Shown: positions 1-64,000 of the stretch, one piece after another | How positions within the stretch are numbered: position 1 is the stretch's first letter | Layout of the letters: every line of letters starts with the position of its first letter | Origin: Actinocorallia herbida | Lineage (GTDB): Bacteria; Actinomycetota; Actinomycetes; Streptosporangiales; Streptosporangiaceae | Assembly (NCBI RefSeq): GCF_003751225.1 | Contig: NZ_RJKE01000001.1 | Location: 6,448,001-6,512,000, forward strand | Length of the DNA: 64,000 nucleotides | Direction of reading: 5' to 3' | Translations under genes and position numbers: made by a program | The notes under the pieces: generated by a model | What the model saw: only the letters and a program-made list of their open reading frames with translations | The model's database searches: none | What the model was told of the DNA's origin: nothing

Positions 1-291
1 GACGCGGTGCTCGGCGCGGAGACCGCCCGCGCTCTTCACCGGATCGTCCAGGAGGCGGTGACGAACGCGCTGCGGCACTCGGCGTCCGGCCGCATCCGGA
101 TCGGGCTCGCCCGCGACGGCGGCCGGGTGCGGCTCGACGTCGTGAACGAGGGCACCGGATTCGCCGACCCCGAGCCCGGCCGCGGCATGGCCGGGATGCG
201 GCGGCGGGCGACCGAGGCGGGCGGGGAGTTCCACGCGGGCGCCACCTCCGAGGGCTTCGCCGTCCGCGTCGTCCTGCCGGAGGCGGCATGA
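1..291 (+). CDS. Sensor histidine kinase, C-terminal part (NarL/LiaS type), cut by window edge
   Basis: Only the C-terminal ATP-binding (HATPase) end is inside the window; the reading frame is open to base 1, so the 5' part lies outside. The visible part shows the N-box (HRIVQEAVTNALRHS) followed by a DVVNEGTGF segment equivalent to the G1 region and a GRGMAGMRRRA segment equivalent to the G2 box, an arrangement typical of HisKA_3-type kinases. The stop overlaps the start of the response regulator by four bases (ATGA), so the two are translationally coupled and form a two-component pair. The signal sensed cannot be told from this fragment. Confidence 0.9.
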   Translation, partial: DAVLGAETARALHRIVQEAVTNALRHSASGRIRIGLARDGGRVRLDVVNEGTGFADPEPGRGMAGMRRRATEAGGEFHAGATSEGFAVRVVLPEAA

Positions 292-932
292 TCCGCGTCT
301 TCCTCGCCGATGACGATCCGCTCGTCCGCGCCACCCTCCGGGCGCTGCTCTCGGCCGAACCCGACATGACCGTCGTCGGCGAGGCGGCGAGTGCCTACCG
401 CGCGGTCGAAGGCGTGCGGGCGACCCGCCCCGACGTGGTGCTCATGGACGTGCGGATGCCGGGCCCCGACGGGGTGCAGGCGACCCGAGAGATCCTCGCC
501 CAGCCCTCACCGCACCCGCGCATCCTGGTCCTCACCACCTTCGACCTCGACGAGATCGTGGACGGGGCGATCGCCGCCGGAGCCGACGGGTTCCTGCTCA
601 AGCGCGCCACCCCCGAGGAGATCGTCGCGGCGGTGCGCTCGGTGGCCCGCGGCGACGCCGTCCTGTCGCCCCAGGTCACCCGCCGCCTGCTGCGCGATCT
701 CGCCGCCCGGCCCAAACCCGACCCTCTACCGGTCCCCCTCACCGAGCGGGAATCGGCCGTCCTCCGCGAACTCGCCCGCGGCCTGTCCAACCCCGAGATC
801 GCCGACGCCCTGGGCGTCTCCCTGGAGACGGTGAAGACCCACGTCAAAGCGGTCCTGCTCAAGATCGGCGCCCGAGACCGCACCCAAGCCGCCGCCTGGG
901 CCTACCGCACAGGCTTCCCCGGCCTCCCCTGA
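288..932 (+). CDS. Two-component response regulator, NarL/LuxR family
   Basis: A 214-residue DNA-binding response regulator. The receiver domain occupies about residues 1-120, with the acidic pair DD near residues 8-9 (FLADDDP), the phosphoacceptor Asp in VVLMDVRMPGPDG, the Thr of LVLTTFD and the Lys of FLLKRATPEE. A C-terminal LuxR-type helix-turn-helix follows from about residue 145 (LTERESAVLRELARGLSNPEIADAL and LETVKTHVKAVLLKIGARDR). It is coupled to the upstream kinase by an ATGA overlap and is presumably phosphorylated by it. Its last codons (YRTGFPGLP and stop) lie inside the first copy of a degenerate repeat that continues downstream. Confidence 0.95.
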   Translation: MIRVFLADDDPLVRATLRALLSAEPDMTVVGEAASAYRAVEGVRATRPDVVLMDVRMPGPDGVQATREILAQPSPHPRILVLTTFDLDEIVDGAIAAGADGFLLKRATPEEIVAAVRSVARGDAVLSPQVTRRLLRDLAARPKPDPLPVPLTERESAVLRELARGLSNPEIADALGVSLETVKTHVKAVLLKIGARDRTQAAAWAYRTGFPGLP

Positions 933-1262
933 GGCGTCGGGAGCTGGGCCGGCACGGCGAGACCGCCCACCGCCAGAACGCCTTCCCGACCTCCCTGAAG
1001 GGATCGGAGGCCGGCCAAGACGGCGGAGCCGCCCACCGCCAGAACGCTTCCCCGGGCCATCCGAAGCCGGGCCAGAACGGTGAGACCGCCCTACACCAGC
1101 GCGGCTCCCGGCCTCCCTTGAGAGGCCGGGAGGGGGAGCAGCGACCAGCGCTGCCGGCAGGCCCGCGATTTCGCCCGCCCGCCCCGGGGGCGGTAGCGGG
1201 CCAGACCGGCCGGGCACCCACCGGTAGGACGCTTCCCAGCCTCCTTGCGGGGTTGGAGGCCC
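905..1262 (+). repeat. Degenerate tandem repeat, ~57-68 bp units, after the response regulator
   Basis: Recurring landmarks are the run CCGCCCACCGCCAGAACGC (near 963 and 1029, weaker near 1086 and 1206) and a GCTTCCC/GCCTTCCC run (near 912, 980, 1046, 1231). Most units contain a short hairpin of the type GCCTCC...GGAGGC. The first, poorly preserved copy covers the stop codon of the response regulator. The block fills the stretch to the stop of the convergent HAD gene; I see no gene in it. It could act as a set of weak terminators, or be a decayed interspersed repeat. Confidence 0.6.
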
Positions 1263-1313
1263 GCGGCGGCTCGTTCGGGAGCCGTGGTGGCCGGGTGGTC
1301 GCTCAGGAGGGGG

Positions 1314-1952
1314 TCAGAGGCCCGCGAGGGTGAGGGCGGTCAGGAGGGTGTCCACCACGGGGGCGCCGGTGGATTCCAGCTCGGTGCGGCGCTGCATGCC
1401 GCCGGTGTAGAGGACGGCCTGGGCGCCGATGTGGGCCGCGGCGAGTGCGTCGTCTGCGGCGTCGCCGATGACGGTGAGGTCGGCGGGGGCGATGCCGAGG
1501 GCCGCGGCATGGCGAACCAGGTGCTCGGCCTTGCCGCCGCCCGGCGCGCCGACGAGCCCGTCGACGCGGGTGAAGTAGCGGGTGATCCCGAAGCCCTCGA
1601 CGAGCCCCGTGAGCTGGTCGTGCCTGGCCATCGACAGGATCGACTGGCTGCGCCCGGCGCCCGTGACGTGGTCGAGGGCCGTGAGGGCGTCGGCGGTCAG
1701 CGGCGCGGCCGGCAGGAGCTGCTCGTAGCTGACGTGGAAGGCCTCGTCCATCCGCTCCCACTCGCCCTCGCGGAGGGGGCGGCCGAGCAGTTTCTCGTAG
1801 GCGACCCAGATCGGCCGGGTGTAGGCCGCGCGGATCTCATGGCCGCTGATCCCCTCGGCCTCCGTCCCCAGGAACGCCGCGGCGCTCGCGCCGAGGACGA
1901 TGTCCAGGTCGTCGAAGAGGGTTCCGTTCCAGTCCCACACAATGTGACGCAC
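1314..1952 (-). CDS. HAD-superfamily phosphatase (phosphoglycolate phosphatase-like)
   Basis: 212 residues, GTG start. HAD motif I is DWNGTLFDD at residues 7-15, with Asp7 the expected nucleophile; motif II is probably the Ser in SILSMARHD; the Lys of GGGKAEHLV and VIGDAADDALAA supply motifs III and IV. A helical cap lies between motif I and motif II, as in the Gph/PGP subgroup. It probably hydrolyses a small phosphorylated metabolite in the cytoplasm; the substrate cannot be told. No Shine-Dalgarno is evident, but a TAGAAT hexamer lies just upstream on the coding strand (1959-1964), so the transcript may be leaderless. It is monocistronic. Confidence 0.85.
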   Translation of the reverse strand: MRHIVWDWNGTLFDDLDIVLGASAAAFLGTEAEGISGHEIRAAYTRPIWVAYEKLLGRPLREGEWERMDEAFHVSYEQLLPAAPLTADALTALDHVTGAGRSQSILSMARHDQLTGLVEGFGITRYFTRVDGLVGAPGGGKAEHLVRHAAALGIAPADLTVIGDAADDALAAAHIGAQAVLYTGGMQRRTELESTGAPVVDTLLTALTLAGL

Positions 1953-2013
1953 CGCTGCATTCTAGGCACCGCGGAAAGGTGCCCACCTCACCTTGTCCAC
2001 CTGCGGAAACGCC

Positions 2014-2049
2014 GACGGGCGGCGCCCCGTACAGGGGTCGCCGCCCGTC
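2014..2049 (-). terminator. Hairpin terminator after the YceI gene
   Basis: Two perfect 11-base arms (GACGGGCGGCG and its complement, 2014-2024 and 2039-2049) enclose a 14-base loop in which CCCC and GGGG can also pair. It lies 20 bases past the stop of the minus-strand YceI gene and before the HAD start. There is no U-tract, as is usual in very GC-rich actinomycetes. Confidence 0.7.
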
Positions 2050-2068
2050 CGGCGCGCGGAGCCGTGGG

Positions 2069-2617
2069 TCAGGCGTTCTTGATCGCCGAGACCTCGAACT
2101 CCAGGTTGATCTTCTCGCTGACCAGCACGCCGCCGGTCTCCAGCGCGGCGTTGAAGTTCACGCCGTAGTCGCTGCGGTTGATGGTGGTCGAACCCTCGAA
2201 GCCGATCCGGGAGTTGCCGAACGGGTCCTTGGCCGCGCCGTGGTACTCGAAGTCCACGGTGACCGACTTGGTGACGTCCTTGATCGTCAGGTCGCCGGTG
2301 ACGCGGAAGACGTCGTCCTTCACCTGCTCCACAGAGGTGGACTTGAAGGTGATCTCCGGGAACTTCTCGACCTCGAGGAAGTCGTTGGTGCGCAGGTGGC
2401 CGTCACGCTGCTCGTTGCGGGTGTCGATGCTGCCGGTGGCGATCGCCAGCTCGACGGACGAGACGGACGGGTCCGAGCCGTTCACCTGGGCGGTGCCGGT
2501 GAACTCGTTGAAGGCGCCCCGGACCTTGGTGACCATGGCGTGCCGGGCGGAGAAACCGATCCGGGTGTGGGCCGGGTCGAGGGTGTAGGTACCGGTGAGC
2601 TCGGAGAGGTCGGACAT
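2069..2617 (-). CDS. YceI-family isoprenoid/lipid-binding protein
   Basis: 182 residues from the ATG at 2617, chosen because AGAGGAG lies a suitable distance upstream and the family begins here (ELTGTYTLDPAHTRIGFSARH). Motifs typical of YceI are the DPAHTRIGF strand, the RDGHLRTNDFLEVEKFPEITFKS block written here only by its ends (RDGHL, PEITFKS), and the GDLTIKDVTKSV strand. YceI proteins form a lipocalin-like beta barrel that binds polyprenoid or amphiphilic ligands. No signal peptide is seen, so this one is probably cytoplasmic. It is divergent from a MarR regulator with a palindrome between them, suggesting control by that regulator. Confidence 0.92.
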   Translation of the reverse strand: MSDLSELTGTYTLDPAHTRIGFSARHAMVTKVRGAFNEFTGTAQVNGSDPSVSSVELAIATGSIDTRNEQRDGHLRTNDFLEVEKFPEITFKSTSVEQVKDDVFRVTGDLTIKDVTKSVTVDFEYHGAAKDPFGNSRIGFEGSTTINRSDYGVNFNAALETGGVLVSEKINLEFEVSAIKNA

Positions 2618-2653
2618 CTTTGGCTCCTCTTGTCTTCGTTCGGACTCGGAAGA

Positions 2654-2669
2654 AGTTGAACTTTCAACT
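2654..2669. promoter_or_regulatory. Palindromic operator between yceI and marR
   Basis: AGTTGAA and TTCAACT form a perfect 7-base inverted repeat separated by CT, in the 97-base gap between the divergent YceI and MarR starts. A TAGAAT -10-like hexamer (2672-2677, plus strand) lies just beyond. Size and position fit a MarR dimer site controlling both genes; this is inference from symmetry and context. Confidence 0.65.
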
Positions 2670-2714
2670 CTTAGAATACGCATCTTTGGTGACATGTCAA
2701 GTAAACTCGAGACC

Positions 2715-3194
2715 ATGACTCGATGGCTCTCCGACCAGGAACAACGCGCCTGGCGCGGTCTCATGGACCTGCACGCCGAACTCTGGTCCGCCGTCGCCCG
2801 CGATCTCCAGGCCAACTCCGGGCTCTCCCAAGGCGACTACGCCATCCTGGCGTGCCTGAGCGAGGCGCCCGGCCGCCGCCAGCGGGTGACCGAGCTGGCC
2901 CAGACGATCCGATGGGAGCGCAGCAGGCTCTCCCACCAGCTCTCGAGGATGGAGAAGCGCGGGCTCGTCGTGCGCACCGAATGCCCGGAGGACGCCCGCG
3001 GCGCCTTCGCCGAGATCACCCCGGACGGACTGACGGTGATCACCGCCGCCGCGCCCGAGCACGTCGCGAGTGTCCGGCGGCACCTGTTCGACGCGCTCAC
3101 CCCTGAGCAGGTCGAGGCCCTGGCCGAAATCTCCGCGGCCGTCCTGGACGGGCTGCGTCAGTCCTCCTCGGCCGGGATGAACGGCAGCACCTGA
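2715..3194 (+). CDS. MarR-family transcriptional regulator
   Basis: 159 residues from the ATG at 2715 (MTRWLSDQEQRAW); an in-frame ATG at 2694 is possible, and neither has a strong ribosome-binding site. It has the winged helix of the MarR family: QGDYAILACLSEAPG, RVTELAQTIRWERSRLSHQLSRMEK (recognition-helix region) and the wing RTECPEDARGAF. It closely resembles the second MarR at 40929-41396 in the opening WL..(D/E)EQ..WR motif and the CLSEAPGR helix, so the two look like paralogues. It is divergent from the YceI gene and probably represses both via the palindrome at 2654-2669. Its 3' end overlaps the convergent membrane-protein gene by 37 bases. Confidence 0.9.
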   Translation: MTRWLSDQEQRAWRGLMDLHAELWSAVARDLQANSGLSQGDYAILACLSEAPGRRQRVTELAQTIRWERSRLSHQLSRMEKRGLVVRTECPEDARGAFAEITPDGLTVITAAAPEHVASVRRHLFDALTPEQVEALAEISAAVLDGLRQSSSAGMNGST

Positions 3195-3493
3195 GTCTCC
3201 ACCGACCCCTGCCGCCTGACCCCGTGCTCCAGCGCCGCCAGGGCGTGCCGCATGGCGCCGTTCTCCCGCAGGAGCTGGTCATTGTCGGCGCGCAGCGAAG
3301 CCACGGTCCGACGGGTGCGCCACAGCGCCACGAGGGCGCCGACGAGGATTCCCACGGCCAGGGCGCCCAGCGCGGGCAGCCACAGGGCGCCCACCCCGGC
3401 GACGAGGAGCAGAAGGACCGCGCCCAGCACCTTCCCCCTGCGCTCCGCCCAGTCCCACGCCTTGTCCACACTCTTGGGAATCCGCACCCGCAC
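3158..3493 (-). CDS. Small membrane protein with coiled coil, unknown function
   Basis: 111 residues, GTG start at 3493 with GGAGG five bases upstream. A basic N-terminal stretch (RVRIPKSVDKAWDWAERRGK) leads into two adjacent hydrophobic segments (about residues 23-40 and 43-60), then a short coiled coil (TVASLRADNDQLLRENGAMR) and an acidic tail ending in EED. No family is recognised. The layout suggests a hairpin in the membrane with a cytoplasmic coiled-coil tail. It is convergent with, and overlaps, the MarR gene. Confidence 0.65.
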   Translation of the reverse strand: MRVRIPKSVDKAWDWAERRGKVLGAVLLLLVAGVGALWLPALGALAVGILVGALVALWRTRRTVASLRADNDQLLRENGAMRHALAALEHGVRRQGSVETQVLPFIPAEED

Positions 3494-3670
3494 CTGGCCT
3501 CCAGTCTCCTTGCCGACTCAGGAAAAACGGCGGAGGCGATCCGGGGTGTTCCCATCCGGCACGGCTGACGGGAATCTCACATTTTGATCGACGGGCACCG
3601 TCCCCCCACGTCGGCATGCCCCACGGGTGAGTCTATCCAGAATGATCTTGAAAAGTACTACGATCATCCG

Positions 3671-4171
3671 ATGAGCACTCCGCACCGCCCGAGCGCCCGC
3701 GTCCTCCTGGTCGACGAGCAGGACCGGCTGCTGCTCTTCCTGGACGGACTGAAGGAGAAGTTCTGGCTCACCCCCGGCGGCGGGATCGACCCGGGCGAGA
3801 CCGTCGAGGAGGCCGCGCTGCGGGAACTGCGCGAGGAGACCGGCCTCATCGTCGCGCCGGACTCCCTCGGCGCGGTCGTCGCGACCACGTCGGGCTACTA
3901 CCTCGCCGACTGGGACGGGGTCATCCGCTCGGCCACCGACACCTACTTCTTCGTGCGGACCGCCCATTTCACCCCCGACACGAGCGGGTTCACCGACTAC
4001 GAGCGCGAGACCGTCCAGGAGCACCGCTGGTGGACTCCCGCCGAGATCGCCGACGCGCCGCCGTCCGTCGTGCCCTGGGGGCTCGCGGGGCTGCTCCCCG
4101 GCCTCCTCGCAGGCCGGATGCCCGCCGCTCCCGTCGCGCTGCCGTGGCACCACCCCGGCGTCACCCCGTGA
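3671..4171 (+). CDS. Nudix hydrolase
   Basis: 166 residues from the ATG at 3671; longer upstream starts are rejected because the family begins with the strand RVLLVDEQDRLLLF. The Nudix box is complete: GGIDPGETVEEAA followed by LRELREETGL, with the REExxEE-type metal-binding glutamates present. The family hydrolyses nucleoside diphosphates linked to another moiety; the substrate cannot be told. The C-terminal part (EHRWWTPAEIADAPPSVVPWGL) matches the usual end of small actinobacterial Nudix proteins. It sits 33 bases upstream of a CoA-binding protein on the same strand and may be cotranscribed. Confidence 0.93.
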   Translation: MSTPHRPSARVLLVDEQDRLLLFLDGLKEKFWLTPGGGIDPGETVEEAALRELREETGLIVAPDSLGAVVATTSGYYLADWDGVIRSATDTYFFVRTAHFTPDTSGFTDYERETVQEHRWWTPAEIADAPPSVVPWGLAGLLPGLLAGRMPAAPVALPWHHPGVTP

Positions 4172-4204
4172 AATAACGCGCGGCCCGCGGGAGTTGGCGG
4201 AGAC

Positions 4205-4633
4205 ATGAGTTCCGAGGACCGCTACGCCGACTCCGCGACCATCCGCCGGCTGCTGTGGGAGTCCGAGACCTGGGCGTTCGTCGGACTGAGCGACGACCCC
4301 CACCGGACGGTCTACGACCAGGCCAGGCGGCTCCAGGAGCGCGGGAAGCGGATCTTCCCCGTGCACCCGACGGCCGAGAAGGTCCTCGGCGAGGAGGTCC
4401 ACCGCTCCCTCGCCGACGTGCCCGAGCCCATCGACGTCGTCGGCGTCTACCGGCGCGCGGCCGCCGCGGGCGCGGTCGTCGACGAGGCGATCCTGGTCGG
4501 TGCCAAGGCGGTGTGGCTGCCCCTGGACGTCATCGACGAGGCGGCCGCGGAACGCGCCTACGCCGCGGGCCTCGACGTCGTGATGGACCGGTGCCCGGCC
4601 ATCGAATGGCGCGCCCATGGCCGCCCGGCGTAG
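4205..4633 (+). CDS. CoA-binding domain protein (YccU-like)
   Basis: 142 residues, the full length of stand-alone CoA_binding_2 proteins. The Rossmann fold begins with TWAFVGLSDDPHRTVY, followed by the RIFPVHPTAEKVLGE and SLADVPEPIDVVGVY strands and the VWLPLDVIDE segment. The C-terminal VVMDRCPAIEW is the family hallmark (MDRCPxIE). These proteins bind CoA, but their physiological role is unsettled. The ribosome-binding site GGCGGAG lies eight bases before the ATG. It is convergent with the next gene, with only nine bases between stops. Confidence 0.9.
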   Translation: MSSEDRYADSATIRRLLWESETWAFVGLSDDPHRTVYDQARRLQERGKRIFPVHPTAEKVLGEEVHRSLADVPEPIDVVGVYRRAAAAGAVVDEAILVGAKAVWLPLDVIDEAAAERAYAAGLDVVMDRCPAIEWRAHGRPA

Positions 4634-4642
4634 CGGCGGGCG

Positions 4643-5086
4643 TCAGCTCCCGGTCCGCAGCTTCTGCTCGGTCTGGGCGAGCAGCCTCTGGGTGCCGAGC
4701 GCGGCGGCCCCCAGAGCCAGCGCGCCGAGGCCCCATCCCCACTCCCCGTCCGACAGCGCACCGACGACGATGAGGCCGAGCAGGCCCAGGAACAGCCGCA
4801 GCGCATACGCGGCCCGCAGCGCCCCGTGGGCCTCGCACCGGTAGGTCCGCAGCGCCGACGTGCCCATCGCGACCGCGAGAATCCCCGGGATCGCCGCCCC
4901 GATGAGGATCACCCCGCGCAGCATCCCGTCGTCGATGAGCACCGCCTGGACGACCATCACGAACGCGAGGGCAGCCCCCGCCGCCGCCCACACCCCTGCC
5001 ACGAGCCCCGCCGTGCGCGCCGCCTCGGCCACCCGCGGATCCCCCGCGTACGGCGACCGCCCCTCGGCTCCAGCCCCTTGCTCCAT
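4643..5086 (-). CDS. Four-helix membrane protein, unknown function
   Basis: 147 residues from the ATG at 5086, which has AGGAGG ten bases upstream. Four hydrophobic segments are visible, at roughly residues 23-45, 50-70, 87-103 and 105-125, arranged as two hairpins; the C-terminus is charged (LLAQTEQKLRTGS). No known domain is recognised. The gene appears monocistronic. The stretch upstream of its start holds a strong palindrome (5216-5239) that may control it. Confidence 0.65.
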   Translation of the reverse strand: MEQGAGAEGRSPYAGDPRVAEAARTAGLVAGVWAAAGAALAFVMVVQAVLIDDGMLRGVILIGAAIPGILAVAMGTSALRTYRCEAHGALRAAYALRLFLGLLGLIVVGALSDGEWGWGLGALALGAAALGTQRLLAQTEQKLRTGS

Positions 5087-5215
5087 GCCGTTCAGCTCCT
5101 CCTGGTCACCTGCGCGGTGGGAGCACCTGCCGAACCGAGCGCGTCCCGTCCCCGACCCGGCACCGGCTCCCGCGTGAACCTTCGTCCGACGACCTGCGCC
5201 GCAAGACCGGGCTAG

Positions 5216-5239
5216 CATATAGACATAACTGTCTATATG
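5216..5239. promoter_or_regulatory. Perfect 10-bp inverted repeat, orphan operator
   Basis: CATATAGACA and TGTCTATATG are perfectly complementary arms around TAAC. The sequence is AT-rich in a very GC-rich region and resembles sites of TetR-family repressors of the LmrA/QacR type (ATAGAC...GTCTAT). It lies 130 bases upstream of the membrane-protein start at 5086 and no TetR gene is adjacent. The stretch from 5087 to 5653 otherwise holds no convincing gene; a 28-codon ORF (5239-5325) starts inside the palindrome. Confidence 0.6.
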
Positions 5240-5600
5240 TGGAGGCCCAGCACGGGACGGAGCGGGGAATCAAAACCGTCACGATCTTGATCGCGCCGAC
5301 CGGAACCCACCGCGATGCGGTCTGATACGACGCTTTGACCGAAGGAGCGGAGATCGTCGCCGACCGGTATCGGTCGTGGCCCTTCTGCGGCAGGGCGGGA
5401 CGGGCGCCGCATGGCGTGCGCACGACGGGGCAACCCGCCGCACGCGGGCAGGAGGCACGGGCTCGTGGAAGACCTCGTCACCCACCCGAACGCAGGCGCA
5501 CCACCACGCAGAACCCGGGCACCGTTACAGGACGCGACTCGGTACCTCCGCCCCCGGAGGAACCACACGAAGGCCGGGGCCACCCGCGTGGGGCCGGGGT

Positions 5601-5664
5601 CGCCCACACCGGGGAGCCGGGTCAGGAAGGAGCGCCCACACCGGGGAGCCGGGTCAGGAGGGGT
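5601..5664. repeat. 32-bp tandem duplication at the 3' end of the PucR-like gene
   Basis: Two direct copies, 5601-5632 and 5633-5664, share their first 27 bases (beginning CGCCCACACCGGGGAGCC). The second copy contains the stop codon of the minus-strand regulator gene (5654-5656), so the first copy is a duplicate of its 3' end lying just outside the gene. It looks like a recent slippage or unequal-recombination product. Confidence 0.8.
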
Positions 5665-6880
5665 CGTCGGTGTGGGTGGGGTTGAGGGCCAGCCAGCCGT
5701 GGAGGACCATGTGGAGCTCCAGGCGCTGGGCGGGGTGGTAGATCTCGTCGCCCAGGAGGCCTTCCAGCTGGCGGACGCGGTAGCGGATGGTCTGGGCGTG
5801 CATGTGGAGGCGCTGGGCGACCTCTGTGGCGTTGAAGCCGGACTCCAGGCAGGCCAGGAGGGTCTCGGCGAGCACGCGGCGCTGCCTGGGGCGCAGTTCC
5901 AGCAGGGGGCCGAGTCTGCGTTCGGCGACCCGCTCGACGAGGTCGGCGTGCGGCACGATGAAAAGGGTCGGCAGGTGCTCTTCGGCGATGACCAGGTCGT
6001 CGTCGGGCAGGTGGCCGCGCCGGGCGAGGTCGAGCGCCCGGTTCGCCCATTCCTGGGAGCGGGCCGCCTCAGCCAGCGGCACCGACGGGCCGAGCGCGGC
6101 GAACCAGCCGCGCAGGCCGTGCTCCAGCATCCGGCGGCGGCCGGGGCCGCCGGGGTCGGGCACGAGGAGGCACGGCTCGGCCAGGTGCAGCCCGACGAGC
6201 ACCTCCGACGGGAGCGCGGGCCGGCGCGCCGGTTCGGCGTCCCGTTCGTGCACCGCGACGACCGCGACGGTCTGCGGGAGGGTCCAGCCCGTCTTGGCGG
6301 CGAGTTCCCTGACCTCCTTGAAGGCCCGCTCGCCCCCGTCCAGGAGGAGCTCCAGCATCCTGCGGCGGCGCCCCTGGAACTCACCGACCTCGCGCGCGCC
6401 CGCCTCGGCGTGCCCGGCGGCGACGGCTTCGGCGAGGATGTCGATGTAGACGAGGACCGAGTTGGTGAGCTGGCCGACGACCGCCCCGGGCAGGTCCTCG
6501 CCGCGCTCGGTGTTGCGCCGCGTGATGTAGTCGATGGTCGCGCGGGTGCCGATCCTGGCCGCGCTCTGCCAGGACTCCATGCTGCGCGCCTCGCGGGCTT
6601 CGCCGACCCCGAGGGCACGGAAGAAGGAGATGGTCTCGCCGGAGTCCAGGTCGGGGTCGATGAGCATGTCGAACCAGTGCCGGATCGCGTACTCGACGGC
6701 GGTGCGCACGACGCCCGAGTACCGCGGGTCGTGCGGCCGCACGTAGTCGGGGATCGACTTCTCGATCTCGGCGACGCCCTCGTCGGCGATCGTGTCCAGC
6801 TCGGGCCGATAGGTGTCGGCGAGGCGGGTGAACGTCTCCTTGTAGGCCCCGTAGTCCAAGACCCCCTGGAGCAGCCCCAC
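5654..6880 (-). CDS. PucR/CdaR-family transcriptional regulator
   Basis: 408 residues. The C-terminal ~60 residues carry the PucR-type helix-turn-helix: LAETLLACLESGFNATEVAQ followed by RLHMHAQTIRYRVRQLEGLLG, a hallmark of this family. The middle region matches the GGDEF-like/CdaR sensory fold seen in actinobacterial members, and the N-terminal ~160 residues are helical (RsbR-like). No transmembrane segment is seen. Such proteins respond to small effectors; the target genes are not evident. The gene is transcribed away from the glycosyltransferase gene, with a 403-base divergent spacer. Confidence 0.85.
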   Translation of the reverse strand: MGLLQGVLDYGAYKETFTRLADTYRPELDTIADEGVAEIEKSIPDYVRPHDPRYSGVVRTAVEYAIRHWFDMLIDPDLDSGETISFFRALGVGEAREARSMESWQSAARIGTRATIDYITRRNTERGEDLPGAVVGQLTNSVLVYIDILAEAVAAGHAEAGAREVGEFQGRRRRMLELLLDGGERAFKEVRELAAKTGWTLPQTVAVVAVHERDAEPARRPALPSEVLVGLHLAEPCLLVPDPGGPGRRRMLEHGLRGWFAALGPSVPLAEAARSQEWANRALDLARRGHLPDDDLVIAEEHLPTLFIVPHADLVERVAERRLGPLLELRPRQRRVLAETLLACLESGFNATEVAQRLHMHAQTIRYRVRQLEGLLGDEIYHPAQRLELHMVLHGWLALNPTHTDDPS

Positions 6881-7283
6881 GCGTCACGTCTCCTCTCGGG
6901 ACCGGGAAAGAGCAAAGTTACTCCGCGTTGCGCTCAGGTTTCAACCGGCGTACGGGGAAATGTCGGGCTGACCGGAGGCAGGGAAGGGACCGCTGGAACG
7001 ATCCGGTCGGGAAAACAAGTGTGAACAGGGTGGCCGGTGGTGAGGACGTCAGCAAGGGTGGAGGCGGTCGCGTCGCGGAAGGGGTGACCGCCTCCCGCCC
7101 CTTACCTCCCTGTAACAAACGGCCGGTAAATGCAACGGAACCGAGATTCGAACGGTTCTTCTCGACCAGGGTCGCCGGGCATAAGATCACGGTAAGCGGT
7201 CAGCAGCAGGTCATCGGCCTGAACCCACCCTCTCGCCACACCGCCCCCCCTTTTGGCGTGCCTTGACGAGAGGTGTTCCTTCT
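6881..7283. other. 403-bp divergent intergenic region
   Basis: This spacer separates the divergent PucR-like and GT2-TagF genes and must hold both promoters. It is less GC-rich than its flanks (for example CTGTAACAAACGG near 7110). A TAAGAT -10-like hexamer lies at 7182-7187 with only a weak -35 candidate. If used, it would leave a leader of about 90 bases before the glycosyltransferase. I see no gene in it. Confidence 0.4.
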
Positions 7284-10200
7284 GTGCCGATCCTGAGTGT
7301 CGTCGTGCCCTTTCACAATGTGGCCGAATACCTCGATTCCTGCCTTTCCTCACTCGCCGCCCAGACCGTTACGGATCTGGAAGTGATAATGGTCGACGAC
7401 GGCTCCACCGACGACGGCGCGCGCATCGCCGAGTCGTGGACGGTTCGAGATGAACGTTTCCGCCTGATACGGCGCGAGCACGGCGGACCGGGCGCCGCGC
7501 GCAACACCGGGGTGGCCCGCGCGCGGGGCGCGTTCCTCGCCTTCGCCGACGGCGACGACGTCGTGCCGCCGGACGCCTACGACCTGATGCTGCGCACGCT
7601 GGAGCGCACCGGCTCCGACCTCGTCTCCGGCGGGGTCCAGCGGATCGGGACGTTCGGCACGAAGCCGTCCCACCTGCACGGCCGCGCGATCCTCGGCGAA
7701 CGCCTCCGCACCCACATCACCAAGACACCGAGCCTCCTCTACGACGTCACCATGTGGAACAAGGTGATCCGCCGGAGCCTTTGGGACGAGCACACGCTCT
7801 CCTTCCCCGAGGGCGTCCTGTACGAGGACATCCAGCTCGCCGTGCGGCTGCACTGCCTGGCGCGCCGCGTCGACGTCATCACCGAGCCCATCTACCTGTG
7901 GCGCGAGCGGTCGGGCGGGAACCCGTCGATCACCCAGAAGCGGGACGCGCCGGAGAACCTGCGCGACCGGATCTCGGCCCTGCTGAACATCGACTCCTTC
8001 CTCGCCGCGCACGCGCCGCGCAGGCTGCGCCGCGCCCACCACCACAAGGCGCTCACCAACGACCTGCCCCTGTACTTCAAGGAGCTGCACAGGGTCGACG
8101 ACGACTACCGCACGCTGTTCCTCGACAGGGTGAACGCCTACCTCGACCGGGTCCCGCGGCGCGCCTACCGGGCGCTGCCCTCAGGCGAGAAGCTGCGGTT
8201 CCACCTCGCCCGGCGGGGCCGGATGCCGGAACTGCTCGACCTGCTCGCCTGGCAGCGGGCCGCCAAGCCCGGCGCGCTGCCCGTCGTGCGCGAGCGCCTG
8301 CGCCTGTACGCGGACCTCCCCTTCCGTGGCGACAAGGCGATCCCCGCGCGCGTCTTCCGGCTCACCTCGGCCGAGACCCGCCCGGTGACACGCGTCGACG
8401 AGGTCTCCTGGCGCGACGGCAGGCTGCGCCTGGCCGGGCGCGCCTACGTGCCCTACCGCGACCTGGACGACCGGCGGCACACCTCCAAGTTCCTCGTGCT
8501 GCGCGCGCCCGGAAGGCTCCCGCGCGTGGTGCGGATGCGCAGCGAACTGCACGCCGAGGCCACGGCGCGCTCCGGCCAGGACCGCTATGTCTACGACTGG
8601 TCGGGATTCTCCTGCGCGGTGAACCCGGGGCGGCTGGCGGGGGACTGGCGCTGCCATGTGATCGTGCGCGGGCACGGCCTGGTGCGCTCGGCGCCGCTGA
8701 CGGTGCCCGTGCGGGGGCGCCCGCAGCGTCCGCCTTACGCCGAGCTGGGCCGGGACGTGCGCATGGTGACGCGGTGGTCGGGCGACCAGCTCTGCCTGTC
8801 GGTGCAGCCGCTGCGGGTCATCGCCACGGGCTTCCGCCTCGACGGCGACGACCTCGAGCTGACGACGCGCCTTTCCGGCCCGGTGGAGTCGGCGGAACTG
8901 CTGGTGAAGCGGGGCGCGACCGCGCACGAGCTGCCCGCGGCCGTCGTGGCCGGGGTCTGCTCCGCACGAGTGCCGCTCGACCTCCTCGTGGACAGCGACA
9001 GCGCCGACGACTACGCCTCGTGGGAGACCTACCTGCGGCTCGACGGAGGCGAACCCATCCGGATCGCCGCGACCGCGCTGCTGGCGGAGGAGCGGTTCAC
9101 CCACCGGCTGCGCGAGGTAGCGGTGCTGCACACCCGCGACGGCAACCTCTCGATCGCCGAGCGGACGTTCCGGCCCGTCATCGAGACCGAGGAGTGGACC
9201 TCCGAGGGGGTGCTGGTGCTGCGCGGCTCCTACCGCGGCCCCGGCCCTCTCGAGGCGGTGCTGCGCCGGCGCGGCACTGGAGACCTGCACACCTTCCCCT
9301 TCGTCCAGGACGGCGTCCGCTTCGAGGTGCGGCTGGCGCTGCGCGAGGCCGAGGCGTTCGGGCGGCGCGCCCCGCTGCTGGACGGCACGTGGGACATCAC
9401 GGTGCGCGAGGGGGCCCCGCACGAGGACCGCCTCATCTACACCAAGTTCGACCACGGGCACCTGCCCAACCTCGCCGAGAAGCCCGTGGTGCTCGACGGC
9501 AAGCGGCTGCGGTTCCTGTGCTCGCAGTACGACACGCCCGTCATCGAGGTCGAGGCGGACTCGCGCCCCGACGAGCGCGGCGCCTACGCCCAGCGGCAGC
9601 TCCAGGAGCGGTACTACCCGCTGCACCGGGACCTGCGCATGCGGGACCAGCTGGTGTTCGTCAGCTGGAAGGGCAAGCAGTGCTCGGACAACCCGCGGGC
9701 CATCGCCGACGAGCTGCGCCGACGCGGAGACGACCGCGAGCACATCTGGGTCGTGCGCGACACCTCCCTCGAGGCACCGCCCGGGGCGACAGTCGTGCGG
9801 CAGTGGAGCCGGGACTACTACCGGGCGCTCGCCCGCTCCAAGTACGTCGTCGCCAACGACGACATGCCCTCCTCCTACGTCAAGCGTGACGGCCAGACCT
9901 ACGTGCAGACCTGGCACGGCACCCCGCTGAAGAAGATCGGCTTCGACATCGGGCAGGTGCGGTTCGCCAGCGGCAACGCCTACCTGGAGCACCTGGAGAA
10001 GGACGTCTCCAAGTGGGACGTCATGCTCTCGCCGAACCCGTTCAGCACCCCGATCCTGCGCGAGGCGTTCCGGTTCACCGGCGAGATGCTGGAGACGGGG
10101 TACCCGCGCAACGACCTGCTGCACTCCCCCACCGCGCCGCTGGTCGCCGCGCGGGTACGGGCCCGCCTGGGCATCGGCGAGGGCAAGAAGGTGGTGCTGT

Positions 10201-10721
10201 ACGCGCCGACGTGGCGCGACGACCAGTTCTACGGCGGCGGCCGGTACCGGTTCGACCAGCGCCTCGACCTGCTGCGGGCGCGCAAGGAGATGGGCGAGGA
10301 CCACGTGTTCCTCGTGCGCGGACACCACCTCATCGCCGACGACCTGTACGACCCGTCCTATGGCGACTTCGTGATCAATGTCAGCGCCTACCCAGACATC
10401 ACCGACCTGTATCTGATCAGTGACGTGCTCATCACCGACTACTCTTCGGCGATGTTCGACTTCGCGGGCACCGGGCGGCCGATGCTGTTCTTCACCTACG
10501 ACCTGGAGACCTACCGCGACACGCTGCGGGGCTTCTACTTCGACTTCGAGGAGCGTGCCCCGGGGCCGCTGCTCATGACGTCGGACGAGGTGCTGGACGC
10601 CCTGGGCGACCTGGCGGGCACGACGAGCGCGCACGCCGCGGCGTACCGGCGCTTCCAGGCCGACTTCCACCCGGTCGGCGGGACCCCGGCGGCGAGCCTG
10701 GTGGCCGACCGGCTGTGCTGA
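7284..10721 (+). CDS. Bifunctional GT2 glycosyltransferase / CDP-glycerol (or polyol) phosphotransferase (TagF-like)
   Basis: 1145 residues from the GTG at 7284, which has GAGAGG about ten bases upstream and begins directly with the GT2 strand ILSVVVPFHNVAEYL. Residues ~1-230 are a GT-A/GT2 domain: VDDGSTDDGA, GPGAARNTGVARARG and the metal-binding FADGDDVVP. The last ~370 residues are a TagF/Glyphos_transf domain: LVFVSWKGKQCSDNPRAI, QTWHGTPLKKIGFD, VVLYAPTWRDD, FLVRGHH and LITDYSSAMFDFAGTGRPMLFF. The family builds teichoic-acid-like glycerol- or ribitol-phosphate polymers from CDP-polyols. About 400 residues of beta-rich linker lie between the domains. The gene is followed by a strong hairpin. 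Confidence 0.9.
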   Translation: MPILSVVVPFHNVAEYLDSCLSSLAAQTVTDLEVIMVDDGSTDDGARIAESWTVRDERFRLIRREHGGPGAARNTGVARARGAFLAFADGDDVVPPDAYDLMLRTLERTGSDLVSGGVQRIGTFGTKPSHLHGRAILGERLRTHITKTPSLLYDVTMWNKVIRRSLWDEHTLSFPEGVLYEDIQLAVRLHCLARRVDVITEPIYLWRERSGGNPSITQKRDAPENLRDRISALLNIDSFLAAHAPRRLRRAHHHKALTNDLPLYFKELHRVDDDYRTLFLDRVNAYLDRVPRRAYRALPSGEKLRFHLARRGRMPELLDLLAWQRAAKPGALPVVRERLRLYADLPFRGDKAIPARVFRLTSAETRPVTRVDEVSWRDGRLRLAGRAYVPYRDLDDRRHTSKFLVLRAPGRLPRVVRMRSELHAEATARSGQDRYVYDWSGFSCAVNPGRLAGDWRCHVIVRGHGLVRSAPLTVPVRGRPQRPPYAELGRDVRMVTRWSGDQLCLSVQPLRVIATGFRLDGDDLELTTRLSGPVESAELLVKRGATAHELPAAVVAGVCSARVPLDLLVDSDSADDYASWETYLRLDGGEPIRIAATALLAEERFTHRLREVAVLHTRDGNLSIAERTFRPVIETEEWTSEGVLVLRGSYRGPGPLEAVLRRRGTGDLHTFPFVQDGVRFEVRLALREAEAFGRRAPLLDGTWDITVREGAPHEDRLIYTKFDHGHLPNLAEKPVVLDGKRLRFLCSQYDTPVIEVEADSRPDERGAYAQRQLQERYYPLHRDLRMRDQLVFVSWKGKQCSDNPRAIADELRRRGDDREHIWVVRDTSLEAPPGATVVRQWSRDYYRALARSKYVVANDDMPSSYVKRDGQTYVQTWHGTPLKKIGFDIGQVRFASGNAYLEHLEKDVSKWDVMLSPNPFSTPILREAFRFTGEMLETGYPRNDLLHSPTAPLVAARVRARLGIGEGKKVVLYAPTWRDDQFYGGGRYRFDQRLDLLRARKEMGEDHVFLVRGHHLIADDLYDPSYGDFVINVSAYPDITDLYLISDVLITDYSSAMFDFAGTGRPMLFFTYDLETYRDTLRGFYFDFEERAPGPLLMTSDEVLDALGDLAGTTSAHAAAYRRFQADFHPVGGTPAASLVADRLC

Positions 10722-11122
10722 GGCGCGTTCCGGGGCCGCGGGACCCGCGGCCCCGGGGCGGCGCGCCGCAGCGCGCAGGCGATCTGGAACGGCACCGAGC
10801 TGAGGTAGGCGCAGACGACGTCGAGGACGATCGGGCTGCCGAAGCCCTCCTGCCGGGTGTGCAGCCCGAGGACCAGGAGCCCGGCGTAGGCGGCTCCGGC
10901 GAACCAGCCGCAGCGCCCCCACCCCGAGCCGGAGACACACCGCCACAGGGCCGCCGCGACGGCCCACAGGTAGCAGACCGAGGGAAGGAAGACCAGGAGC
11001 GCCGTCTGCGCACCCGCCTCCCGCTGCCACAACCCCCACAGGATGGGCGCCCCGAACACGGTGTTCACCACCGCCACGGTGAGCGCCAGTACCGCCGCCG
11101 CGCCCACGAGAAGTCTCCGCAC
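10535..11122 (-). CDS. Putative small membrane protein; C-terminal extent uncertain
   Basis: The GTG at 11122 opens a frame with a signal-like hydrophobic N-terminus (MRRLLVGAAAVLALTVAVV) and three further hydrophobic segments (up to about residue 120, ending FQIACALRRAAPG). The frame then stays open through the glycosyltransferase terminator and 187 bases into that gene on the opposite strand, giving an Arg/Ser/Pro-rich tail that looks like non-coding read-through. The real protein may be only the ~125-residue membrane part with a lost or shifted stop. No family is recognised. Confidence 0.45.
   Translation of the reverse strand: MRRLLVGAAAVLALTVAVVNTVFGAPILWGLWQREAGAQTALLVFLPSVCYLWAVAAALWRCVSGSGWGRCGWFAGAAYAGLLVLGLHTRQEGFGSPIVLDVVCAYLSSVPFQIACALRRAAPGPRVPRPRNAPQHSRSATRLAAGVPPTGWKSAWKRRYAAACALVVPARSPRASSTSSDVMSSGPGARSSKSK
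10730..10756 (+). terminator. Terminator of the GT2-TagF gene
   Basis: A 13-base perfect inverted repeat (CCGGGGCCGCGGG and its complement, centred on a single A at 10743) begins nine bases after the stop codon. The strength and position mark it as a factor-independent-type terminator without a U-tract. Confidence 0.75.
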
Positions 11123-11195
11123 TCCTCAGAGGGAAGCCGCCACCCGACGCCCTGACCAGCCGCAACGCCGTCCCTTGACCGCAGGCGGCCCTTCT

Positions 11196-11399
11196 TCAAC
11201 CCAGGAACTCGACGAACTCCTCCAGGGAGATGAGGCCGTCGTCGTCGGTGTCGGCCTTGCCGAAGATCGCGTCGCTCTCCTCGACGGTGATCGGCGTCCC
11301 GTTACGCTCGTACAGCCGCGCCAGCTCCACCCGCGAGATCTGCCCGTCCCCGTTGGTGTCCACCACGGGGAACAGCTCGCGTGCCTGTGCCTCTGTCAT
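11196..11399 (-). CDS. Small EF-hand calcium-binding protein
   Basis: 67 residues from the ATG at 11399, chosen because GGAAGGGA precedes it; an in-frame ATG at 11417 has no comparable site. Two canonical 12-residue EF loops are present: DTNGDGQISRVE (residues ~14-25) and DTDDDGLISLEE (~50-61), each with acidic residues at positions 1, 3, 5 and 12 or conservative equivalents and Gly at position 6. The protein is therefore almost nothing but an EF-hand pair, like calerythrin or calsymin fragments. It is cytoplasmic (no signal peptide) and could act as a calcium buffer or sensor. Confidence 0.9.
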   Translation of the reverse strand: MTEAQARELFPVVDTNGDGQISRVELARLYERNGTPITVEESDAIFGKADTDDDGLISLEEFVEFLG

Positions 11400-11580
11400 G
11401 ACGTTCTTCCCTTCCATCGCACACCCCCGATGCCACGCCCCGCCCTGTCCGCGGGGCCCGTTTTCCGATCCTGCGCAGACCTTAGCGCTCCCCACGCCAC
11501 CCCGCGTTTCCCGCTTGTGGATAACTTCCGCGGGCGGCCCCGGCTCGTCCCCGACAGCGCGCGCTGGCACCATCGGACGG

Positions 11581-12300
11581 GTGCGGGACAGAGAGGCGGA
11601 GGCGCCGAGGTTCGCGATCCGGGAGGGGTACGCGCTCTATCGCGGCCTCGTGACGGACGGTTCGTCCCACGCGCACGCGGCGTTCCAGATCGCGATCGCC
11701 GTGCGGGGCGAGGTGGCGATGGTGGACTCGGCCGGGAGCCGTCATCGGGCCGAGGCGCTGGTCGTGCCGCCGATGGTGCGGCACCGGATCCTCGCGTCAC
11801 CCGATCTGCTGATCTTCTTCGTCGAACCGCACTGCGCGTTCGCCGATGGACTGCGCGAACGCTACGGTCCCGGCGTCACCGCGGCACCGGAGCTGCACGG
11901 CCTCACCGAGGACGGGATCGGCGGCACTCACCCGTCCCGCGAACTCGACGGGCGCCTGCTGGAGGCCATGGACGCGCTGGCCGGCGGGGCGATCGCGATG
12001 CCCGAGGTCGCCGCCCTGGTCGGTCTCTCACCGCAGCGCCTGCGCGCGCTGGCGCGCGAGCAGCTCGGCATGCCGCTCGCGCGCTGGCGCATCTGGCGCC
12101 GTCTGGTCCGCGCGGCCGAGGCGCTGCGGGAGGGCCGGTCGCTCGCCGAGGCACCGATCGCCGGAGGATTCGCCGATCAGGCGCATTTCACCCGACAGAT
12201 GCGCGACATGATGGGATCGACCCCGTCTTCGGTGCTGCCGATCCTGCGCCCGTCAGCCGCGCCGCGCGACGAGCACCGAGATCGACCCGGTGACCGTTGA
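11581..12300 (+). CDS. AraC-family transcriptional regulator
   Basis: 239 residues from the GTG at 11581; upstream in-frame codons run antisense through the EF-hand gene. The N-terminal half is a cupin-like sensor (SHAHAAFQIAIAVRGEVAMV and VVPPMVRHRI). The C-terminal half has the two AraC helix-turn-helix motifs: MPEVAALVGLSPQRLRALAR and LAEAPIAGGFADQAHFTRQM. It probably responds to a small ligand and acts on a nearby or own promoter. The 3' end overlaps the convergent methyltransferase gene by 48 bases. Confidence 0.88.
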   Translation: MRDREAEAPRFAIREGYALYRGLVTDGSSHAHAAFQIAIAVRGEVAMVDSAGSRHRAEALVVPPMVRHRILASPDLLIFFVEPHCAFADGLRERYGPGVTAAPELHGLTEDGIGGTHPSRELDGRLLEAMDALAGGAIAMPEVAALVGLSPQRLRALAREQLGMPLARWRIWRRLVRAAEALREGRSLAEAPIAGGFADQAHFTRQMRDMMGSTPSSVLPILRPSAAPRDEHRDRPGDR

Positions 12301-12906
12301 GACGACCTCGGCCTCCCGCACGTCAAGGAACCCCGTCTCCGTGATGAGTTCCGGCAGGATTCCGTCGGCATTGGGCTGCGTGTCGGCTTTGCCGTCCGCG
12401 ATCTGCACGAGGCGGAACGCGAGCCGCATCAGCCGCGTCCGCTGGAGCCCGTAGTCGGCGATCACGAGCCGCCCGCCGGGCCGTAGCACCGCGTGCATCG
12501 ACGCGAGGATCCCCCGTTTCATCGCGACCGGGCACTGGTGCAGAACGAGGCTGGACACCACGGCGTCCGCCTCCCCCGCCCCCACGACCTCTTCGAGCGC
12601 GTCGCCCATCCCGACCCGCCACTCCGGCCCCGCACCGGCGCCTCCGGCCTTGCGCCGGGCGGTGTCCAGCACGTCGGCGTCCGGATCGACCCCGACGATC
12701 CGGGCCCCGGGTTCGATCCGGCTCAGCAGCAGCGAGGTCGACCCGGTCCCGCACCCCACATCGACGATCACGTCCCCGTCCCGCGGCGCCGCGTACATGG
12801 CCAGCAGCGCCCGCCAAAGCCGCTCCCGCGTCAACGCGACCACCGGATCGTAGAACCCGGCAGGCGCGAACCGCCCCGCCGCAGGTGTGAAACTCCGCTC
12901 CGTCAT
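12253..12906 (-). CDS. Class I SAM-dependent methyltransferase
   Basis: 217 residues from the ATG at 12906, with GGGTGGGG upstream; a start at 12957 is possible. The SAM-binding glycine loop is VIVDVGCGTGSTSLLL (motif I), followed by the acidic residue in IVGVDPDADVL, then DAVVSSLVLHQCP (motif IV) and LRPGGRLVIADYG (motif VI). The order is that of small ubiquinone/menaquinone-biosynthesis-like methyltransferases (Methyltransf_25/11). The substrate cannot be told. No operon partner is visible. Confidence 0.9.
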   Translation of the reverse strand: MTERSFTPAAGRFAPAGFYDPVVALTRERLWRALLAMYAAPRDGDVIVDVGCGTGSTSLLLSRIEPGARIVGVDPDADVLDTARRKAGGAGAGPEWRVGMGDALEEVVGAGEADAVVSSLVLHQCPVAMKRGILASMHAVLRPGGRLVIADYGLQRTRLMRLAFRLVQIADGKADTQPNADGILPELITETGFLDVREAEVVSTVTGSISVLVARRG

Positions 12907-12999
12907 GCCCCCACCCTCACCCGCCCAGACCGCCCCGGTCTTGAACAAACCGCTCACTTCACGCCCCCGCTCACAAACCTCTGACGACTCCGCGAGGTC

Positions 13000-13290
13000 T
13001 CATATCGCGACGATCACGGGCACCCGAGACACGGGGCGCCACCGCCCGAGTACTACGCCGATCTGTTCCGGGAGTTCGTTCCGCCGTTCGCCGGACCGCC
13101 GGCGACGTTCCATCTGAGCGGTGCCGTCGGCATCGACGCCCTGGCTCTCCGCCGGTCGGCCGAGAAGACCGGAGCACGCCTCGTGGTGGTGGTTCCCGCG
13201 ACACTCGCGGACCAGCCGAACGGCCGGGAGAGCGTCGCCTGCGCATCCGGCCGGCAGAACCAGGTCCTCCTCGCGCACGCCTGCGCCCGG
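13000..13290 (+). pseudogene. Frameshifted SLOG/DprA-like Rossmann-fold protein remnant
   Basis: Read across one frameshift, this stretch gives IATITGTRDTGRHRP in one frame, then YYADLFREFVPPFAG, FHLSGAVGIDALALRRSAEK and TGARLVVVVPATLADQP in another. The order (TGTRD start, SGAVGxDALAL glycine loop, then a VVVP strand) is that of SLOG-type nucleotide-sensing or DprA/LOG-like Rossmann proteins. The frame breaks near 13049-13052 by a one-base change, no start codon is visible, and sequence after about 13240 no longer matches. It is a decayed gene, not an expressed one. Confidence 0.6.
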
Positions 13291-13429
13291 ACCTCGACGG
13301 AGAGCTCGGGCCCGGTTCCGGTCTCCGCACACTGCCGGTCTTGCCCGGCACGCTCTCGACCAGGACACCGCCGGGGACCCGGCCGCGGGTGCCTTCCCGC
13401 CGGCGCGGCCGAACACCCGGGGCCCCGGC

Positions 13430-13606
13430 GCGGCCGAGAGCAGCGCGGACATCCTGCACGAATGCGTCGACCTCGTCGCCGCCGCACGTGGCCGCGTCCC
13501 CGCTCAACGGCTCCGCCAGGTCCGTCTCGGCCTCCGGCCTCGGCGCACCGCACCGTTCGTGGCGGAGCTCGACGATGACATCCACAGTCGGCTCATCGGG
13601 CTCTGA
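13430..13606 (+). pseudogene. C-terminal remnant of a possible XRE-type TPR regulator
   Basis: The frame ending at the TGA at 13604-13606 encodes ADILHECVDLVAAARGRV, then AQRLRQVRLGLRPRR and FVAELDDDIHSRL. This resembles the helical C-terminus of actinobacterial helix-turn-helix regulators with TPR repeats (pattern LR..LRP.R....V.ELD..L). No corresponding N-terminal domain is in frame upstream, so it looks like a truncated remnant beside the SLOG remnant. The match is short and could be chance. Confidence 0.3.
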
Positions 13607-13689
13607 CCCGTTCGGGGTGCCGCCCGGATGGGGGAAGGCGGCGGTGCCGGGAGGCGAGGGGGGCGTCCGCGGCACCGCCGGTTCGGGGG

Positions 13690-14253
13690 TTAGAGGACGG
13701 GGAGGACGCGGAGGGCGGGGTGGTGGGGGGAGTTGAGGTAGAGCTTCTCGGTGGAGTGCTCCTTCTCCAGCTCGATGACGAAGCGGTAGCGGTAGAGACC
13801 GGGGCGGGCGGTGGTCATGACGGCGCCGGCCCAGTAGTAGTAGACGGCGGTGTACTTGTGGCGCATGCGGTCGGGCCCGCCGTAGACCTTGAGCTCGGTC
13901 ATCATGCGGCGCTCGGCGGGGTCGTCCTCGTCGCCCTCCTCGATGTCGAGGAAGACCAGGTTGTTGATCTTCGGCATGGGGGGCCAGGTGCCGTCGGGGC
14001 GGCGGTGCATGTCGATGGGGCGGATGATCCAGTTGATCACCTGGCCCTGCTTGCAGACGGTCTCCAGGTGGTCGGTGCCCTGGCCGACGCCGCCGATGCT
14101 GTTGTCCATCATGGTGAGGCAGCCGTCGAGGGACTCCTGCGCGACGGCCTTCTCCATGTCGACGAGCGTGACGACGTTGAGCTGCACCGAGTTGAGCTGG
14201 CCGCGGTCCTTGAAGTCGGCGGCCTGGTACTGCTGGTCGGTCTGGACGGTCAT
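13690..14253 (-). CDS. AidA/PixA-like inclusion-body family protein, paralogue 4
   Basis: 187 residues; ATG overlaps the upstream stop (ATGA) and follows AAGGAGG, so it is the coupled last gene of the operon. It shares the layout of the three genes upstream: an N-terminal strand ending in a conserved Asp (LNVVTLVDMEKAV), a middle GQGTDHLETVCKQGQVINW, and a C-terminal YYYWAGAVMTTARPGLYRYR strand pair. The two ends resemble the AidA/PixA (inclusion-body protein, PF12306-like) beta-sandwich family of secreted or stored proteins. The similarity to AidA/PixA is my recognition of pattern, not a database match. It has no signal peptide. Confidence 0.7.
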   Translation of the reverse strand: MTVQTDQQYQAADFKDRGQLNSVQLNVVTLVDMEKAVAQESLDGCLTMMDNSIGGVGQGTDHLETVCKQGQVINWIIRPIDMHRRPDGTWPPMPKINNLVFLDIEEGDEDDPAERRMMTELKVYGGPDRMRHKYTAVYYYWAGAVMTTARPGLYRYRFVIELEKEHSTEKLYLNSPHHPALRVLPVL

Positions 14254-14690
14254 CACGCCTCCTTGTCCGCGCCGAGGAGCGCCTGCTCGGCCGCGACGGT
14301 GAACGGGTCGGCGACGCCGCCGAGCAGGAACGACAGCCGGTAGGAGACCGGCTTGACGATGTCGCGCTTGACGGTGGCCGTCCAGAACGCGATGTCGGTG
14401 CCGGGGTAGAACTTGCGGACGGGGTCGGCGACGCGCCGGTCGATCTCGATCCCGGAGAGCGCGACGAACGTCTCGCACTCCAGCGGGATGACGTTCCAGA
14501 GCAGGGTGTCGCCCTTGCGGACCCGGGTCCGCAGCCCGGGGGTGCCGAAGCCGGCCGACCCGGCCTTGCGGTTCGTGTCGTACAGGTACAGGTTCTCGTC
14601 CAGGTCGCCGGTGGCGAGCGCCGCGACGGGGTCGATCACCGCGGTGATCGTCACCGGCCGCACGGCGAGGGACGGGGGCTTGGGGGGCAT
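14253..14690 (-). CDS. AidA/PixA-like inclusion-body family protein, paralogue 3
   Basis: 145 residues from the ATG at 14690, chosen for a perfect AAGGAGG five bases upstream. An alternative GTG at 14765 overlaps the preceding stop (GTGA) and would add 25 Pro/Ala-rich residues. Shared family features are VTITAVIDPVAALATGDLDE, GFGTPGLRTRVRKGDTLLW and a divergent C-terminal strand pair AFWTATVKRDIVKPVSYRL. Two loops are rebuilt relative to its neighbours. It is translationally coupled to the paralogues on both sides. Confidence 0.7.
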   Translation of the reverse strand: MPPKPPSLAVRPVTITAVIDPVAALATGDLDENLYLYDTNRKAGSAGFGTPGLRTRVRKGDTLLWNVIPLECETFVALSGIEIDRRVADPVRKFYPGTDIAFWTATVKRDIVKPVSYRLSFLLGGVADPFTVAAEQALLGADKEA

Positions 14691-14761
14691 GGTCCTCCTT
14701 GGCTCTTCTCCCGCGTTCGGCGGGACCGGGGTCTGCGGGGCCGCCGCGACGGGCTCGGCGG

Positions 14762-15541
14762 TCACGGCGCGGGCGGCAGGTCGGGGATCGGGAGGACGCC
14801 CAGGCCCGCGCCGGTGAAGGCGTTGCGCTTGGGGTCGGAGATGATCTCCAGGGCGGACGTGCAGGTGAGGTCCACCGGCTGCCAGACGAGGCCGTCCTCG
14901 CGCTCGATCAGCTCGTGGAGCTGGATGTGCATCGTGTAGGAGTAGATCCCGGGACGGCTGGTGTCGACCGTGGCCGCCCAGTACCAGCCGTCGTAGATCA
15001 TGTCGGGCGAGCCGTACTGCGCCGGGTACATGATCTGCTGCTCGACGGCCGGGCCCGTGATGTCCGTGATGACCGGGGCCGGGTAGTTGTAGGTCGCCGC
15101 GGCGTTCTGCCCGGCGACCCGGCCCGTCGCATCGAGGACCTTCGCGGTGGTGACGCCCTTGGCCGCGCGGCTCTGCTTGGCGTTCACCCCGACCTGGTCC
15201 TTGATCCGGCCGATCCCCGCCTCGTCGCCGCTGCCGACGGCGGCGAGGTCGGCGAGCGCGTCCCGGTCGGTCTGCAGCGCCTGTTCGGCGAGGTAGTTGC
15301 GCGGGACCGTCGGCGGAACGGCGCCGAGCGAGGCCGGCAGCCAGTTGAGCACCTGCTCGGTGGCCTGGGAGCCGTCGCTGTAGTAGGTGCCGGGGACGAT
15401 GGTCACCAGGTGCTCGGTGCCCTCCCCGGTCGAGCCGAGGAACTTCATGTTGTCGAACCAGAACGCGTTGCCGTCGAGGGTGCGGTCGGTGAGCGCGTTG
15501 TCGACGTCGACGAGGACGATGATGCCGTGCTGCTGTGCCAT
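14762..15541 (-). CDS. AidA/PixA-like inclusion-body family protein, paralogue 2 (long form)
   Basis: 259 residues, ATG with AGGAAGG upstream. The core motifs match the other three paralogues (IIVLVDVDNALTDRTLDGN, GEGTEHLVTIVPGTYY, VLNWLP at one end; WYWAATVDTSRPGIYSY at the other). A ~90-residue helical insertion (about residues 85-160, containing YLAEQALQTDRDALADLAAV) sits between the two halves and is unique to this copy. The insertion could be a partner-binding or processing segment. It begins 30 bases after paralogue 1. Confidence 0.7.
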   Translation of the reverse strand: MAQQHGIIVLVDVDNALTDRTLDGNAFWFDNMKFLGSTGEGTEHLVTIVPGTYYSDGSQATEQVLNWLPASLGAVPPTVPRNYLAEQALQTDRDALADLAAVGSGDEAGIGRIKDQVGVNAKQSRAAKGVTTAKVLDATGRVAGQNAAATYNYPAPVITDITGPAVEQQIMYPAQYGSPDMIYDGWYWAATVDTSRPGIYSYTMHIQLHELIEREDGLVWQPVDLTCTSALEIISDPKRNAFTGAGLGVLPIPDLPPAP

Positions 15542-15571
15542 CTGCCTGCCTTCCTGCGGCTTAACGGGGGT

Positions 15572-16120
15572 TCACACGCGCAGCAGCGCGGGCGTGTCGA
15601 CGTGCAGGACGCTGTTGGGGCCCTCATGGAGCCGGATCGAGAGCCGGTACCGGTAGGGCACGCCGGGCGCCATGGTGAAGGGCACGATCCCCTCCCAGAC
15701 GAGGAGGTCGTGGTTCTCCAGCCCGTTGGAGGCCAGAGGGCTGGGCGGCGCGGCGGTGTAGGGGGAGGCGGGGGCCTCCGGCTCGGCGAGCAGGACGCCC
15801 GACGCGTAGGCGGGCACGGCCGCGTAGCCGGGGTCGGGCCGGGTGACGGGCGTCGCCGCGCCGGTGACGGGCTCGGCGCCCTCCCCCGGTCCGAGGAACG
15901 CGATCTGCTCGATCTCGACGGGTGTCTGGACGTCCACGTGGATCGCGGTCCACTGGACGACCTGGCCCGGCAGGACCGCCGTCACCAGCTCGGGGGTCCC
16001 TCCGTTGCGGCTGCCGTAGGGGCTGTCGTCGACCAGGGCGAGGTTGCCCTGGTGGAGGGTGCGGTCCGACAGCGCGCCGACGGCGTCCACCAGCAGCACA
16101 ATGCTGACCTTCGGTTTCAC
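15572..16120 (-). CDS. AidA/PixA-like inclusion-body family protein, paralogue 1
   Basis: 182 residues from the GTG at 16120, which has GGGAG seven bases upstream; the ATGs at 16132 and 16135 have no site. It shares VSIVLLVDAVGALSDRTLHQ, NGGTPELVTAVLPGQVVQW, and the C-terminal VPFTMAPGVPYRYRLSIRLH and VLHVDTPALL strands with its neighbours. It lies 38 bases after the adenylating enzyme. It is the first of the four tandem copies, and the divergence between copies indicates an old duplication with specialised roles rather than a recent amplification. Confidence 0.7.
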   Translation of the reverse strand: MKPKVSIVLLVDAVGALSDRTLHQGNLALVDDSPYGSRNGGTPELVTAVLPGQVVQWTAIHVDVQTPVEIEQIAFLGPGEGAEPVTGAATPVTRPDPGYAAVPAYASGVLLAEPEAPASPYTAAPPSPLASNGLENHDLLVWEGIVPFTMAPGVPYRYRLSIRLHEGPNSVLHVDTPALLRV

Positions 16121-16158
16121 TCGTTCTCCCATCATGGGTTCTGCGGGGTCGGGAAGGG

Positions 16159-17718
16159 TCAGATGCGGTCCCTGACCAGCGGGACCTTGCCGACGGGCGT
16201 CCGCTCGATCTCGGGCGAGGCCCGGGGGACGAACGCCAGCCGGAAGTCGTAGCCGGAGGCCTCGATGGACTCCGGGGTCGCTTCGCGGTCGTTGAACAGC
16301 GATAGCGAGCGCGGAAGGGCCGCGGCGAACACGCCGCGCCACCCGGACCTGCCGAGGGAGGCCGCCGCCTGCGCGGCGAGCCCTTCGGCGTCGTCGGCGG
16401 CGACGAGCACGGTCAGCGCCTTGGCCGTGCGGTGGTTGACGAACTGGACGTCGAGCGCGACCCGGTCGAGGTCGATCCCGGTGGCGCGCAGCAGCTCCAC
16501 CCGGAGGGCGGCCTGGGCGAGGAGGGCGGAGTACTGGCTGTCGCCGAGGTGGAGCATGTCGCCGCTGCGCCCGGCGAACTCGAAGCGCCCGGTCCGCAGG
16601 CCGGCGCCGTCAAGGGGCGACCTGCGGACCATCCGGTCGCCGAGCTTGAGCCGCAGCAGGGGCGTCTCGTGCGCGTGCAGGCGGGTGACGACGAGCTCGC
16701 CCTCCTCCCCCTCGGCGACGGCCCTGCCGTTCTCGTCGACGATCTCGACGAGGTGCAGCCCGGGGACCGCGGCGAGTTCCGGCTGCTCGTGGTCCAGCTG
16801 GAGCCCGATGCATTCGGCCTGGGTCGCCGCGAAGTAGCTGAGGATCGACACGTTCGGGTAGACCGCGTGAAGTTCCTCCCGCTTCGTCTGCGGGAGCAGG
16901 CCGCTGCCGTACATCGCGACGCGGAAGCTCTCGCGGGCGTGCGCGGGCATGCCCGCGCCGAGTTCGGCGAGGTAGCCGATGCCCGCGGAGATGCCCATCA
17001 GCGCCTTCGCACCCGGGTAGGAGAACATGTGCTCCAGCACCGGCGCGGTGACCGGCCCCGCCCCGATGTAGTTGACGCCGGGCACCGCGGCGAGCACGCC
17101 GCCGACCATCGTGCCGCTGCTCCACATCTGGTAGTCGGCGAGCGTGGTGTACAGCCAGCGCGGGCCCGGCGCGCGGAAGTACCCGCTGAGCTGGTAGGCG
17201 CCCATGAAGGCTCCGGAGATCCGGTAGGTGTCGCGCAGCTCGCGCAACGAGTAGACGATCTCCAGCGGCAGCCCGTCGCTGGTGCCGCCGCTGGCGACGA
17301 TCTCGAAGCCGCCGTGCTCGATGGGCACGACCATGCCCGCGCGCGGCCCCATGAACATGTCGCGCTGCACCGCCTTGTCCGACAGCGGGATGCGCTCCCA
17401 CTCCGCCAGGTCGGCGGGCGCGGACGTGACGCCGTAGTAGTGCAGCCGTTCGCGCCACAGCGGGTTCAGCAGGACGGTGTTGACGATCTGCTGGAGCCGC
17501 CGCAGCACCAGCGCGTCCTGGACGTCGTGGGGCGCCTCGCAGTAGGGCGCGCCGACGAGGCGGGCGCACTCTTCGAGCTTGCCGGCGAACGAGGGCAGCG
17601 CGGCGACCTGCGCGACCGACCTCGGGTTCAGCTCGTCGTCGGGGATCAGCCGGGCGGCGAGGTCGGTGGGCGCGGCGGACGTCCTCTTCGACGCCGCACG
17701 GGGCTGGGTGATGGTCAT
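16159..17718 (-). CDS. Adenylate-forming enzyme, PaaK/LuxE/coenzyme-F390-synthetase-like
   Basis: 519 residues; the ATG overlaps the decarboxylase stop (ATGA). The phosphate-binding loop is FEIVASGGTSDGLPL, the PaaK-family version of the adenylation-domain P-loop. Other family segments are SYFAATQAECIGLQL, EEGELVVTRLHAHETPLLRLK (ligand-release region), RSGDMLHLGDSQY and a C-terminal RTPVGKVPLVRDR. The family activates carboxylates as acyl-adenylates and passes them to CoA, a protein Cys (LuxE) or an amine. With an amino-acid decarboxylase upstream, a reasonable guess is amide formation with a decarboxylated amino acid or modification of the downstream PixA-like proteins. Confidence 0.8.
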   Translation of the reverse strand: MTITQPRAASKRTSAAPTDLAARLIPDDELNPRSVAQVAALPSFAGKLEECARLVGAPYCEAPHDVQDALVLRRLQQIVNTVLLNPLWRERLHYYGVTSAPADLAEWERIPLSDKAVQRDMFMGPRAGMVVPIEHGGFEIVASGGTSDGLPLEIVYSLRELRDTYRISGAFMGAYQLSGYFRAPGPRWLYTTLADYQMWSSGTMVGGVLAAVPGVNYIGAGPVTAPVLEHMFSYPGAKALMGISAGIGYLAELGAGMPAHARESFRVAMYGSGLLPQTKREELHAVYPNVSILSYFAATQAECIGLQLDHEQPELAAVPGLHLVEIVDENGRAVAEGEEGELVVTRLHAHETPLLRLKLGDRMVRRSPLDGAGLRTGRFEFAGRSGDMLHLGDSQYSALLAQAALRVELLRATGIDLDRVALDVQFVNHRTAKALTVLVAADDAEGLAAQAAASLGRSGWRGVFAAALPRSLSLFNDREATPESIEASGYDFRLAFVPRASPEIERTPVGKVPLVRDRI

Positions 17719-19277
17719 GGCTGGATGCCGTCCTTGTCGTCGCGGGCCGCGCCGTCGCGCAGCACCTGGTGTCCGGTCGTCCTGATCTCGGCGATGAGCA
17801 GGGCGAGGTGCCCGGCGTCGATCCGGTGGTTCATGAGGACCACCCGGAGCGCGGCGACGCCGGCGATGTCGACCTTGGAGATGAAGAAGCGCCCGTCGGC
17901 GCGGATCCGGTTGCGGATGGCGAGCTGAAGCCGGTGCAGGTCCCCGTCCGCCAGGCTCTCCGGGGTGAAGCGGAAGCAGAGGATGTTGGCCTCGGGTTCG
18001 TGCAGGACGGTGAAGTCCGGCTCGGCGGCCAGCATCCGGTGGGCCTCCGCCGTGAGCGCGCACAGGTGGTCGATCTTGCGCGCGAACAGGGCGGGGCCGT
18101 AGACCGACCAGAGCGTCCAGAGCGGCATGATCATCGGCCGCTTGGTGCACTCGAGGTTCTTGTCGCCACTGTCGAACGCGCTGTAGATGTCGGGTTCCTC
18201 GTCGAACACGTAGCTCGCGCGCTGGCGGAACGCGCCGCGCGCGGCGGTGCCGTCCCGGTAGAACAGGAGGGTGCAGGGGGCCGGGACGAAGAGCATCTTG
18301 TGGGCGTCCCAGGTGAGGGAGTCGGCCTCGGCTATGCCGTCCAGCCTTCGGCGGTGCGCGGGCGACACCAGGAGGCTCGCGCCGTGCGCGCCGTCCACGT
18401 GCAGCCAGATCCCGCGCGGACGGGTGAGCTCGGCGAGCTCGGCGAGCGGGTCGAAGGCTCCCATCGAGGTGGTGCCGGCGGACGCGACGAGGCAGAAGAC
18501 GTTGAGGCCCCGGCGTTCCGCGGCGTCGAGGGCGGGGCCGACGAGCTCGGGGCGGATGCGGCCGTGGTCGTCGACGGGCAGGCGGACGATCCGCTCCGCG
18601 CCGATGCCGAGCACGCCCACGGCCCGGTCGACGCTGTAGTGGGCGTCCTCGCTGAGCGCGACGGCCGGGTGGCCGCCCTCCCCGGCGACGCCGCGCGTCC
18701 AGATGCCGGGGAAGGCGCGGTTGCGGGCGGCGAGCAGGGCGGTGAGGTTGGCCATGGACCCGCCGGACGTGGTGACCATGGTCGAGGTCTCGGTGTCCCA
18801 GCCGATCAGGGCGGTGAGCTCCTCGGCCATGAGGCGTTCCGCGACGTTCGGGAGCTGGCCCGCCTCGTAGAACGACGACGGCTGGTTGGCGACCGAGCTG
18901 ACCAGGTCCATCAGCCCGGCGAGGGGGACGGTGCCGGAGAACTGGCGGCCCATGTAGCCGGGCGAGTGGACCTGGATCCCGGTGCTCAGGTAGAGGTCGA
19001 TGATCCGGCCGAGCCGATCCCCATCGAAGGGGGCGATTCCGGCGGTCTCCGTCGTCATGAGTTCCCGTGCCGCCTTCATCAGCACCGCGGGTTCGACGAG
19101 GTCGAGTCCTTTGATCTCGGGGTCGTCCAAGTAGAGGCGGAGCCGCACCGCGCATTGCTCGACGGCCCGGTGAAACTGCGCGGAGTCGAAGGCGCCGGCC
19201 AGATCGCCGTCCGCCGTTCTGCGTTCCCCGCCGTTCACCGAATGGTCGATCGCGCTTTGCGTTCTGGCGAGCTTCAC
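17715..19277 (-). CDS. PLP-dependent group II amino-acid decarboxylase
   Basis: 520 residues from the GTG at 19277, chosen for GGGAGGA nine bases upstream; an in-frame GTG at 19295 lacks a site. The pyridoxal lysine is in SLTWDAHKMLFVPAPC (Lys327), the cofactor-contacting Asp is in IWLHVDGAHGAS, and TSGGSMANLTALLAARNRAF is the PLP phosphate loop. The order and length match glutamate/aromatic/diaminobutyrate/valine decarboxylases. The substrate cannot be assigned; an HSPGYMGRQFSG substrate-loop segment resembles diaminobutyrate and valine decarboxylases more than glutamate ones. It is the first gene of the six-gene operon. Confidence 0.9.
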   Translation of the reverse strand: MKLARTQSAIDHSVNGGERRTADGDLAGAFDSAQFHRAVEQCAVRLRLYLDDPEIKGLDLVEPAVLMKAARELMTTETAGIAPFDGDRLGRIIDLYLSTGIQVHSPGYMGRQFSGTVPLAGLMDLVSSVANQPSSFYEAGQLPNVAERLMAEELTALIGWDTETSTMVTTSGGSMANLTALLAARNRAFPGIWTRGVAGEGGHPAVALSEDAHYSVDRAVGVLGIGAERIVRLPVDDHGRIRPELVGPALDAAERRGLNVFCLVASAGTTSMGAFDPLAELAELTRPRGIWLHVDGAHGASLLVSPAHRRRLDGIAEADSLTWDAHKMLFVPAPCTLLFYRDGTAARGAFRQRASYVFDEEPDIYSAFDSGDKNLECTKRPMIMPLWTLWSVYGPALFARKIDHLCALTAEAHRMLAAEPDFTVLHEPEANILCFRFTPESLADGDLHRLQLAIRNRIRADGRFFISKVDIAGVAALRVVLMNHRIDAGHLALLIAEIRTTGHQVLRDGAARDDKDGIQP

Positions 19278-19405
19278 AGGCGGGTTCCTCCCCACGATCA
19301 GGTGCCCGGATGGTGCTTCGGGGATGATCGTAGGCAGCCGGCGGGGATCTCCGACAGATGGCGACCGGGTGCGGACGCCCAGCTCAAATGGGATGACCGT
19401 AAGGA

Positions 19406-19434
19406 AGATTCGGGGATCACGGCGAGGGTGTCAA
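19406..19434 (-). promoter_or_regulatory. Sigma-70-type promoter of the decarboxylase/PixA-like operon
   Basis: On the minus strand, TTGACA (19434-19429) is followed after exactly 17 bases by GAATCT (19411-19406). The -35 is a perfect consensus and the -10 keeps the conserved A2 and T6. It would start transcription near 19398 and give a ~120-base leader before the GTG at 19277. Confidence 0.6.
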
Positions 19435-19815
19435 GGAATCACGGAAGTAGCCCCGATACGGAGTAAACCGCCCAGAACAAAGTAGACATAAGGAATATTG
19501 CCCCCGGTCGCTCATCCTTTTTCGGCGAGTGGCGGAACATATCGCCCTACTTTTTTCACACCGGCCCGGGAATTCCACAAAGCTCCTTGCGCATGCTATG
19601 AGATGCCGCACCGCATCCGTTTCCACAGTGCGGTGATCCTCATGCAAGAGCATTCGCCGGTATGACCGCCCGCCCACTCCGGCGCATTTTCGCGGCACCC
19701 GGGGCGTCCTTTCCGCCACCGCCGGGGCACACGGTCACTCCCGCCGCCGGATCCGTCGCCGACGGTGACCGCGGGAAAGGCGATCGGCGTTCGAGTGCCG
19801 CCGCCAGTGCGGAGG
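19435..19815. other. Gene-free, less GC-rich intergenic region
   Basis: The stretch between the operon promoter and the AzlD stop has several AT-rich runs (around 19485-19500, 19545-19555). A 100-codon minus-strand frame (19417-19719) and a 70-codon plus-strand frame (19662-19874) have non-protein-like composition and no ribosome-binding site. It probably contains upstream regulatory sites. Confidence 0.4.
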
Positions 19816-20145
19816 TCAGGCCTGCCAGAACGTCGCCAGCGCGACGTGCAGGGCGGTCGCGCCGAGCACGCTGACCACCGCGTTACGGGTGCGCAGATGG
19901 AGGGCCACGGCGGCGGCGAGCCCGGCCGCGGCGGGCACCGCGCTGCGCCAGGCCGTCGGCTCTATCCCGCGCAGCGTGTAGAGGGCGAGGATGACCATGA
20001 CGCCGACCGGCATCGAAAGGGACAGGCGGCGCAGCGCGGCCGACCGGCGCAGCGGGCTGAGCACCGCGAACGGCAGCGCGCGCAGGCCCCAGGTGATCGC
20101 GGCGCTGAGCGCGACGGCGGCGGTGAGGTAGAGCGGGGTGGGCAT
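19816..20145 (-). CDS. azlD: AzlD-family branched-chain amino acid transport protein
   Basis: 109 residues with four hydrophobic segments: YLTAAVALSAAITWGLRALP, LSMPVGVMVILALYTL, AVPAAAGLAAAVALHL and AVVSVLGATALHVALA. The TWGLRALPF motif after the first helix is typical of AzlD. AzlD is the small partner of AzlC in an exporter for branched-chain or other hydrophobic amino acids. It lies eight bases after azlC. Confidence 0.9.
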   Translation of the reverse strand: MPTPLYLTAAVALSAAITWGLRALPFAVLSPLRRSAALRRLSLSMPVGVMVILALYTLRGIEPTAWRSAVPAAAGLAAAVALHLRTRNAVVSVLGATALHVALATFWQA

Positions 20146-20153
20146 CGTCCGTC

Positions 20154-20918
20154 TTACCTTTCGGCCCCGACGGGCACGGGCGCGGCCTTCTCCAGCGCCG
20201 AAGGCTCCTCGTCGGCTTCCCGAACGTCAACGGACCCGGTCATGACGTGCCGGAGCAGCAGGCCCCCGGTGAACAGGGCCATCGCGGTCAGGAGGAGCTG
20301 CCCGGGGGTGACCAGCGCGGCGATCGCGTAGCTCGCCGCGGCCAGCAGCGGGACGGGCAGCTCGCGCCTGGCCTGCCAGGCGTCCAGGGCGAGCACCACG
20401 AACAGGGCGGTGAGCGCGAATTCCAGCCCGTGCAAGGTGACCGGGAGAAGCGCCCCGCCGACCGCGCCGAGGGTGGCGCCGGCGACCCAGTAGACCTGGA
20501 GGAGCACCTGCATCCACACGATCCGGGCGCCGCTCCAGGACGCGGCGCGGTCCCCTGCCGTCAGCGCGTAGGCCTCGTCGGTGAGCGCGAACATGGCGTA
20601 GGGGCGGGCGCCCCGGCGGACCTTGTGCAGCGGGAAGGACAGCGCGTAGAAGACGTGCCGGAAGTTCACCAGGAAGGCGGTCACCGCGATCTGGGCGAGC
20701 GGGGTGGCCGCCGCGACCAGGCCGAGGAGCAGGAACTCCAGCGAGCCCGCGTAGACCACGGCGGAGAACACCGTCGCCCACCACCACTCCAGCCCCGTGT
20801 GCACCACGAGCACCCCGAGGCTCAACCCGAGCGGGAAGAGGCTCAACCCGACCGAGGCGGTGTCGGCCGCGGCCCCCGCGAGATCCCGCGCGCCGCCCCT
20901 GGTCCTTGCATCGAACAT
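20154..20918 (-). CDS. azlC: AzlC-family branched-chain amino acid permease
   Basis: 254 residues with the AzlC fold: SLFPLGLSLGVLVVHTGLEW, FSAVVYAGSLEFLLLGL, VTAFLVNFRHVFYALSFP and MFALTDEAYALT are all family signatures. About seven transmembrane helices are visible. The C-terminal 30 residues are acidic and cytoplasmic. With AzlD it forms an amino acid exporter. It is divergent from an Lrp/AsnC regulator, the usual arrangement for this transporter. Confidence 0.93.
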   Translation of the reverse strand: MFDARTRGGARDLAGAAADTASVGLSLFPLGLSLGVLVVHTGLEWWWATVFSAVVYAGSLEFLLLGLVAAATPLAQIAVTAFLVNFRHVFYALSFPLHKVRRGARPYAMFALTDEAYALTAGDRAASWSGARIVWMQVLLQVYWVAGATLGAVGGALLPVTLHGLEFALTALFVVLALDAWQARRELPVPLLAAASYAIAALVTPGQLLLTAMALFTGGLLLRHVMTGSVDVREADEEPSALEKAAPVPVGAER

Positions 20919-20981
20919 GGGAGTAATGATAGTGCGGATATCGCCTAATATGGTTGCATAGCGTTATGGGATAATGGGGCT

Positions 20982-21434
20982 GTGCGCACTTCTATAACCC
21001 TTGATGGCGTCGATCGTGAAATATTGTTCCAACTGAGCCGAGACGGCAAGATGTCGAACGTGGAGCTGGCCCGCCGCGTCGGGCTGACTCCCCCGCCGTG
21101 CCTGCGCAGGGTGAAGCGCCTGGAGGACGCGGGCGTGATCACCGGCTACCGGGCGGAGATCGCCCCCGAGGCGCTGGACCGCGCGCTCGAGGTGGTCCTG
21201 TCGGTGGACATCGCGGTCAACAACCTCCAGACCGTGGAGGAGTTCGAGGCCGACGTCTCCTCCCACGAGGAGGTCCTGGAGTTCCGCCGCATGTTCGGCC
21301 GCCCCGACTACTACATCCGCGTCGCGGTCTCCGACCAGGTCGCCTACGAGCGCTTCCTCACCCAGAAGATCATGCCGCTGCCCGCGGTCTCCCGCGTCGA
21401 CTCCCACCTGACCATGAAGCGCATCAAGGGCTGA
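20982..21434 (+). CDS. Lrp/AsnC-family transcriptional regulator
   Basis: 150 residues, GTG start. The N-terminal helix-turn-helix is VDREILFQLSRDGKMSNVEL followed by ARRVGLTPPPCLRRVKRLED; the C-terminal RAM (amino-acid-binding) domain runs from about residue 65 (VVLSVDIAVNN, FRRMFGRPDYYIRV). A GATAAT -10-like hexamer lies at 20970-20975, only seven bases before the start, so the transcript is probably leaderless. It is divergent from azlCD and probably controls export in response to an amino acid. Confidence 0.93.
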   Translation: MRTSITLDGVDREILFQLSRDGKMSNVELARRVGLTPPPCLRRVKRLEDAGVITGYRAEIAPEALDRALEVVLSVDIAVNNLQTVEEFEADVSSHEEVLEFRRMFGRPDYYIRVAVSDQVAYERFLTQKIMPLPAVSRVDSHLTMKRIKG

Positions 21435-21435
21435 T

Positions 21436-21463
21436 CCGGGACAGGCCGGGCGGCCTGTCCCGG
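21436..21463. terminator. Bidirectional terminator between lrp and phyH
   Basis: A perfect 12-base stem (CCGGGACAGGCC and its complement) with a GGGC loop sits between the stops of the convergent Lrp and PhyH genes, immediately after the Lrp stop. Confidence 0.8.
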
Positions 21464-21471
21464 AACGTGTC

Positions 21472-22308
21472 TCAGCGTGCGGCGTTCTTGACGAAGACCT
21501 CGCGGGAGCCGTCGGCGGCCTTGTCACCGGTGTTGTAGCCGCCGCGGACGTGGCGCCGGGTCGTGCCGTCGACGGAGGCGCGGGCGGCGGAGTGCCAGAG
21601 GTAGGCGTCGTGGAGGAGGAGGTCGCCGCGGTCGCAGTAGACGGCGATCTCGCCGGGCACCTTCTCGAAGCCCAGGGGCATGGGGAACGGGGCGGGGGCC
21701 GAGGTGTGGCCCGCGGCGGGCACGGACGACTCGGGCAGGGGGACGTTGCTGGGGGCGGGGGTCTGCCACAGGTGGCTGCCGGGCACGACGCGCAGGAAGC
21801 CGTTGGCGGGGCTCGTCTCGTCGACGTGGATCGTGAAGGCCGTCGCGGGCCAGATGGCGAGGTTGGGGGCGGCCTGCCAGTCGGCGTGCCAGCCGATCCT
21901 GGAGTAGCCGGACTCCCGGCCGGGCCGGGCGTCCTGGTAGACCACGCCGAAGCGGTGCGCGTCGTTCAGCCAGCAGCCCTCGCCGAGCAGCCTGTGCAGG
22001 ACCGCCACGAGTGCGGGCGCGGTCACCGCCTCCAGCACCGCCGGGGACAGCTCGTTGACGTATTCGACGTAATTCGCGAAGGCCCCGGCTTTGCTTTCGT
22101 CATCGAGGAAGGCCGTGGAGCCGTACCGGGGAGGCAGTCTCCCGGCGACGACGTCGGCCTGGGCGCGCACGCAGTCGTCTTCCAGTGTCCGGAGGGTCTC
22201 CTCGGAGTACAGTCCGCGCAGGACGACGAAGCCGTCCGTGCGGTAGCGGGCCTCGACGGCGTCGAGGTTTCCGGTGAGGTCGGCGGCGGAGAACACGACG
22301 GGTTCCAT
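21472..22308 (-). CDS. PhyH-family Fe(II)/2-oxoglutarate dioxygenase
   Basis: 278 residues. The iron ligands appear as the HxD pair in IGWHADWQ and the distal His in LLHDAYLWHSAAR, followed by a conserved Arg for 2-oxoglutarate (TRRHVRGGYN). Supporting motifs are GFVVLRGLYSEETL near the N-terminus and GFLRVVPGSH. The family hydroxylates acyl-CoAs or natural-product intermediates in the cytoplasm. It is divergent from an acyl-CoA synthetase, so a fatty-acyl or related substrate is plausible but not shown. Confidence 0.88.
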   Translation of the reverse strand: MEPVVFSAADLTGNLDAVEARYRTDGFVVLRGLYSEETLRTLEDDCVRAQADVVAGRLPPRYGSTAFLDDESKAGAFANYVEYVNELSPAVLEAVTAPALVAVLHRLLGEGCWLNDAHRFGVVYQDARPGRESGYSRIGWHADWQAAPNLAIWPATAFTIHVDETSPANGFLRVVPGSHLWQTPAPSNVPLPESSVPAAGHTSAPAPFPMPLGFEKVPGEIAVYCDRGDLLLHDAYLWHSAARASVDGTTRRHVRGGYNTGDKAADGSREVFVKNAAR

Positions 22309-22448
22309 TCCCGCACGGTAACCCTGGGATGTTTCTGGTCCCCTTTTGTCGTGTTAAAGGACTGCTTCGAACGACTATAAGCAGAGACTTACGTCACAAG
22401 GGCGCGCCGGGGTACGTTGAGGGCCCAGCAGGGAAGGAGTCCACCCCG

Positions 22449-24041
22449 ATGCCGTCCTTCAACCTCGCCGACCTCTTCGAGATCGTCGCGGACGCGGTAC
22501 CCGACAACCTCGCGCTCGTCGCCGGAGACGCGCGCCTCACCTACGCGGAGCTCGACGCCCGCGCCAACAAGGCCGCCGCCGCACTGGCCGCCGGAGGCGT
22601 GGGCCCGGGAGACAGGGTCGCGATCCTGTCCTACAACCGGGCCGAGTGGCTTGAGGCGCAGATCGCCGCCTTCAAGCTCCGCGCGGGCACCGTCAACGTG
22701 AACTACCGCTACACCGCGGGCGAACTCGCCCACGTCATCGCCGATTCCGGCGCCAAGGCCCTCGTCGGCGAGCGCTCGCTCGTCGCGCGGCTGAACGGCG
22801 TCCGCGGCACGCTGCCGGACCTCACCCACGTCCTCCTCCTGGAGGACGGGTCCGACACCGAGGTCCCGGACGCGCGGAGCTACGAGGAGGACGTCGCCGC
22901 CGCCTCCCCCGATCGCGTGGCGATCGAGCGGTCCGGCGACGACCTGTTCATGCTCTACACCGGAGGCACGACGGGCCTGCCCAAGGGCGTCGTGTGGCGC
23001 GCCGAGGACATGTTCTTCACCGCCATGGGCGGCGGCCGGATGATCGGCGACCCGATCACCCGGCCCGAGGAGGCCGCCGAGGTCGCCGCGGCGGGCGGGC
23101 TGACGATCATGGTCAACGCGCCGCTCATGCACGCCGCCGGCGTGTGGATCTGCTGGGCCGCCCTCACCGGCGGCTCCAAGCTGGTGATCTGGTCCGGGCG
23201 CAGCTTCGACACCGCGGCGGTGCTGGGCGTCGCGCAGGCCGAGGGCGCGCAGGTCATGTCGCTCGTCGGCGACGCGATGGCCAGGCCCGTGGCCGACCTG
23301 CTCACCGCCGACCCCAAGGCGTTCGACCTGTCGTCCCTGCTGGTCCTGGCGTGCGGCGGCTCGGCGACGTCCCCGGACGTCAAGGCCCGGCTGAACGCCG
23401 CGCTGCCGAACCTCATGACGATCCTCGACGCGATGGGCGGTTCGGAGACCGGCGTCGCGGCCGCGGGCATCGAGCCGGACGAGTTCGGCAACGCCAGGTT
23501 CGCCCCCCGCGAGGGCATGGCCGTCCTGGACGAGAACCTCAAGCCGATCACTCCCGGTTCGGACGACATCGGAGTCTTCGCCCGCAAGGGCCGGATCCCG
23601 ATCGGCTACTGGAACGACCCTGTGAAGACCGCGGCCACGTTCGTGACCGACGCCGACGGCGTCCGCTGGTCCCTCCAGGGCGACATGGCCAGGGTCGACG
23701 CCGAGGGCAACATGGTCCTGCTCGGCCGAGGCTCCACGGTGGTCAACACCGGCGGCGAGAAGGTCTACGCCGAGGAGGTCGAGACCGCCGTCAAGGCGCA
23801 CCCGGCCGTGTACGACGCGCTCGTGGTGGGCGTCCCGGACGAGCGGTTCGGCCAGCGGGTCGCCGTGGTGGTCTCCACGAGCGGCGAGGTGACGGCCGAG
23901 GAGCTGCGGGACCACTGCCGCACGACCCTCGCCGGGTACAAGGTGCCGCGCGATGTCCACTTCGTCCCGGAGGTGCAGCGTACGCCGACGGGCAAGGCCG
24001 ACTACAAGTGGGCGAAGGCGACGGCGCTGGAAGCCGGGTAA
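22449..24041 (+). CDS. Acyl-CoA synthetase (FadD-type, AMP-forming)
   Basis: 530 residues from the ATG at 22449; the frame is open upstream, but the family begins at FNLADLFEIVADAVPDN. The adenylation motifs are FMLYTGGTTGLPKGVVW (P-loop), LDAMGGSETGV (A5 equivalent), WSLQGDMARVDAEGNM (A7) and the catalytic Lys in RTPTGKADYKWAK (A10). It activates a fatty or steroid side-chain acid to its CoA thioester in the cytoplasm; the TGGTTGLPKGVVW form is common in mycobacterial FadD enzymes of sterol and lipid catabolism. The divergent PhyH gene may act on its product. Confidence 0.9.
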   Translation: MPSFNLADLFEIVADAVPDNLALVAGDARLTYAELDARANKAAAALAAGGVGPGDRVAILSYNRAEWLEAQIAAFKLRAGTVNVNYRYTAGELAHVIADSGAKALVGERSLVARLNGVRGTLPDLTHVLLLEDGSDTEVPDARSYEEDVAAASPDRVAIERSGDDLFMLYTGGTTGLPKGVVWRAEDMFFTAMGGGRMIGDPITRPEEAAEVAAAGGLTIMVNAPLMHAAGVWICWAALTGGSKLVIWSGRSFDTAAVLGVAQAEGAQVMSLVGDAMARPVADLLTADPKAFDLSSLLVLACGGSATSPDVKARLNAALPNLMTILDAMGGSETGVAAAGIEPDEFGNARFAPREGMAVLDENLKPITPGSDDIGVFARKGRIPIGYWNDPVKTAATFVTDADGVRWSLQGDMARVDAEGNMVLLGRGSTVVNTGGEKVYAEEVETAVKAHPAVYDALVVGVPDERFGQRVAVVVSTSGEVTAEELRDHCRTTLAGYKVPRDVHFVPEVQRTPTGKADYKWAKATALEAG

Positions 24042-24109
24042 CGACCCATCCCGGACGCCGCTGCGTCACAATGATCTCCTGGTAGGCGATCCTTGCTTGC
24101 GGAGAGCGG

Positions 24110-24772
24110 GTGGAGCAGTTGGACGACCTGCGGCTGTGGTGGCTGGCACTGTCGGCGATCCAGGTGGAGTGGGGCGGCGGCGGGCATGACGCCCTGCGGA
24201 TGGACGACGGCTCTCCCGAGGCCTACCGCAGGGCGCTGAACGACAACTGGGGGATCACCTCGGCCGCCGGGCTGCAGGACATGGCCCGGTGGCTGACCAC
24301 CTCCGGGCACGCGCGCGAGTACGAGCGCCATCTGGGCCGCGCCCCGTTCGCCTGGGACGCGGCCCGGCTGGTGTTCCTGGTCCGGGCCGCGCACGCCGCG
24401 GGGCTGCTTCCCGACGAGGACGCGGTCTGGGATCTGTGCGAGCGGCTGACCGTCCCGGTGCTGTGCCGGTACTCCTCCTGGCACGACTACGCCGAGGACT
24501 TCCTGGCCGCCCGCCGGATCTGGGTGGGCGACGGGCTGCACGACGCCGAGCAGAGCGCCCGGCAGGAGGAGTTCGCGCGGGCCGCCGCGCGGCTGCTCGA
24601 TCCGGCCAACGCCGCGAGTCCCTGGCGGCGGGTACCCTTCGACGCCCCGGCCCCCTACCTGGTGGTGCGCAGGCCGGGATCGGCCTCCGCGCCCGTGGCC
24701 CAGGCCGTCGAGGCCCCTCCGGAAGACCGCAACGCGGCGCTGCGCCGGGGGTTCGAGGTGCCCCTGCGCTGA
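24110..24772 (+). CDS. DUF1266-domain protein
   Basis: 220 residues from the GTG at 24110 with GGAGAG eight bases upstream. The C-terminal half matches the DUF1266 layout: FAWDAARLVFLVRAAHAAG, then SSWHDYAEDFLAARRIW. These proteins occur near colicin-immunity-like and toxin-related genes in other bacteria, but no function is established. The N-terminal part has a W-rich helix (WWLALSAIQVEW). No membrane segment is seen. Confidence 0.75.
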   Translation: MEQLDDLRLWWLALSAIQVEWGGGGHDALRMDDGSPEAYRRALNDNWGITSAAGLQDMARWLTTSGHAREYERHLGRAPFAWDAARLVFLVRAAHAAGLLPDEDAVWDLCERLTVPVLCRYSSWHDYAEDFLAARRIWVGDGLHDAEQSARQEEFARAAARLLDPANAASPWRRVPFDAPAPYLVVRRPGSASAPVAQAVEAPPEDRNAALRRGFEVPLR

Positions 24773-24868
24773 CCATCATTCTGCGTGGCGCGAAATTTTG
24801 CGTGTCACGAAGATTTTCACCCCATAAATGATTGCGCGCCGTGCAAACCTGTCGGTACGTTATCGGGC

Positions 24869-25468
24869 GTGAACGAGGGGCTACGCGCACGCAAGAAGCA
24901 GGAGACCCGGCGCGCGCTCGGCGAGGCCGCGCTGCGGCTCGCCCTGGAACACGGCCCGGAGAACGTCCGGGTCGAGGACATCGCCACCGCGGCGGGCGTC
25001 TCCACACGCACCTACAACAACTACTTCGGCAGCCGTGAGGCGGCGATCTGCGCGCACGGCGTCGAACGGGCGGCCTCGCTCGCCGACGCACTGCGGGCCC
25101 GTCCGCAGGACGAGCCCCTGGCCGAGGCCTGCGTCAACGCCGTCCTCGCCCACTTCCGGGGCCAGGAGGACCCCAACTGGCGGGCGATGCTGATGATCTT
25201 CTCCAACCCGGCGCTCCAGGTGGAGTTCCAGCGCCACTGCGGACCCGCGTCCGGGCCGCTCGTCGAGGCCATCGCCGAGCGCTGCGCGGCCGACCCGGCG
25301 GCGGATCTCTTCCCGGCGCTGCTCACCGAGACCCTGAACACCGCGGCCCGGGTGGCGACCGTGCACTGGCTGCGCGCCAAGGGCGACCGGAGCTTCCATG
25401 ACGTCCTGCGCGAGGCGCTCGAGCGGGTCGCCCCCGTCGCGGCGGCCTTCGAGCAGTCGCACCGCTGA
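24869..25468 (+). CDS. TetR-family transcriptional regulator
   Basis: 199 residues from the GTG at 24869 (VNEGLRARKKQETRRALGEA). The helix-turn-helix is VRVEDIATAAGVSTRTYNNYFGSREAAI given here by its ends (VRVEDIATAAGV, TRTYNNYFGSR). The ligand-binding half has the actinobacterial C-terminal helices. It ends 33 bases before the ABC-exporter pair on the same strand, so it probably regulates it and may be cotranscribed with it. A DNA site is not obvious. Confidence 0.92.
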   Translation: MNEGLRARKKQETRRALGEAALRLALEHGPENVRVEDIATAAGVSTRTYNNYFGSREAAICAHGVERAASLADALRARPQDEPLAEACVNAVLAHFRGQEDPNWRAMLMIFSNPALQVEFQRHCGPASGPLVEAIAERCAADPAADLFPALLTETLNTAARVATVHWLRAKGDRSFHDVLREALERVAPVAAAFEQSHR

Positions 25469-25501
25469 ATTCCTTTCCCTGCTACCCCCGAGCGAGACAT
25501 C

Positions 25502-27235
25502 TTGCTGATCCGACTCGTCACCGCGACACTGCGGCCCTACCGGCGCGACCTCGTCGTGCTGGTGGCGCTCCAGTTCCTCGCCACTCTCGGCATGCTCTAC
25601 CTGCCGACGCTCAATGCCGACATCATCGACAAGGGCGTCGTCGTCGGCGACACCGGCTTCATCATGCGGGCCGGCGGCATCATGCTCGCGGTGTCCGTCG
25701 CGCAGCTCGCCTGCTCGACCGGCGCCGTCTTCTTCGCCTCCCGGACGGCCGCCACCCTCGGCCGCGACCTGCGCGCCGGGCTGTTCCGCCGCGTCCAGGA
25801 CTTCTCCGCGCGCGAGGTCGGCCAGTTCGGCACGCCGTCGCTCATCACCCGCACGACCAACGACGTCCAGCAGGTGCAGATGCTGGTCCTCATGGCGCTG
25901 ACCATGGCGGTGGCCGCGCCGATCATGGCGGTCGGCAGCATCTTCATGGCGCTGCGCCAGGACGTCCCGCTGTCGCTGCTGCTGCTCCTGATCCTGCCGC
26001 TGCTCGGCGGGGTGCTCACCTGGGCGGTGACCCGGATGGTCCCGCTGTTCCAGAGCATCCAGGGCAAGCTCGACGATCTCAACCAGATCCTGCGCGAGCA
26101 GATCACCGGGGTCCGGGTCGTCCGGGCGTTCGTCCGCGAGAAGCAGGAGACCGAGCGGTTCGCCAAGTCCAACGACGTGCTCCTCGACGTCTCCCAGCAG
26201 GCCGGGTACTTCATGGGCACCCTGTTCCCGCTGATCATGGCCGTGGTGAACGTCGCGAGCGTCGCCGTCCTGTGGTTCGGCGGGCACCGGATCGCCGGCG
26301 GCGGCATGGAGGTCGGGGCGCTGACCGCGTTCCTGTCCTACCTGATGCAGACCCTCATGTCGGTCATGATGGCGATGTTCATGTTCATGATGGCGCCGCG
26401 CGCCTCGGTCTGCGCCGGCCGCATCGACGAGGTCCTGGACACCCGCTCCAGCGTCGTCCCGCCGGTCTCCCCCATCTCCGAGACCCCGCTGCGCGGCACC
26501 GTCGACCTGCGCGACGTCGACTTCGGGTACCCCGGCGCCGAGGAACCCGTCCTGCGCGGGGTGAACCTCAGCGCGCGGCCCGGCGAGACGGTGGCGATCA
26601 TCGGCTCGACGGGCAGCGGGAAGACCACGCTGCTCAACCTCATCCCCCGGCTGTTCGACGCGACCGGCGGCACGGTCGAGCTGGACGGCGTCGACGTGCG
26701 GGAACTCGACCCGGCGCGGCTCGCCAAGATCGTCGGAATCGTCCCGCAGCGTCCGTACCTGTTCTCCGGGACGATCGCGTCCAACCTGCGGTACGGCAAC
26801 CCCGACGCCACCGACGAGGAGCTCTGGCACGCGCTGGAGATCGCGCAGGCCAAGGACTTCGTCGAGCGCATGCCCGAGGGCCTCCAGACCCCGGTCGCGC
26901 AGGGCGGCACCACCGTCTCCGGCGGCCAGCGCCAGCGCCTCGCGATCGCCCGCGCGCTGGTCCACAAGCCCGAGGTGTTCCTCTTCGACGACTCCTTCTC
27001 CGCCCTGGACTACACCACCGACGCCCGGCTGCGGGCGGCGCTCGCCGCGGAGACCACCGACGCCACGGTGATCATCGTCGCGCAGCGCGTCAGCACCATC
27101 CGGCACGCCGACCGGATCGTGGTCCTCGACCACGGCCGGGTCGTCGGCGTCGGCGCCCACGCCGACCTGATGGCCGGCAACGAGACCTACCGGGAGATCG
27201 TGCTCTCCCAGCTCACCGAGCAGGAGGCGGCATGA
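25502..27235 (+). CDS. Heterodimeric ABC exporter half-transporter A (TM287-like)
   Basis: 577 residues; TTG start at 25502. Six transmembrane helices (residues ~15-300) precede a nucleotide-binding domain: Walker A IIGSTGSGKTTLL, signature VSGGQRQRLAIARAL and Walker B VFLFDDSFSALD. The residue after the Walker B Asp is Asp rather than the catalytic Glu, so its own ATP site is degenerate, while its signature is canonical. That is the TM287 pattern. It overlaps the next gene by four bases (ATGA). Confidence 0.94.
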   Translation: MLIRLVTATLRPYRRDLVVLVALQFLATLGMLYLPTLNADIIDKGVVVGDTGFIMRAGGIMLAVSVAQLACSTGAVFFASRTAATLGRDLRAGLFRRVQDFSAREVGQFGTPSLITRTTNDVQQVQMLVLMALTMAVAAPIMAVGSIFMALRQDVPLSLLLLLILPLLGGVLTWAVTRMVPLFQSIQGKLDDLNQILREQITGVRVVRAFVREKQETERFAKSNDVLLDVSQQAGYFMGTLFPLIMAVVNVASVAVLWFGGHRIAGGGMEVGALTAFLSYLMQTLMSVMMAMFMFMMAPRASVCAGRIDEVLDTRSSVVPPVSPISETPLRGTVDLRDVDFGYPGAEEPVLRGVNLSARPGETVAIIGSTGSGKTTLLNLIPRLFDATGGTVELDGVDVRELDPARLAKIVGIVPQRPYLFSGTIASNLRYGNPDATDEELWHALEIAQAKDFVERMPEGLQTPVAQGGTTVSGGQRQRLAIARALVHKPEVFLFDDSFSALDYTTDARLRAALAAETTDATVIIVAQRVSTIRHADRIVVLDHGRVVGVGAHADLMAGNETYREIVLSQLTEQEAA

Positions 27236-29178
27236 CCGAGGAGAACAAGCCGGCGCCGGCCGCGCCGCGGCACGGGCCGGCCGCCTGGATGGCGGGCCCG
27301 TCGCTCGAGAAGTCCTCGGACTTCGCCGGGTCGGCCAAGCGGCTGCTGCGCGACATGCGCCCCGAGCGGGCGCTCATCATCATCGGCTCGCTGCTCGGCG
27401 CGGTCAGCGTCATCCTCACCGTGCTCGGTCCGCGGGTGCTCGGCGAGGCCACCGACCTGATCTTCGACGGGGCGGTCTCGGCGAAGCTCCCGGCCGGGCT
27501 GTCCAAGGCCGAGGCCGTGGAGCAGTTGCGCGCCTCCGGCCAGGGCACGTTCGCCGACATGGTCGCCGCGATGGACGTCGTGCCGGGCACCGGCATCGAC
27601 TTCGGGGCCGTCGGCAGGGTGCTGCTCGGCGTCCTGGCGATCTACCTGGTCGCCGCGGCCCTCGGCGTCACCCAGGGGCGCGTCACCGCGGCGATCGTGC
27701 AGCGCTCGATGCACCGGCTGCGCGCCCGCGTCCAGGAGAAGCTGGCGCGGCTGCCGCTCAGCTACTTCGACCGCAACCAGCGGGGCGAGGTGCTGAGCCG
27801 GGTCACCAACGACATCGACAACCTCTCCCAGACGCTCCAGCAGACCCTCAGCATGGCGCTGAACTCGATCCTCACCATCGTCGGCGTGCTGGCGATGATG
27901 CTGTGGATCTCGCCGCTGCTCGCGCTGATCGCCCTGGTCACCGTGCCGCTGACGGTGTTCGTCACGGCCAAGATCGGCGCCCGGTCCAAGCCGCAGTTCA
28001 TCCAGCAGTGGGCCAGCACCGGCAAGCTCAACGCGCACATCGAGGAGATGTACGGCGGGCACACCCTCGTCGCGGCGTTCGGCCGCAAGGAGGAGGCCGC
28101 GGAGACGTTCACCGAGCACAACGAGAGCCTCCACAAGGCGTCCTTCAGGGCCCAGTTCATCTCCGGGCTCATCCAGCCCGCGACGATGCTGATCGGCAAC
28201 ATCAACTACGTGCTCGTCGCCGTCATCGGCGGCCTGCGCGTGGCGAACGGCTCGCTGTCGCTCGGCGACGTCCAGGCGTTCATCCAGTACTCGCGGCAGT
28301 TCACCCAGCCGCTCACCCAGGTGGCGAGCATGGCGAACCTGCTCCAGTCCGGCATCGCCTCGGCCGAGCGGGTGTACGAGCTGCTCGACGCCGAGGAGCA
28401 GAGCGCCGAGCCGAAGGCGTCCCCCATCGTCGCCGACCCGCGCGGCAGGGTGGCGTTCGAGGACGTCTCGTTCGCCTATTCCCCCGACAAGCCGCTCATC
28501 GAGCATCTGTCGCTCACCGTCGAGCCCGGCCAGACCGTCGCGATCGTCGGTCCGACGGGCGCGGGCAAGACGACGCTGGTCAACCTGCTCATGCGGTTCT
28601 ACGACGTCACCGACGGCAAGATCACCCTCGACGGGGTGAACATCGCCGAGATGGACCGCGGCGACCTGCGCGCCCGCACCGGCATGGTGCTCCAGGACGC
28701 GTGGGTGTTCGGCGGGACCATCGCGGAGAACATCGGGTACGGCGACGTCACCGCGTCCCGCGAGAAGATCGTCGAGGCGGCGAAGACCACCCAGGTCGAC
28801 CACTTCGTGCGGACCCTCCCCGAGGGCTACGACACGGTCCTGGACGACGAGGGCGGCACCGTCAGCGCCGGCGAGAAGCAGCTGCTGACGATCGCCCGCG
28901 CGTTCCTGGCCGAACCGGCGATCCTCATCCTGGACGAGGCGACCAGTTCGGTCGACACCCGCACGGAGGTGCTCATCCAGCGCGCGATGCGCAACCTCCG
29001 CCAAGGCCGCACCAGCTTCGTCATCGCCCACCGGCTGTCCACGATCCGCGACGCCGACCTCATCCTCGTCATGGAAGAGGGCTCGATCGTCGAGCAGGGC
29101 ACCCACGAGGAGCTGATCGCCTCGGACGGCGCCTACCAGCGCCTGTACGCGGCCCAGTTCGCCGAGGCGCTGACCTGA
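27232..29178 (+). CDS. Heterodimeric ABC exporter half-transporter B (TM288-like)
   Basis: 648 residues from the ATG at 27232. The first ~85 residues include an insertion between helices 1 and 2, as in TM288-type subunits. Walker A is IVGPTGAGKTTLV and Walker B is ILILDEATSSVD, with the catalytic Glu. Its signature is VSAGEKQLLTIARAF, a non-canonical form. Together with subunit A this gives one consensus and one degenerate ATP site. The pair probably exports a drug or lipid under control of the upstream TetR. Confidence 0.94.
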   Translation: MTEENKPAPAAPRHGPAAWMAGPSLEKSSDFAGSAKRLLRDMRPERALIIIGSLLGAVSVILTVLGPRVLGEATDLIFDGAVSAKLPAGLSKAEAVEQLRASGQGTFADMVAAMDVVPGTGIDFGAVGRVLLGVLAIYLVAAALGVTQGRVTAAIVQRSMHRLRARVQEKLARLPLSYFDRNQRGEVLSRVTNDIDNLSQTLQQTLSMALNSILTIVGVLAMMLWISPLLALIALVTVPLTVFVTAKIGARSKPQFIQQWASTGKLNAHIEEMYGGHTLVAAFGRKEEAAETFTEHNESLHKASFRAQFISGLIQPATMLIGNINYVLVAVIGGLRVANGSLSLGDVQAFIQYSRQFTQPLTQVASMANLLQSGIASAERVYELLDAEEQSAEPKASPIVADPRGRVAFEDVSFAYSPDKPLIEHLSLTVEPGQTVAIVGPTGAGKTTLVNLLMRFYDVTDGKITLDGVNIAEMDRGDLRARTGMVLQDAWVFGGTIAENIGYGDVTASREKIVEAAKTTQVDHFVRTLPEGYDTVLDDEGGTVSAGEKQLLTIARAFLAEPAILILDEATSSVDTRTEVLIQRAMRNLRQGRTSFVIAHRLSTIRDADLILVMEEGSIVEQGTHEELIASDGAYQRLYAAQFAEALT

Positions 29179-29197
29179 CCCGAGCGCGCTGGAACGA

Positions 29198-29224
29198 GGG
29201 CCCGCGGCACCGCGCCGCGGGCCC
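29198..29224 (+). terminator. Terminator of the TetR/ABC operon
   Basis: Perfect 11-base arms (GGGCCCGCGGC and its complement) with an ACCGC loop lie 20 bases after the stop of half-transporter B and are followed by TTCGG. Confidence 0.78.
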
Positions 29225-29359
29225 TTCGGCGTCCGCGCGTGATCTTCGTCCGGACGACACCGGGCGTACGCCACGACTTCGCCTGTCCGCGCCTTCGGGG
29301 CATTGAGCGGTCCTGAACCCGGCCACCGGTCAGCTCACCGCGGTCCGTCCCGGAACCGC

Positions 29360-29382
29360 CCGCCTCCCGGAAGGGGAGGCGG
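29360..29382 (-). terminator. Terminator after the aldo/keto reductase
   Basis: A 9-base perfect stem (CCGCCTCCC / GGGAGGCGG) with a GGAAG loop lies between the ABC operon and the convergent reductase gene, 17 bases after the reductase stop. Confidence 0.7.
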
Positions 29383-29398
29383 CCCTTTCGGGTTTCGG

Positions 29399-30394
29399 CT
29401 ACCAGGCGAAGGCTTCCGGGCTGGGGCCAGGGCCGGGGAAGAGGGTGTCGAGCTCGGTGAGGAGGTCGGCGTCGAGGGTCAGGGCCTCGGCGCGGAGGCC
29501 GGATTCGAGTTGGTCGATGGTGCGGGGGCCGACGATCGGGCCGGTCACGCCGGGGCGGGTGAGGAGCCAGGCGAGGCCCACTTCACCGGGCTCCAGGTCA
29601 CGGGCGGCGCACAGGTCCTCGTACTTCTCGATCTTGGCGCGCCTGCGGTCGTTCTCGAGGTAGGTGGCGCTGCGGCCGGTCTGGGACCGGCTGCCGCCGC
29701 CTTCGCGCTGCTTGCGCAGGACGCCGCCGAGCAGGCCGCCAGCGAGCGGGGACCAGGGGATGACGCCCAGGCCGTAGGCTTCGGCGGCGGGGATGACCTC
29801 CATCTCCGCACGGCGTTCGATCAGGTTGTAGTGGCACTGCTCGCTGACCAGGCCGAGGGAGCCTCGGCGGGCGGCGGTCTCGTTGGCGCGGGCGATAGAC
29901 CAGCCGGGGAAGTTCGAGGACCCGACGTAGAGGACCTTGCCCTGCTGGACGAGGACGTCCATGGCCTGCCAGATCTCGTCCCAGGGCGTGTCCCGGTCGA
30001 CGTGGTGGAACTGGTAGAGGTCGATGTGGTCGGTCTGGAGGCGCTTCAGGGAGGCGTCGCAGGCGCGGCGGATGTTCAGCGCCGACAGCTTGTCGTCGTT
30101 GGGCCACGGGTTCCCGCTCGGGCCCATGTTGCCGTAGACCTTGGTCGCGAGCACGGTCTTGTCGCGCCGTCCGCCGCCGTTGGCGAACCAGGTGCCGATG
30201 ATCTCCTCGGTCCGCCCCCGGTTCTCCGCCCAGCCGTACACGTTGGCCGTGTCGAAGAAGTTGACGCCCGCGTCGAGCGCGGCGTCCATGATCTTGTGGC
30301 TCTCGGCCTCGTTCGTCTCGGGCCCGAAGTTCATGGTCCCGAGGACGATCCGGCTGACCTTGAGCCCCGTACGTCCCAGTTGTACGTAGTCCAT
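29399..30394 (-). CDS. Aldo/keto reductase
   Basis: 331 residues from the ATG at 30394 (MDYVQLGRTGLKVSRIVLG). The catalytic tetrad is visible: Asp and Tyr in FFDTANVYGWAENRGRTEE, Lys in VLATKVYGNMG and His in YQFHHVD. The nicotinamide-binding end has TGPIVGPRTIDQLESGL. It matches the actinobacterial AKR group related to YhdN/PdxI. It reduces a carbonyl with NADPH; the substrate is unknown. The gene stands alone. Confidence 0.92.
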   Translation of the reverse strand: MDYVQLGRTGLKVSRIVLGTMNFGPETNEAESHKIMDAALDAGVNFFDTANVYGWAENRGRTEEIIGTWFANGGGRRDKTVLATKVYGNMGPSGNPWPNDDKLSALNIRRACDASLKRLQTDHIDLYQFHHVDRDTPWDEIWQAMDVLVQQGKVLYVGSSNFPGWSIARANETAARRGSLGLVSEQCHYNLIERRAEMEVIPAAEAYGLGVIPWSPLAGGLLGGVLRKQREGGGSRSQTGRSATYLENDRRRAKIEKYEDLCAARDLEPGEVGLAWLLTRPGVTGPIVGPRTIDQLESGLRAEALTLDADLLTELDTLFPGPGPSPEAFAW

Positions 30395-30886
30395 GAACAC
30401 CAGTAAACCGTTCCTGAGCACTGTCCAGGAGTGTTCCCCCCCGGGATCAGTGCGTCTGTCCCGAACGGTGCTGGACAGACTTGCCCCCCTGCTTTCACAC
30501 ACCCGGTGGAGCAGCGGATCTCGTCCGCCCTCCGATCCGGGCCGGGCAGGGTTCCTTACACCCGGGGTCGTGGTGCCGGGCCTGGACGGTCCGATGCCCC
30601 GCACCATCACACCGGTGATGCGGGGGCGGTGCCGTCCGACGCCGGGCCCCATGGCCCTGGGCGCGCCGTCCGATCACGAGACTCGCGGCCTCATGACGGC
30701 TGGTCTTGATCTTGCGCGTGCTGGTGGCCTGCTGCCAATACCGCGCTCCCCACCGACACTCAGCGGACACCAGTTCAATACCCCGCCGGGCACGTCGCGA
30801 TCACCCCGAGGCCGTGGCACGGGTGCAAATCCAGGAGAAACCCACGAAAGCCCCCAAGTACCGGACGACCAGGGCATGATCTTCGG
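30395..30886. other. Gene-free stretch between AKR and the TPR-like protein
   Basis: About 490 bases separate the divergent reductase and TPR-like genes. A 165-codon plus-strand frame (30393-30890) spans it but has Pro/Arg/Gly-rich, non-protein-like sequence and begins inside the reductase start region. CTGTCCAG near 30421 and CTGGACAG near 30471 form a widely spaced inverted repeat. Otherwise nothing is recognised. Confidence 0.35.
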
Positions 30887-32566
30887 GTGAGCGATCTTGT
30901 CAGGGAGACCGGGGAAGCGCTCGTGGCGGCCGCGGAGGCGGGGGACGGCAAGGCCGTCCGGCGAATGAGCGGCTTCTTCGTGTTCCGGGCCCTCGTCGAC
31001 GAGGGCATCCCCTACTGGGAGCGGGCCGCGCCTGTCTCTTCCTGGGCCGCCTTCACCCTTGCGCGTTACCGGAAGATCCGGGGGGACCGGGCCGAGGCCG
31101 AGCGCCTGTACCGCTCGTTCGCCGGGACGTCCGGCGACTGCGCCTACGGTCTGGGGGTCCTACTCGGCGAGGACGGCGATTCCGAGGCCCAGGCGTGGTT
31201 CCGCACGGGCTGGGAGGACTGGCGCAGGCTCGACTGCAAGATCGAACTCGGCAAGGGGATCGCCGCGCAGGGCCGTCCGGGAGAGGCAGCCGCCTTCCTG
31301 ATGGACGGGGCCGGCCTCGGCGACATCGCCGTGTTCCGCTGGGTGGAGCTGTTCGAGGCGATGCAGAAGACCCTGGACGATGCCGCGGCCTCGCTCGACG
31401 CCGCCGGGTCACCCGCCGAAGCGGCCGGATCGATCCTCGACCTCGCCGGGCTGCGGGACTCGCTCTCCGCCTACCCGGGTCTGCTGGCACCCACGGAGGA
31501 GCTCTACCTCCGGGCCGCCGACCTGTCCGCTTCCGACCCCTATCCGCACTCCTACATCCTCCTCGAGCACGCCCGCACCCTGTACGCCGCGGGCGGCCGG
31601 GCCGACGACTGCGCGGCGCTCCTTCACCGGGCCGGGGACCTCGGCCTGCACGCCGCGTCCAGCGCGCTGGCCGGGATCGCCCAGGACCGCGGCGACCTCG
31701 CCGAAGCCGAGCGCGCCTACACCGCGGCGGCCGAGGCCGGGGAGCCGGACTCCGTCTTCAACCTGGCGCTCATGTACGAGGCGGTGTTCCGCCTGGACGA
31801 CGCCGAGCACTGGTACCGCAGATACCTCGACCTGTTCCCCGACGACCCCGAGGTGCCCGGTCAGCTCGCCCACGTCGCGCGCAAGCGCTCCATCGACGCG
31901 ACGGCGCTGCGCGAACGCGTGGCCGACCTGCCCCGGCTCCGCGCCGCGGCCGAGGCCGGAGACGCACGGGCCGGGTACCTCTTCGGCAGTTCCCTCTGGA
32001 CATGGAAGCAGGGCTCGGCGCGGGAGATGCTCCCCTGGATCCTTCCGCTCGCCGAGGAGGGCGACGCCGAAGCCGCCGACCTCGTCGCCGAGCTCTACGG
32101 CAGGCTCGGCAAGGCGTCGCTGCGCGACCGCCGGCGGCTGCGCGCGGCGGAGCTCGGCGATCTGAACGCGTGCAGGCAGGCGGGCCTTTTGTCGAACCAC
32201 CACAAGGACTGGCAGCAGGCGGAGCGCTGGTTCGTCCGGTCCGCCTCCGACGGCGACGGACTCGACGCCTTCTTCGCCGGAAAGCTCATGGCGCAGCGCG
32301 AGTCCTTCGCCGAGGCCGAACCGCTGCTGCGGCACGCGTGGGCCCAAGGCGAACACGAGGCTTATGGCCCCGAGGCCGCCGGGTACTACGGCGTCGTCCT
32401 GCACCGGCTCGGCCGCTCCGCCGAGGCGGTCCCGCTCCTGGAGGCCGCGGCGGAGTCCTGGTCGCGCATCGTGCTCCGCCATTCAGACGACGTCGACGTC
32501 ATCGCCCGCGCCCCGAACGTCCCCGAGCTCCTCAAGGAGGCCCGGGCCGCCGCGGGCGCGGGCTGA
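30887..32566 (+). CDS. TPR/Sel1-like repeat protein
   Basis: 559 residues, GTG start. The whole protein consists of helical pairs of the Sel1/TPR type; clear copies are YRKIRGDRAEAERLYRSFAG, GIAQDRGDLAEAERAYTAAA, LALMYEAVFRLDDAEHWYRR and VVLHRLGRSAEAVPLLEAAA. No catalytic domain and no signal peptide are seen. It probably acts as a scaffold for protein interactions in the cytoplasm. No partner is evident nearby, because the next gene is convergent. Confidence 0.75.
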   Translation: MSDLVRETGEALVAAAEAGDGKAVRRMSGFFVFRALVDEGIPYWERAAPVSSWAAFTLARYRKIRGDRAEAERLYRSFAGTSGDCAYGLGVLLGEDGDSEAQAWFRTGWEDWRRLDCKIELGKGIAAQGRPGEAAAFLMDGAGLGDIAVFRWVELFEAMQKTLDDAAASLDAAGSPAEAAGSILDLAGLRDSLSAYPGLLAPTEELYLRAADLSASDPYPHSYILLEHARTLYAAGGRADDCAALLHRAGDLGLHAASSALAGIAQDRGDLAEAERAYTAAAEAGEPDSVFNLALMYEAVFRLDDAEHWYRRYLDLFPDDPEVPGQLAHVARKRSIDATALRERVADLPRLRAAAEAGDARAGYLFGSSLWTWKQGSAREMLPWILPLAEEGDAEAADLVAELYGRLGKASLRDRRRLRAAELGDLNACRQAGLLSNHHKDWQQAERWFVRSASDGDGLDAFFAGKLMAQRESFAEAEPLLRHAWAQGEHEAYGPEAAGYYGVVLHRLGRSAEAVPLLEAAAESWSRIVLRHSDDVDVIARAPNVPELLKEARAAAGAG

Positions 32567-32581
32567 CCCGGGGCCGGGTCA
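32564..32581. terminator. 18-bp perfect palindrome spanning both convergent stop codons
   Basis: TGACCCGG and CCGGGTCA are perfect arms around GG. The first three bases are the stop of the TPR-like gene and the last three are the stop of the DUF2804 gene on the other strand, so both stops are part of one symmetric element that probably terminates both transcripts. Confidence 0.55.
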
Positions 32582-33583
32582 CCAGCGCATGCGGACCTGC
32601 TCGGCCCAGCCGAGCAGGCCGTCCACCTCCAGGGCCGGGCCTTCGTCGGGGTGGATCGTGCCCGCGTAGTGGCCGAAGAGCTGGTGGGTGTGGTTGGCCA
32701 GGAGAAGGGCGTCGGTCTTCACGTGCCGTTCGTGGAACGGGGTGAAGACGAGGTCGACGGCGCCGGGGGCGTGGATCCGCCAGGGGGCGCGGAAGTCGGC
32801 GGGGTCGTACTCCCAGGCGAGGTCTGCGCCGATCTTGGTGAGGCGGCCGTCGACGAGGACGGCGTTCTCGGTCATCCCGGTGCCGTCGGTCCATTTGCCG
32901 CCGAACTGGAGGCCGATGGTCCGCCCGGCGCTGGTCCCGGAGGCGGCGCCCCAGTTCCAGAGGGTGTCGTACGGCCAGCGGCCCCGGCCGTGGTCGAGGA
33001 CCGCCCAGCCGCCGTCGAACGCGAAGGAGCGCCCCCCGAGCGTCAGGGTGCCTTCGGCGGGGCGGGCGACCTGCTTGGACGTGAACTGGTAGCGCCGATC
33101 GTCCCACGGGATGACGACGTTCATGCTCTCGTGGCCCTCGGGGAGCGCCGCGAAGAGGTCGGCCGTCAGCGGCCCCTCAGAGGTCGGGCAGGTGGCGCGC
33201 ACACGGGTGCCGCCTGCCTCGCGGAGGACGGAGACGCGCACCTTCCCCGACGCGACGGTGATGTCGGAGCCGTCCAGGCTGTCGGGGAGGCGTACGCCCG
33301 GACCGAAGGGAGCCATCGTGCTCACCTCGAGTTCGGTCCCGCCGTACTCCAGGAAGTACACGCCGTTGACGGCCATGTAGTCGAGGTGGCTGACCGTCAC
33401 GGCGACGAGGTGGGTCGGCGTGGTGAAGCACCAGTACTCCCACTTCTTGCGCCGCCCCCACCGCCCCGGAAGGGCGGTGTCGTGCAGGGGGCGGCGGGAC
33501 CAGCCGACGGCCGCCGGGTCGAGGCGGCCGTCGGGACGGGTCAGGGCGACGGGCTCGGTGATCTCCCGCTCGTGCGTGCTCAT
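32579..33583 (-). CDS. DUF2804 family protein
   Basis: 334 residues; the ATG overlaps the upstream stop (ATGA). It shows the DUF2804 hallmarks: KKWEYWCFTTPTHLVAV near the N-terminus, LDHGRGRWPYDTLWNWG, GLQFGGKWTDGTGMTENAV and the C-terminal FTPFHERH. The predicted fold is a large beta-sandwich of the kind seen in lipocalin/CrtC-like hydratases (HxxYxxLDHGRG-type sequence). CrtC-like proteins add water to isoprenoid double bonds, but no activity is shown for DUF2804. It is the last gene of a TetR/GPH transporter/S1P-lyase-like operon. Confidence 0.88.
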   Translation of the reverse strand: MSTHEREITEPVALTRPDGRLDPAAVGWSRRPLHDTALPGRWGRRKKWEYWCFTTPTHLVAVTVSHLDYMAVNGVYFLEYGGTELEVSTMAPFGPGVRLPDSLDGSDITVASGKVRVSVLREAGGTRVRATCPTSEGPLTADLFAALPEGHESMNVVIPWDDRRYQFTSKQVARPAEGTLTLGGRSFAFDGGWAVLDHGRGRWPYDTLWNWGAASGTSAGRTIGLQFGGKWTDGTGMTENAVLVDGRLTKIGADLAWEYDPADFRAPWRIHAPGAVDLVFTPFHERHVKTDALLLANHTHQLFGHYAGTIHPDEGPALEVDGLLGWAEQVRMRW

Positions 33584-35016
33584 GCGCGCGTACGGTACAG
33601 GGCCGAGAGGAACCGGATGAGCAGCGCCTCCCTGGTCTCGGCGGGCAGCGCGTCGAGGACCGCGTTCACCATGCCCATCTCCATCGGGCCGTCGCCGTCG
33701 AGGTCGGCCCCGACGGCCCCCAGGAGCTCGGTGAAGCCCGCGTCGTCCACGGTGCCGAGGTCGAGGCCGCCCAGGAGGTCCACGAGGCCGTCGGGGATCT
33801 CCACGGGACCCGCGGCGATCGCCTCGGCGGCGGCCTTGGCCAGGACGTCGAGGAGCGCGTCCACGCCCTGGAGGCTGACCCCGGTGAGGGTGAGGTGCAC
33901 GTTCGCCGGGATGCCGGGGAAGCTCAGCTGCGGCTGGATGAACCAGCCGTGGCCGCGCGCCTTGTCCGACAGGACGAACACGTCGAGGCGGGGGTCGTCG
34001 GAGGCCAGCGCGACGAGGGAGGCGTCCGGCGTGCCCAGGACGCGCAGGCCCGGGATGTCCGCGACGCCTTCGATGAGCCGTCGTGCGGCGGCGACGGCGT
34101 GGGCGGCGAGGTCGCGGTATCCGGCCGCGCCGATCGCGTGGAGGGTCGCCCACGCGCCGCCGAGCGGGCCCGCGCCCTTGCTGGACTGCACGGTCGAGTT
34201 GATGATCGTGTAGCCGGGCCAGGCGGCGGAGGCGAAGTAGGCGTGGCGGCGCAGCGCCTCGTCGGCGAACAGCACCACCGAGGCGCCCTTGGGCGCGTAG
34301 CCGTACTTGTGCAGGTCGCACGAGAGCGAGGTGACGCCCGGGACCGACAGGTCGAACGGCGGCACGGGGTGGCCGGTGTCGCGCAGCCACGGCAGCAGCC
34401 AGCCGCCGACGCAGGCGTCCACGTGGCAGGGGACGCCGCGCGCCGCCGCGAGCGCCGCGATCTCCGGCACGGGATCCACCACGCCCTGCGGGTACGACGG
34501 CGCGGACACCACGACGAGGACGGTCCGGTCGGTGAGCGCGGCCTCCATCGCGGCGGGGTCGGCCCGGAAAGTCGCGGTGTCGACGGGCACCGTCACGAGC
34601 TCCACGCCGAGGTAGTGGGCGGCCTTGTGGAACGCCGGGTGCGCGGTGACCGGGACGACGACCTGGGGCCGCTCGACCCCGCGCGCGTCCCTGGCCGCCT
34701 TCACCGCGAGCATGATCGACTCGGTGCCCCCGCTGGTGAAGATGCCCGGAGTGCCCGGACCGCCGCCGAGCTTCGCCGCGACGGTCCCGACGACGTCCTT
34801 CTCCAGGGCGACGATGCTGGGGAAGGCCGTGGGGTCGAGCCCGTTGACCTCCAGCATCTCCAGGTACGCGCGGGCGGCCAGTTCGTGCACCTCCGGGCGT
34901 CCGGTGTCGTAAACGTAGGCGGTGACCTTGCCTCCGCGCACGGGCAGGTCGGCTTCTTTCAGCCGCGCCAGCTCCGCCAAGAGGTCGGCACTGTCGCGCC
35001 CGTCTTCAGCCAGCAT
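33580..35016 (-). CDS. PLP-dependent sphingosine-1-phosphate-lyase-like enzyme
   Basis: 478 residues from the ATG at 35016. The PLP lysine is in SLSCDLHKYGYAPKGASVV, a motif specific to the sphingosine-1-phosphate lyase group; TSGGTESIMLAVKAARD is the phosphate loop and CHVDACVGGW carries the ring-stacking Asp/Ala region. It lacks the N-terminal membrane anchor of eukaryotic lyases. The C-terminal ~80 residues are an acidic helical extension beyond the usual end. Bacterial members cleave phosphorylated long-chain bases or decarboxylate amino acids. The adjacent transporter and DUF2804 gene suggest import and breakdown of a lipid-like or sugar-like substrate. Confidence 0.85.
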   Translation of the reverse strand: MLAEDGRDSADLLAELARLKEADLPVRGGKVTAYVYDTGRPEVHELAARAYLEMLEVNGLDPTAFPSIVALEKDVVGTVAAKLGGGPGTPGIFTSGGTESIMLAVKAARDARGVERPQVVVPVTAHPAFHKAAHYLGVELVTVPVDTATFRADPAAMEAALTDRTVLVVVSAPSYPQGVVDPVPEIAALAAARGVPCHVDACVGGWLLPWLRDTGHPVPPFDLSVPGVTSLSCDLHKYGYAPKGASVVLFADEALRRHAYFASAAWPGYTIINSTVQSSKGAGPLGGAWATLHAIGAAGYRDLAAHAVAAARRLIEGVADIPGLRVLGTPDASLVALASDDPRLDVFVLSDKARGHGWFIQPQLSFPGIPANVHLTLTGVSLQGVDALLDVLAKAAAEAIAAGPVEIPDGLVDLLGGLDLGTVDDAGFTELLGAVGADLDGDGPMEMGMVNAVLDALPAETREALLIRFLSALYRTRA

Positions 35017-35054
35017 GGGGGAACACCTTTCGAGAGTCGTTCTACGCGGGGCCG

Positions 35055-36446
35055 TCAGGCCGCCGCTTCCTCGGGGGTCTTGTGGGCCGCCGCACGCCGC
35101 GCGTACACGACGAGGAGGGGCGCGCTCAGGGCGAGCAGCAGGGCGGGCACGAGGGTGAAGCCGACGGTGAGCCCGCCGAGGGCGGTGCCCGTCTGGGCGA
35201 CGGTCTCCTCGTCCGAGCTCGACGCGAACCCCGTGACGGCGAGGACGAGCGCGTACACGCCGCTGCCGAGGGCCATCGCGCCGGTCTCCGCGGCGGTCCA
35301 CACGCCGGTGAACGCGCCGGACTGGGCCTGCCCGGTGCGCCCGGCGTCGGCGTGGACGGTCTCGGGCAGCAGCGACAGCGGGAAGAGCTGGAGCGCGGCG
35401 TAGCCCGCGCCGACGAGCGCGGTGAGCGCGAACGCCGGGATCTTCGCGCCCGCGGTGAGCACCGGGTACAGCGCGAGCGCGGCGACGGTGAACAGCGCGA
35501 CGGCGGCCAGGTAGCAGGGCACCGTGCCGAACCTGCGGCCCAGCGCGCTCCACACCGGCACGGCGACGGCGCTGAGCCCGACCATGCAGACGAACAGGAC
35601 CGTCGTGAGGCCGTCGTCGCCGAGCCGGTACTGCGCGACGTAGGGCGCGCCCGCGAGCATGACCGCGATGGCGAGGGACTGCACGGTGAACGCGCCGAGC
35701 AGCGCGAAGAACGGCCGGTTGCCGCGGGCGAGCCTGAGCGCGGCGGCGAAGCCGAGCTGGCGGGCGCCGGGCGACGAGCGGATCCAGCGGGTCGACAGGG
35801 CTGAGCCGACGAGCGCGGCGGCGAGCACCGCGCCGATGACGACGCCCATGAGGAGGTACCCGCCCCGTCCGTCGCCGCCGATTCCGACGATGACGGGCGC
35901 GAGGCCACCCGCGAGCAGGATGCCGAAGGTCAGGGCGACGATCCGCCAGGCCATCGCGCGCGAGCGCTGGGCGGGCGCGTCGGAGATCTCGGCGGGCAGC
36001 GCCACGTACGGCACCTGGAAGGCCGCGAACGCGCTCGCCGCGAGCAGGAACGCGGCCATCGCCCAGGCCGCGCCCGCGCCGCCGGTGAACGGCGAGGCGA
36101 ACATCAGCGCGAACAGCACCGGCAGGGTCACCGCGCCGAGCAGCAGCAGCCGCTGCCGGCTTCCGGTGCGCACGGCCTCCCGGTCGCTGAGGGTGCCGAC
36201 CCAGGGGTTGAGCAGCACGTCCCAGGCCTTCGGCAGCACGAGGACGACACCCGCGAACGCCGCGGGCACGCCGAGCGAGTCGGTCAGGTAGTAGAGGAGC
36301 AGAAGCCCCGGCACGGCGCCGAAGACGCCCGTCCCGACGGAGCCGAGCGCGTAGCCGAACAGCCGCCCGCGCGCTACGGGCTCCCCTGACGCACGGGGCT
36401 CGGGGACTGCTTGCGAGGGGTCCACTGCGGACTGCTCACCGGTCAT
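35055..36446 (-). CDS. MFS transporter, glycoside-pentoside-hexuronide (GPH) type
   Basis: 463 residues with about twelve transmembrane helices. The loop NPWVGTLSDREAVRTGSRQR after helix 2 and the VPYVALPAEIS segment are typical of the GPH:cation symporter group (MelB-like). The substrate could be a sugar or other polar solute; GPH relatives in actinomycetes also carry lipids. The gene follows the TetR gene by 15 bases and precedes the S1P-lyase-like gene by 38. Confidence 0.88.
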   Translation of the reverse strand: MTGEQSAVDPSQAVPEPRASGEPVARGRLFGYALGSVGTGVFGAVPGLLLLYYLTDSLGVPAAFAGVVLVLPKAWDVLLNPWVGTLSDREAVRTGSRQRLLLLGAVTLPVLFALMFASPFTGGAGAAWAMAAFLLAASAFAAFQVPYVALPAEISDAPAQRSRAMAWRIVALTFGILLAGGLAPVIVGIGGDGRGGYLLMGVVIGAVLAAALVGSALSTRWIRSSPGARQLGFAAALRLARGNRPFFALLGAFTVQSLAIAVMLAGAPYVAQYRLGDDGLTTVLFVCMVGLSAVAVPVWSALGRRFGTVPCYLAAVALFTVAALALYPVLTAGAKIPAFALTALVGAGYAALQLFPLSLLPETVHADAGRTGQAQSGAFTGVWTAAETGAMALGSGVYALVLAVTGFASSSDEETVAQTGTALGGLTVGFTLVPALLLALSAPLLVVYARRAAAHKTPEEAAA

Positions 36447-36461
36447 GGCATCACGTCCAGA

Positions 36462-37106
36462 TCACGAGGGGTGCGGGGAGGCGGCGCGCGACGTCACGGG
36501 GGCGTGCTCCAGGCCGAGGAGGCCGGAGGCGAGGCGGTGGAGGGCGGCGCGGAAGCGCTCCAGGGCCTCGGGGTCGTCGGTCCTGCGGCGGCGGCCGGAC
36601 GCGTCGGGGACACCGCCGCGCGCGAAGCCGTGCACCGTCCAGATGACCGACCAGAGGGCGTACTCCACGTCGGCGTCCGGGGCGGCGACGGGGCGGGTCA
36701 GCTCGATCAGCCGGCCGACGAGGGGGTGGACGTGCGCGGCCTCGAAGGAGGCGACGTCGGCGGCGTCGGACAGCCACCGGTGCATCCACAGCGCGGGGAT
36801 CTCGGGGCGGGCGACGCAGAAGTCGAGGTAGGCGTCCACGACGAGGTGGACGTCGGCGGCGGAGCCGAGGCGGCCGGGTTCGGCGCAGGAGTCCAGGGCG
36901 GCTTCCAGGGCCGCCCGCTCCGCCTGGGCGGCCCCGGTCATGACGGCGAGGTACAGATCGCGCTTGCCGCCGACGTGGTAGCTGACCGTCGCGATGTTGA
37001 GGTCCGCCGCGTCGGCGATGCGCCTCGTGGAGGTCCCGTCGAACCCGCGCTCGGCGAACAGCCGGGTGGCGGCGTCGAGGATGCGGGTGACGGGATCGGA
37101 ATTCAT
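36462..37106 (-). CDS. TetR-family transcriptional regulator
   Basis: 214 residues. Helix-turn-helix: AATRLFAERGFDGTSTRRIAD followed by LNIATVSYHVGGKRDLYL (listed only by key parts: FDGTSTRRIA, TVSYHVGGKRDLY). It is the first gene of the TetR/GPH/lyase/DUF2804 operon, so it is probably autoregulated. An imperfect 11-base inverted repeat abuts its start codon (37107-37137). Confidence 0.92.
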   Translation of the reverse strand: MNSDPVTRILDAATRLFAERGFDGTSTRRIADAADLNIATVSYHVGGKRDLYLAVMTGAAQAERAALEAALDSCAEPGRLGSAADVHLVVDAYLDFCVARPEIPALWMHRWLSDAADVASFEAAHVHPLVGRLIELTRPVAAPDADVEYALWSVIWTVHGFARGGVPDASGRRRRTDDPEALERFRAALHRLASGLLGLEHAPVTSRAASPHPS

Positions 37107-37137
37107 ACCGGAACGGTAGGGTAGATCACCGTCCCGG
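37107..37137. promoter_or_regulatory. Inverted repeat at the TetR start, probable operator
   Basis: ACCGGAACGGT (37107-37117) and ACCGTCCCGGT (37128-37137) match at ten of eleven positions when inverted, with a ten-base spacer. It lies directly upstream of the TetR ATG and 35 bases from the thiolase stop, in a position to control the operon. Confidence 0.65.
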
Positions 37138-37171
37138 TCAATCGTTTGATGGAGAGAATTCTCCGGGCGGG

Positions 37172-38353
37172 CTACAGCCTTTCGAGCAGGGTCGCGTTGG
37201 CCAGGCCGCCCGCCTCGCACATGGTCTGGAGCGCGTACCGGGCGCCGTGTCGCTCCATCGCGTGGACGAGGGTGGTCATGATCCGCGCGCCGCTCGCGCC
37301 GAGCGGGTGGCCGATCGCGATGGCGCCGCCGTGCACGTTGAGCTTCGCGGGGTCGGCGCCGGTCTCCTGGAGCCAGGCCATCGGCACGCTGGCGAACGCC
37401 TCGTTGACCTCGTACAGGCCGACGTCGGCGAGGGAGACGCCGGTGCGGCGCAGCAGCTTCTCGGTCGCGGGCATGACCGCGGTGAGCATCATCAGCGGGT
37501 CGGCGCCCGCGACGGCGAACCCGTGCAGCCGGGCCAGGGGGCGCAGGCCGAGCCGGGCCGCGGTCTCGCCGCTCATGATCAGCAGGGCCGCCGCGCCGTC
37601 GTTGATCGGGCTGGAGCTGCCCGCGGTCACCGACCAGTTGATCTGCGGGAACCGCTCGGTGAACTGGGGGCGCTCGAAGGCGGGCCGGAGCCTGGCGAGC
37701 ACCTCGGGGGTCGTGGAGGGCCGGATCGACTCGTCGGCCGTCACCAGTCCGGCCGGGGTCCGCACCGGCGCGATCTCGGCCTCGAACCGGCCCTCGGCCG
37801 TCGCCCGGGCCGCCTTGGCGTGCGACTCGGCGGAGAAGGCGTCCATCGCCTCGCGGGTGAGCCCCCACTTGGCGGCGATGAGCTCGGCGGCGACGCCCTG
37901 CGGCACGAGGCCGTCGGGGTAGCGCTCGGGGATGCCCGGCCCGAACGGCACGCTGCCGGGCAGCACGTTGGAGCCCATCGGCACCCGGCTCATCGACTCC
38001 ACGCCGCACGCGACGACGATGTCGTAGGCGCCGGAGATGACGCCCTGCGCGGCGAAGTGCACGGCCTGCTGCGACGAGCCGCACTGCCGGTCGACGGTCG
38101 TGGCCGCGACGGACTCGGGCAGCCCCGCCGAGAGCCAGGCGTACCGGGTGAGGTTCGCCGCCTGCTCCCCCACCTGGCTGACGGTGCCGCCGATGACGTC
38201 GTCGACGAGCTCGGGGTCGATGCCGCTGCGGGTGACGAGTTCGCGCAGGGTGTGCGCGAGCAGCTCCACCGGGTGGACGTCCGCGAGGGATCCCCCGGGC
38301 TTGCCCTTGCCCACCGGCGTCCGGACGGCTTCGACGATGACCGCGTCGCGCAT
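37172..38353 (-). CDS. Thiolase (acetyl-CoA C-acyltransferase)
   Basis: 393 residues. Catalytic Cys91 is in TTVDRQCGSSQQAV, the second active-site residues are in NVHGGAIAIGHPLGASGARI (His) and the final Cys is in TMCEAGGLANATL. Length and order match degradative thiolases of the FadA type. The sequence QCGSSQQA and GGAIAIGHP are common in sterol- and fatty-acid-degrading actinobacterial thiolases. It performs the last step of a beta-oxidation cycle. It has GAGGAG upstream and is preceded by its own promoter region. Confidence 0.94.
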   Translation of the reverse strand: MRDAVIVEAVRTPVGKGKPGGSLADVHPVELLAHTLRELVTRSGIDPELVDDVIGGTVSQVGEQAANLTRYAWLSAGLPESVAATTVDRQCGSSQQAVHFAAQGVISGAYDIVVACGVESMSRVPMGSNVLPGSVPFGPGIPERYPDGLVPQGVAAELIAAKWGLTREAMDAFSAESHAKAARATAEGRFEAEIAPVRTPAGLVTADESIRPSTTPEVLARLRPAFERPQFTERFPQINWSVTAGSSSPINDGAAALLIMSGETAARLGLRPLARLHGFAVAGADPLMMLTAVMPATEKLLRRTGVSLADVGLYEVNEAFASVPMAWLQETGADPAKLNVHGGAIAIGHPLGASGARIMTTLVHAMERHGARYALQTMCEAGGLANATLLERL

Positions 38354-38410
38354 GGGTTCCTCCTCAAGGTTGGAAAATCAAACTCATTATGCGCCCGAGA
38401 GTTGGATTCC

Positions 38411-38428
38411 ACAACCCTCCAGGGTTGT
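38411..38428. promoter_or_regulatory. Perfect 8-bp inverted repeat upstream of amt
   Basis: ACAACCCT and AGGGTTGT are perfect arms around CC, between the divergent thiolase (38353) and amt (38529) starts. It could be an operator for either. A GTTTACC...GAAGTCAC run near 38443-38459 loosely recalls a GlnR site, but too weakly to call. Confidence 0.45.
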
Positions 38429-38528
38429 CGACGAAACCCAACGTTTACCGCGAAGTCACACGAACCACAGCAGGCACCGCGAACACGGTGGAACCATGGC
38501 GCCGGGCTTTTCGGATCGGAGGTTGCGG

Positions 38529-39803
38529 ATGCCTTTCGACTTCTCCACCGTCGATTCGGGCGCCACGGCGTGGGTGCTGGCCAGTTCGGCGCTCGTGCTC
38601 TTCATGACGCCCGGCGTGGCGTTCCTGTACGGCGGGATGGTGCGGGCGAAGAACGTGCTCAACACCATGCTGCAGAGCTTCACCGTGATGGCGCTCGTCG
38701 GCGTCACGTGGGTGTCGGTCTCCTACTCGCTGGCGTTCGGCGGAGCGGGTGAGGTCATCGGCGGCCTGCACTTCGCGGGGCTGGCCAACATGGACGAGAT
38801 CGTGCCGGGCTTCACCGGCGAGGCCGCCCAGGTGATCCCGCCGATCGCCTTCGCCATGTTCCAGATGATGTTCGCGATCATCACCCCGGCGCTCATCACC
38901 GGCTCGGCGGTCGAACGGTGGCGGTACGGGGCGTTCGTCCCGTTCATCATCCTCTGGTCGATCATGGTGTACGCGCCCGTCGCGCACTGGGTGTTCTCAC
39001 CCGACGGCTGGGCCTTCAAGCTCGGCGCGCTGGACTTCGCGGGCGGCACCGTCGTGCACTGCAACGCGGGCGCGGCGGGGCTGGCCATCGCCATCGTGCT
39101 GGGCCGCCGCACCGGCTGGCCGCGCGCCCACATGGCCCCGCACAACGTCCCGTTCATCCTGCTCGGGGTGGCGATGCTGTGGTTCGGCTGGTTCGGCTTC
39201 AACGCCGGATCCGCGCTCAAGGCCGACGCCGTCGCCGTCTGGGCGTTCGTCAACACCAACACCGCGACCGGGGCCGCCCTGCTCACCTGGGTCCTCGTCG
39301 AGCGCATCCGCTACGGCAAGCCGACCGCGCTCGGGGCCGCGTCCGGCGCCGTCGCGGGCCTCGTCGCCATCACCCCGGCCGCCGGTTACGTCGACGCGCG
39401 GGGCGCGCTGGCCATCGGGCTGCTCGCCGGACTCGGCTGCTGCCTCGCCGTACCGCTGAAGAGCAGGCTCAAGCTCGACGACTCCCTCGACGTCGCCGGG
39501 CTGCACCTCGTCGGCGGCGTCATCGGCTCGGTGTGCGTCGGGCTGTTCGCCACCGGCGCCACCAACCCAGCCGCGCCGGACGGGCTCCTCTACGGCGGCG
39601 ACGCCCACCAGCTCGTCCTCCAGGTGGCCGTGGTCGCGGCGGTGACGGCCTACAGCTTCTTCGTCACCTACTTCATCGCCCTCGTCCTCGACAAGCTGCC
39701 CTCCCGGCGCAACCGCGTGTCCTCACAGGACGAGGCGGTAGGCCTGGACTTCGCTCTGCACGGCGAGACCGCCTACGAGACGCACCGCCCGACGGGCGCG
39801 TAA
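38529..39803 (+). CDS. amt: Ammonium transporter (Amt/Rh family)
   Basis: 424 residues from the ATG at 38529 with GGAGG about six bases upstream; the frame is open far upstream but the extra residues run antisense through the thiolase. About eleven transmembrane helices are visible. Family motifs are FMTPGVAFLYGGMVRAKNVL, GGTVVHCNAGAAGLAIA, MLWFGWFGFNAGSAL and LHLVGGVIGSVCVGLFA. The twin pore histidines correspond to VVH in the first and LH in the last of these. The usual VHINAG is VHCNAG here. There is no glnK next to it, which is unusual for a main nitrogen-regulated Amt. Confidence 0.93.
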   Translation: MPFDFSTVDSGATAWVLASSALVLFMTPGVAFLYGGMVRAKNVLNTMLQSFTVMALVGVTWVSVSYSLAFGGAGEVIGGLHFAGLANMDEIVPGFTGEAAQVIPPIAFAMFQMMFAIITPALITGSAVERWRYGAFVPFIILWSIMVYAPVAHWVFSPDGWAFKLGALDFAGGTVVHCNAGAAGLAIAIVLGRRTGWPRAHMAPHNVPFILLGVAMLWFGWFGFNAGSALKADAVAVWAFVNTNTATGAALLTWVLVERIRYGKPTALGAASGAVAGLVAITPAAGYVDARGALAIGLLAGLGCCLAVPLKSRLKLDDSLDVAGLHLVGGVIGSVCVGLFATGATNPAAPDGLLYGGDAHQLVLQVAVVAAVTAYSFFVTYFIALVLDKLPSRRNRVSSQDEAVGLDFALHGETAYETHRPTGA

Positions 39804-39807
39804 GACG

Positions 39808-40833
39808 CTAGGTCCAGGGCTCGCGGTAGGCGGTGTCGTCGCCTGACGGGATGATCGGCAGGGGCGCCGGAGGGACGGGCGCGGGCTCCGCGGGGACGGC
39901 GCGGTGCGCCGCCGCGTGCGCGGGCCTGCGCCGCAGTACCAGCGCCCGGACGGCGAAGGCGAGCAGGGTCAGCAGCGCGCCCGCGCAACTGGTCAGGAAG
40001 ATGATGCGCGGGAGCGGGTCGTCGGGCGACGCCCCGGCGACGGACGCGGCGGGCGTGGGCGGACCCGCGTCCTCCTCGGTGTCCGTCGGCGCGGGCGCGA
40101 CGCTCTCGTCGTCGTCCTCGCTCGGCGAAGGCGTCGCGGAGTCTTCCGGCGCCGCCGTGGGGCTCTCTCCCGGTGCGGACCCCTCGGGCACGGACCCTGT
40201 GCCCGGTGCGGCGCCCTCGCCCTCCCCGTCGTCCCCTGCGGGCGCGGGCGCGGGCTTGGCGGGGAGGACGAGCTCGGCCGCTCCCGCCCCGGAGTCCGCG
40301 GCGCCCGCGCGGTGCGCGACGACGGTCACGGTGACCTCGCCCTGCGCGGACTTCGGCAGGGTGAGCGCGGCGGTGCAGCGGCCGTCGGGGCAGTCCACGC
40401 CCGCCTGCGCGCGGCCCCCTGCGGAGACCGCCACGGAATATCCGCTGACGTCCGGTTCGGGATTGCGCTGCCAGACGACGGTCAGTTTCCGCCCCGACGC
40501 CAGCGCGACGACCCCGGCGGGCGCGTACGCGGGAACCGCCATCCGGAAGGTCGCCTCGCCGCGGTTGAGCGGGATGAGCCCCGTCATCTCCACGGTGTGC
40601 GTGCCGTTGGCGACCGCGTGGCCGTCGATCGCGAACGTCAGCCGCTCGGCCCTGCCGGACGCGCGGCGCTCGCCGTCGACGATGAGCGTCCCGCCGGACA
40701 GGCCGGCCCGCGCCGAGACCGTCACCGTGCCGTCGGTGACGACGGCGCCGTCGCCGGGGCTGATGTCCGGTGCCGCGGCGCCGCCGAGCAGGGCGGGGAG
40801 GACGGCCGCCGCAGCCGCGTGCCAGACCGCCAT
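39808..40833 (-). CDS. Secreted/anchored extracytoplasmic protein with acidic linker
   Basis: 341 residues. A signal-peptide-like N-terminus (WHAAAAAVLPALLGGAAA) is followed by two beta-rich parts: residues ~25-110 and a fibronectin-III-like module (WQRNPEPDVSGYSVAV). A long Pro/Ser/Thr/Asp/Glu-rich linker (about residues 195-265) leads to one transmembrane helix (IIFLTSCAGALLTLLAFAV) and a short basic-then-Pro-rich cytoplasmic tail. The layout is of a membrane-anchored surface protein. Function unknown. Confidence 0.75.
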   Translation of the reverse strand: MAVWHAAAAAVLPALLGGAAAPDISPGDGAVVTDGTVTVSARAGLSGGTLIVDGERRASGRAERLTFAIDGHAVANGTHTVEMTGLIPLNRGEATFRMAVPAYAPAGVVALASGRKLTVVWQRNPEPDVSGYSVAVSAGGRAQAGVDCPDGRCTAALTLPKSAQGEVTVTVVAHRAGAADSGAGAAELVLPAKPAPAPAGDDGEGEGAAPGTGSVPEGSAPGESPTAAPEDSATPSPSEDDDESVAPAPTDTEEDAGPPTPAASVAGASPDDPLPRIIFLTSCAGALLTLLAFAVRALVLRRRPAHAAAHRAVPAEPAPVPPAPLPIIPSGDDTAYREPWT

Positions 40834-40928
40834 GCGTGGTCCTCTCGCTTCGCTGGGTGAGGCGAGATCCTAGGGTCTGGAGGTACCCGTGGGAAAGGGC
40901 CCCCGAGCCCGGCGTCCCGGCGCGGGTG

Positions 40929-41396
40929 TCAGCGGAACGGGGGACCGTCGGGGTCGAGGCCGGCGAGCATCGCGCGGCAGATCGCGCCGAGCTGCGCCGA
41001 CTGCTCGGGGGTGATCAGGTCGAACAGGTTCGCGCGCACCGCCTCAACGTGGCCGGGCGCGGCGCCGACGACGACCTCGTGCCCCTCGTCGGTGAGGGTG
41101 GCGATGGTGGTGCGGGCGTCCTCGGGGTGCTTGCGGCGGCGCACCCAGCCGTGCTCCTCCAGCTTGCGCACCGCGTGGGAGAGCTTGCTGGGCGAGCCGC
41201 GGGTGATGCGGGCCAGCTCCGTCATCGTGCGGGACCGGCCCGGGGCCTCCGACAGCATCGCCAGGATCACGTAGTAGCTCTGCGGGATGCCCGACTCCTG
41301 CTGCATCCGGCGGTCCAGCGCCTCGTGCAGGAGCTGGGTCGCCCACAGGTAGGCCCGCCACGTCTCCTGTTCGTCGTCGTCGAGCCAGCGCACCAT
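40929..41396 (-). CDS. MarR-family transcriptional regulator
   Basis: 155 residues. Winged helix: ILAMLSEAPGRSRTMTELAR followed by GSPSKLSHAVRKLEEHGWV and the wing RRRKHPEDARTTIA. The opening WLDDDEQETWRAYLWATQLL matches the paralogue at 2715-3194. No divergent partner with an obvious palindrome is seen. A short gene lies immediately upstream on the same strand. Confidence 0.92.
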   Translation of the reverse strand: MVRWLDDDEQETWRAYLWATQLLHEALDRRMQQESGIPQSYYVILAMLSEAPGRSRTMTELARITRGSPSKLSHAVRKLEEHGWVRRRKHPEDARTTIATLTDEGHEVVVGAAPGHVEAVRANLFDLITPEQSAQLGAICRAMLAGLDPDGPPFR

Positions 41397-41435
41397 GTCC
41401 CGATTCTAGGAGCCGCCGCGCGGGCGGCGGCCCGC

Positions 41436-41579
41436 TCACGGCGGCTCGACGGGCGGCGGCCCCTCCTCTTCGTGGAGGCGCGCGAACATCGTGAAGCGGG
41501 CGACCAGCTCGGGGTCGTCAAGGCGCAGGCGTTCTGCCATATCGGCGAGGATCTTCCGCTGCCGGCCGGGGGTCATCAT
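41436..41579 (-). CDS. Small DUF3040-like protein
   Basis: 47 residues from the ATG at 41579 (an ATG at 41576 is equivalent). It carries the short helix RQRKILADMAERLRLDDPEL, the signature of DUF3040 membrane proteins, but ends after an acidic Pro-rich tail without the transmembrane helix that DUF3040 proteins normally have. It may be a truncated or soluble form. Confidence 0.45.
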   Translation of the reverse strand: MMTPGRQRKILADMAERLRLDDPELVARFTMFARLHEEEGPPPVEPP

Positions 41580-41603
41580 CGGGCACCTGCCCCAACTCGT
41601 TTG

Positions 41604-41615
41604 ATATCCGGATAT
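41604..41615. promoter_or_regulatory. AT-rich palindrome between DUF3040-like and MpaB-like genes
   Basis: ATATCCGGATAT is a perfect 12-base palindrome, notably AT-rich for the region. Next to it is a GCGCGTCG/CGACGCGC hairpin (41622-41641). Both lie in the 160-base divergent spacer and may be an operator and a leader structure. Confidence 0.4.
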
Positions 41616-41739
41616 ACCCCAGCGCGTCGTACTCGACGCGCCGAAATTCCCCGGCTTCGCCAAGCCTCACATAAGTGAGCCCTTACATGCAGGGGTGGGT
41701 CGGATTTACCATGCGGACACCCCCAGAGGAGGACGATTC

Positions 41740-42567
41740 ATGGACGACGGCTTCTTCACCCGGCACTCGGCGATCCGCCAGATCTCCAGCGAGCCGCTCG
41801 GGCTCCTAGGCGGCGGCCCCGCCCTGCTGCTCCAGCTCGCCCACCCCAAGGTCGCGCGCGGCGTGGCCGAGCACAGCGACTTCCAGGCCGGACCGTTCAA
41901 GCGCCTGATGTCGACCCTCGACTACCTCGCGATGGTGGTCTTCGGCACCAAGGAGGAGGCCCACCGCGTCGCATGGTCGGCGATGCGCGCCCACGACGCC
42001 GTCAACGGGCCCGGCTACACCGCGCACGACCCCGAACTCCTGCTGTGGGTGCAGGCGACCCTCTTCCAGGTCGCCCGCGACCTGCACGGTCGGATGTACG
42101 GGCCGCCGACCCCGGAAAGGGACGAGGAGTACTACCAGCAGGCCGTCATCTTCGCCGAGCTCCTCGGCGCGCCCCGGGACGCGCTGCCCGCGGACGTCGC
42201 GGGCTTCGACGCCTACTGGGACGGGATGCTCGCCACCCTCCGCGTCGACGACAACGGGCGCGAGCAGGCGCGGGCCGTCCTCAGCGGGGCGGCCCTGCCC
42301 GGAGTCCTGTTCCCTGCCCTCGCCGTCTTCCGGCTCGTGACGACGGGGCTCCTTCCCGCACCGATCCGCGAGCAGTACGGGCTGCCGTGGACGCCCGCGC
42401 GCAGGCTCTCGTTCACGGCGCTCATGGCCGCGCTCAAGCTCGCCGTGAACCTCACCCCCACCCCGGTGCGGCATTTCCCGGCGCGTGTGACGGTGCCGCT
42501 CATGCGCCGGTACAGGTGGCCGAGGTACCAGCGGCCGCTCCCTCCGCACCGCGCGCCCGCGGGGTGA
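41740..42567 (+). CDS. MpaB-family (DUF2236) oxygenase
   Basis: 275 residues from the ATG at 41740 with GAGGAGG upstream. It shows the DUF2236/MpaB/Lcp-like heme-oxygenase layout: HSAIRQISSEPLGLLGGGPA, LLQLAHPKVARGVAEHSDF, VVFGTKEEAHRV and LLWVQATLFQVARDL. In characterised relatives (MpaB, rubber oxygenase Lcp) such proteins bind b-type heme and cleave C=C bonds of isoprenoids. The His in QLAHPK is a plausible heme ligand. Substrate unknown. Confidence 0.88.
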   Translation: MDDGFFTRHSAIRQISSEPLGLLGGGPALLLQLAHPKVARGVAEHSDFQAGPFKRLMSTLDYLAMVVFGTKEEAHRVAWSAMRAHDAVNGPGYTAHDPELLLWVQATLFQVARDLHGRMYGPPTPERDEEYYQQAVIFAELLGAPRDALPADVAGFDAYWDGMLATLRVDDNGREQARAVLSGAALPGVLFPALAVFRLVTTGLLPAPIREQYGLPWTPARRLSFTALMAALKLAVNLTPTPVRHFPARVTVPLMRRYRWPRYQRPLPPHRAPAG

Positions 42568-42596
42568 GCGGGAACGGGTAGGCCGGAAGCACAAAA

Positions 42597-42631
42597 GGGC
42601 GCCGGCCCAGCGTGCTGCTGGACCGGCGCCC
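42597..42631. terminator. Bidirectional terminator between MpaB-like and DHA2 genes
   Basis: A 15-base stem (GGGCGCCGGCCCAGC paired with GCTGGACCGGCGCCC, one mismatch) with a GTGCT loop lies between convergent stops. CACAAAA precedes it, giving a U-tract for the minus strand. Confidence 0.82.
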
Positions 42632-42669
42632 CTACGACGACCCGGGCGCGCCCCGGGCCGTCGGCTCTC

Positions 42670-44304
42670 TCAGGCCTCCGCCTTCGCGGAACCGCCCTTG
42701 GCCTCGATCTCCGCCGTGAGGTCGGCGGCACCGGCGAGCCCGGCGGCCGCGGCCTTCGCCTCACCCGCGGCCTCCAGCTCCTCGGGCAGCTCGAACGTCT
42801 CGCGCAGCGCGGGCGGACGCAGGAACAGCGTCGCGATCAGGCCGATGACGGCGACGCCCGCGGACACCAGGAAGATGTGCCCGGTCGCGTCGCCGTAGGC
42901 CGCGCGCACGATCTCCTTGATGGGCTCGGGCATCTCGGCGATGTTCAGGCTGCCGCCCTGCTCACCCGTGACCGGGATGCCGGCCTTCGTCAGTCCCTCC
43001 TTGATGGAACTGGCGACGTTCGAGGCGAGGACCGCGCCGAGGATCGACACGCCCATCGCGCCGCCGAGCGACCGGAAGAACGTCATCGCGCCGCTGGCCG
43101 CGCCCATGTCCTTCATGGACACGCCGTTCTGCACGATGAGGACGAGGTTCTGCATGGACATGCCGACGCCGACGCCGATCAGCGCCATGAAGACGCCCAG
43201 CAGGACGAGCGCGGTCTGGTGGTCCATCGTCGACATGCCGATGAACCCGACGAGCAGCACGACCAGACCGGTGACGACGTGCGGGCGCACGTTCCCGGTC
43301 TTGGAGATGATCCGGCCCGAGACGGCCGAGGACACCAGGACGCCGAGCATCATCGGGAAGGTCAGCAGACCCGCCTCGGTCGGCGAGTAGCCGCGGCCGA
43401 TCTGGAAGTACTGGCCGAGGAAGACCGCGCCGCCGAACATCGCCATGCCGACCGCGAGGCTGGCGACGATGGCGAGGGCGGGCGTCCGCTGGGTGACGAT
43501 GTGCAGGGGGACGACCGGGTGCGAGGCACGCGACTCGGCCCGGACGGCGAGGGCGAGGATGACGACGGTGCCGCCGACCATCACCGCGGTCTGCCAGGAG
43601 AGCCAGGCGTACTCGTCACCGACGAAGGTGACCCAGATGAGCAGGAGGCTCACGCCCGCGGCGATGAGCGCGGCGCCCAGGAAGTCGATCTTGACGTTGG
43701 TCTGCTTCACCCGCTCGATGTGCAGCGACAGCCGCAGGACGAACGAGGCGATCGCCAGGAACGGCAGCATGATGAAGAAGCACCAGCGCCAGCCGAGCGG
43801 CGAGTCGGCGATGAGGCCGCCGATGAGCGGTCCGCCGACGGTGGCGAGCGCCATCACGCCGCCGAGGTAACCGTTGTACTTGCCGCGCTCCCTCGGGGGG
43901 ATCAGCGCGGCGATGACGACCTGCACGAGGATCTGCACCGCGCCCATGCCGACGCCCTGGATCGCGCGGAACGCGATGAGCTGCTCGGTGTTCTGCGCGA
44001 GACCGCACGCGATCGACGAGACCGCGAACAGCACGATGCCGACCTGGAGCAGCATCTTCTTGTCGAAAAGGTCCGCGAGCCTGCCCCAGAGCGGGGTGGT
44101 CGCGGTGGTGGCGAGCAGGGCCGCGGTGACGACCCAGGTGTACTGCGACTGCGTGCCGCCGAGATCACCGATGATCTGCGGCAGCGCGACCGACACGACG
44201 GTCGCGCTCAGCATGCCCACGCCGAGCACTGCGAGCAGTGCGCTGAAGGGCTTCATAATTTCCCGGTGGGTCATCCGATCCCCCGGAGCGTCGACGACTG
44301 TCAA
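42670..44304 (-). CDS. MFS multidrug exporter, DHA2 (EmrB/QacA) family
   Basis: 544 residues from the TTG at 44304, which has GGAGGAG eight bases upstream; the ATG at 44274 (MTHREIMKPFSALL) lacks a site but is possible. Fourteen transmembrane helices are visible. Motif A is LWGRLADLFDKKMLLQ, motif C equivalents are LGGVMALATVGGPLIGG, and motif D1 is in SATVVSVALPQIIGDL. It exports hydrophobic compounds using the proton gradient. It is divergent from a TetR gene, with a large inverted repeat between, the classic layout of a repressor-controlled drug pump. Confidence 0.94.
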   Translation of the reverse strand: MTVVDAPGDRMTHREIMKPFSALLAVLGVGMLSATVVSVALPQIIGDLGGTQSQYTWVVTAALLATTATTPLWGRLADLFDKKMLLQVGIVLFAVSSIACGLAQNTEQLIAFRAIQGVGMGAVQILVQVVIAALIPPRERGKYNGYLGGVMALATVGGPLIGGLIADSPLGWRWCFFIMLPFLAIASFVLRLSLHIERVKQTNVKIDFLGAALIAAGVSLLLIWVTFVGDEYAWLSWQTAVMVGGTVVILALAVRAESRASHPVVPLHIVTQRTPALAIVASLAVGMAMFGGAVFLGQYFQIGRGYSPTEAGLLTFPMMLGVLVSSAVSGRIISKTGNVRPHVVTGLVVLLVGFIGMSTMDHQTALVLLGVFMALIGVGVGMSMQNLVLIVQNGVSMKDMGAASGAMTFFRSLGGAMGVSILGAVLASNVASSIKEGLTKAGIPVTGEQGGSLNIAEMPEPIKEIVRAAYGDATGHIFLVSAGVAVIGLIATLFLRPPALRETFELPEELEAAGEAKAAAAGLAGAADLTAEIEAKGGSAKAEA

Positions 44305-44345
44305 CTCGGTTTCTCCTCCGCTGTGTTCAAGCGTCGAGAGCCTAT

Positions 44346-44375
44346 TGCACGCGATGCAACTTTGCATCATGTGCA
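44346..44375. promoter_or_regulatory. 30-bp near-perfect operator between the DHA2 pump and TetR
   Basis: TGCACGCGATGCAA and TTGCATCATGTGCA are inverted arms of 14 bases matching at 12, around CT. It is centred 43 bases from the pump's TTG and 59 bases from the TetR ATG. Its length suits two overlapping TetR dimers (QacR-like binding). Confidence 0.75.
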
Positions 44376-44418
44376 GTTATTCCGCGACTGTGCGATCCGA
44401 CACCTCTAGGATGTGCGC

Positions 44419-45000
44419 ATGACCGGAACGCAGGGCTTGCGCGAGCGGAAGAAGGCCGAGACCAGGCTGGCCGTGTACCGCGCGGCCATGCGGCTGACCG
44501 TCGAGGTGGGGTACGAGAACGTCACCGTCGAGGCGATCGCCGAGGCCGCCAACATCTCGCGCCGCACGTTCTTCAACTACTTCTCCGACAAGGCCGACGC
44601 CCTCATGTACGGCGAGGAGGAGCGGCACCGCAGCCTCATCGCCGCCTTCCGCGAGCGTCCCGCCGAGGAGTCGGGCTGGACCGCGCTGCACGCCGCGGCG
44701 GTCGACCTCTACGGGAGGTTCGAGGAGCCCGACCGCGAGTGGATCGCCCGCACGCTCCTCGCCCGGCGGCACCCCGCGCTGCTCGCCCGGCAGCTCGCCA
44801 ACCTCATGCATCTGGAGCAGCAGCTCGCCGCCCTCATCGCCGAACGCGACGCCGACACCGGTGTCCGCCCCCGCGTCATCGCCGCCGCCATGCTCGCCTC
44901 GGTCCGCGCAGCCACCAACCTCTGGCTCGACGACGACCAGTCCCGCCTGCTCCCCGAGATCCTCCACGAGGCCCTCAGCGCCGTGGCCTCCCCGTTCTGA
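44419..45000 (+). CDS. TetR-family repressor of the divergent DHA2 pump
   Basis: 193 residues from the ATG at 44419 with AGGA upstream. Helix-turn-helix: VTVEAIAEAANISRRTFFNY and FSDKADALMYGEEERHR. This TetR_N group with the SRRTFFNYF motif commonly sits beside EmrB-type exporters. It probably binds the 44346-44375 site and releases it when the pump's substrate is present. Confidence 0.93.
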   Translation: MTGTQGLRERKKAETRLAVYRAAMRLTVEVGYENVTVEAIAEAANISRRTFFNYFSDKADALMYGEEERHRSLIAAFRERPAEESGWTALHAAAVDLYGRFEEPDREWIARTLLARRHPALLARQLANLMHLEQQLAALIAERDADTGVRPRVIAAAMLASVRAATNLWLDDDQSRLLPEILHEALSAVASPF

Positions 45001-45115
45001 CGCGTCCGCCCGCGGCGTCTCGGACGGCGACGGCCGCCTCTTCGTTCCGACGTGCCCACCCGGGCGACGGCGGCGCTCGGGCAGGCGGTGCGCTCGCCCC
45101 TTCCGGCCTATCCGC

Positions 45116-45709
45116 TCAGGCGCGGACGGCGTGCCAGAGGCGTTCGGGGAGGAGGCGCTCGGCCTCGGCGAGGTCGATGCCCGGCGCGCCTGCGAGCCAG
45201 CGGCGTACGGTCTCGGCGACCGGGCCGATGAGCAGCATCTCCATCAGGGCGGGCGGCAGGTCCGCGATCCGGCCCGCGGCGACGTGCGGGGCCAGCCAGT
45301 CCGTCATCCGGGCGAGCAGCGGGTCCTTGACCGCGGCGACGGTCCCGGCGTGCGCGGGCAGGAACGCCGCGTAGGCCGAGGCGTGGATGAACGCCATCTC
45401 GTCGCGGTGCTCGCGTGCGAAGGCGAGGTAGGCGGCAGGCACGGCGCGCGCGCCGTCGGCGGCCTCCGCGCACTCCTCCAGCGCCGTGACGACCGACGTG
45501 AGCAGACCGCCCATGCAGCGCGCGTACAGCGCGGCGGCCAGCCCGTCGAAGCTGCCGAAGTGGTGATAGAGGCTGCCGCTGCTCACCCCGCTCTCCTTGA
45601 TGACCGCGCTCATCGTGAACCCCTCGCGGCCCTCGCGCGCGAACACCGCGAGGGCCACCTCGAGAAGCCGCTCGACCGTCCGCGGCGTGGTGCGGTGCCT
45701 AGGCGACAT
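45116..45709 (-). CDS. TetR-family transcriptional regulator
   Basis: 197 residues. Helix-turn-helix: FTMSAVIKESGVSSGSLYHH followed by FGSFDGLAAALYAR. The ATG overlaps the 3' end of the upstream SDR gene by 11 bases, so the two are coupled. As second gene of the pair it probably regulates the pair through the nested palindrome upstream of the SDR gene. Confidence 0.92.
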   Translation of the reverse strand: MSPRHRTTPRTVERLLEVALAVFAREGREGFTMSAVIKESGVSSGSLYHHFGSFDGLAAALYARCMGGLLTSVVTALEECAEAADGARAVPAAYLAFAREHRDEMAFIHASAYAAFLPAHAGTVAAVKDPLLARMTDWLAPHVAAGRIADLPPALMEMLLIGPVAETVRRWLAGAPGIDLAEAERLLPERLWHAVRA

Positions 45710-46502
45710 CGAACGCCGCTGCCGCGTCGGCCCAGATCCGCCGGGCCAGCGCGGTGTCGGTCGCGGGCGCGACGAGATCGGTCGGCCGCTCCTCCTCGTA
45801 GTAGAGCGCGGGGGACGGCTCCGCGACGAGCCGCGCGACGGGGCGGGCGCCCGCCTCGGGCGCGGCCCAGGAGCGCTTGACGAGCTTGAGCAGCAGCCCG
45901 AGGGGTCCCGGCCGGTCGCCCAGACCGGTGCGGATGACCCCGGGATGCACCGCGGTGATGGTCACCCCGGCATCCTTCCATCGCTCGGCGAACAGCGGGA
46001 CCGTCATGAGGTTGGCCAGCTTGGTGTCGGCGTAGGTGCGGATCGAGTGGAAGTCGAGCCCTTGCGGGGTCCGCTCCGGGTCCACCCTTCCCTTCGGGTA
46101 GAGGCCGGCCGTCACCTGCACGACGCGGGCGGCGTTCGCCTTGAGCACGTCCTCCAGGAGGTGGTTGAGCAGGAACGGCGCGAGGTGGTTGGTGAAGAAT
46201 GCCTGCTCGAACCCGTCGGCGTTGAGGACCTTCCGGCCGGGCCAGATCCCGGCGTTGTGCACGAGCGCGTCGGTCTCGGGGAACCGCGCCCGCAGCTCCG
46301 AGGCGAGCGCCGCCACGCCGTCCCGTGTCCCGAGGTCGCCGACGACGAGCTCGGCGTCCCCGCCGATCTCGTCCCGCGCCGCCTCCCCTTGCTCCCTGTT
46401 CCGCGCGACCAGCACCACCCGGTCACCGCGCTCCGCCAGCTCCCGCGCGGTCGCCAGCCCGATACCGCGCCCCGCACCCGTGATCACCACAGTCTTCGCC
46501 AT
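45699..46502 (-). CDS. Short-chain dehydrogenase/reductase
   Basis: 267 residues. The dinucleotide-binding loop is VVITGAGRGIGLATARELA, the NAG motif is ALVHNAGIW, and the YxxxK pair is TYADTKLANL. The residue at the usual catalytic Ser position is in VQVTAGLYPKG, so Ser appears to be replaced by Thr, an uncommon but tolerated change. It resembles retinol-dehydrogenase/WW-oxidoreductase-like SDRs. Substrate unknown. Confidence 0.9.
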   Translation of the reverse strand: MAKTVVITGAGRGIGLATARELAERGDRVVLVARNREQGEAARDEIGGDAELVVGDLGTRDGVAALASELRARFPETDALVHNAGIWPGRKVLNADGFEQAFFTNHLAPFLLNHLLEDVLKANAARVVQVTAGLYPKGRVDPERTPQGLDFHSIRTYADTKLANLMTVPLFAERWKDAGVTITAVHPGVIRTGLGDRPGPLGLLLKLVKRSWAAPEAGARPVARLVAEPSPALYYEEERPTDLVAPATDTALARRIWADAAAAFDVA

Positions 46503-46518
46503 ACCCCGCACCCTACGC

Positions 46519-46556
46519 ATTTACAGAGACCTTCTCTAGAGACATTCTCTGTAAAT
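46519..46556. promoter_or_regulatory. Nested palindromes upstream of the SDR/TetR pair
   Basis: An outer perfect inverted repeat, ATTTACAGAGA (46519-46529) with TCTCTGTAAAT (46546-46556), encloses an inner perfect palindrome TCTCTAGAGA (46533-46542). The AT-rich element begins 16 bases upstream of the SDR start. It fits cooperative binding of TetR dimers. Confidence 0.7.
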
Positions 46557-46580
46557 TCCGCCGAACCGGTGCCGTCGCGA

Positions 46581-47063
46581 TCAGGCGGGGCGGGTCGCGG
46601 CGACGCGGCGCAGGAGGTCCGTCAGGGTCGCGCGCTCCTCGGCGTCGAGGGCGGCGAACCAGGAGGCCTCGCGCGCGGCCTGGAGCTCGAACGCCTCGCG
46701 GACCGCGGCCTCGCCCTTGGCGGTGAGGGCGACGGGGACGGCGCGCCGGTCCGTCGGCGACGTGCGGCGCTCGACGAGGCCGGAGCGTTCCAGCGTGTGC
46801 ACGGCGTTGGTGACGGCCGAACGGCTCATCGCCGACAGCTCGGCGAGGCGCGCGGGCATGGTGGGGCCGAGGAGCCAGAGCTTGAACATCAGCCGGAAGC
46901 CCGGCAGCGTCCAGCCGCGCGGCCTGTGCACCGCGCCCTCCAGGTCGTTGATGAGCTGGTAGGAGGCGTGCAGGACGTTGTAGGCGAGCGAGAACAACTC
47001 GACGTCGGCGTCCGGCGCCACCCTCGGGATGCCCGCCCGGGCCAGCCTCTCGTAATCCTCCAC
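46581..47063 (-). CDS. MarR-family transcriptional regulator
   Basis: 160 residues from the GTG at 47063, which has GGAGGG five bases upstream; the ATG at 47090 lies inside the palindrome and has no site. Winged helix: LGPTMPARLAELSAMSRSAV, TNAVHTLERSGLVERR and the wing TSPTDRRAVPVAL. It is divergent from the flavin monooxygenase and most likely represses both genes through the 28-base palindrome. Confidence 0.9.
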   Translation of the reverse strand: MEDYERLARAGIPRVAPDADVELFSLAYNVLHASYQLINDLEGAVHRPRGWTLPGFRLMFKLWLLGPTMPARLAELSAMSRSAVTNAVHTLERSGLVERRTSPTDRRAVPVALTAKGEAAVREAFELQAAREASWFAALDAEERATLTDLLRRVAATRPA

Positions 47064-47086
47064 TTGCCCTCCGCGGCGCCGCTGGT

Positions 47087-47114
47087 CCATATTGTTACGC
47101 CTGTAACAATATGG
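47087..47114. promoter_or_regulatory. Perfect 28-bp palindrome between marR and the flavin monooxygenase
   Basis: CCATATTGTTAC (47087-47098) and GTAACAATATGG (47103-47114) are perfect 12-base arms around GCCT. An ATG lies at the outer end of each arm on the outgoing strand, and on each side the likely true start lies exactly 27 bases further on. Confidence 0.8.
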
Positions 47115-47137
47115 TCGAGTCGAATAAGGGTTGTCCG

Positions 47138-48799
47138 ATGCGCGTCATCATCGCAGGAGCGGGGATCGGGGGGCTCACCACCGCGTTGAGCCTGCACGCG
47201 GCGGGGATCACCGACGTCGTCGTCCGGGAGGCGGCCCCCGAGATCCGGCCGCTCGGCGTCGGGATCAACCTGCTTCCGCACGCCGTCCGCGAACTCACCG
47301 AGCTCGGGCTCGCCGACCGGGTCGCCGCCCTCGGCGTCCCGCTGCGCGAACTCGTCTACGCCAACCGGTTCGGGCACGTCATCTCGGCCGAGGACCGCGG
47401 GCTCGCCGCCGGATACCGCTGGCCGCAGTACTCGGTGCACCGCGGCGCGCTCCAGATGCTGCTGCTCGCCGCCGTCGAGGAGCGCCTCGGGCCGGACGCC
47501 GTCCGCCGCGGCGACCCCGTCACCGGGCCCGCGCACGACGCCGACGTCCTCATCGCCGCCGACGGCATCCGCTCGACGGTCCGCGCCGCGCTGTGCCCCG
47601 ACGAGGGCGCGCCGATCTGGAACGGCCTCACCCTGTGGCGCGGCGTCACCCGCGCCGCGCCGTTCCGCACGGGCGCGAGCATGGTGATGGCCGGGGACGG
47701 CACGAGCAAGTTCGTCGCCTACCCCATCGGCCCGCCCGGCCCCGACGGCCTCGCCCCGATCAACTGGATCGCCGAACGGCCCACCGGGGAGGGCGCGGCC
47801 CGCGAGTCGATGGGCGACTGGAACCGTGCGGTCTCGCCCGCCGCCGTCGCCGCCGACTTCGCCGACTGGGACTTCGGCTGGCTGCACGCCCCGTCCCTCA
47901 TCGCGGGCGCCGACCAGGTCTTCGAGTACCCGATGGTCGACCGCGACCCGCTCCCCCGCTGGACGCACGGGAACGTCACCCTGCTCGGCGACGCGGCCCA
48001 CCCGATGTACCCGATCGGCTCCAACGGCGCCTCCCAGGCCGTCCTCGACGCCCGCGTCCTCGCCCGCGCCCTGGCCACCGCGCCGACCGTCGCGGACGGC
48101 CTCGCCGCCTATGAGGAGGCCCGGCGGCCCGCGACCTCCGCCATCGTCACGGCCAACCGCGGCATGGGGCCGGAACTCGTCCTCGGTCTCGCCCACGAGC
48201 GCGCCCCCGAGGGCTTCGACGACATCGAGAAGGTCGTCCCCGAGGCCGAACGCGCGGAGATCGCGCTGCGCTACAAGCAGGTCGCGGGCTTCGCGCCCGC
48301 CGCCCTGAACGAGCGCGAGTCCTGGTCGGTCGGCCCCACCGGCGCCGCGCCCGGCCTCGCCCCCCTCGCCACCTTCCGCGTGGCCCTCGACCCGATCCTG
48401 CACCTCGGCCGGACCCCGCTCGGCGACCGCCGCGTCGTCAACATCACCGGCGGCTCCTTCCAGGGCCCCGGCCTCAACGGCGAGGTCCTGCCGGGCGGCG
48501 CGGACTGGCAGCTCGTCCGCGACGACGGCTCGGCCGCCATCGACACCCGATACACCCTGCGCACCCACGACGGCGCCCTCCTCTACCTCCAGACCCGCGG
48601 CTACCGCCACGGCCCTCCCGAAGTCCTCGCCCGCCTCGCCGCCGGCGAGCCGGTAGACCCCTCCTCCTACTACTTCCGCCTCACCCTCACCTTCGAGACC
48701 TCCCACCCCGCCTACCTCTGGCTCACCCGCACCCTCGCCGTCGCCACCGGCCGCCGCACCCCCGACGCCGTCCTCTACGACGCCTACGCCCTCACCTGA
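47138..48799 (+). CDS. FAD-dependent monooxygenase (PhzS-like) fused to DUF3237
   Basis: 553 residues from the ATG at 47138 with AAGGG upstream. Residues ~1-390 are a class A flavin monooxygenase: VIIAGAGIGGLTTALSLHAA (FAD Rossmann loop), LIAADGIRSTVRAALCPDEG (DG motif) and VTLLGDAAHPMYPIGSNGAS (GD motif). The layout is that of PhzS-like flavin oxidoreductases. Residues ~400-553 form a DUF3237 domain: GRTPLGDRRVVNITGGSFQG, LNGEVLPGGADWQLVRDDG and YFRLTLTFETSHPAYLWLT. DUF3237 is normally a separate beta-barrel protein. The fusion may add a second step on the hydroxylated aromatic or hydrolysable product. Confidence 0.9.
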   Translation: MRVIIAGAGIGGLTTALSLHAAGITDVVVREAAPEIRPLGVGINLLPHAVRELTELGLADRVAALGVPLRELVYANRFGHVISAEDRGLAAGYRWPQYSVHRGALQMLLLAAVEERLGPDAVRRGDPVTGPAHDADVLIAADGIRSTVRAALCPDEGAPIWNGLTLWRGVTRAAPFRTGASMVMAGDGTSKFVAYPIGPPGPDGLAPINWIAERPTGEGAARESMGDWNRAVSPAAVAADFADWDFGWLHAPSLIAGADQVFEYPMVDRDPLPRWTHGNVTLLGDAAHPMYPIGSNGASQAVLDARVLARALATAPTVADGLAAYEEARRPATSAIVTANRGMGPELVLGLAHERAPEGFDDIEKVVPEAERAEIALRYKQVAGFAPAALNERESWSVGPTGAAPGLAPLATFRVALDPILHLGRTPLGDRRVVNITGGSFQGPGLNGEVLPGGADWQLVRDDGSAAIDTRYTLRTHDGALLYLQTRGYRHGPPEVLARLAAGEPVDPSSYYFRLTLTFETSHPAYLWLTRTLAVATGRRTPDAVLYDAYALT

Positions 48800-48860
48800 C
48801 CCATGCCGCCCCCACCCCACCAGAGCCCGGCCCGCTCGACGGCCCGACCCCACCAGAGCC

Positions 48861-49470
48861 ACGCCCGTCCCGAAAACGCGGCCACCCGGAACCCGACCCA
48901 CGGCCGGCGCACACCGCGCTCCCGGGTCGGCCCGGAAACGCAGCCACCCGGGACCCGCCAGGCGCAGCGCGAACCGATGAGCCCAGATCGACCCAAAGAC
49001 GCGACCACGCGGAACCCGGCCCAAGGCAGGCGCACACCGGCATCCGCACCGGCCCGAGAACACGGCCCCCCGGGCCCAACCCAAGACAAGCGCACACCCG
49101 ACGTCCGCACCGGCCCGGAGACGCGACCAAGCGGAACCCGGCCAAAGGCAGCACGCACCCGACGCCCGCACCGGCCCAGCGACACGACGACCCAGGGCCC
49201 GGCCCGGGGCAAGCACAGACCCGACGTCCGCCTCGACCCGGAGCCACGACCAAGCAGAACCCGGCCAAAGGCAGGCGCACACCCGACGTCCGCACCGGCC
49301 CGGAGACGCGACCATGTGGGCCCAGCCCAAGGCAAGCACACACCCGACGCCCGCACCGGCCCAGCGACACGGCGACCCGGGGCCCGGCCCGGGGTAGGCG
49401 CGGACCGGTGTCCGCACCGGCCCGGAGACGCGGCCATGCGGGGACCGGCCGGGGCGGGCGTGGACCGGGC
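48861..49470. repeat. Ten tandem 61-62 bp intergenic repeats
   Basis: The landmark CGCACCGGCCCG (or variants) recurs at 48861, 48923, 48984, 49045, 49106, 49167, 49229, 49291, 49352 and 49413, a period of 61 or 62. Units run from a GCGCACACCCGACGTC start through an ACGCGACCAAGCGGAACC middle to a CCGGCCAAAGGCAG end. Units at 49106 and 49291, and at 49167 and 49352, are more alike than neighbours, showing a higher-order period of about 185. Unit length is not a multiple of three and all frames crossing it shift, so it is non-coding. It fills the spacer between the monooxygenase and the CocE-type gene. Confidence 0.85.
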
Positions 49471-49571
49471 GGCCGTGGCCGACGGCCGGGTGCTTCGTGA
49501 GCCGGGTCGGCAGCTTCGTACCGGGCCTTGTGGCCCGGGATGTACACCCCCTGTGAGTGAGGAGATCTTCG

Positions 49572-51134
49572 ATGGGTCAGATCGACGTTCCGGTGGTGCC
49601 GGTGACGACCGTGCACGGGCAGCCGATCGAGATGCGGGACGGGACCGTGCTGCGCGCCTCCGTGCACCATCCGGCGGACGGGCAGGGGCACCGGACGGTG
49701 CTGGTGCGCTCGCCCTACGGTGAGCCGACGCTGCGCAGCGAGCCGGTGACCTCCTATCTCCAGGCGGGGCTCGCCGTCGTGCTCCAGCACTGCCGGGGGC
49801 GCGGCGACAGCGACGGCGAGTTCACCCCGTGGGTCGACGAGGGCCGCGACGGCGCCGACACCGTCGCGTGGATCCGGGCGCAGCCGTGGTCGAACGGAGA
49901 GGTCGTGGCGATCGGCATGTCCTACCTCGCCGGGTGCGCGCTCCAGCTCGCGGCCGAGCGGCCCGAGGGCTTGAAGGCCGTGGTCGCCACCATGACGCCG
50001 CACGACTTCTACGACGGCCTGAACTACCTCGGCGGCGCGCTCGCCTTCGGCTCGGCCCACCAGTGGGCCGCGCTCCAGGGCCTGCTCGGCGCCCTGCACG
50101 AGGCGCGCTCGGGCGACGCCGCGGCGTTCGGCAGGCTCGGCACCGCCTCCCAGCTGATGGCCGGCGTGCCCGACGTGGCGGTGCCGCCCGCCGACCAGCC
50201 CGTCGGCGAGGTGTTCCCGGGCTGGCGCGAGTGGGTCGCCCATCCGGAGCGCGACGCCTACTGGGCGGAGCTCGCCGAGACGCTGCGGCACGACCGGATC
50301 GAGGTCCCGGTCATGCACACCGCGGGATGGTTCGACATCTTCCTCAAGGGCACCCTGGAGAACCACCGCCGCCTCGGCGGCCGCCTCATCGTCGGCCCGT
50401 GGACGCACCTGGGCCGCGACGGCACCGCGGGCGACGTGAACTTCGGCCCGCGCGCCTCCGCTCAGGCCGCGATGCTGGAGGCCGAGCACTTCGGCCACCT
50501 GCTCGGCAACGAGGGCGGCGCCCCGGTGAAGATCTTCGTGATGGGCCGCAACGAGTGGCGCGACGAGGAGGAGTGGCCGCTCAAGCGCGCCGTGCCGACC
50601 GACTTCCACCTGCGCCCCGGCGGGGTGCTGTCCACCGAGCCCGCCGCCGACGGCGCGGCGCCGACGGTCTTCCCGCACGACCCCGCCGACCCGGTGCCGA
50701 CGCTCGGCGGCAACCTCCTGCTCGCCGACGCCCGCAACGTGGGCGCCCGGATCCAGGAGTCCGGCCACCCGGGCGTGCGCGCCTTCACCACGGAGCCGCT
50801 CGCCGAGGCGCTCGAGGTCACCGGCGAGGTGACCGCGGTGCTGCACGGCACCACCACCGCGCCCGGCTCCGACTGGACGGTCAAGCTCGTCGACGTGCAC
50901 CCCGACGGCCGCGCGTTCAACGTCGCGGACGGCATCGTCCGCGCCCCCTCCGCGGCGGTCCGGCACGAAGTCGACCTGATCGCCACCAGCCATGTCTTCC
51001 TCCCGGGACACCGCATCCGGGTCGACGTCGCGGCCTCCAACTACCCGCGCTTCGACGTCCACCCGTCCCGGACCGCCTCCACCCAGACCCTCGGCCACCC
51101 CTCCGCCATCACCCTCCCCGTCATCCCCGCCTGA
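49572..51134 (+). CDS. CocE/NonD-type alpha/beta hydrolase (X-Pro dipeptidyl-peptidase S15 fold)
   Basis: 520 residues from the ATG at 49572 with GAGGAG eight bases upstream. The catalytic Ser is in VVAIGMSYLAGCAL (GxSYxxG region), the Asp in TAGWFDIFLKGTLE and the His in LIVGPWTHLGRDG. The C-terminal ~200 residues are the jelly-roll domain of this family (FLPGHRIRVDVAASNYPRFD). The family hydrolyses esters or amides such as cocaine and acyl-amino acids. Substrate unknown. It is a single gene with no signal peptide. Confidence 0.93.
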   Translation: MGQIDVPVVPVTTVHGQPIEMRDGTVLRASVHHPADGQGHRTVLVRSPYGEPTLRSEPVTSYLQAGLAVVLQHCRGRGDSDGEFTPWVDEGRDGADTVAWIRAQPWSNGEVVAIGMSYLAGCALQLAAERPEGLKAVVATMTPHDFYDGLNYLGGALAFGSAHQWAALQGLLGALHEARSGDAAAFGRLGTASQLMAGVPDVAVPPADQPVGEVFPGWREWVAHPERDAYWAELAETLRHDRIEVPVMHTAGWFDIFLKGTLENHRRLGGRLIVGPWTHLGRDGTAGDVNFGPRASAQAAMLEAEHFGHLLGNEGGAPVKIFVMGRNEWRDEEEWPLKRAVPTDFHLRPGGVLSTEPAADGAAPTVFPHDPADPVPTLGGNLLLADARNVGARIQESGHPGVRAFTTEPLAEALEVTGEVTAVLHGTTTAPGSDWTVKLVDVHPDGRAFNVADGIVRAPSAAVRHEVDLIATSHVFLPGHRIRVDVAASNYPRFDVHPSRTASTQTLGHPSAITLPVIPA

Positions 51135-51385
51135 TCCCCCGCCCGCCGCACCCTGGGACGGGCGCCCCGAGCACCCCGCGCCCGTCCCGGTCGTTCCGTC
51201 GCCGCCCGTCCGCACCCGTTCGCCGGCTCCGGCCGCCGGGTGGCTCTCCGGGCCATGGTCTCCGACCCGGAGGAGGCCGCCGTGCCCCCCGGCCCACCCG
51301 CGGATCGCCGCGCGCAGGCGCCGGCCCGCCCCTGCCAGGGAATCCGGCGCCGGACACCGGCCGATCCGCCCGCCCCACAGGACCG

Positions 51386-52013
51386 CTAACGGGCGGACGT
51401 CCAGGTCGAGGTTGACGGCGAGCTGGATCGCCTGGGCCGGGTCGATGGTCGCCCCCTTCATCTCGGCGGTGCGCGGGTCGAGGTCGCCCAGGGCGCTGCC
51501 GCGCAGATCGCATCCGGTGAGGGCGGTGCCGCGCAGGGAGGCCGCCGAAAGGTCGCAGTCGCGCAACCGGGAGCCGTCGAGCCGGGCGCCGGAGAGGTCG
51601 GCTTCGCGCAGCCGCACGCCCTGGAACTCGCTGCCGCGCAGATCGGCACGGGGCAGCGCGGTGAACGACCAGTCTCCGCCGTGCGCCTTGAACAGGCCCC
51701 AGGTGCAGTCGTCGAACACCGTCCCCGAGGTCTTGCACCCGGTGAACGAGGCGTCGAACAGCGTGCACCGGGTGAACGTGCAGTTCACGTAGGCGGTGTC
51801 GGCATGGGTCGAGGCGTTCAGCCGGACGTTCCGGAACACGCATTCCTCGAACCGGCAGCCCCTGACCTCGTACTCCATGAGATCGAGGTCGGTGAACAGG
51901 ACCCGGTGGAACTCCTCGCCCACCAGATCCCCCCATTCCCAGTCGTCGGGGCCGATGGTGCGCTCGGGCGCGGGGCCGGGAGCCCGGCCGGAAGGACTTC
52001 GTCGATCGTTCAT
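51386..52013 (-). CDS. Pentapeptide-repeat protein, stop codon displaced by frameshift
   Basis: The ATG at 52013 opens a frame whose first ~206 residues are a pentapeptide-repeat protein: FEECVFRNVRLNASTHADTA, then ALPRADLRGSEFQGVRLREA, DLSGARLDGSRLRDCDLSAA and ASLRGTALTGCDLRGSAL, ending with the usual TIDPAQAIQLAVNLDLDV. Such proteins form a right-handed quadrilateral beta-helix; some shield gyrase. In frame no stop follows for 2.6 kb, through the whole CocE gene on the other strand. A TAG one frame away (51386-51388) directly after the last repeat residue marks the likely original end, so a one-base indel probably displaced the stop. Confidence 0.75.
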
Positions 52014-52168
52014 GCGGCCAAGCTAACGGCGCCCGCCGACAGAACCCGCCGGTCGTCCACAGCCCGGAAAGTCCTGTTCGTCGACCTTTGCAGCACTTCG
52101 CCGGGGCGTCTCCACCTCCGGCGCGCCCTCACCGTCCGGCCAGGTTTCCCTTACCCGTCATTCCGGCG

Positions 52169-52558
52169 TCAGAGCGCCCACTCGGACCGATAGGCCGGGT
52201 GCGTGGAGTACTGCGCGGCGAGCGTGCGCAGCAGCGGCCCGATCAGGCCGAGCTCCGGGGCCTGGGGGCCTTTGAGCGTGTACTTCTCATAGGTCTCGAC
52301 GATCGATCTGTGCGCGGCGACGGTGCTCAGCGCGCGCTGGGGGTTCATCCGGGCGATGTGCTCGGCATACGAGGCGTTCTCGGCCCTGGCCACGAATCCG
52401 AGCCGCTCCCAGTCCGGCCGCGCCGCCGCGTCGGTCGGACTCACCCGTACCGTCCCGCCCGCGCCCACGGTCCAGGGCGCGCCCGCACAGGCCCGTGCGA
52501 CTGCCTCGTCCCGATCGAGCCTCTCCTTCAGGAACCGCACGAGATCTTCCACGCTCAC
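52169..52558 (-). CDS. DUF6221-family protein
   Basis: 129 residues from the GTG at 52558 with GGGAGG six bases upstream. It shows DUF6221 features: VEDLVRFLKERLDRDEAVAR, a Trp after GAP (ACAGAPWTV), HIARMNPQRALSTVAAHRSI and a C-terminal RTLAAQYSTHPAYRSEW. These proteins are common and short in Streptomyces-type actinomycetes and have no known function. No partner is evident. Confidence 0.75.
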   Translation of the reverse strand: MSVEDLVRFLKERLDRDEAVARACAGAPWTVGAGGTVRVSPTDAAARPDWERLGFVARAENASYAEHIARMNPQRALSTVAAHRSIVETYEKYTLKGPQAPELGLIGPLLRTLAAQYSTHPAYRSEWAL

Positions 52559-52707
52559 ATCCTGCCTCCCAGCAGGCCGAACCATCGGCACAACGCCGAA
52601 CTTTCGGCCATCTCCCCCGCGTCCGTCGCCGCGGGCGACCCACCGGAGGCTCCGCGTGACCCTGCAATACGCTGGCGCCTGCGAACCCCGAACCGAGAGG
52701 CACCCCC

Positions 52708-53094
52708 GTGCTCGCCGTCACACTCGCCGACATCCGGCTCTTCCTCCACGTGCTCGCCGCCACCATCTGGGTGGGCGGCCAGATCACGCTCGCCGCCCTC
52801 GTGCCGCTTCTGCGCGGCTACGAGGGGCTCCCCAAGCTCGCGGCGCGGCGCTTCAACCAGATCGCCTGGACCGCTTACGCCGTCCTGATCGCCACCGGCG
52901 TGTGGAACATGCTGGAGCTGCCGGAAGACTACCCGGGAGAGACCACGCTGCAGGTCAAGCTCGGCTTCGTCGTCCTGTCCGGCGTCGCGGCCTTCCTGCA
53001 CACCAAGGCCAAGAGCAAGGCGGGCCTCGCGGCGTGGGGCGCGATCGGCCTCCTCACCGCGCTCGGCGCGCTGTTCTTCGGCATCCAGCTCTGA
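52708..53094 (+). CDS. CopD-like small integral membrane protein
   Basis: 128 residues from the GTG at 52708 with GAGAGG upstream. Four transmembrane helices: DIRLFLHVLAATIWVGGQIT, FNQIAWTAYAVLIATGVWNM, LQVKLGFVVLSGVAAFLHT and AIGLLTALGALFFGIQL. The HVLAATIWVGGQ and KLGFVVLS motifs match the CopD/DUF2269-like domain. His11-type residues in helix 1 may bind heme or copper. Role unknown. Confidence 0.75.
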   Translation: MLAVTLADIRLFLHVLAATIWVGGQITLAALVPLLRGYEGLPKLAARRFNQIAWTAYAVLIATGVWNMLELPEDYPGETTLQVKLGFVVLSGVAAFLHTKAKSKAGLAAWGAIGLLTALGALFFGIQL

Positions 53095-53113
53095 CGCCCG
53101 CGCGCCCGCCGCT

Positions 53114-53133
53114 CCGCCCGCACCCCCGGGCGG
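53114..53133. terminator. Hairpin between convergent CopD-like and desaturase genes
   Basis: CCGCCCG and CGGGCGG form a 7-base stem with a CACCCC loop, between the two stops. It is in very GC-rich sequence, so it is only a moderate candidate. Confidence 0.5.
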
Positions 53134-53152
53134 CGGCGAGCGCGCGGCGTGC

Positions 53153-54088
53153 TCAGGAAGGAATGCGGGACAGGCGGGCGCTGAGCCTCGCAGGGTCGGG
53201 CCAGCGGACGTCGTGGGCCCAGCCGAGCCGTTCCAGCAGCCGGATCAGGCCGGCGCTGGCGTCGAGCTGCCCTTTGAGCACCCCGTGCCTGGCGCAGGTC
53301 GGGTCGGCGTGGTGCCAGTTGTGCCAGCCTTCGCCGAAGGTCAGCAGGGCCACCCAGCCGACGTTGGTCGACCTGTCCCGGGTGGTGAAGTCGCGGTGGC
53401 CGAAGCGGTGCGCGATCGAGTTCACGGACCAGGTGACGTGGTGGACGACGGCGTAGCGGACGAGCCCTCCCCAGAAGAGCGCGGTCCAGAAACCGGCCCA
53501 GGACCAGGAGAGGAGCCCGCCGAGAGCGGCGGGCAGAAGGAACGACGCCACGACGAGGGACGCGTAGGCGGCGTCGATCCGGCGGATGTCGGGATCGGCG
53601 AGCAGGTCGGGGACCCAGTGCGCGCGGCTGGAGCGGCGCCGCTCGGTGTAGAACCAGCCGACCTGGGCGTGCAGCAGTCCGCGCAGCGGCCCGAGACCGC
53701 GGTCGCCGTGGGCCCACGGCGAGTGCGGGTCGCCGGGCAGGTCGGCGTACTTGTGGTGGCGGCGGTGCTCGGCGGCCCACAGCGAGGGCGGGCCCTCCAG
53801 GGCGAGCGCCCCGCAGACGACGAGTGCGGCGCGGACGGGCCTGGGGCATTTGAACGCCCGGTGGGTGAGCAGCCGGTGGTAGCCGACGCTGATGCCGAAG
53901 ATGTTCACCGTGTAGAAGAACGCGGCGATGAGCAGGTCGCGCAGCCCCAGACCCCACCCCCAGGCCGCGTAGGCCCCGGCGGGCAGCGCCAGGAGCGGCA
54001 GGACGACGAGCACCACAAGGTAGGTGTTGCGCCGCGCCCAAGAGACCGGGACGGTCCCCCGCACATCCAGATCCGACATGTCAGACAT
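53153..54088 (-). CDS. Membrane fatty acyl-CoA desaturase (delta-9 type)
   Basis: 311 residues from the ATG at 54088 with GGGAGGTG upstream. The three His boxes of the diiron desaturases are intact: HRLLTH (residues 71-76), HRRHH (108-112) and HNWHH (about 256-260). Four transmembrane helices flank them, and GEGWHNWHHADP is typical of stearoyl-CoA desaturases. It introduces a cis double bond in a saturated acyl chain. It is divergent, across a 194-base spacer, from the P450/dioxygenase operon and could supply unsaturated substrate to it. Confidence 0.94.
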   Translation of the reverse strand: MSDMSDLDVRGTVPVSWARRNTYLVVLVVLPLLALPAGAYAAWGWGLGLRDLLIAAFFYTVNIFGISVGYHRLLTHRAFKCPRPVRAALVVCGALALEGPPSLWAAEHRRHHKYADLPGDPHSPWAHGDRGLGPLRGLLHAQVGWFYTERRRSSRAHWVPDLLADPDIRRIDAAYASLVVASFLLPAALGGLLSWSWAGFWTALFWGGLVRYAVVHHVTWSVNSIAHRFGHRDFTTRDRSTNVGWVALLTFGEGWHNWHHADPTCARHGVLKGQLDASAGLIRLLERLGWAHDVRWPDPARLSARLSRIPS

Positions 54089-54282
54089 GACACCTCCCCC
54101 GGGACTGGTTCGTCCTTATTGGACCGGGGATGCGTAACGGTCGGTAGTGACCTCGCGGACAGATAACCATCACCCATAGAGGCGATTCGCGTACTCTGCG
54201 CGATATTTTCGGTTGCGACCGGCGCGATCATCTGCTTACCCTTCGAGTCCGGCCGATCACTCCCCCTCGCGTGGAGGCCAAA
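54089..54282. promoter_or_regulatory. Shared divergent promoter region of desaturase and oxylipin-like operon
   Basis: The 194-base spacer carries both promoters. It has relatively AT-rich runs near 54160-54175 and 54203-54212. No clear consensus hexamer pair or long palindrome is seen. The sharing of this region is the only sequence evidence for co-regulation of the two sides. Confidence 0.4.
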
Positions 54283-55530
54283 ATGGACACCGACGGTTAT
54301 CTCGCCCAGTACGACGCGCTCCACCAGAGCGACCCCGGCGCCGCCCTCGCGCTGCTGGCCGGCTGGCTGCGCACGGACTGGCGGCCCCTGTTCGCCGAAC
54401 TCCGCGCGCGCAGGCCCGTGCTCACCACGCCGGCGTTCACCCTCGTCACCCGGTTCGCCGACGTCACCGAGGTGCTGTCCAGGCCGGATTCCTTCACCGT
54501 CGCGGCCTACGCGCCACCGATGGAGGCGGCGCTCGGCGCGCCCAACATGCTGACGCGCGACGGCACCCCGCTGAACTGGCGAGAGAAGGGCCTCATGCAG
54601 GTCATGCTCGCGCCGGAGGACGTGCCCGAGCTCCGCGCGCTCACCGGGTCGCTGGCCGACGCCGCGCTCGACGCCGCGGACGGCTCACTGGACGTCGTCG
54701 CCGGGCTGTTCCGCGCCGTGCCGCTGGGCGTCTGCGCCGGGTACTTCGGCTTCCCCGGCCCGGATCCCGCGACGCTCTCGCGCTGGTCCCGCGCGGTGAT
54801 GACGGACGTCACCGCGAACCTCCCCGGCGATCCGGCCGTGCGGGCCGCCTCGGTCGAGGCCGGCAAAGAGATGATAGACTACCTGCGGGTGCTCGTCACA
54901 GCACGCAGGGCGGGCCCCGAGGGCGCCGACGTCCTGGGCAGGCTCGTGCGGACCCGGCTCCCCGCCGAGCTCGGCTTCGACGACGAGCGGGTCGCGGTCA
55001 ACGTCGCCGGGCTGCTGCTGGGCTTCGTGGAGAACGCCGCGGGCTCGATGACCAACGTGCTCACCCATCTGCTCGCCCATCCCCCGCTGCTCGCCCGTGC
55101 CGCCGAGGCCGCCCGCGACCCCGAGCGGTTCGAGCCGTTCGTCTGGGAGGCCCTGCGGTTCGACCCGTTCCTGAAGATGATCATCCGCTACCGCGCCCGC
55201 GACCATGTCCTGGCGTCGGGCGCCCCGCTCCCCGCGGGCGGCCCGGTGCTGGCCGCGGTCGCCTCGGCGATGTTCGACGAGTCGGCCGTCACCGCGCCGG
55301 AGACGTTCCGGCTCGACCGTCCGGCGCACACCCGGCTGCACTTCGGGCACGGCCCGCACGGCTGCGTCGGGGTCCACGCCGGCCGCACCGTCATCGCCGA
55401 GACCCTCCGGCGGCTCCTCCTGCGGCCGGGCCTGCGCCCGGGAGGCGCCGTCCTGCGCGACCGCGGTGTCTTCCCCGACAGCCTCCCCCTGCACCTCGAC
55501 TCCCCCGCATGGAAGGGGCCGCGAGCATGA
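54283..55530 (+). CDS. Cytochrome P450, probable hydroperoxide-rearranging type
   Basis: 415 residues from the ATG at 54283, with GGAGG five bases upstream. The heme loop is LHFGHGPHGCVGVHAG with ligand Cys361; the ExxR helix is VWEALRFDPF. In the I-helix the oxygen-activating acid-Thr pair (usually GxE/DT) reads LLLGFVENAAGSM: Glu250 is followed by Asn251, not Thr. An N-A-x-G core with Asn in this place is seen in hydroperoxide-metabolising P450s such as CYP74. Soluble, no anchor. The stop overlaps the dioxygenase start (ATGA), so it is coupled to it. Confidence 0.9.
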   Translation: MDTDGYLAQYDALHQSDPGAALALLAGWLRTDWRPLFAELRARRPVLTTPAFTLVTRFADVTEVLSRPDSFTVAAYAPPMEAALGAPNMLTRDGTPLNWREKGLMQVMLAPEDVPELRALTGSLADAALDAADGSLDVVAGLFRAVPLGVCAGYFGFPGPDPATLSRWSRAVMTDVTANLPGDPAVRAASVEAGKEMIDYLRVLVTARRAGPEGADVLGRLVRTRLPAELGFDDERVAVNVAGLLLGFVENAAGSMTNVLTHLLAHPPLLARAAEAARDPERFEPFVWEALRFDPFLKMIIRYRARDHVLASGAPLPAGGPVLAAVASAMFDESAVTAPETFRLDRPAHTRLHFGHGPHGCVGVHAGRTVIAETLRRLLLRPGLRPGGAVLRDRGVFPDSLPLHLDSPAWKGPRA

Positions 55531-57110
55531 GCCGCCGCAGCGCCCGCAGCATCTCCTCCGACGGCGCGGTCAACCGCCTGCGCTACCTCGCCCTCACCAA
55601 CGCCCGCCCGCTGTGGCGCCTGGCCGAGTCGGCCACCCCGCTCCGGCGCAGGCTGAACGCCACGCTCATCGACCAGGCGGTGCGCGAGATGCCCGCGCGC
55701 CCCGAGCCGCTGAGCACCCTGGCGCCGTACACCTCCTGGACCTCCCTCACCGACCGAACCTACGCCGGGCGCCATCTGCCCCCGTTTCCCGACCCGGAAG
55801 GCGGCCGCCCGTCCGTCGACAAGGCCGCGGACCTCTTCACCCGCGAAGGCCCGATGGACCCCTGCCCCCGGTCCACCGTGCTGTTCGCCTACTTCGCGCA
55901 GTGGTTCACCGACGGGTTCCTGCGCGGGGAGTCCGCCGAGCCGCGCGACCCCCGGCGCAGCACCTCCAACCACGAGATCGACCTCAACCCGCTGTACGGG
56001 CTGGACGAGCGGGCCACCCGCGCGGTCCGCGCGCACGAGGGCGGGCTGCTGAAGAGCCAGCTCATCAACGGCGGCGAGTTCCCGCCCTACCTGTGCGAGA
56101 AGGGGGAGATCAAGCCGGAGTTCGCCGCGCTGTCGGCGGTGCGCATGGAGATGCTGCCGCCCGAGCACCGCGACACGCTCTTCGCGCTCGGCGGCGACCG
56201 CGGCAACGTCCAGGTGGGCTTCACCCTGATGACCGTGCTGTTCCTGCGCGAGCACAACCGGGTCGCCCGGCTGCTGGCCGGGCGCAACCCCGGCTGGGAC
56301 GACGAGCGGCTGTTCCAGACGGCACGCAACATCGTCATCGTGGAGGTCATCAGGATCGTCGTCGAGGAGTACATCAACCACATCACCCCGTACCACTTCA
56401 GGTTCCTGCTCGATCCCCGTCTCGGCCGCGCCCTGGCGCGCGCCACCTGGCACCGGCAGAACTGGGCGTCGGTGGAGTTCAACCTCGTCTACCGGTGGCA
56501 CAGCCTGATTCCGGGCGCCCTGGACGTCGGCGGGCGGGAGACGCCGCTGGCCCGGACCCTGTTCGGCGGCGCGCTGATCCCCGGACCCGGGCTCGGCCGG
56601 CTGTTCGAGGACGCCTCCGAGCAGCGGGCGGGGCGGATCGGCCTGTTCAACACCGACCCGGCGCTGCGCGACGTCGAGGTCTCCTCTATCGCCGACGGAC
56701 GGGCACTCGGCCTCGCGCCCTACAACGCCTACCGGGAGCACTGCCGCTTCCGCCGCGTGCGCCGCTTCGACCAGGTCTCCGGCGACCCGCGCGTCCACGA
56801 GGCGCTGGCCGGGCTGTACGACCACGTCGACGACCTCGACCTGTACGTCGGGCTGTTCGCCGAGGAGCCCGGGTCGGCCAAGGCGATCCTGCCACCACTG
56901 CTCACCAAGATCATCGCGATCGACGCCTTCTCCCAGGCGCTCACCAACCCCCTGCTCGGACCGCGCGTGGCCAACGCCGCGACGTTCGCACCGCTGGGCA
57001 TGGAGATCATCGGCCGCACCCGGAGCCTGTCGGACGTCCTGCACCGCAACATCCCCGAGGACCCCGCGCCCCGGTTCGTCAGCATGACCTGGCGAGGGGC
57101 GCCGGCATGA
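55527..57110 (+). CDS. Cyclooxygenase/alpha-dioxygenase-like heme protein (An_peroxidase family)
   Basis: 527 residues with unusually clear similarity to animal prostaglandin H synthase: FLREHNRVARLLAGRNPGW, DERLFQTARNIVIVEVIRIV and VEEYINHITPY. The catalytic Tyr and the proximal heme His are in VEFNLVYRWHSLIPG (Tyr322, His325, equivalent to COX Tyr385 and His388). At the distal site COX FAQHFTHQF reads FAQWFTDGF: Gln125 is kept, but distal His207 is Asp129. No EGF or membrane-binding domain or signal peptide is seen. Expected chemistry is dioxygenation of a fatty acid without the peroxidase half-reaction. Coupled by ATGA to both neighbours. Confidence 0.92.
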   Translation: MSRRSARSISSDGAVNRLRYLALTNARPLWRLAESATPLRRRLNATLIDQAVREMPARPEPLSTLAPYTSWTSLTDRTYAGRHLPPFPDPEGGRPSVDKAADLFTREGPMDPCPRSTVLFAYFAQWFTDGFLRGESAEPRDPRRSTSNHEIDLNPLYGLDERATRAVRAHEGGLLKSQLINGGEFPPYLCEKGEIKPEFAALSAVRMEMLPPEHRDTLFALGGDRGNVQVGFTLMTVLFLREHNRVARLLAGRNPGWDDERLFQTARNIVIVEVIRIVVEEYINHITPYHFRFLLDPRLGRALARATWHRQNWASVEFNLVYRWHSLIPGALDVGGRETPLARTLFGGALIPGPGLGRLFEDASEQRAGRIGLFNTDPALRDVEVSSIADGRALGLAPYNAYREHCRFRRVRRFDQVSGDPRVHEALAGLYDHVDDLDLYVGLFAEEPGSAKAILPPLLTKIIAIDAFSQALTNPLLGPRVANAATFAPLGMEIIGRTRSLSDVLHRNIPEDPAPRFVSMTWRGAPA

Positions 57111-59266
57111 GCGACGCCGACGACGCCGACGCCCGGCTGCGGGCCGCCGCCCGTGAGCTCGCCGAGATCGCCCACGCGCTCCGCGAGGCGGCCGGGCAGG
57201 CCACCGCGGTGCTGGCCGACCCCGCGCTCGCGGCCTCGCTGCGCCTATCGCCGGGCACCGGGCTGCGCGCCCAGCGCGCGCTGCTGCGGGCCGTCACCGA
57301 CCGGCGCGGGCTCGGCTGGGCCGTCACCGGCGGCCGCGCCGGAACCCTCGGCGCAAAGCTCGGCGGGCTCGTCAACGCCGGAAACCTCCCGATCCGGGTG
57401 ATGACCACGTCGCTCCGGCTGCGCATCGCCGCGGTCGCCCGCGGCCACCCGGAGCTGGGCGACGATCCGAAGCTGCGCGGACTGCTCGACGCGGTCGCGG
57501 CCGACAGCGACCTCGCCGCGGGACGCGCGCTCTACGCCCTGGTCAAGGACCGGGGCGCGGCCGGCGCGCTGTCGAGCGTCGCGCCGGTCTTCGGCGAACT
57601 GCTGGCACTGCGCGCCCTGCTGGACCGGAACCCGCTGAACGACGCCACGGCCTGGCTGATCGCCACCGGCATGGGCACCGCGACGGCCGACCCGCTCACC
57701 GGCATGAGCAATCGCGTCGTCGCCGGGCTCGACCGGGGCCGGGGCGCGGCGGTCCCGGTCGAGCCCGCGCCGCACGAGGCCGCGCGGCTCAGCCCGCGGG
57801 GATCCTTCCTCGACTACCTCGCGGACCTCCTGGTGATCCGGCCCACCGGGCGCGCGCTGGTGCAGACCGTGCGCGGGCCGGACGGGGTGGCGCGGTACGT
57901 GGTGCTCGCGCCCGGCATGCGGATCGGCCGCCCGCAGACCGAGCACCCGGCCGACCTCCTCGGCGCGTTCAGCAGCACGGTCCTGGACGACGGTCCCTAC
58001 AGCCGGTCCCTCGCCGCCGCGATCGCCGAGTACGGCGTCCCCGAAGGAGCCGAGGTCGCCTTCGTCGGGCACAGCGCGGGCGGCTCCGCGGTGATGAGCC
58101 TCGCGCAGGACCCGGCGTTCAACGCCCGGCACCTCCTCACCGACGTGATCGCGATCGGGTCGCCCGTCGACTTCAAACAGCCCGCCTCGCCCGCCACCCG
58201 CGTCGCCAGCGTCACCAACCAGCACGACATCATCCCCACCCTCGACGGCCAGGGCGCCGGGAACTGCTTCGCGCTGCATCCCGACTGGTACATCGTCGAC
58301 TACACCGACGGCACCCACCTCTTCCCGGCCTGCCACGGACTCGAGCAGTACGCGGCGAACCTCCGCGACGACCTGCCCGAGGCACGCGCCCATCTGGAGG
58401 CCCAGCTCGCCGCCTACACCGGCCCGATCGTCCGGCGCCGGCTGTACCGCCTGCTCGACCACGCGCCCGTCCCACCCGGCTTCCCGTTCCTGACCGTGCC
58501 GACCCACCCCGTCGCCGGACCCGCCGGGCCCGTCACCGTGCCGCTGCTCACCCATGAGGCGACCGCGGTCTCGGCCTGGTTCGCCGTCTCCGCGGAAGCC
58601 GCGGCCGGCCTCCTGCCCGGCGGGTCACCCGGCACGGCGCTGCATCCGGTCGTCCTCGGCTCCCGGGCCTGGGCGGTGCTGCACCTCACCGACCATCGCT
58701 CGGCCGCCCTCGGCCCCTACCGCGAGTTCACGCTCAGCCTTGCCGTGCACTCCCCGCCGCGACCGCACCGGCGCGCGCTCTGGCGGGACGCCCTGCGGCC
58801 GCCCGCGCTGCGGCACGCGGGGCTGCATCCGCTGGCCTCGCTCGTCACCAGCCCGGCGGCGCTGGACGCCGCGGCCCTCTGGCCGCATTCGGTGCACCTC
58901 GCCGAGGCCGATCTGTCCGTCGCGGCGGGCTCCCTGGCGGCGGCGGCCAGCGACACGGGCCGGCCGCTCGTGGCGTTCGACGGACCGCTGGGTCCCCGCC
59001 TGCCCGCCCGGGCGGGCGGCCACCCCGGCTACACCGGGCCGAACGCCGATCGCTCGGTCCGGCACGTCCGGGGGCCGGGCACCGTGGCGCATCCTCTGCC
59101 GCGCATCCGGTTGCACGCGAGCACAGCGCCCCACCCCTTCACCGCGGTTCTGCGCGCGCTGTCCCTGGACGGCGCCCGACCCGTCCTGGTCCGGGTCTCC
59201 CCCGCCGCCCAGCTGCGCCGTGACGCCCCCGCCCCGCTCCGCCCGCCCGGAGGGTCCCCCGCATGA
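57107..59266 (+). CDS. Lipase-like alpha/beta hydrolase fused to an acetoacetate-decarboxylase-like domain
   Basis: 719 residues from the ATG at 57107 (ATGA overlap). Residues ~1-210 are helical and unassigned (DARLRAAARELAEIAHALRE). Residues ~225-440 are an alpha/beta hydrolase: nucleophile Ser323 in AFVGHSAGGSAVM, likely acid Asp in TNQHDIIPTLDG and His in DGTHLFPACHGLEQY. The last ~250 residues resemble the acetoacetate-decarboxylase superfamily fold (EATAVSAWFAVSAEAAAGLL, AWAVLHLTDHRSAALGPYRE, FTLSLAVHSPPR). The hydrolase part could release fatty acids from lipids for the dioxygenase; the ADC-like part could bind or rearrange a product. No catalytic Lys is identified. Confidence 0.8.
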   Translation: MSDADDADARLRAAARELAEIAHALREAAGQATAVLADPALAASLRLSPGTGLRAQRALLRAVTDRRGLGWAVTGGRAGTLGAKLGGLVNAGNLPIRVMTTSLRLRIAAVARGHPELGDDPKLRGLLDAVAADSDLAAGRALYALVKDRGAAGALSSVAPVFGELLALRALLDRNPLNDATAWLIATGMGTATADPLTGMSNRVVAGLDRGRGAAVPVEPAPHEAARLSPRGSFLDYLADLLVIRPTGRALVQTVRGPDGVARYVVLAPGMRIGRPQTEHPADLLGAFSSTVLDDGPYSRSLAAAIAEYGVPEGAEVAFVGHSAGGSAVMSLAQDPAFNARHLLTDVIAIGSPVDFKQPASPATRVASVTNQHDIIPTLDGQGAGNCFALHPDWYIVDYTDGTHLFPACHGLEQYAANLRDDLPEARAHLEAQLAAYTGPIVRRRLYRLLDHAPVPPGFPFLTVPTHPVAGPAGPVTVPLLTHEATAVSAWFAVSAEAAAGLLPGGSPGTALHPVVLGSRAWAVLHLTDHRSAALGPYREFTLSLAVHSPPRPHRRALWRDALRPPALRHAGLHPLASLVTSPAALDAAALWPHSVHLAEADLSVAAGSLAAAASDTGRPLVAFDGPLGPRLPARAGGHPGYTGPNADRSVRHVRGPGTVAHPLPRIRLHASTAPHPFTAVLRALSLDGARPVLVRVSPAAQLRRDAPAPLRPPGGSPA

Positions 59267-59520
59267 CCGTCCCCCGCGCCTCCCACGCCGACGGCCTCGC
59301 CGCCTCCGCCGAATCCGTCGCCGCCTGCGCCGTCCGCCTGCGCGCCCTCGCCGCCCGCCTGCGCGCCGACCCGGCGACGCCGCCCTGGCTCGCCGCCGCC
59401 CTCGACGCCCACCTCACCGCCTGCACCATCGCCGCCCGCCACCTGACCGAAGCCGCCACCCTTCTCACCGCCCACACCACCCCACCGGCCACCCCCTCCC
59501 CAACGCACGAGCCCTCATGA
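59263..59520 (+). CDS. Small helical protein ending the P450/dioxygenase operon
   Basis: 85 residues, coupled by ATGA to the lipase-like gene. Almost wholly Ala-rich helix (ADGLAASAESVAACAVRLRA, then WLAAALDAHLTACTIAARHL) with a Pro/Thr tail. Length and helical hairpin pattern recall WXG100-like small proteins, but the WxG motif is absent and the two Cys are not paired with it. It could be a chaperone or partner of the N-terminal helical region of the fusion protein. Function unknown. Confidence 0.6.
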   Translation: MTVPRASHADGLAASAESVAACAVRLRALAARLRADPATPPWLAAALDAHLTACTIAARHLTEAATLLTAHTTPPATPSPTHEPS

Positions 59521-59664
59521 GGAGTGCTCCGGCACGGTGACCTCGTGGCCCGCCCGGCGCGGTGCGGTGCGCCGCAAGGACGGGCCCGCCGAGCCCGTCG
59601 TTCTCGCGGACGTGGCCGGGCGGGTTCGCCGCGCTCTCCGGGAAGGGCGAGGGCGCAAGACGCG

Positions 59665-59850
59665 ATGGTGCGTGGTCGGGGCGTCCACCACGCGAAAGGG
59701 CTGCAGCCGGAGCCAGGGCGCGACCCCTCCGGGTACCGGCGCTACACCGCCCGGCACGCGATCGAGCTCATCAAGATCCGGACCCTCGCCGAGGCCGGCG
59801 TGCCCCTCGTCCGGATCCGGGGGCTCCGGTCGGCCCCCGAAACCGGCCTT
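59665..59850 (+). pseudogene. MerR-family regulator remnant
   Basis: In one frame this gives HHAKGLQPEPGRDPSGYRRY, then TARHAIELIKIRTLAEAGVP and LVRIRGL, which is the MerR helix-turn-helix second half (consensus GL.PEP.RD.SGYRRY...). The first helix and the dimer helix are missing and the flanks are not protein-like, so this is a decayed gene. The rest of 59521-59915 holds nothing else recognisable. Confidence 0.6.
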
Positions 59851-59915
59851 CCCGCCGGCGGCACGGCACCACCCCCCACGGCCGGGTCCCCGAGACGATC
59901 CGGCGCCCGGCCGCG

Positions 59916-61013
59916 TCAGGACGGCTTGTCGGGGGCGGGGCCGGCCGGGCCGAGGTCGGTGAGCGGGTGTTCCTCGACCTTGTAGCGGCGGATGTAGGTG
60001 GTGAGGAAGGCCTGGAGGGTGGCGCCGGCCGGCAGCGCGAGGATCGCCCCTGGCGCCCCCAGGAGCGACGCCCCGGCGAGGACGAGGCCGAAGGCGACGG
60101 CCGGGTGCATGTCCATGCTGGCGGCGGTGACCTTCGGCTGGAGCACGTAGTTCTCGAACTGCTGGTAGGCCACGATGAACAGCAGCACCCACAGGGCCGT
60201 CGACGGGCTCTGCGCGAGCGCGACGAGCACGGGCACCGCGCCCGCGATGTAGGTGCCGACGGTCGGGATGAACTGCGACACGAGCCCGACGAAGATCGCC
60301 AGCGTGATCGCGTTGGGGACGCCGAGCAGTTGCAGCGCCACGAAGTGCGCCACCGCGGAGAAGATCGCGAGGACCAGGCGCGAGTACAGGTAGCCGCCGG
60401 TCTTCTCGATGGCGATCTCCCAGGCGCGCAGCACGTCGCGCTGCCGGGCGGGCGGCAGGAGGGCACAGACGGTCCGGCGGAGGCTCGGCCCGTCGGCGCA
60501 CAGGTAGAAGGTGAACAGGGCGACGCCGAAGGTCTGGAACAGCACCGAGACCGCGCCGGTGCCGATGCCCCAGACGTTCCCGGCCACGGAGGTGAAGTAG
60601 CGGTCCAGGTTCGAGCGTGTCTGGGTGATCTGGTCGGTGATGTCCGACGGCGATAGATCAAGGCGGAAGGTCCGGTTCGCCCATCCAATGATCGCGTCGA
60701 CCCGGGAGGGGAAGTCGTTCGCCAGGTTCTGGACCTGGTCGACCAGCAGGCTGCCCAGCAGCGCGACGAACGCCGCGAAGATCGCGAGCAGGAGCACGAA
60801 GATCAGGCCCGTGGACAGGCCGCGCGGCCAGCCGCGGGCGGCGAGCGCGTTCACCGCGGGCTCGATCGCGAACGACAGGAACAGCGAGACCAGCACGAGG
60901 ATCAGCAGGCCCTGGAGGCGGTCGAGGATCCACAGCCCGGCGAGGAACGCCAGCACCGACAGCGCCGCCAGCAGGAAGGCCCGCGGCAGCCAACCCGGCA
61001 TCCGGTCTCGCAT
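59916..61013 (-). CDS. AI-2E family transporter (PerM-like permease)
   Basis: 365 residues with about eight transmembrane helices. Family motifs include the SLFLSFAIEPAVNALAARGW segment after helix 2, FGVALFTFYLCADGPSLRR, FVGLVSQFIPTVGTYIAGAV and VAYQQFENYVLQPKVTAASM (the conserved QxxE...PK signature). Members are proposed to move small molecules or sodium; the link to AI-2 is established only for TqsA. The C-terminal ~25 residues are Pro/Asp-rich and cytoplasmic. Single gene. Confidence 0.93.
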   Translation of the reverse strand: MRDRMPGWLPRAFLLAALSVLAFLAGLWILDRLQGLLILVLVSLFLSFAIEPAVNALAARGWPRGLSTGLIFVLLLAIFAAFVALLGSLLVDQVQNLANDFPSRVDAIIGWANRTFRLDLSPSDITDQITQTRSNLDRYFTSVAGNVWGIGTGAVSVLFQTFGVALFTFYLCADGPSLRRTVCALLPPARQRDVLRAWEIAIEKTGGYLYSRLVLAIFSAVAHFVALQLLGVPNAITLAIFVGLVSQFIPTVGTYIAGAVPVLVALAQSPSTALWVLLFIVAYQQFENYVLQPKVTAASMDMHPAVAFGLVLAGASLLGAPGAILALPAGATLQAFLTTYIRRYKVEEHPLTDLGPAGPAPDKPS

Positions 61014-61198
61014 CCGGTCAACCTAGCCCGGCCCGTCCCCGCGCTCTCGGATCGACACCCGCCGAACCTCCGGCGTACCCGGCCGCGATTGCCTACAGTG
61101 GCGTTCGTCATGCTTTGGTCGTAGACCCGGCAATCGGGGGCGATGAGCGGTACGGGAGGATGTGTTCCCCGACGTCACCGTGACCGGGAAGGAGCACA

Positions 61199-61741
61199 GT
61201 GAATCGCAGACTGCTGCGCGTGGGCGTGCGGCTGCACCCGGACAAGGGGATGGTCCGGGTGCATGACCTGGGGTCGGACCCGACGAGCCTCCAGGCCCCG
61301 CCGCCTCCCGGCACCTCCCTGGTCAGCGTCGGCTACGACCAGATGTGGATCGGCAGCCTCCAGGACGACGTCGCCATCACGCTCCTGCTGGAGGAATGGG
61401 ACACCGAGCCCCCGTCGTCGCCCGGCCCGTGGGAGCAGGAGGCGTTCAGCGAGCTGTACCTCCGCGGCGCGGTCGCGGTGTCGACCGCGACCGGGGAGCC
61501 GGTCCTGCACGGGATCAGGCTGGTCGGCGGGGTGGGCCGCTACCACCTCGCCGTCCGGGCCAGGCACCGCGCCGAGATCGCCCGGCTGTACGACGATCTG
61601 CTCGACCGGTTCCGCGACGGTTTCAACGCCGAGTTCCAGGCGGCGCTGCGGGCGCTGGAGGGCGTCGAGCACTACCTCGTGCAGTTCTGGCCGGTCCAGT
61701 CGGCGGGTCCGGTGCGCGTGCTCACCGACTCGCCGATCTGA
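61199..61741 (+). CDS. Conserved-looking protein of unknown function
   Basis: 180 residues from the GTG at 61199, with AAGGAG upstream. Beta-rich N-terminal half (RVGVRLHPDKGMVRVHDLGS, SLVSVGYDQMWIGSL), an acidic middle (LLLEEWDTEPPSSPGPWEQE), and a helix-rich end (RAEIARLYDDLLDRFRDGFN). No signal peptide, membrane helix or catalytic motif is recognised. The steady codon pattern and ribosome-binding site mark it as a gene. It is convergent with the STAND-like ATPase gene, nine bases apart. Confidence 0.65.
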   Translation: MNRRLLRVGVRLHPDKGMVRVHDLGSDPTSLQAPPPPGTSLVSVGYDQMWIGSLQDDVAITLLLEEWDTEPPSSPGPWEQEAFSELYLRGAVAVSTATGEPVLHGIRLVGGVGRYHLAVRARHRAEIARLYDDLLDRFRDGFNAEFQAALRALEGVEHYLVQFWPVQSAGPVRVLTDSPI

Positions 61742-61749
61742 GGCGCCGT

Positions 61750-63999
61750 TCAGGGCACCGGTTCGAGCCCCCGGACCAGGTCGGCGCAGATCGAGCGGGC
61801 ACCGAGGTCGAAGCCGCTGGGGGTGGCCACACAGGCGACCGCCGCGTTGGTCGCCCCGGTGGTCTTCGCGGCGTTGACCCGCTCGCGCGTCATGGTGATC
61901 GTGCAGGTCGCGGCCGCCGGTCCGGTGTCGCAGCCGTACCAGACCGGGGTCCGGTCGATCGCCGAGTCGTCGAGGTACCTGCCCTTCGCGGGGACCTGGC
62001 CGGTGATGACGGCCTTGAGGGTGATGCTCTGGCCCACCGACAGGCGGAACTCGCCGCACCGGCGCCGGCCGGTGATGGGGTCGGTCTCGCCGATCTCGTC
62101 GGTCTCGTGGCGGCACACGGCGGGGGCTCCCTCGATCTCCACCCGCCACTGGGTCGGCGCCCGGAGGGTGACGACGCCCGTCGCGCTGCCCGGCCCCACG
62201 GGGTTGCGGGCGGTGAGCACCTCGCACTCGCGGCGGGCGACGGCGTCGCGCGGGCCCGTGGTGGTCGCGCACACGACGTGGTCCCGCTCGGCGGTGACGG
62301 TGCATTCGGTGGACACCGGGCCTTCGTCGCAGCCCCAGTACCGCAGGACGACGCCCTGGGTGGCGCGCGGCTCGACCATCACGGCGGTGGCCTCGCCCTT
62401 GTCCGCGTTGACGACCGTGCTGCAGTTCGTACCGGTTCCGGAGGGCGTGCAGGTGGAGTCGCCCGGGAGGTCCACCGTCACCACGTCGCTGCGGACCATG
62501 AGGCGGACCGCGACGGTGTCGCCGGACACGGCGCGCACCCCGGCGTAGCCGCCCGCGATCGCGGCGACCGCCAGGCCCCCGGCGAGCGCGATCTTGACGC
62601 GGCCCGGGGAAGAGGGCAGCGCGTGGCGGGCTCTGCCGTTGCCGCGCTGCGCCTTGGCCTCGTCCTCGCGGGGTGCGGGGGGCCGCGGGCGCGCCGCGGC
62701 CTCGGCCCGGCCGCCGACGGACCGGACGGGCGCGGCCGGCGCGGGCGCGAAGTGCAGCTCGGCGACGGACGCGCCGTGCCGGACCGCCTCGCGGGCCTCC
62801 TCGGTGAGGCCCGCGCCGACCGGGTCGCCCAGCTCCCGCCACAGCACCGCGGCCGCGGCGAGCGCCGAGGCGGACGCGGCCCTGCGCCCGCTCAGCAGCA
62901 GCCGCACCCCGTCCTCGTGCAGCAGGTGCGCGAGGGTGCGGCGGTCGCCTGCGCGTTCGGCGGCGGCCTTGCCCTGCTCAAGGATGCGGCCCCAGGAGCC
63001 GAGCCGCAGAGAGCGGGCGGCGCCTTCGGAGGCGGCGCGCGCCAACAGGCCGCCGGACTCCGGATCGCCGGTGCGGGACGCCGCGGCGACCACCGCCGCG
63101 ATGAGCTCGCCGTGCGCCGCGACGTCCTCGGGCGTCCGTCCTGGCGATCCCGTCCAGGCCCGCAGGACGCGCGCGGTGGCCCGTACGTCGGACGCGCCGG
63201 GGTTGGGCGCGACGACGGGGCCGGGCGCGACCCGGTAGCCGTCGCCGGTCTCCACGGCGAGGCCGCAGCGGGTGAGCCGGTCCGCGCCCGCCGCGCCGAG
63301 CGGCACGAGGTCGTCCAGCACGTCGGGACGCACGGTGCCGCAGCCGGGCAGGGCCAGCAGGGTCAGGACCCGCAGGGCCGACTCGTCGAGGGCCTCGATG
63401 AGGGAAGGCACGAGGTCGCCTACGCGGCCGGGCGACGGGAGGTCGCCGGTGGCGCCGCTCGCGGCGACCCGCAGCAGCGCGAGGGGCTCTCCGCCGGCGG
63501 CGCGCCACAGCTCCAGGGCCCGCGCGCCTTCGGCGTCGACCGGGTCGCGGCCTAGCGCGCTGCGCAGCAGCGCCAGCCCCGGAACCTTGTCCAGGCCCTG
63601 GAGCTTCAGGACGGCGTCCTCGTCGAGGCCGGAACGCGCGGTGCCGGAGAAGACGACGGAGCCGGCGGGGACCGCGTCGAGCAGCCTGTCCACGGCGGCG
63701 GCCGCGAGATCGTCGATGATCAGGCGAACCGGGACCGGGGCGAGCAGCCGCCGCGCCTCGGCCTCGGCCGGGCGGTGTCCGGGCGCGTCGAAGCACGCCT
63801 CGAACACGTCCTGGACCAGGTCGCCGGTGTCGCGCCCGGTGGCGTCGAGGTAGACGAGTCCGGTGCCACCGTGCAGGTGCGCGGCCTTGCGCAGGAGGGT
63901 GCTCTTGCCGACGCCCGCGCCGCCGCGCACGTGCAGGGTCCGGCCCGCTTCCAGGGCCCGGACGACGGACGCGGTCTCGGCGTCCCGTCCGTAGAGCAC
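61750..63999 (-). CDS. STAND-like ATPase with transmembrane helix and extracytoplasmic Cys-rich repeat, 5' end at window edge
   Basis: 749 residues visible from the GTG at 63999; the frame is open to the window edge, so it may start further up. The start LYGRDAETASVVRALEAGR is typical of actinobacterial AAA/STAND ATPases. Walker A is VRGGAGVGKSTLLR (residues ~24-37), Walker B is VRLIIDDLA, and a GxP-like motif is in RAAGGEPLALLR. One transmembrane helix (VKIALAGGLAVAAIAGGYAG) precedes two related extracytoplasmic segments with YWGCDEGPVSTECTVTAERD and WYGCDTGPAAATCTITMTRE. Cys pairs (for example in STCTPSGTGTNCST) suggest disulfides. It could sense an outside signal; no effector domain is visible. 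Confidence 0.75.
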   Translation of the reverse strand: MLYGRDAETASVVRALEAGRTLHVRGGAGVGKSTLLRKAAHLHGGTGLVYLDATGRDTGDLVQDVFEACFDAPGHRPAEAEARRLLAPVPVRLIIDDLAAAAVDRLLDAVPAGSVVFSGTARSGLDEDAVLKLQGLDKVPGLALLRSALGRDPVDAEGARALELWRAAGGEPLALLRVAASGATGDLPSPGRVGDLVPSLIEALDESALRVLTLLALPGCGTVRPDVLDDLVPLGAAGADRLTRCGLAVETGDGYRVAPGPVVAPNPGASDVRATARVLRAWTGSPGRTPEDVAAHGELIAAVVAAASRTGDPESGGLLARAASEGAARSLRLGSWGRILEQGKAAAERAGDRRTLAHLLHEDGVRLLLSGRRAASASALAAAAVLWRELGDPVGAGLTEEAREAVRHGASVAELHFAPAPAAPVRSVGGRAEAAARPRPPAPREDEAKAQRGNGRARHALPSSPGRVKIALAGGLAVAAIAGGYAGVRAVSGDTVAVRLMVRSDVVTVDLPGDSTCTPSGTGTNCSTVVNADKGEATAVMVEPRATQGVVLRYWGCDEGPVSTECTVTAERDHVVCATTTGPRDAVARRECEVLTARNPVGPGSATGVVTLRAPTQWRVEIEGAPAVCRHETDEIGETDPITGRRRCGEFRLSVGQSITLKAVITGQVPAKGRYLDDSAIDRTPVWYGCDTGPAAATCTITMTRERVNAAKTTGATNAAVACVATPSGFDLGARSICADLVRGLEPVP

Positions 64000-64000
64000 C

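Follow-up and report, generated by a model that had tools for sequence, protein, structure and literature searches.

The window analysed here, a 64,000-nucleotide stretch of Actinocorallia herbida DNA, carries a five-gene cluster that we read, with a probability of roughly 60%, as a two-heme-enzyme oxylipin pathway. A cyclooxygenase-like heme dioxygenase (DOX) would form an allylic fatty-acid hydroperoxide and a cytochrome P450 would convert it. This chemistry is a prediction; the sequences themselves establish gene content, linkage, co-occurrence, residue conservation, and the differing heme-enzyme partners that accompany one DOX family. Judged from its sequence, the cluster looks like a bacterial counterpart of the signalling-lipid pathways of fungi and plants. 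Such a pathway had been proposed in the original prediction; the P450/DOX pairing on which it asked to be tested was borne out, and the desaturase is gained or lost with that pair, whereas the substrate, the release of the fatty acid, and the rearrangement by the P450 keep the standing of predictions.

Gene layout and the cyclooxygenase-like dioxygenase

All five predicted genes (desaturase, P450, COX-like DOX, a hydrolase fused to an acetoacetate decarboxylase (ADC)-like half, and a small protein) were present. The SCD1/delta-9-like membrane fatty-acid desaturase (53153-54088, minus strand) diverges from an operon on the plus strand that consists of the P450 (54283-55530), DOX (55527-57110), the whole hydrolase fusion gene (57107-59266), and the gene for an 85-residue two-helix hairpin (59263-59520). 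The intergenic segment between desaturase and P450 (54089-54282) is presumed to be a shared promoter region, and the divergent layout is retained in relatives. The four-base overlaps claimed for the operon were found as ATGA at 55527-55530 (P450/DOX), 57107-57110 (DOX/hydrolase), and 59263-59266 (hydrolase/small protein). In relatives, the final four bases were ATGA or GTGA for the P450 ORF in 42/61 loci and for the DOX ORF in 55/69 loci, counts that concern the ends of the ORFs only. The motifs named earlier, comprising three desaturase His boxes, YRWH in DOX, FGHGPHGCVG in the P450, and GHSAGG in the hydrolase, could all be read in the sequence.

DOX belongs to the peroxidase-cyclooxygenase superfamily (Pfam An_peroxidase, PF03098, E = 2e-47; 162 bits against a curated cut-off of 25) and aligned over residues 18-513 with prostaglandin G/H synthase 2 (5kir, E = 2e-57), with no gap at the distal motif. 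Like animal cyclooxygenase, which it matches along this length, it carries the Tyr385/His388 motif, here Tyr322-x-x-His325 (56490-56501); the Tyr and the proximal His were present in 40/40 diverse DOX members. Three features set it apart from the animal enzyme. Animal cyclooxygenases have an EGF-like part at the N-terminus, whereas the alignment with DOX begins at query residue 18, corresponding to chain residue 56, and the first 17 DOX residues contain no Cys, so that an EGF-like part was not found. The distal His207 position is occupied by Asp129 (55911-55913) in the ungapped alignment, and the use of arachidonate is without support. The aspirin-site Ser530 falls on Ser469 in the sequence alignment; the published structure-based register for the Nostoc 10S-dioxygenase (10S-DOX) seems different, and two registers are possible.

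The distal Asp, which had gone unnoticed in the original prediction, was found in 70/70 DOX sequences of one set and in 40/40 diverse members of another, the two sets overlapping. Six peptide patterns served to locate the DOX loci; FAYFAQWF, one of them, adjoins the Asp, which itself lies outside all six. The 40-row set also includes loci from profile or tblastn searches and covers the window and 12/61 cluster loci; it omits L070 (broken DOX), L116 and L137 (internal stop), L138 (same DNA as L067), and L074 (a remnant). With Asp in place of the distal His, DOX itself probably does not reduce the hydroperoxide efficiently. Asp can act as the distal acid-base in other peroxidases, so peroxidase activity has not necessarily been lost.

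The distal-face motif of the window protein, FTDGF, conforms to the F-T-D-x-F pattern of the bacterial 10S-dioxygenase. The Nostoc 10S-dioxygenase and its lyase are credited to Brash (2014). As described in a 2026 review (PMC13049297), the Nostoc punctiforme linoleate 10S-dioxygenase converts oleate and linoleate into 10S-hydroperoxides and has a catalase-related hydroperoxide lyase as its partner; its distal motif is F143-t-d-s-F, hence the same Asp. Compared by this published motif, the window DOX resembles the Nostoc enzyme in being a COX-like bacterial protein with the Tyr, the proximal His, and F-T-D-x-F, and the second heme enzyme is likewise encoded by a separate gene. The window differs from the Nostoc system in that DOX is paired with a P450, whose fold is different, and not with a catalase-related protein, and in that desaturase, hydrolase, and hairpin genes belong to the unit. 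The nearest cyanobacterial protein compared was from Acaryochloris (43%). Unlike the fungal CcDOX1 and CcDOX2, for which PMC9579011 gives a distal His, the window enzyme has Asp. By analogy with the Nostoc 10S-dioxygenase, a Tyr322 radical would take an allylic hydrogen, and O2 would be added to give a hydroperoxide, for example, 10-HPOME from oleate. We know of no polyunsaturated substrate in these bacteria.

The P450 and its possible reactions

The window P450 scored above the cut-off of Pfam p450 (PF00067, E = 3e-7). Its start was placed at ATG 54283, which is preceded by GGAGG, the longest ORF beginning at GTG 54271. An EALR motif was read, and the heme loop FGHGPHGCVG (55342-55371) is a standard ten-residue Cys loop. 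The P450s linked to DOX, whether from the order of the window, from actinobacterial family f48, or from rhizobia, formed one clade with 100/100 support, separate from 19 P450s of the window's own genome; these 19 came from 30 loci fetched, out of 71 match places listed, after exclusion of ORFs of at least 520 residues and of loci lacking a motif match.

In the preferred reading, the translationally coupled P450 would convert the hydroperoxide by O-O cleavage, acting as an isomerase, an epoxyalcohol or diol synthase, or a lyase. A different outcome, which we consider unlikely but worth weighing, is that DOX makes the hydroperoxide and the P450, driven by redox partners or by peroxide, is an ordinary monooxygenase whose target is the oxylipin or some other fatty acid, so that the product would be a hydroxylated lipid and not a rearranged hydroperoxide. 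The I-helix bears on both. At the position of Thr252 in ordinary P450s, the window protein has Asn251 (55033-55035), a substitution missed in the original prediction. Of the 61 cluster P450s, 27 have Asn here and 34 have Ser; the residue is Thr in the three rhizobial members, where the Glu-Thr pair is kept, and in 23/24 own-genome P450s read by eye (24 of the 30 own-genome loci). According to the literature, an I-helix Asn lies close to the iron in plant AOS, PGIS, and LDS, and TXS and fungal AOS, which are known hydroperoxide P450s, are without it. We therefore rejected Asn as a decisive isomerase hallmark, given these exceptions and the Ser or Thr of the relatives; with such a mixed signature, this residue does not settle isomerase against monooxygenase.

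A monooxygenase would fit the acidic Glu of the I-helix, which is retained in 61/61 cluster P450s, together with the Ser in 34 of them, as Ser at the Thr252 position is still able to support proton delivery. The intact Glu-Thr of the rhizobial proteins points the same way, as do the closest PDB matches by phmmer, bacterial P450s that in many cases bear the name of a hydroxylase or monooxygenase. Against this stand the replacement of the kink Gly by Phe in 56/61 cluster P450s and the peroxide-acting catalase-related or KatG-like proteins that adjoin the same DOX family elsewhere. No ferredoxin-like ORF was detected in 61/61 cluster loci with one simple pattern and short flanks, but this absence was set aside as too weak to count as evidence, because only 2/30 own-genome P450 loci have such an ORF.

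Two known groups of hydroperoxide P450s offer a comparison with the proposed oxylipin pathway. CYP74 enzymes have an insertion in the Cys loop. The cluster P450s share with CYP74 a predicted hydroperoxide role and, in 27/61, the I-helix Asn; they differ in a Cys loop of standard length without the insertion, and their best solved relatives are bacterial. The fungal linoleate diol synthase and Ppo proteins likewise combine a COX-like DOX with a P450 having an HxC Cys pocket, and the window P450 adds the I-helix Asn to this likeness. The HxC of the window P450, His359 and Cys361, was invariant in 15/15 rows. HxC is widespread in bacterial P450s and is therefore weak evidence. In PMC9579011, the HxC His is required for PpoA isomerase activity. 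The window differs from the fungal proteins in having two separate overlapping genes, and the P450 comes first here where the fusion begins with DOX. The earlier comparison with fungal fusions held for layout but not for membership, since the proteins are separate and the best solved relatives of the P450 are bacterial.

Distribution and partner exchange

Genome searches, which scored for each genome the top 5 to 8 candidates of a first look, detected DOX in 66 of 297 genomes of the order and the P450 family in 65 (E<=1e-40), all of them DOX-positive. In tables read by eye, the two genes were adjacent and on the same strand, with the P450 upstream, in 63/65 genomes, including G145 (P450 split over two contigs) and G210 (P450 in two frames). 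The exceptions were G182 and G084, where the pair is not adjacent; G098 has DOX without a P450 of the DOX-linked family. These genomes are related, and the co-occurrence counts are accordingly non-independent; L030 and L069 are identical in DNA across the cluster, so the 61 cluster loci amount to 60 distinct ones. Presence and absence both occur within genera g7, g12, g17, g19, g24, and g38, giving a patchy distribution. A DOX-linked P450 also lies directly upstream of DOX in family f48 (L132, L133, and L136) and on Rhizobium and Sinorhizobium plasmids (L119, L120, and L121; neighbourhoods were taken from 7 of 12 plasmid records with DOX). The pairing of P450 and DOX was thus kept across genera and two phyla, and the possibility that it is not conserved, which would have spoken against the original prediction, did not materialize. 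A mirror-tree correlation of r = 0.87 between DOX and P450 (61 proteins) was rejected as proof, because shared descent alone yields it.

In wider draws, DOX was detected in 7/396 genomes of the phylum (E<=1e-30), 4/398 in the phylum of G692, and 3/149 in the class of G695 (both E<=1e-40), with the centre genomes included in each case. With near and remnant cases counted, the P450 label required six changes on the DOX tree. Some other bacteria have a catalase-related protein beside DOX (L122, L123, and L124); the neighbours at L123 and L124 gave no Pfam family, and their catalase kinship is based on the name in the record (L123) and on matches to the L122 protein. In the window, the P450 may fill the place of this catalase-related hydroperoxide enzyme. 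A KatG-like peroxidase (L139 and L140) and a GST (L071) also adjoin DOX, as spotted in gene lists and not by a search across all loci. At 16 distinct DOX loci, the flanks examined, some of them short, contained no DOX-linked P450, catalase-related gene, or cluster desaturase, hydrolase, or small gene.

The KatG-like and GST neighbours would suit a protective system in which DOX and the P450 clear unsaturated lipids or lipid peroxides during oxidative stress and make no dedicated signal, and the hydrolase could then cut damaged acyl chains. We regard this as improbable, because the replacement of the distal His by Asp argues against peroxide reduction, the cluster desaturase would yield more unsaturated lipid, and the Nostoc dioxygenase that shares this motif serves in biosynthesis.

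For the oxylipin pathway, partner exchange among P450, catalase-related, and KatG-like proteins on a single dioxygenase scaffold would amount to a natural experiment. No bacterial DOX-P450 operon was found in the titles and abstract openings of the open-licence literature, among the matches listed. The 2026 review (PMC13049297) suggests that the P450 halves of the fungal fusions may descend from a P450 of bacteria that was at one time joined to a superfamily member. As the conserved operon is unfused and recurs in three lineages (the window's order, f48, and the rhizobial plasmids), the origin of the fungal fusion can be tested on ordinary proteins made in E. coli. We offer as a tentative proposal, held with less than even confidence, that this P450 family, neither CYP74 nor of the fungal-fusion type, represents a third source from which P450 hydroperoxide chemistry arose, that the DOX lineage exchanges its second heme enzyme among this P450, catalase-related lyases, and KatG and would thereby model the emergence of the fungal DOX-P450 fusions, and that the pathway may give a lipid signal to sporulating actinomycetes and root-nodule bacteria. 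If the pathway is real, an oxylipin class would be added in actinomycetes and nodule bacteria.

Desaturase, hydrolase fusion, and hairpin protein

The desaturase matched Pfam FA_desaturase above the cut-off (PF00487, E = 2e-21) and, among PDB entries, best the acyl-CoA desaturase 4ymk (2e-29). Its three His boxes (H71/H76, H108/H111/H112, and H256/H259/H260) were invariant in 14/14 aligned rows, as in the stearoyl-CoA type, and from its family the enzyme would put a double bond, probably delta-9, into an acyl chain. The cluster type was clearly delimited, with 63 places scoring at least 530 bits and the next best 444, and occurred in 62/297 genomes of the order, every one DOX- and P450-positive. 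Among the 58 loci having it, 55 show the divergent layout; across the set, linkage takes three forms, namely divergent, co-directional upstream (Acrocarpospora), and downstream of DOX (G213). The G240 desaturase contains one internal stop.

The N-terminal part of the fusion protein (about residues 1-460; 57107-58486) fell just under the cut-off for Lipase_3 (PF01764, 4e-4; 20.7 bits against 22) and was not assigned to the class 3 lipases. Around GHSAGG, a candidate triad of Ser323 (58073-58075), Asp374 (58226-58228), and His410 (58334-58336) was invariant and in order in 22/22 rows, consistent with an alpha/beta serine hydrolase. From this invariant set, the hydrolase would free or present the acyl chain. 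Foldseek matches outside ADC were weak (0.015 or worse), and esterase, lipase, and thioesterase were not separable.

The C-terminal half (58487-59266) has the fold of the acetoacetate decarboxylase superfamily: all 24 Foldseek matches of the predicted structure at E<=0.001 were ADC entries or their relatives, the best being 3cmb (2.9e-10). The predicted ADC-like character was upheld for the fold but not for Schiff-base decarboxylase activity. The last 260 residues contain no lysine (0 to 2 in 16 aligned relatives having the domain), so the window tail, judged by composition, cannot perform Schiff-base chemistry. Some relatives lack the domain, their hydrolases being only 438-486 residues long (L030, L040, L055, L056, L057, L063, L069, and L072).

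Enzymes of natural-product pathways, among them the ADC-superfamily member MppR, share the ADC-like fold, and the patchy spread (66/297 genomes) resembles accessory metabolism. Both would agree with a cluster that builds a larger lipid or specialised metabolite, DOX and the P450 acting on a non-fatty-acid scaffold. This is improbable in our estimation, as the desaturase is a close companion (58/60 loci with room and 62/65 P450 genomes) and the characterised DOX with the same motif uses C18 acids.

The small protein had no Pfam match. Membership in WXG100/ESX was considered and rejected, ESAT-6-like hairpins appearing in Foldseek only at E > 1. The helical nature foreseen for it was confirmed by a model of a two-helix hairpin (pLDDT 93). 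The gene was located in 39/56 loci with room, and an alignment of 18 rows revealed an invariant Trp between the helices.

Genes of the cluster and the dioxygenase

The five genes that the original prediction assigned to an oxylipin pathway were all present and correctly placed. A membrane fatty-acid desaturase (53153-54088, minus strand; PF00487, 2e-21), for which acyl-CoA desaturase 1 was the best solved relative (E 2e-29), lies divergent from a plus-strand operon; the window covers G000:C1:6448001-6512000 of the 9.8 Mb genome. The operon comprises a P450 (54283-55530), a cyclooxygenase-like heme dioxygenase (DOX; 55527-57110), a hydrolase fusion (57107-59266), and a small protein of 85 residues (59263-59520), with an ATGA overlap at each junction. 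Upstream of the cluster, between two genes, a tandem array was observed at 48997-49450 (unit of ~61 bp, also read as 123 bp; ~7 copies, 72% match).

DOX residues 18-513 aligned to prostaglandin G/H synthase 2 (E 2e-57), and the motif YRWH supplied the catalytic Tyr and the proximal His. The segments FAQWFTDGF of DOX and FAQHFTHQF of the synthase aligned without gaps, indicating that Asp129 occupies the position of the distal His207 (COX numbering, which PMC13049297 also uses). Asp was found at the distal position in 70/70 DOX proteins from a genome scan (window copy included), in which the nearest relatives of the window DOX came from Actinocorallia (87%), placing the window genome among the actinobacterial kin of this genus. 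In an overlapping, more diverse set of 40 proteins from actinobacteria, Pseudomonadota, one cyanobacterium, and one verrucomicrobial MAG, the distal Asp, the Tyr, and the His were each present in all 40. Judged from these sequences, the replacement of the distal His does not look like degeneration. The Nostoc punctiforme 10S-dioxygenase, whose motif is printed as F143-t-d-s-F in PMC13049297, shares this Asp, a likeness drawn from the published motif; the same paper describes its conversion of oleate and linoleate to 10S-hydroperoxides.

In the hydrolase, Ser323, Asp374, and His410 were invariant in 22/22 rows. The fusion was modeled with a mean pLDDT of 75, and its confidently modeled C-terminal half matched acetoacetate-decarboxylase-like (ADC-like) structures, as had been guessed from the sequence. 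This half contains no lysine in the window copy and 0 to 2 in 16 aligned relatives with the domain, which is absent from several hydrolase relatives; a binding or structural role is more likely. The small protein was confidently modeled as a helical hairpin, for which a Foldseek structure search returned no significant match. An invariant Trp between the helices, shared with its relatives, recalls WXG100 proteins.

Linkage within the order

The genome scan recovered 69 DOX loci, of which 61 were of the window's type and 60 were distinct, L030 and L069 being the same DNA. The P450 was located upstream of DOX on the same strand in 61/61 of these loci and at most 150 bases away in 55. Where the contig left room, the desaturase was detected in 58/60 (55 divergent, 3 co-directional) and the hydrolase in 56/58, the copy at L053 lying on the other side and strand. 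The small protein was present at 39 loci and absent or undetected at 17 with room; five had no room for it. None of the cluster partners accompanied the other eight DOX loci (Solirubrobacter and its kin, Frankia, and MAGs), two of which were on contigs shorter than 9 kb.

Co-occurrence was then tested, misses included, by searching DOX and P450 profiles against the same 297 genomes of the order (E<=1e-40). DOX was detected in 66 genomes and this P450 family in 65, each of them DOX-positive; G098, whose DOX is distant, was the sole DOX-positive genome without it. The two genes adjoined in 63/65 P450-positive genomes, as judged by eye from two result tables, and the P450/DOX pairing that the original prediction proposed to look for in other actinomycetes is thus kept. 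The desaturase profile matched 63 places in 62 genomes at 530 bits or more, followed by a gap to 444 bits. All 62 genomes were positive for DOX and P450, and four DOX-positive genomes (G034, G084, G098, and G106) had no cluster-type desaturase. The desaturase of G213 lies downstream of DOX instead of upstream, still adjoining it. Cluster-positive and cluster-negative states both occurred within six genera (g7, g12, g17, g19, g24, and g38), indicating that the cluster genes come and go together.

Several exceptions were observed. G182 (locus L072) retained the desaturase, P450, hydrolase, and small protein without DOX, with a DOX (60%) elsewhere. At L074 (G084), the segment behind a P450 resembled DOX over 64 residues (34%, E 4e-6); a distant DOX lay elsewhere in the genome. 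A 94-residue P450-like stretch preceded the second DOX of G025 (L077), and the P450 of G210 was split across two frames. One member of the P450-DOX pair was decayed or displaced in each of L072, L074, and L077.

Partner exchange and the proposed role of the P450

Outside the order, this P450 family was found directly upstream of DOX at three loci of the actinobacterial family f48 (L132, L133, and L136) and on plasmids of Rhizobium gallicum, R. etli, and Sinorhizobium medicae; at a further f48 locus (L135) it lay ~4 kb from DOX on the other strand. The f48 and rhizobial P450s were 37-46% identical to the window P450. A tree that included 19 P450s from the window genome itself recovered all 22 DOX-linked P450s as a single clade (100/100 support; some rows had long branches). 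The P450 label required 6 changes when mapped on the DOX tree, near and remnant cases counted in.

Other DOX genes adjoin a heme enzyme of another kind. The neighbor in Paracoccus yeei, with an ATGA overlap, is annotated as a catalase family protein; that in Methylobacterium currus is annotated likewise (Pfam Catalase, 9e-7); and that in Ruegeria conchae, annotated as hypothetical, matched the Paracoccus protein at 2e-32. Pfam assigned neither the Paracoccus nor the Ruegeria neighbor to a family. A profile of all three matched 3e4w at 3e-8, an entry named uncharacterized that we take to be catalase-related, and catalase easC at 0.006. Catalase-related proteins are relatives of enzymes known for rearranging lipid hydroperoxides. 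In Nostoc, 10S-HPODE is the substrate of a catalase-related hydroperoxide lyase encoded by a separate gene, according to PMC13049297. Two genomes from the G692 phylum have a KatG-like peroxidase gene directly beside DOX. The L139 protein (7252-11157) matched PF00141 at 7e-76, in two stretches, in a Pfam run that covered this protein only; the L140 protein (5599-9562) was judged KatG-like from the appearance of its sequence. GST and an AMP-binding protein adjoin DOX in a betaproteobacterial MAG, and a patatin lies ~2 kb upstream in Frankia. At sixteen distinct DOX loci, tblastn matched none of the partners sought.

The main rival explanation is that a conventional P450 hydroxylates the lipid. 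The closest solved relatives of the window P450 by sequence were bacterial P450s, e.g., CftA and CYP164A2. It carries Asn251 at the Thr252 position, where the 61 cluster P450s (window included) have Asn in 27, Ser in 34, and Thr in none; the Glu was kept in 61/61, and Phe replaced the kink Gly in 56/61. The broken P450 of L044, with gaps at the I-helix positions, is outside these 61. At the same position, read by eye, 23 of 24 P450s of the window genome itself carry Thr and the remaining one Ala. According to PMC13049297, plant AOS, prostacyclin synthase, and LDS have an Asn close to the iron, dispensable in some of them, and thromboxane synthase and fungal AOS lack it. All three rhizobial P450s of this family have Thr, implying that this residue does not decide the P450 chemistry.

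The strongest argument that this P450 acts on a hydroperoxide comes from the neighbors of the DOX family, which adjoins either this P450 family or catalase-related proteins. We favor, at a probability of roughly 60%, the reading that the cluster encodes a bacterial oxylipin pathway: a 10S-dioxygenase-like DOX makes a fatty-acid hydroperoxide, and the coupled P450 converts it. Homology and the motif common to the characterized enzyme suggest the first step; the second draws on linkage, on the exchange of partners, and on partial evidence from residues. The desaturase and hydrolase may also act in the pathway, to judge from family and linkage. Among the literature matches listed, all open-licence papers, none described such a bacterial DOX-P450 operon.

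Further genes beside DOX and a fused protein

The same two small genes precede the P450-DOX pair at L132, L133, and L136; one is glyoxalase-like and the other, by eye, resembles a pyridoxamine-phosphate-oxidase-type protein. DOX adjoins a very large ORF of 1140-1195 residues, which by eye resembles a regulator, at L062:11563-15006, L067:11589-15011, and L142:3723-7310, loci at which no P450 of this family was found and two of which are Solirubrobacteraceae by title. Outside the window, the window genome encodes a 977-residue catalase-related/An_peroxidase fusion (G000:C1 ~3843629-3845155; L001:1429-4362, minus strand), which represents a second, fused pairing of both kinds in this genome. Its catalase-related domain matched the Paracoccus protein at 9e-26 and Pfam Catalase at 1e-7, its An_peroxidase domain scored 1e-96, and its distal motif, by eye, is VHDW.
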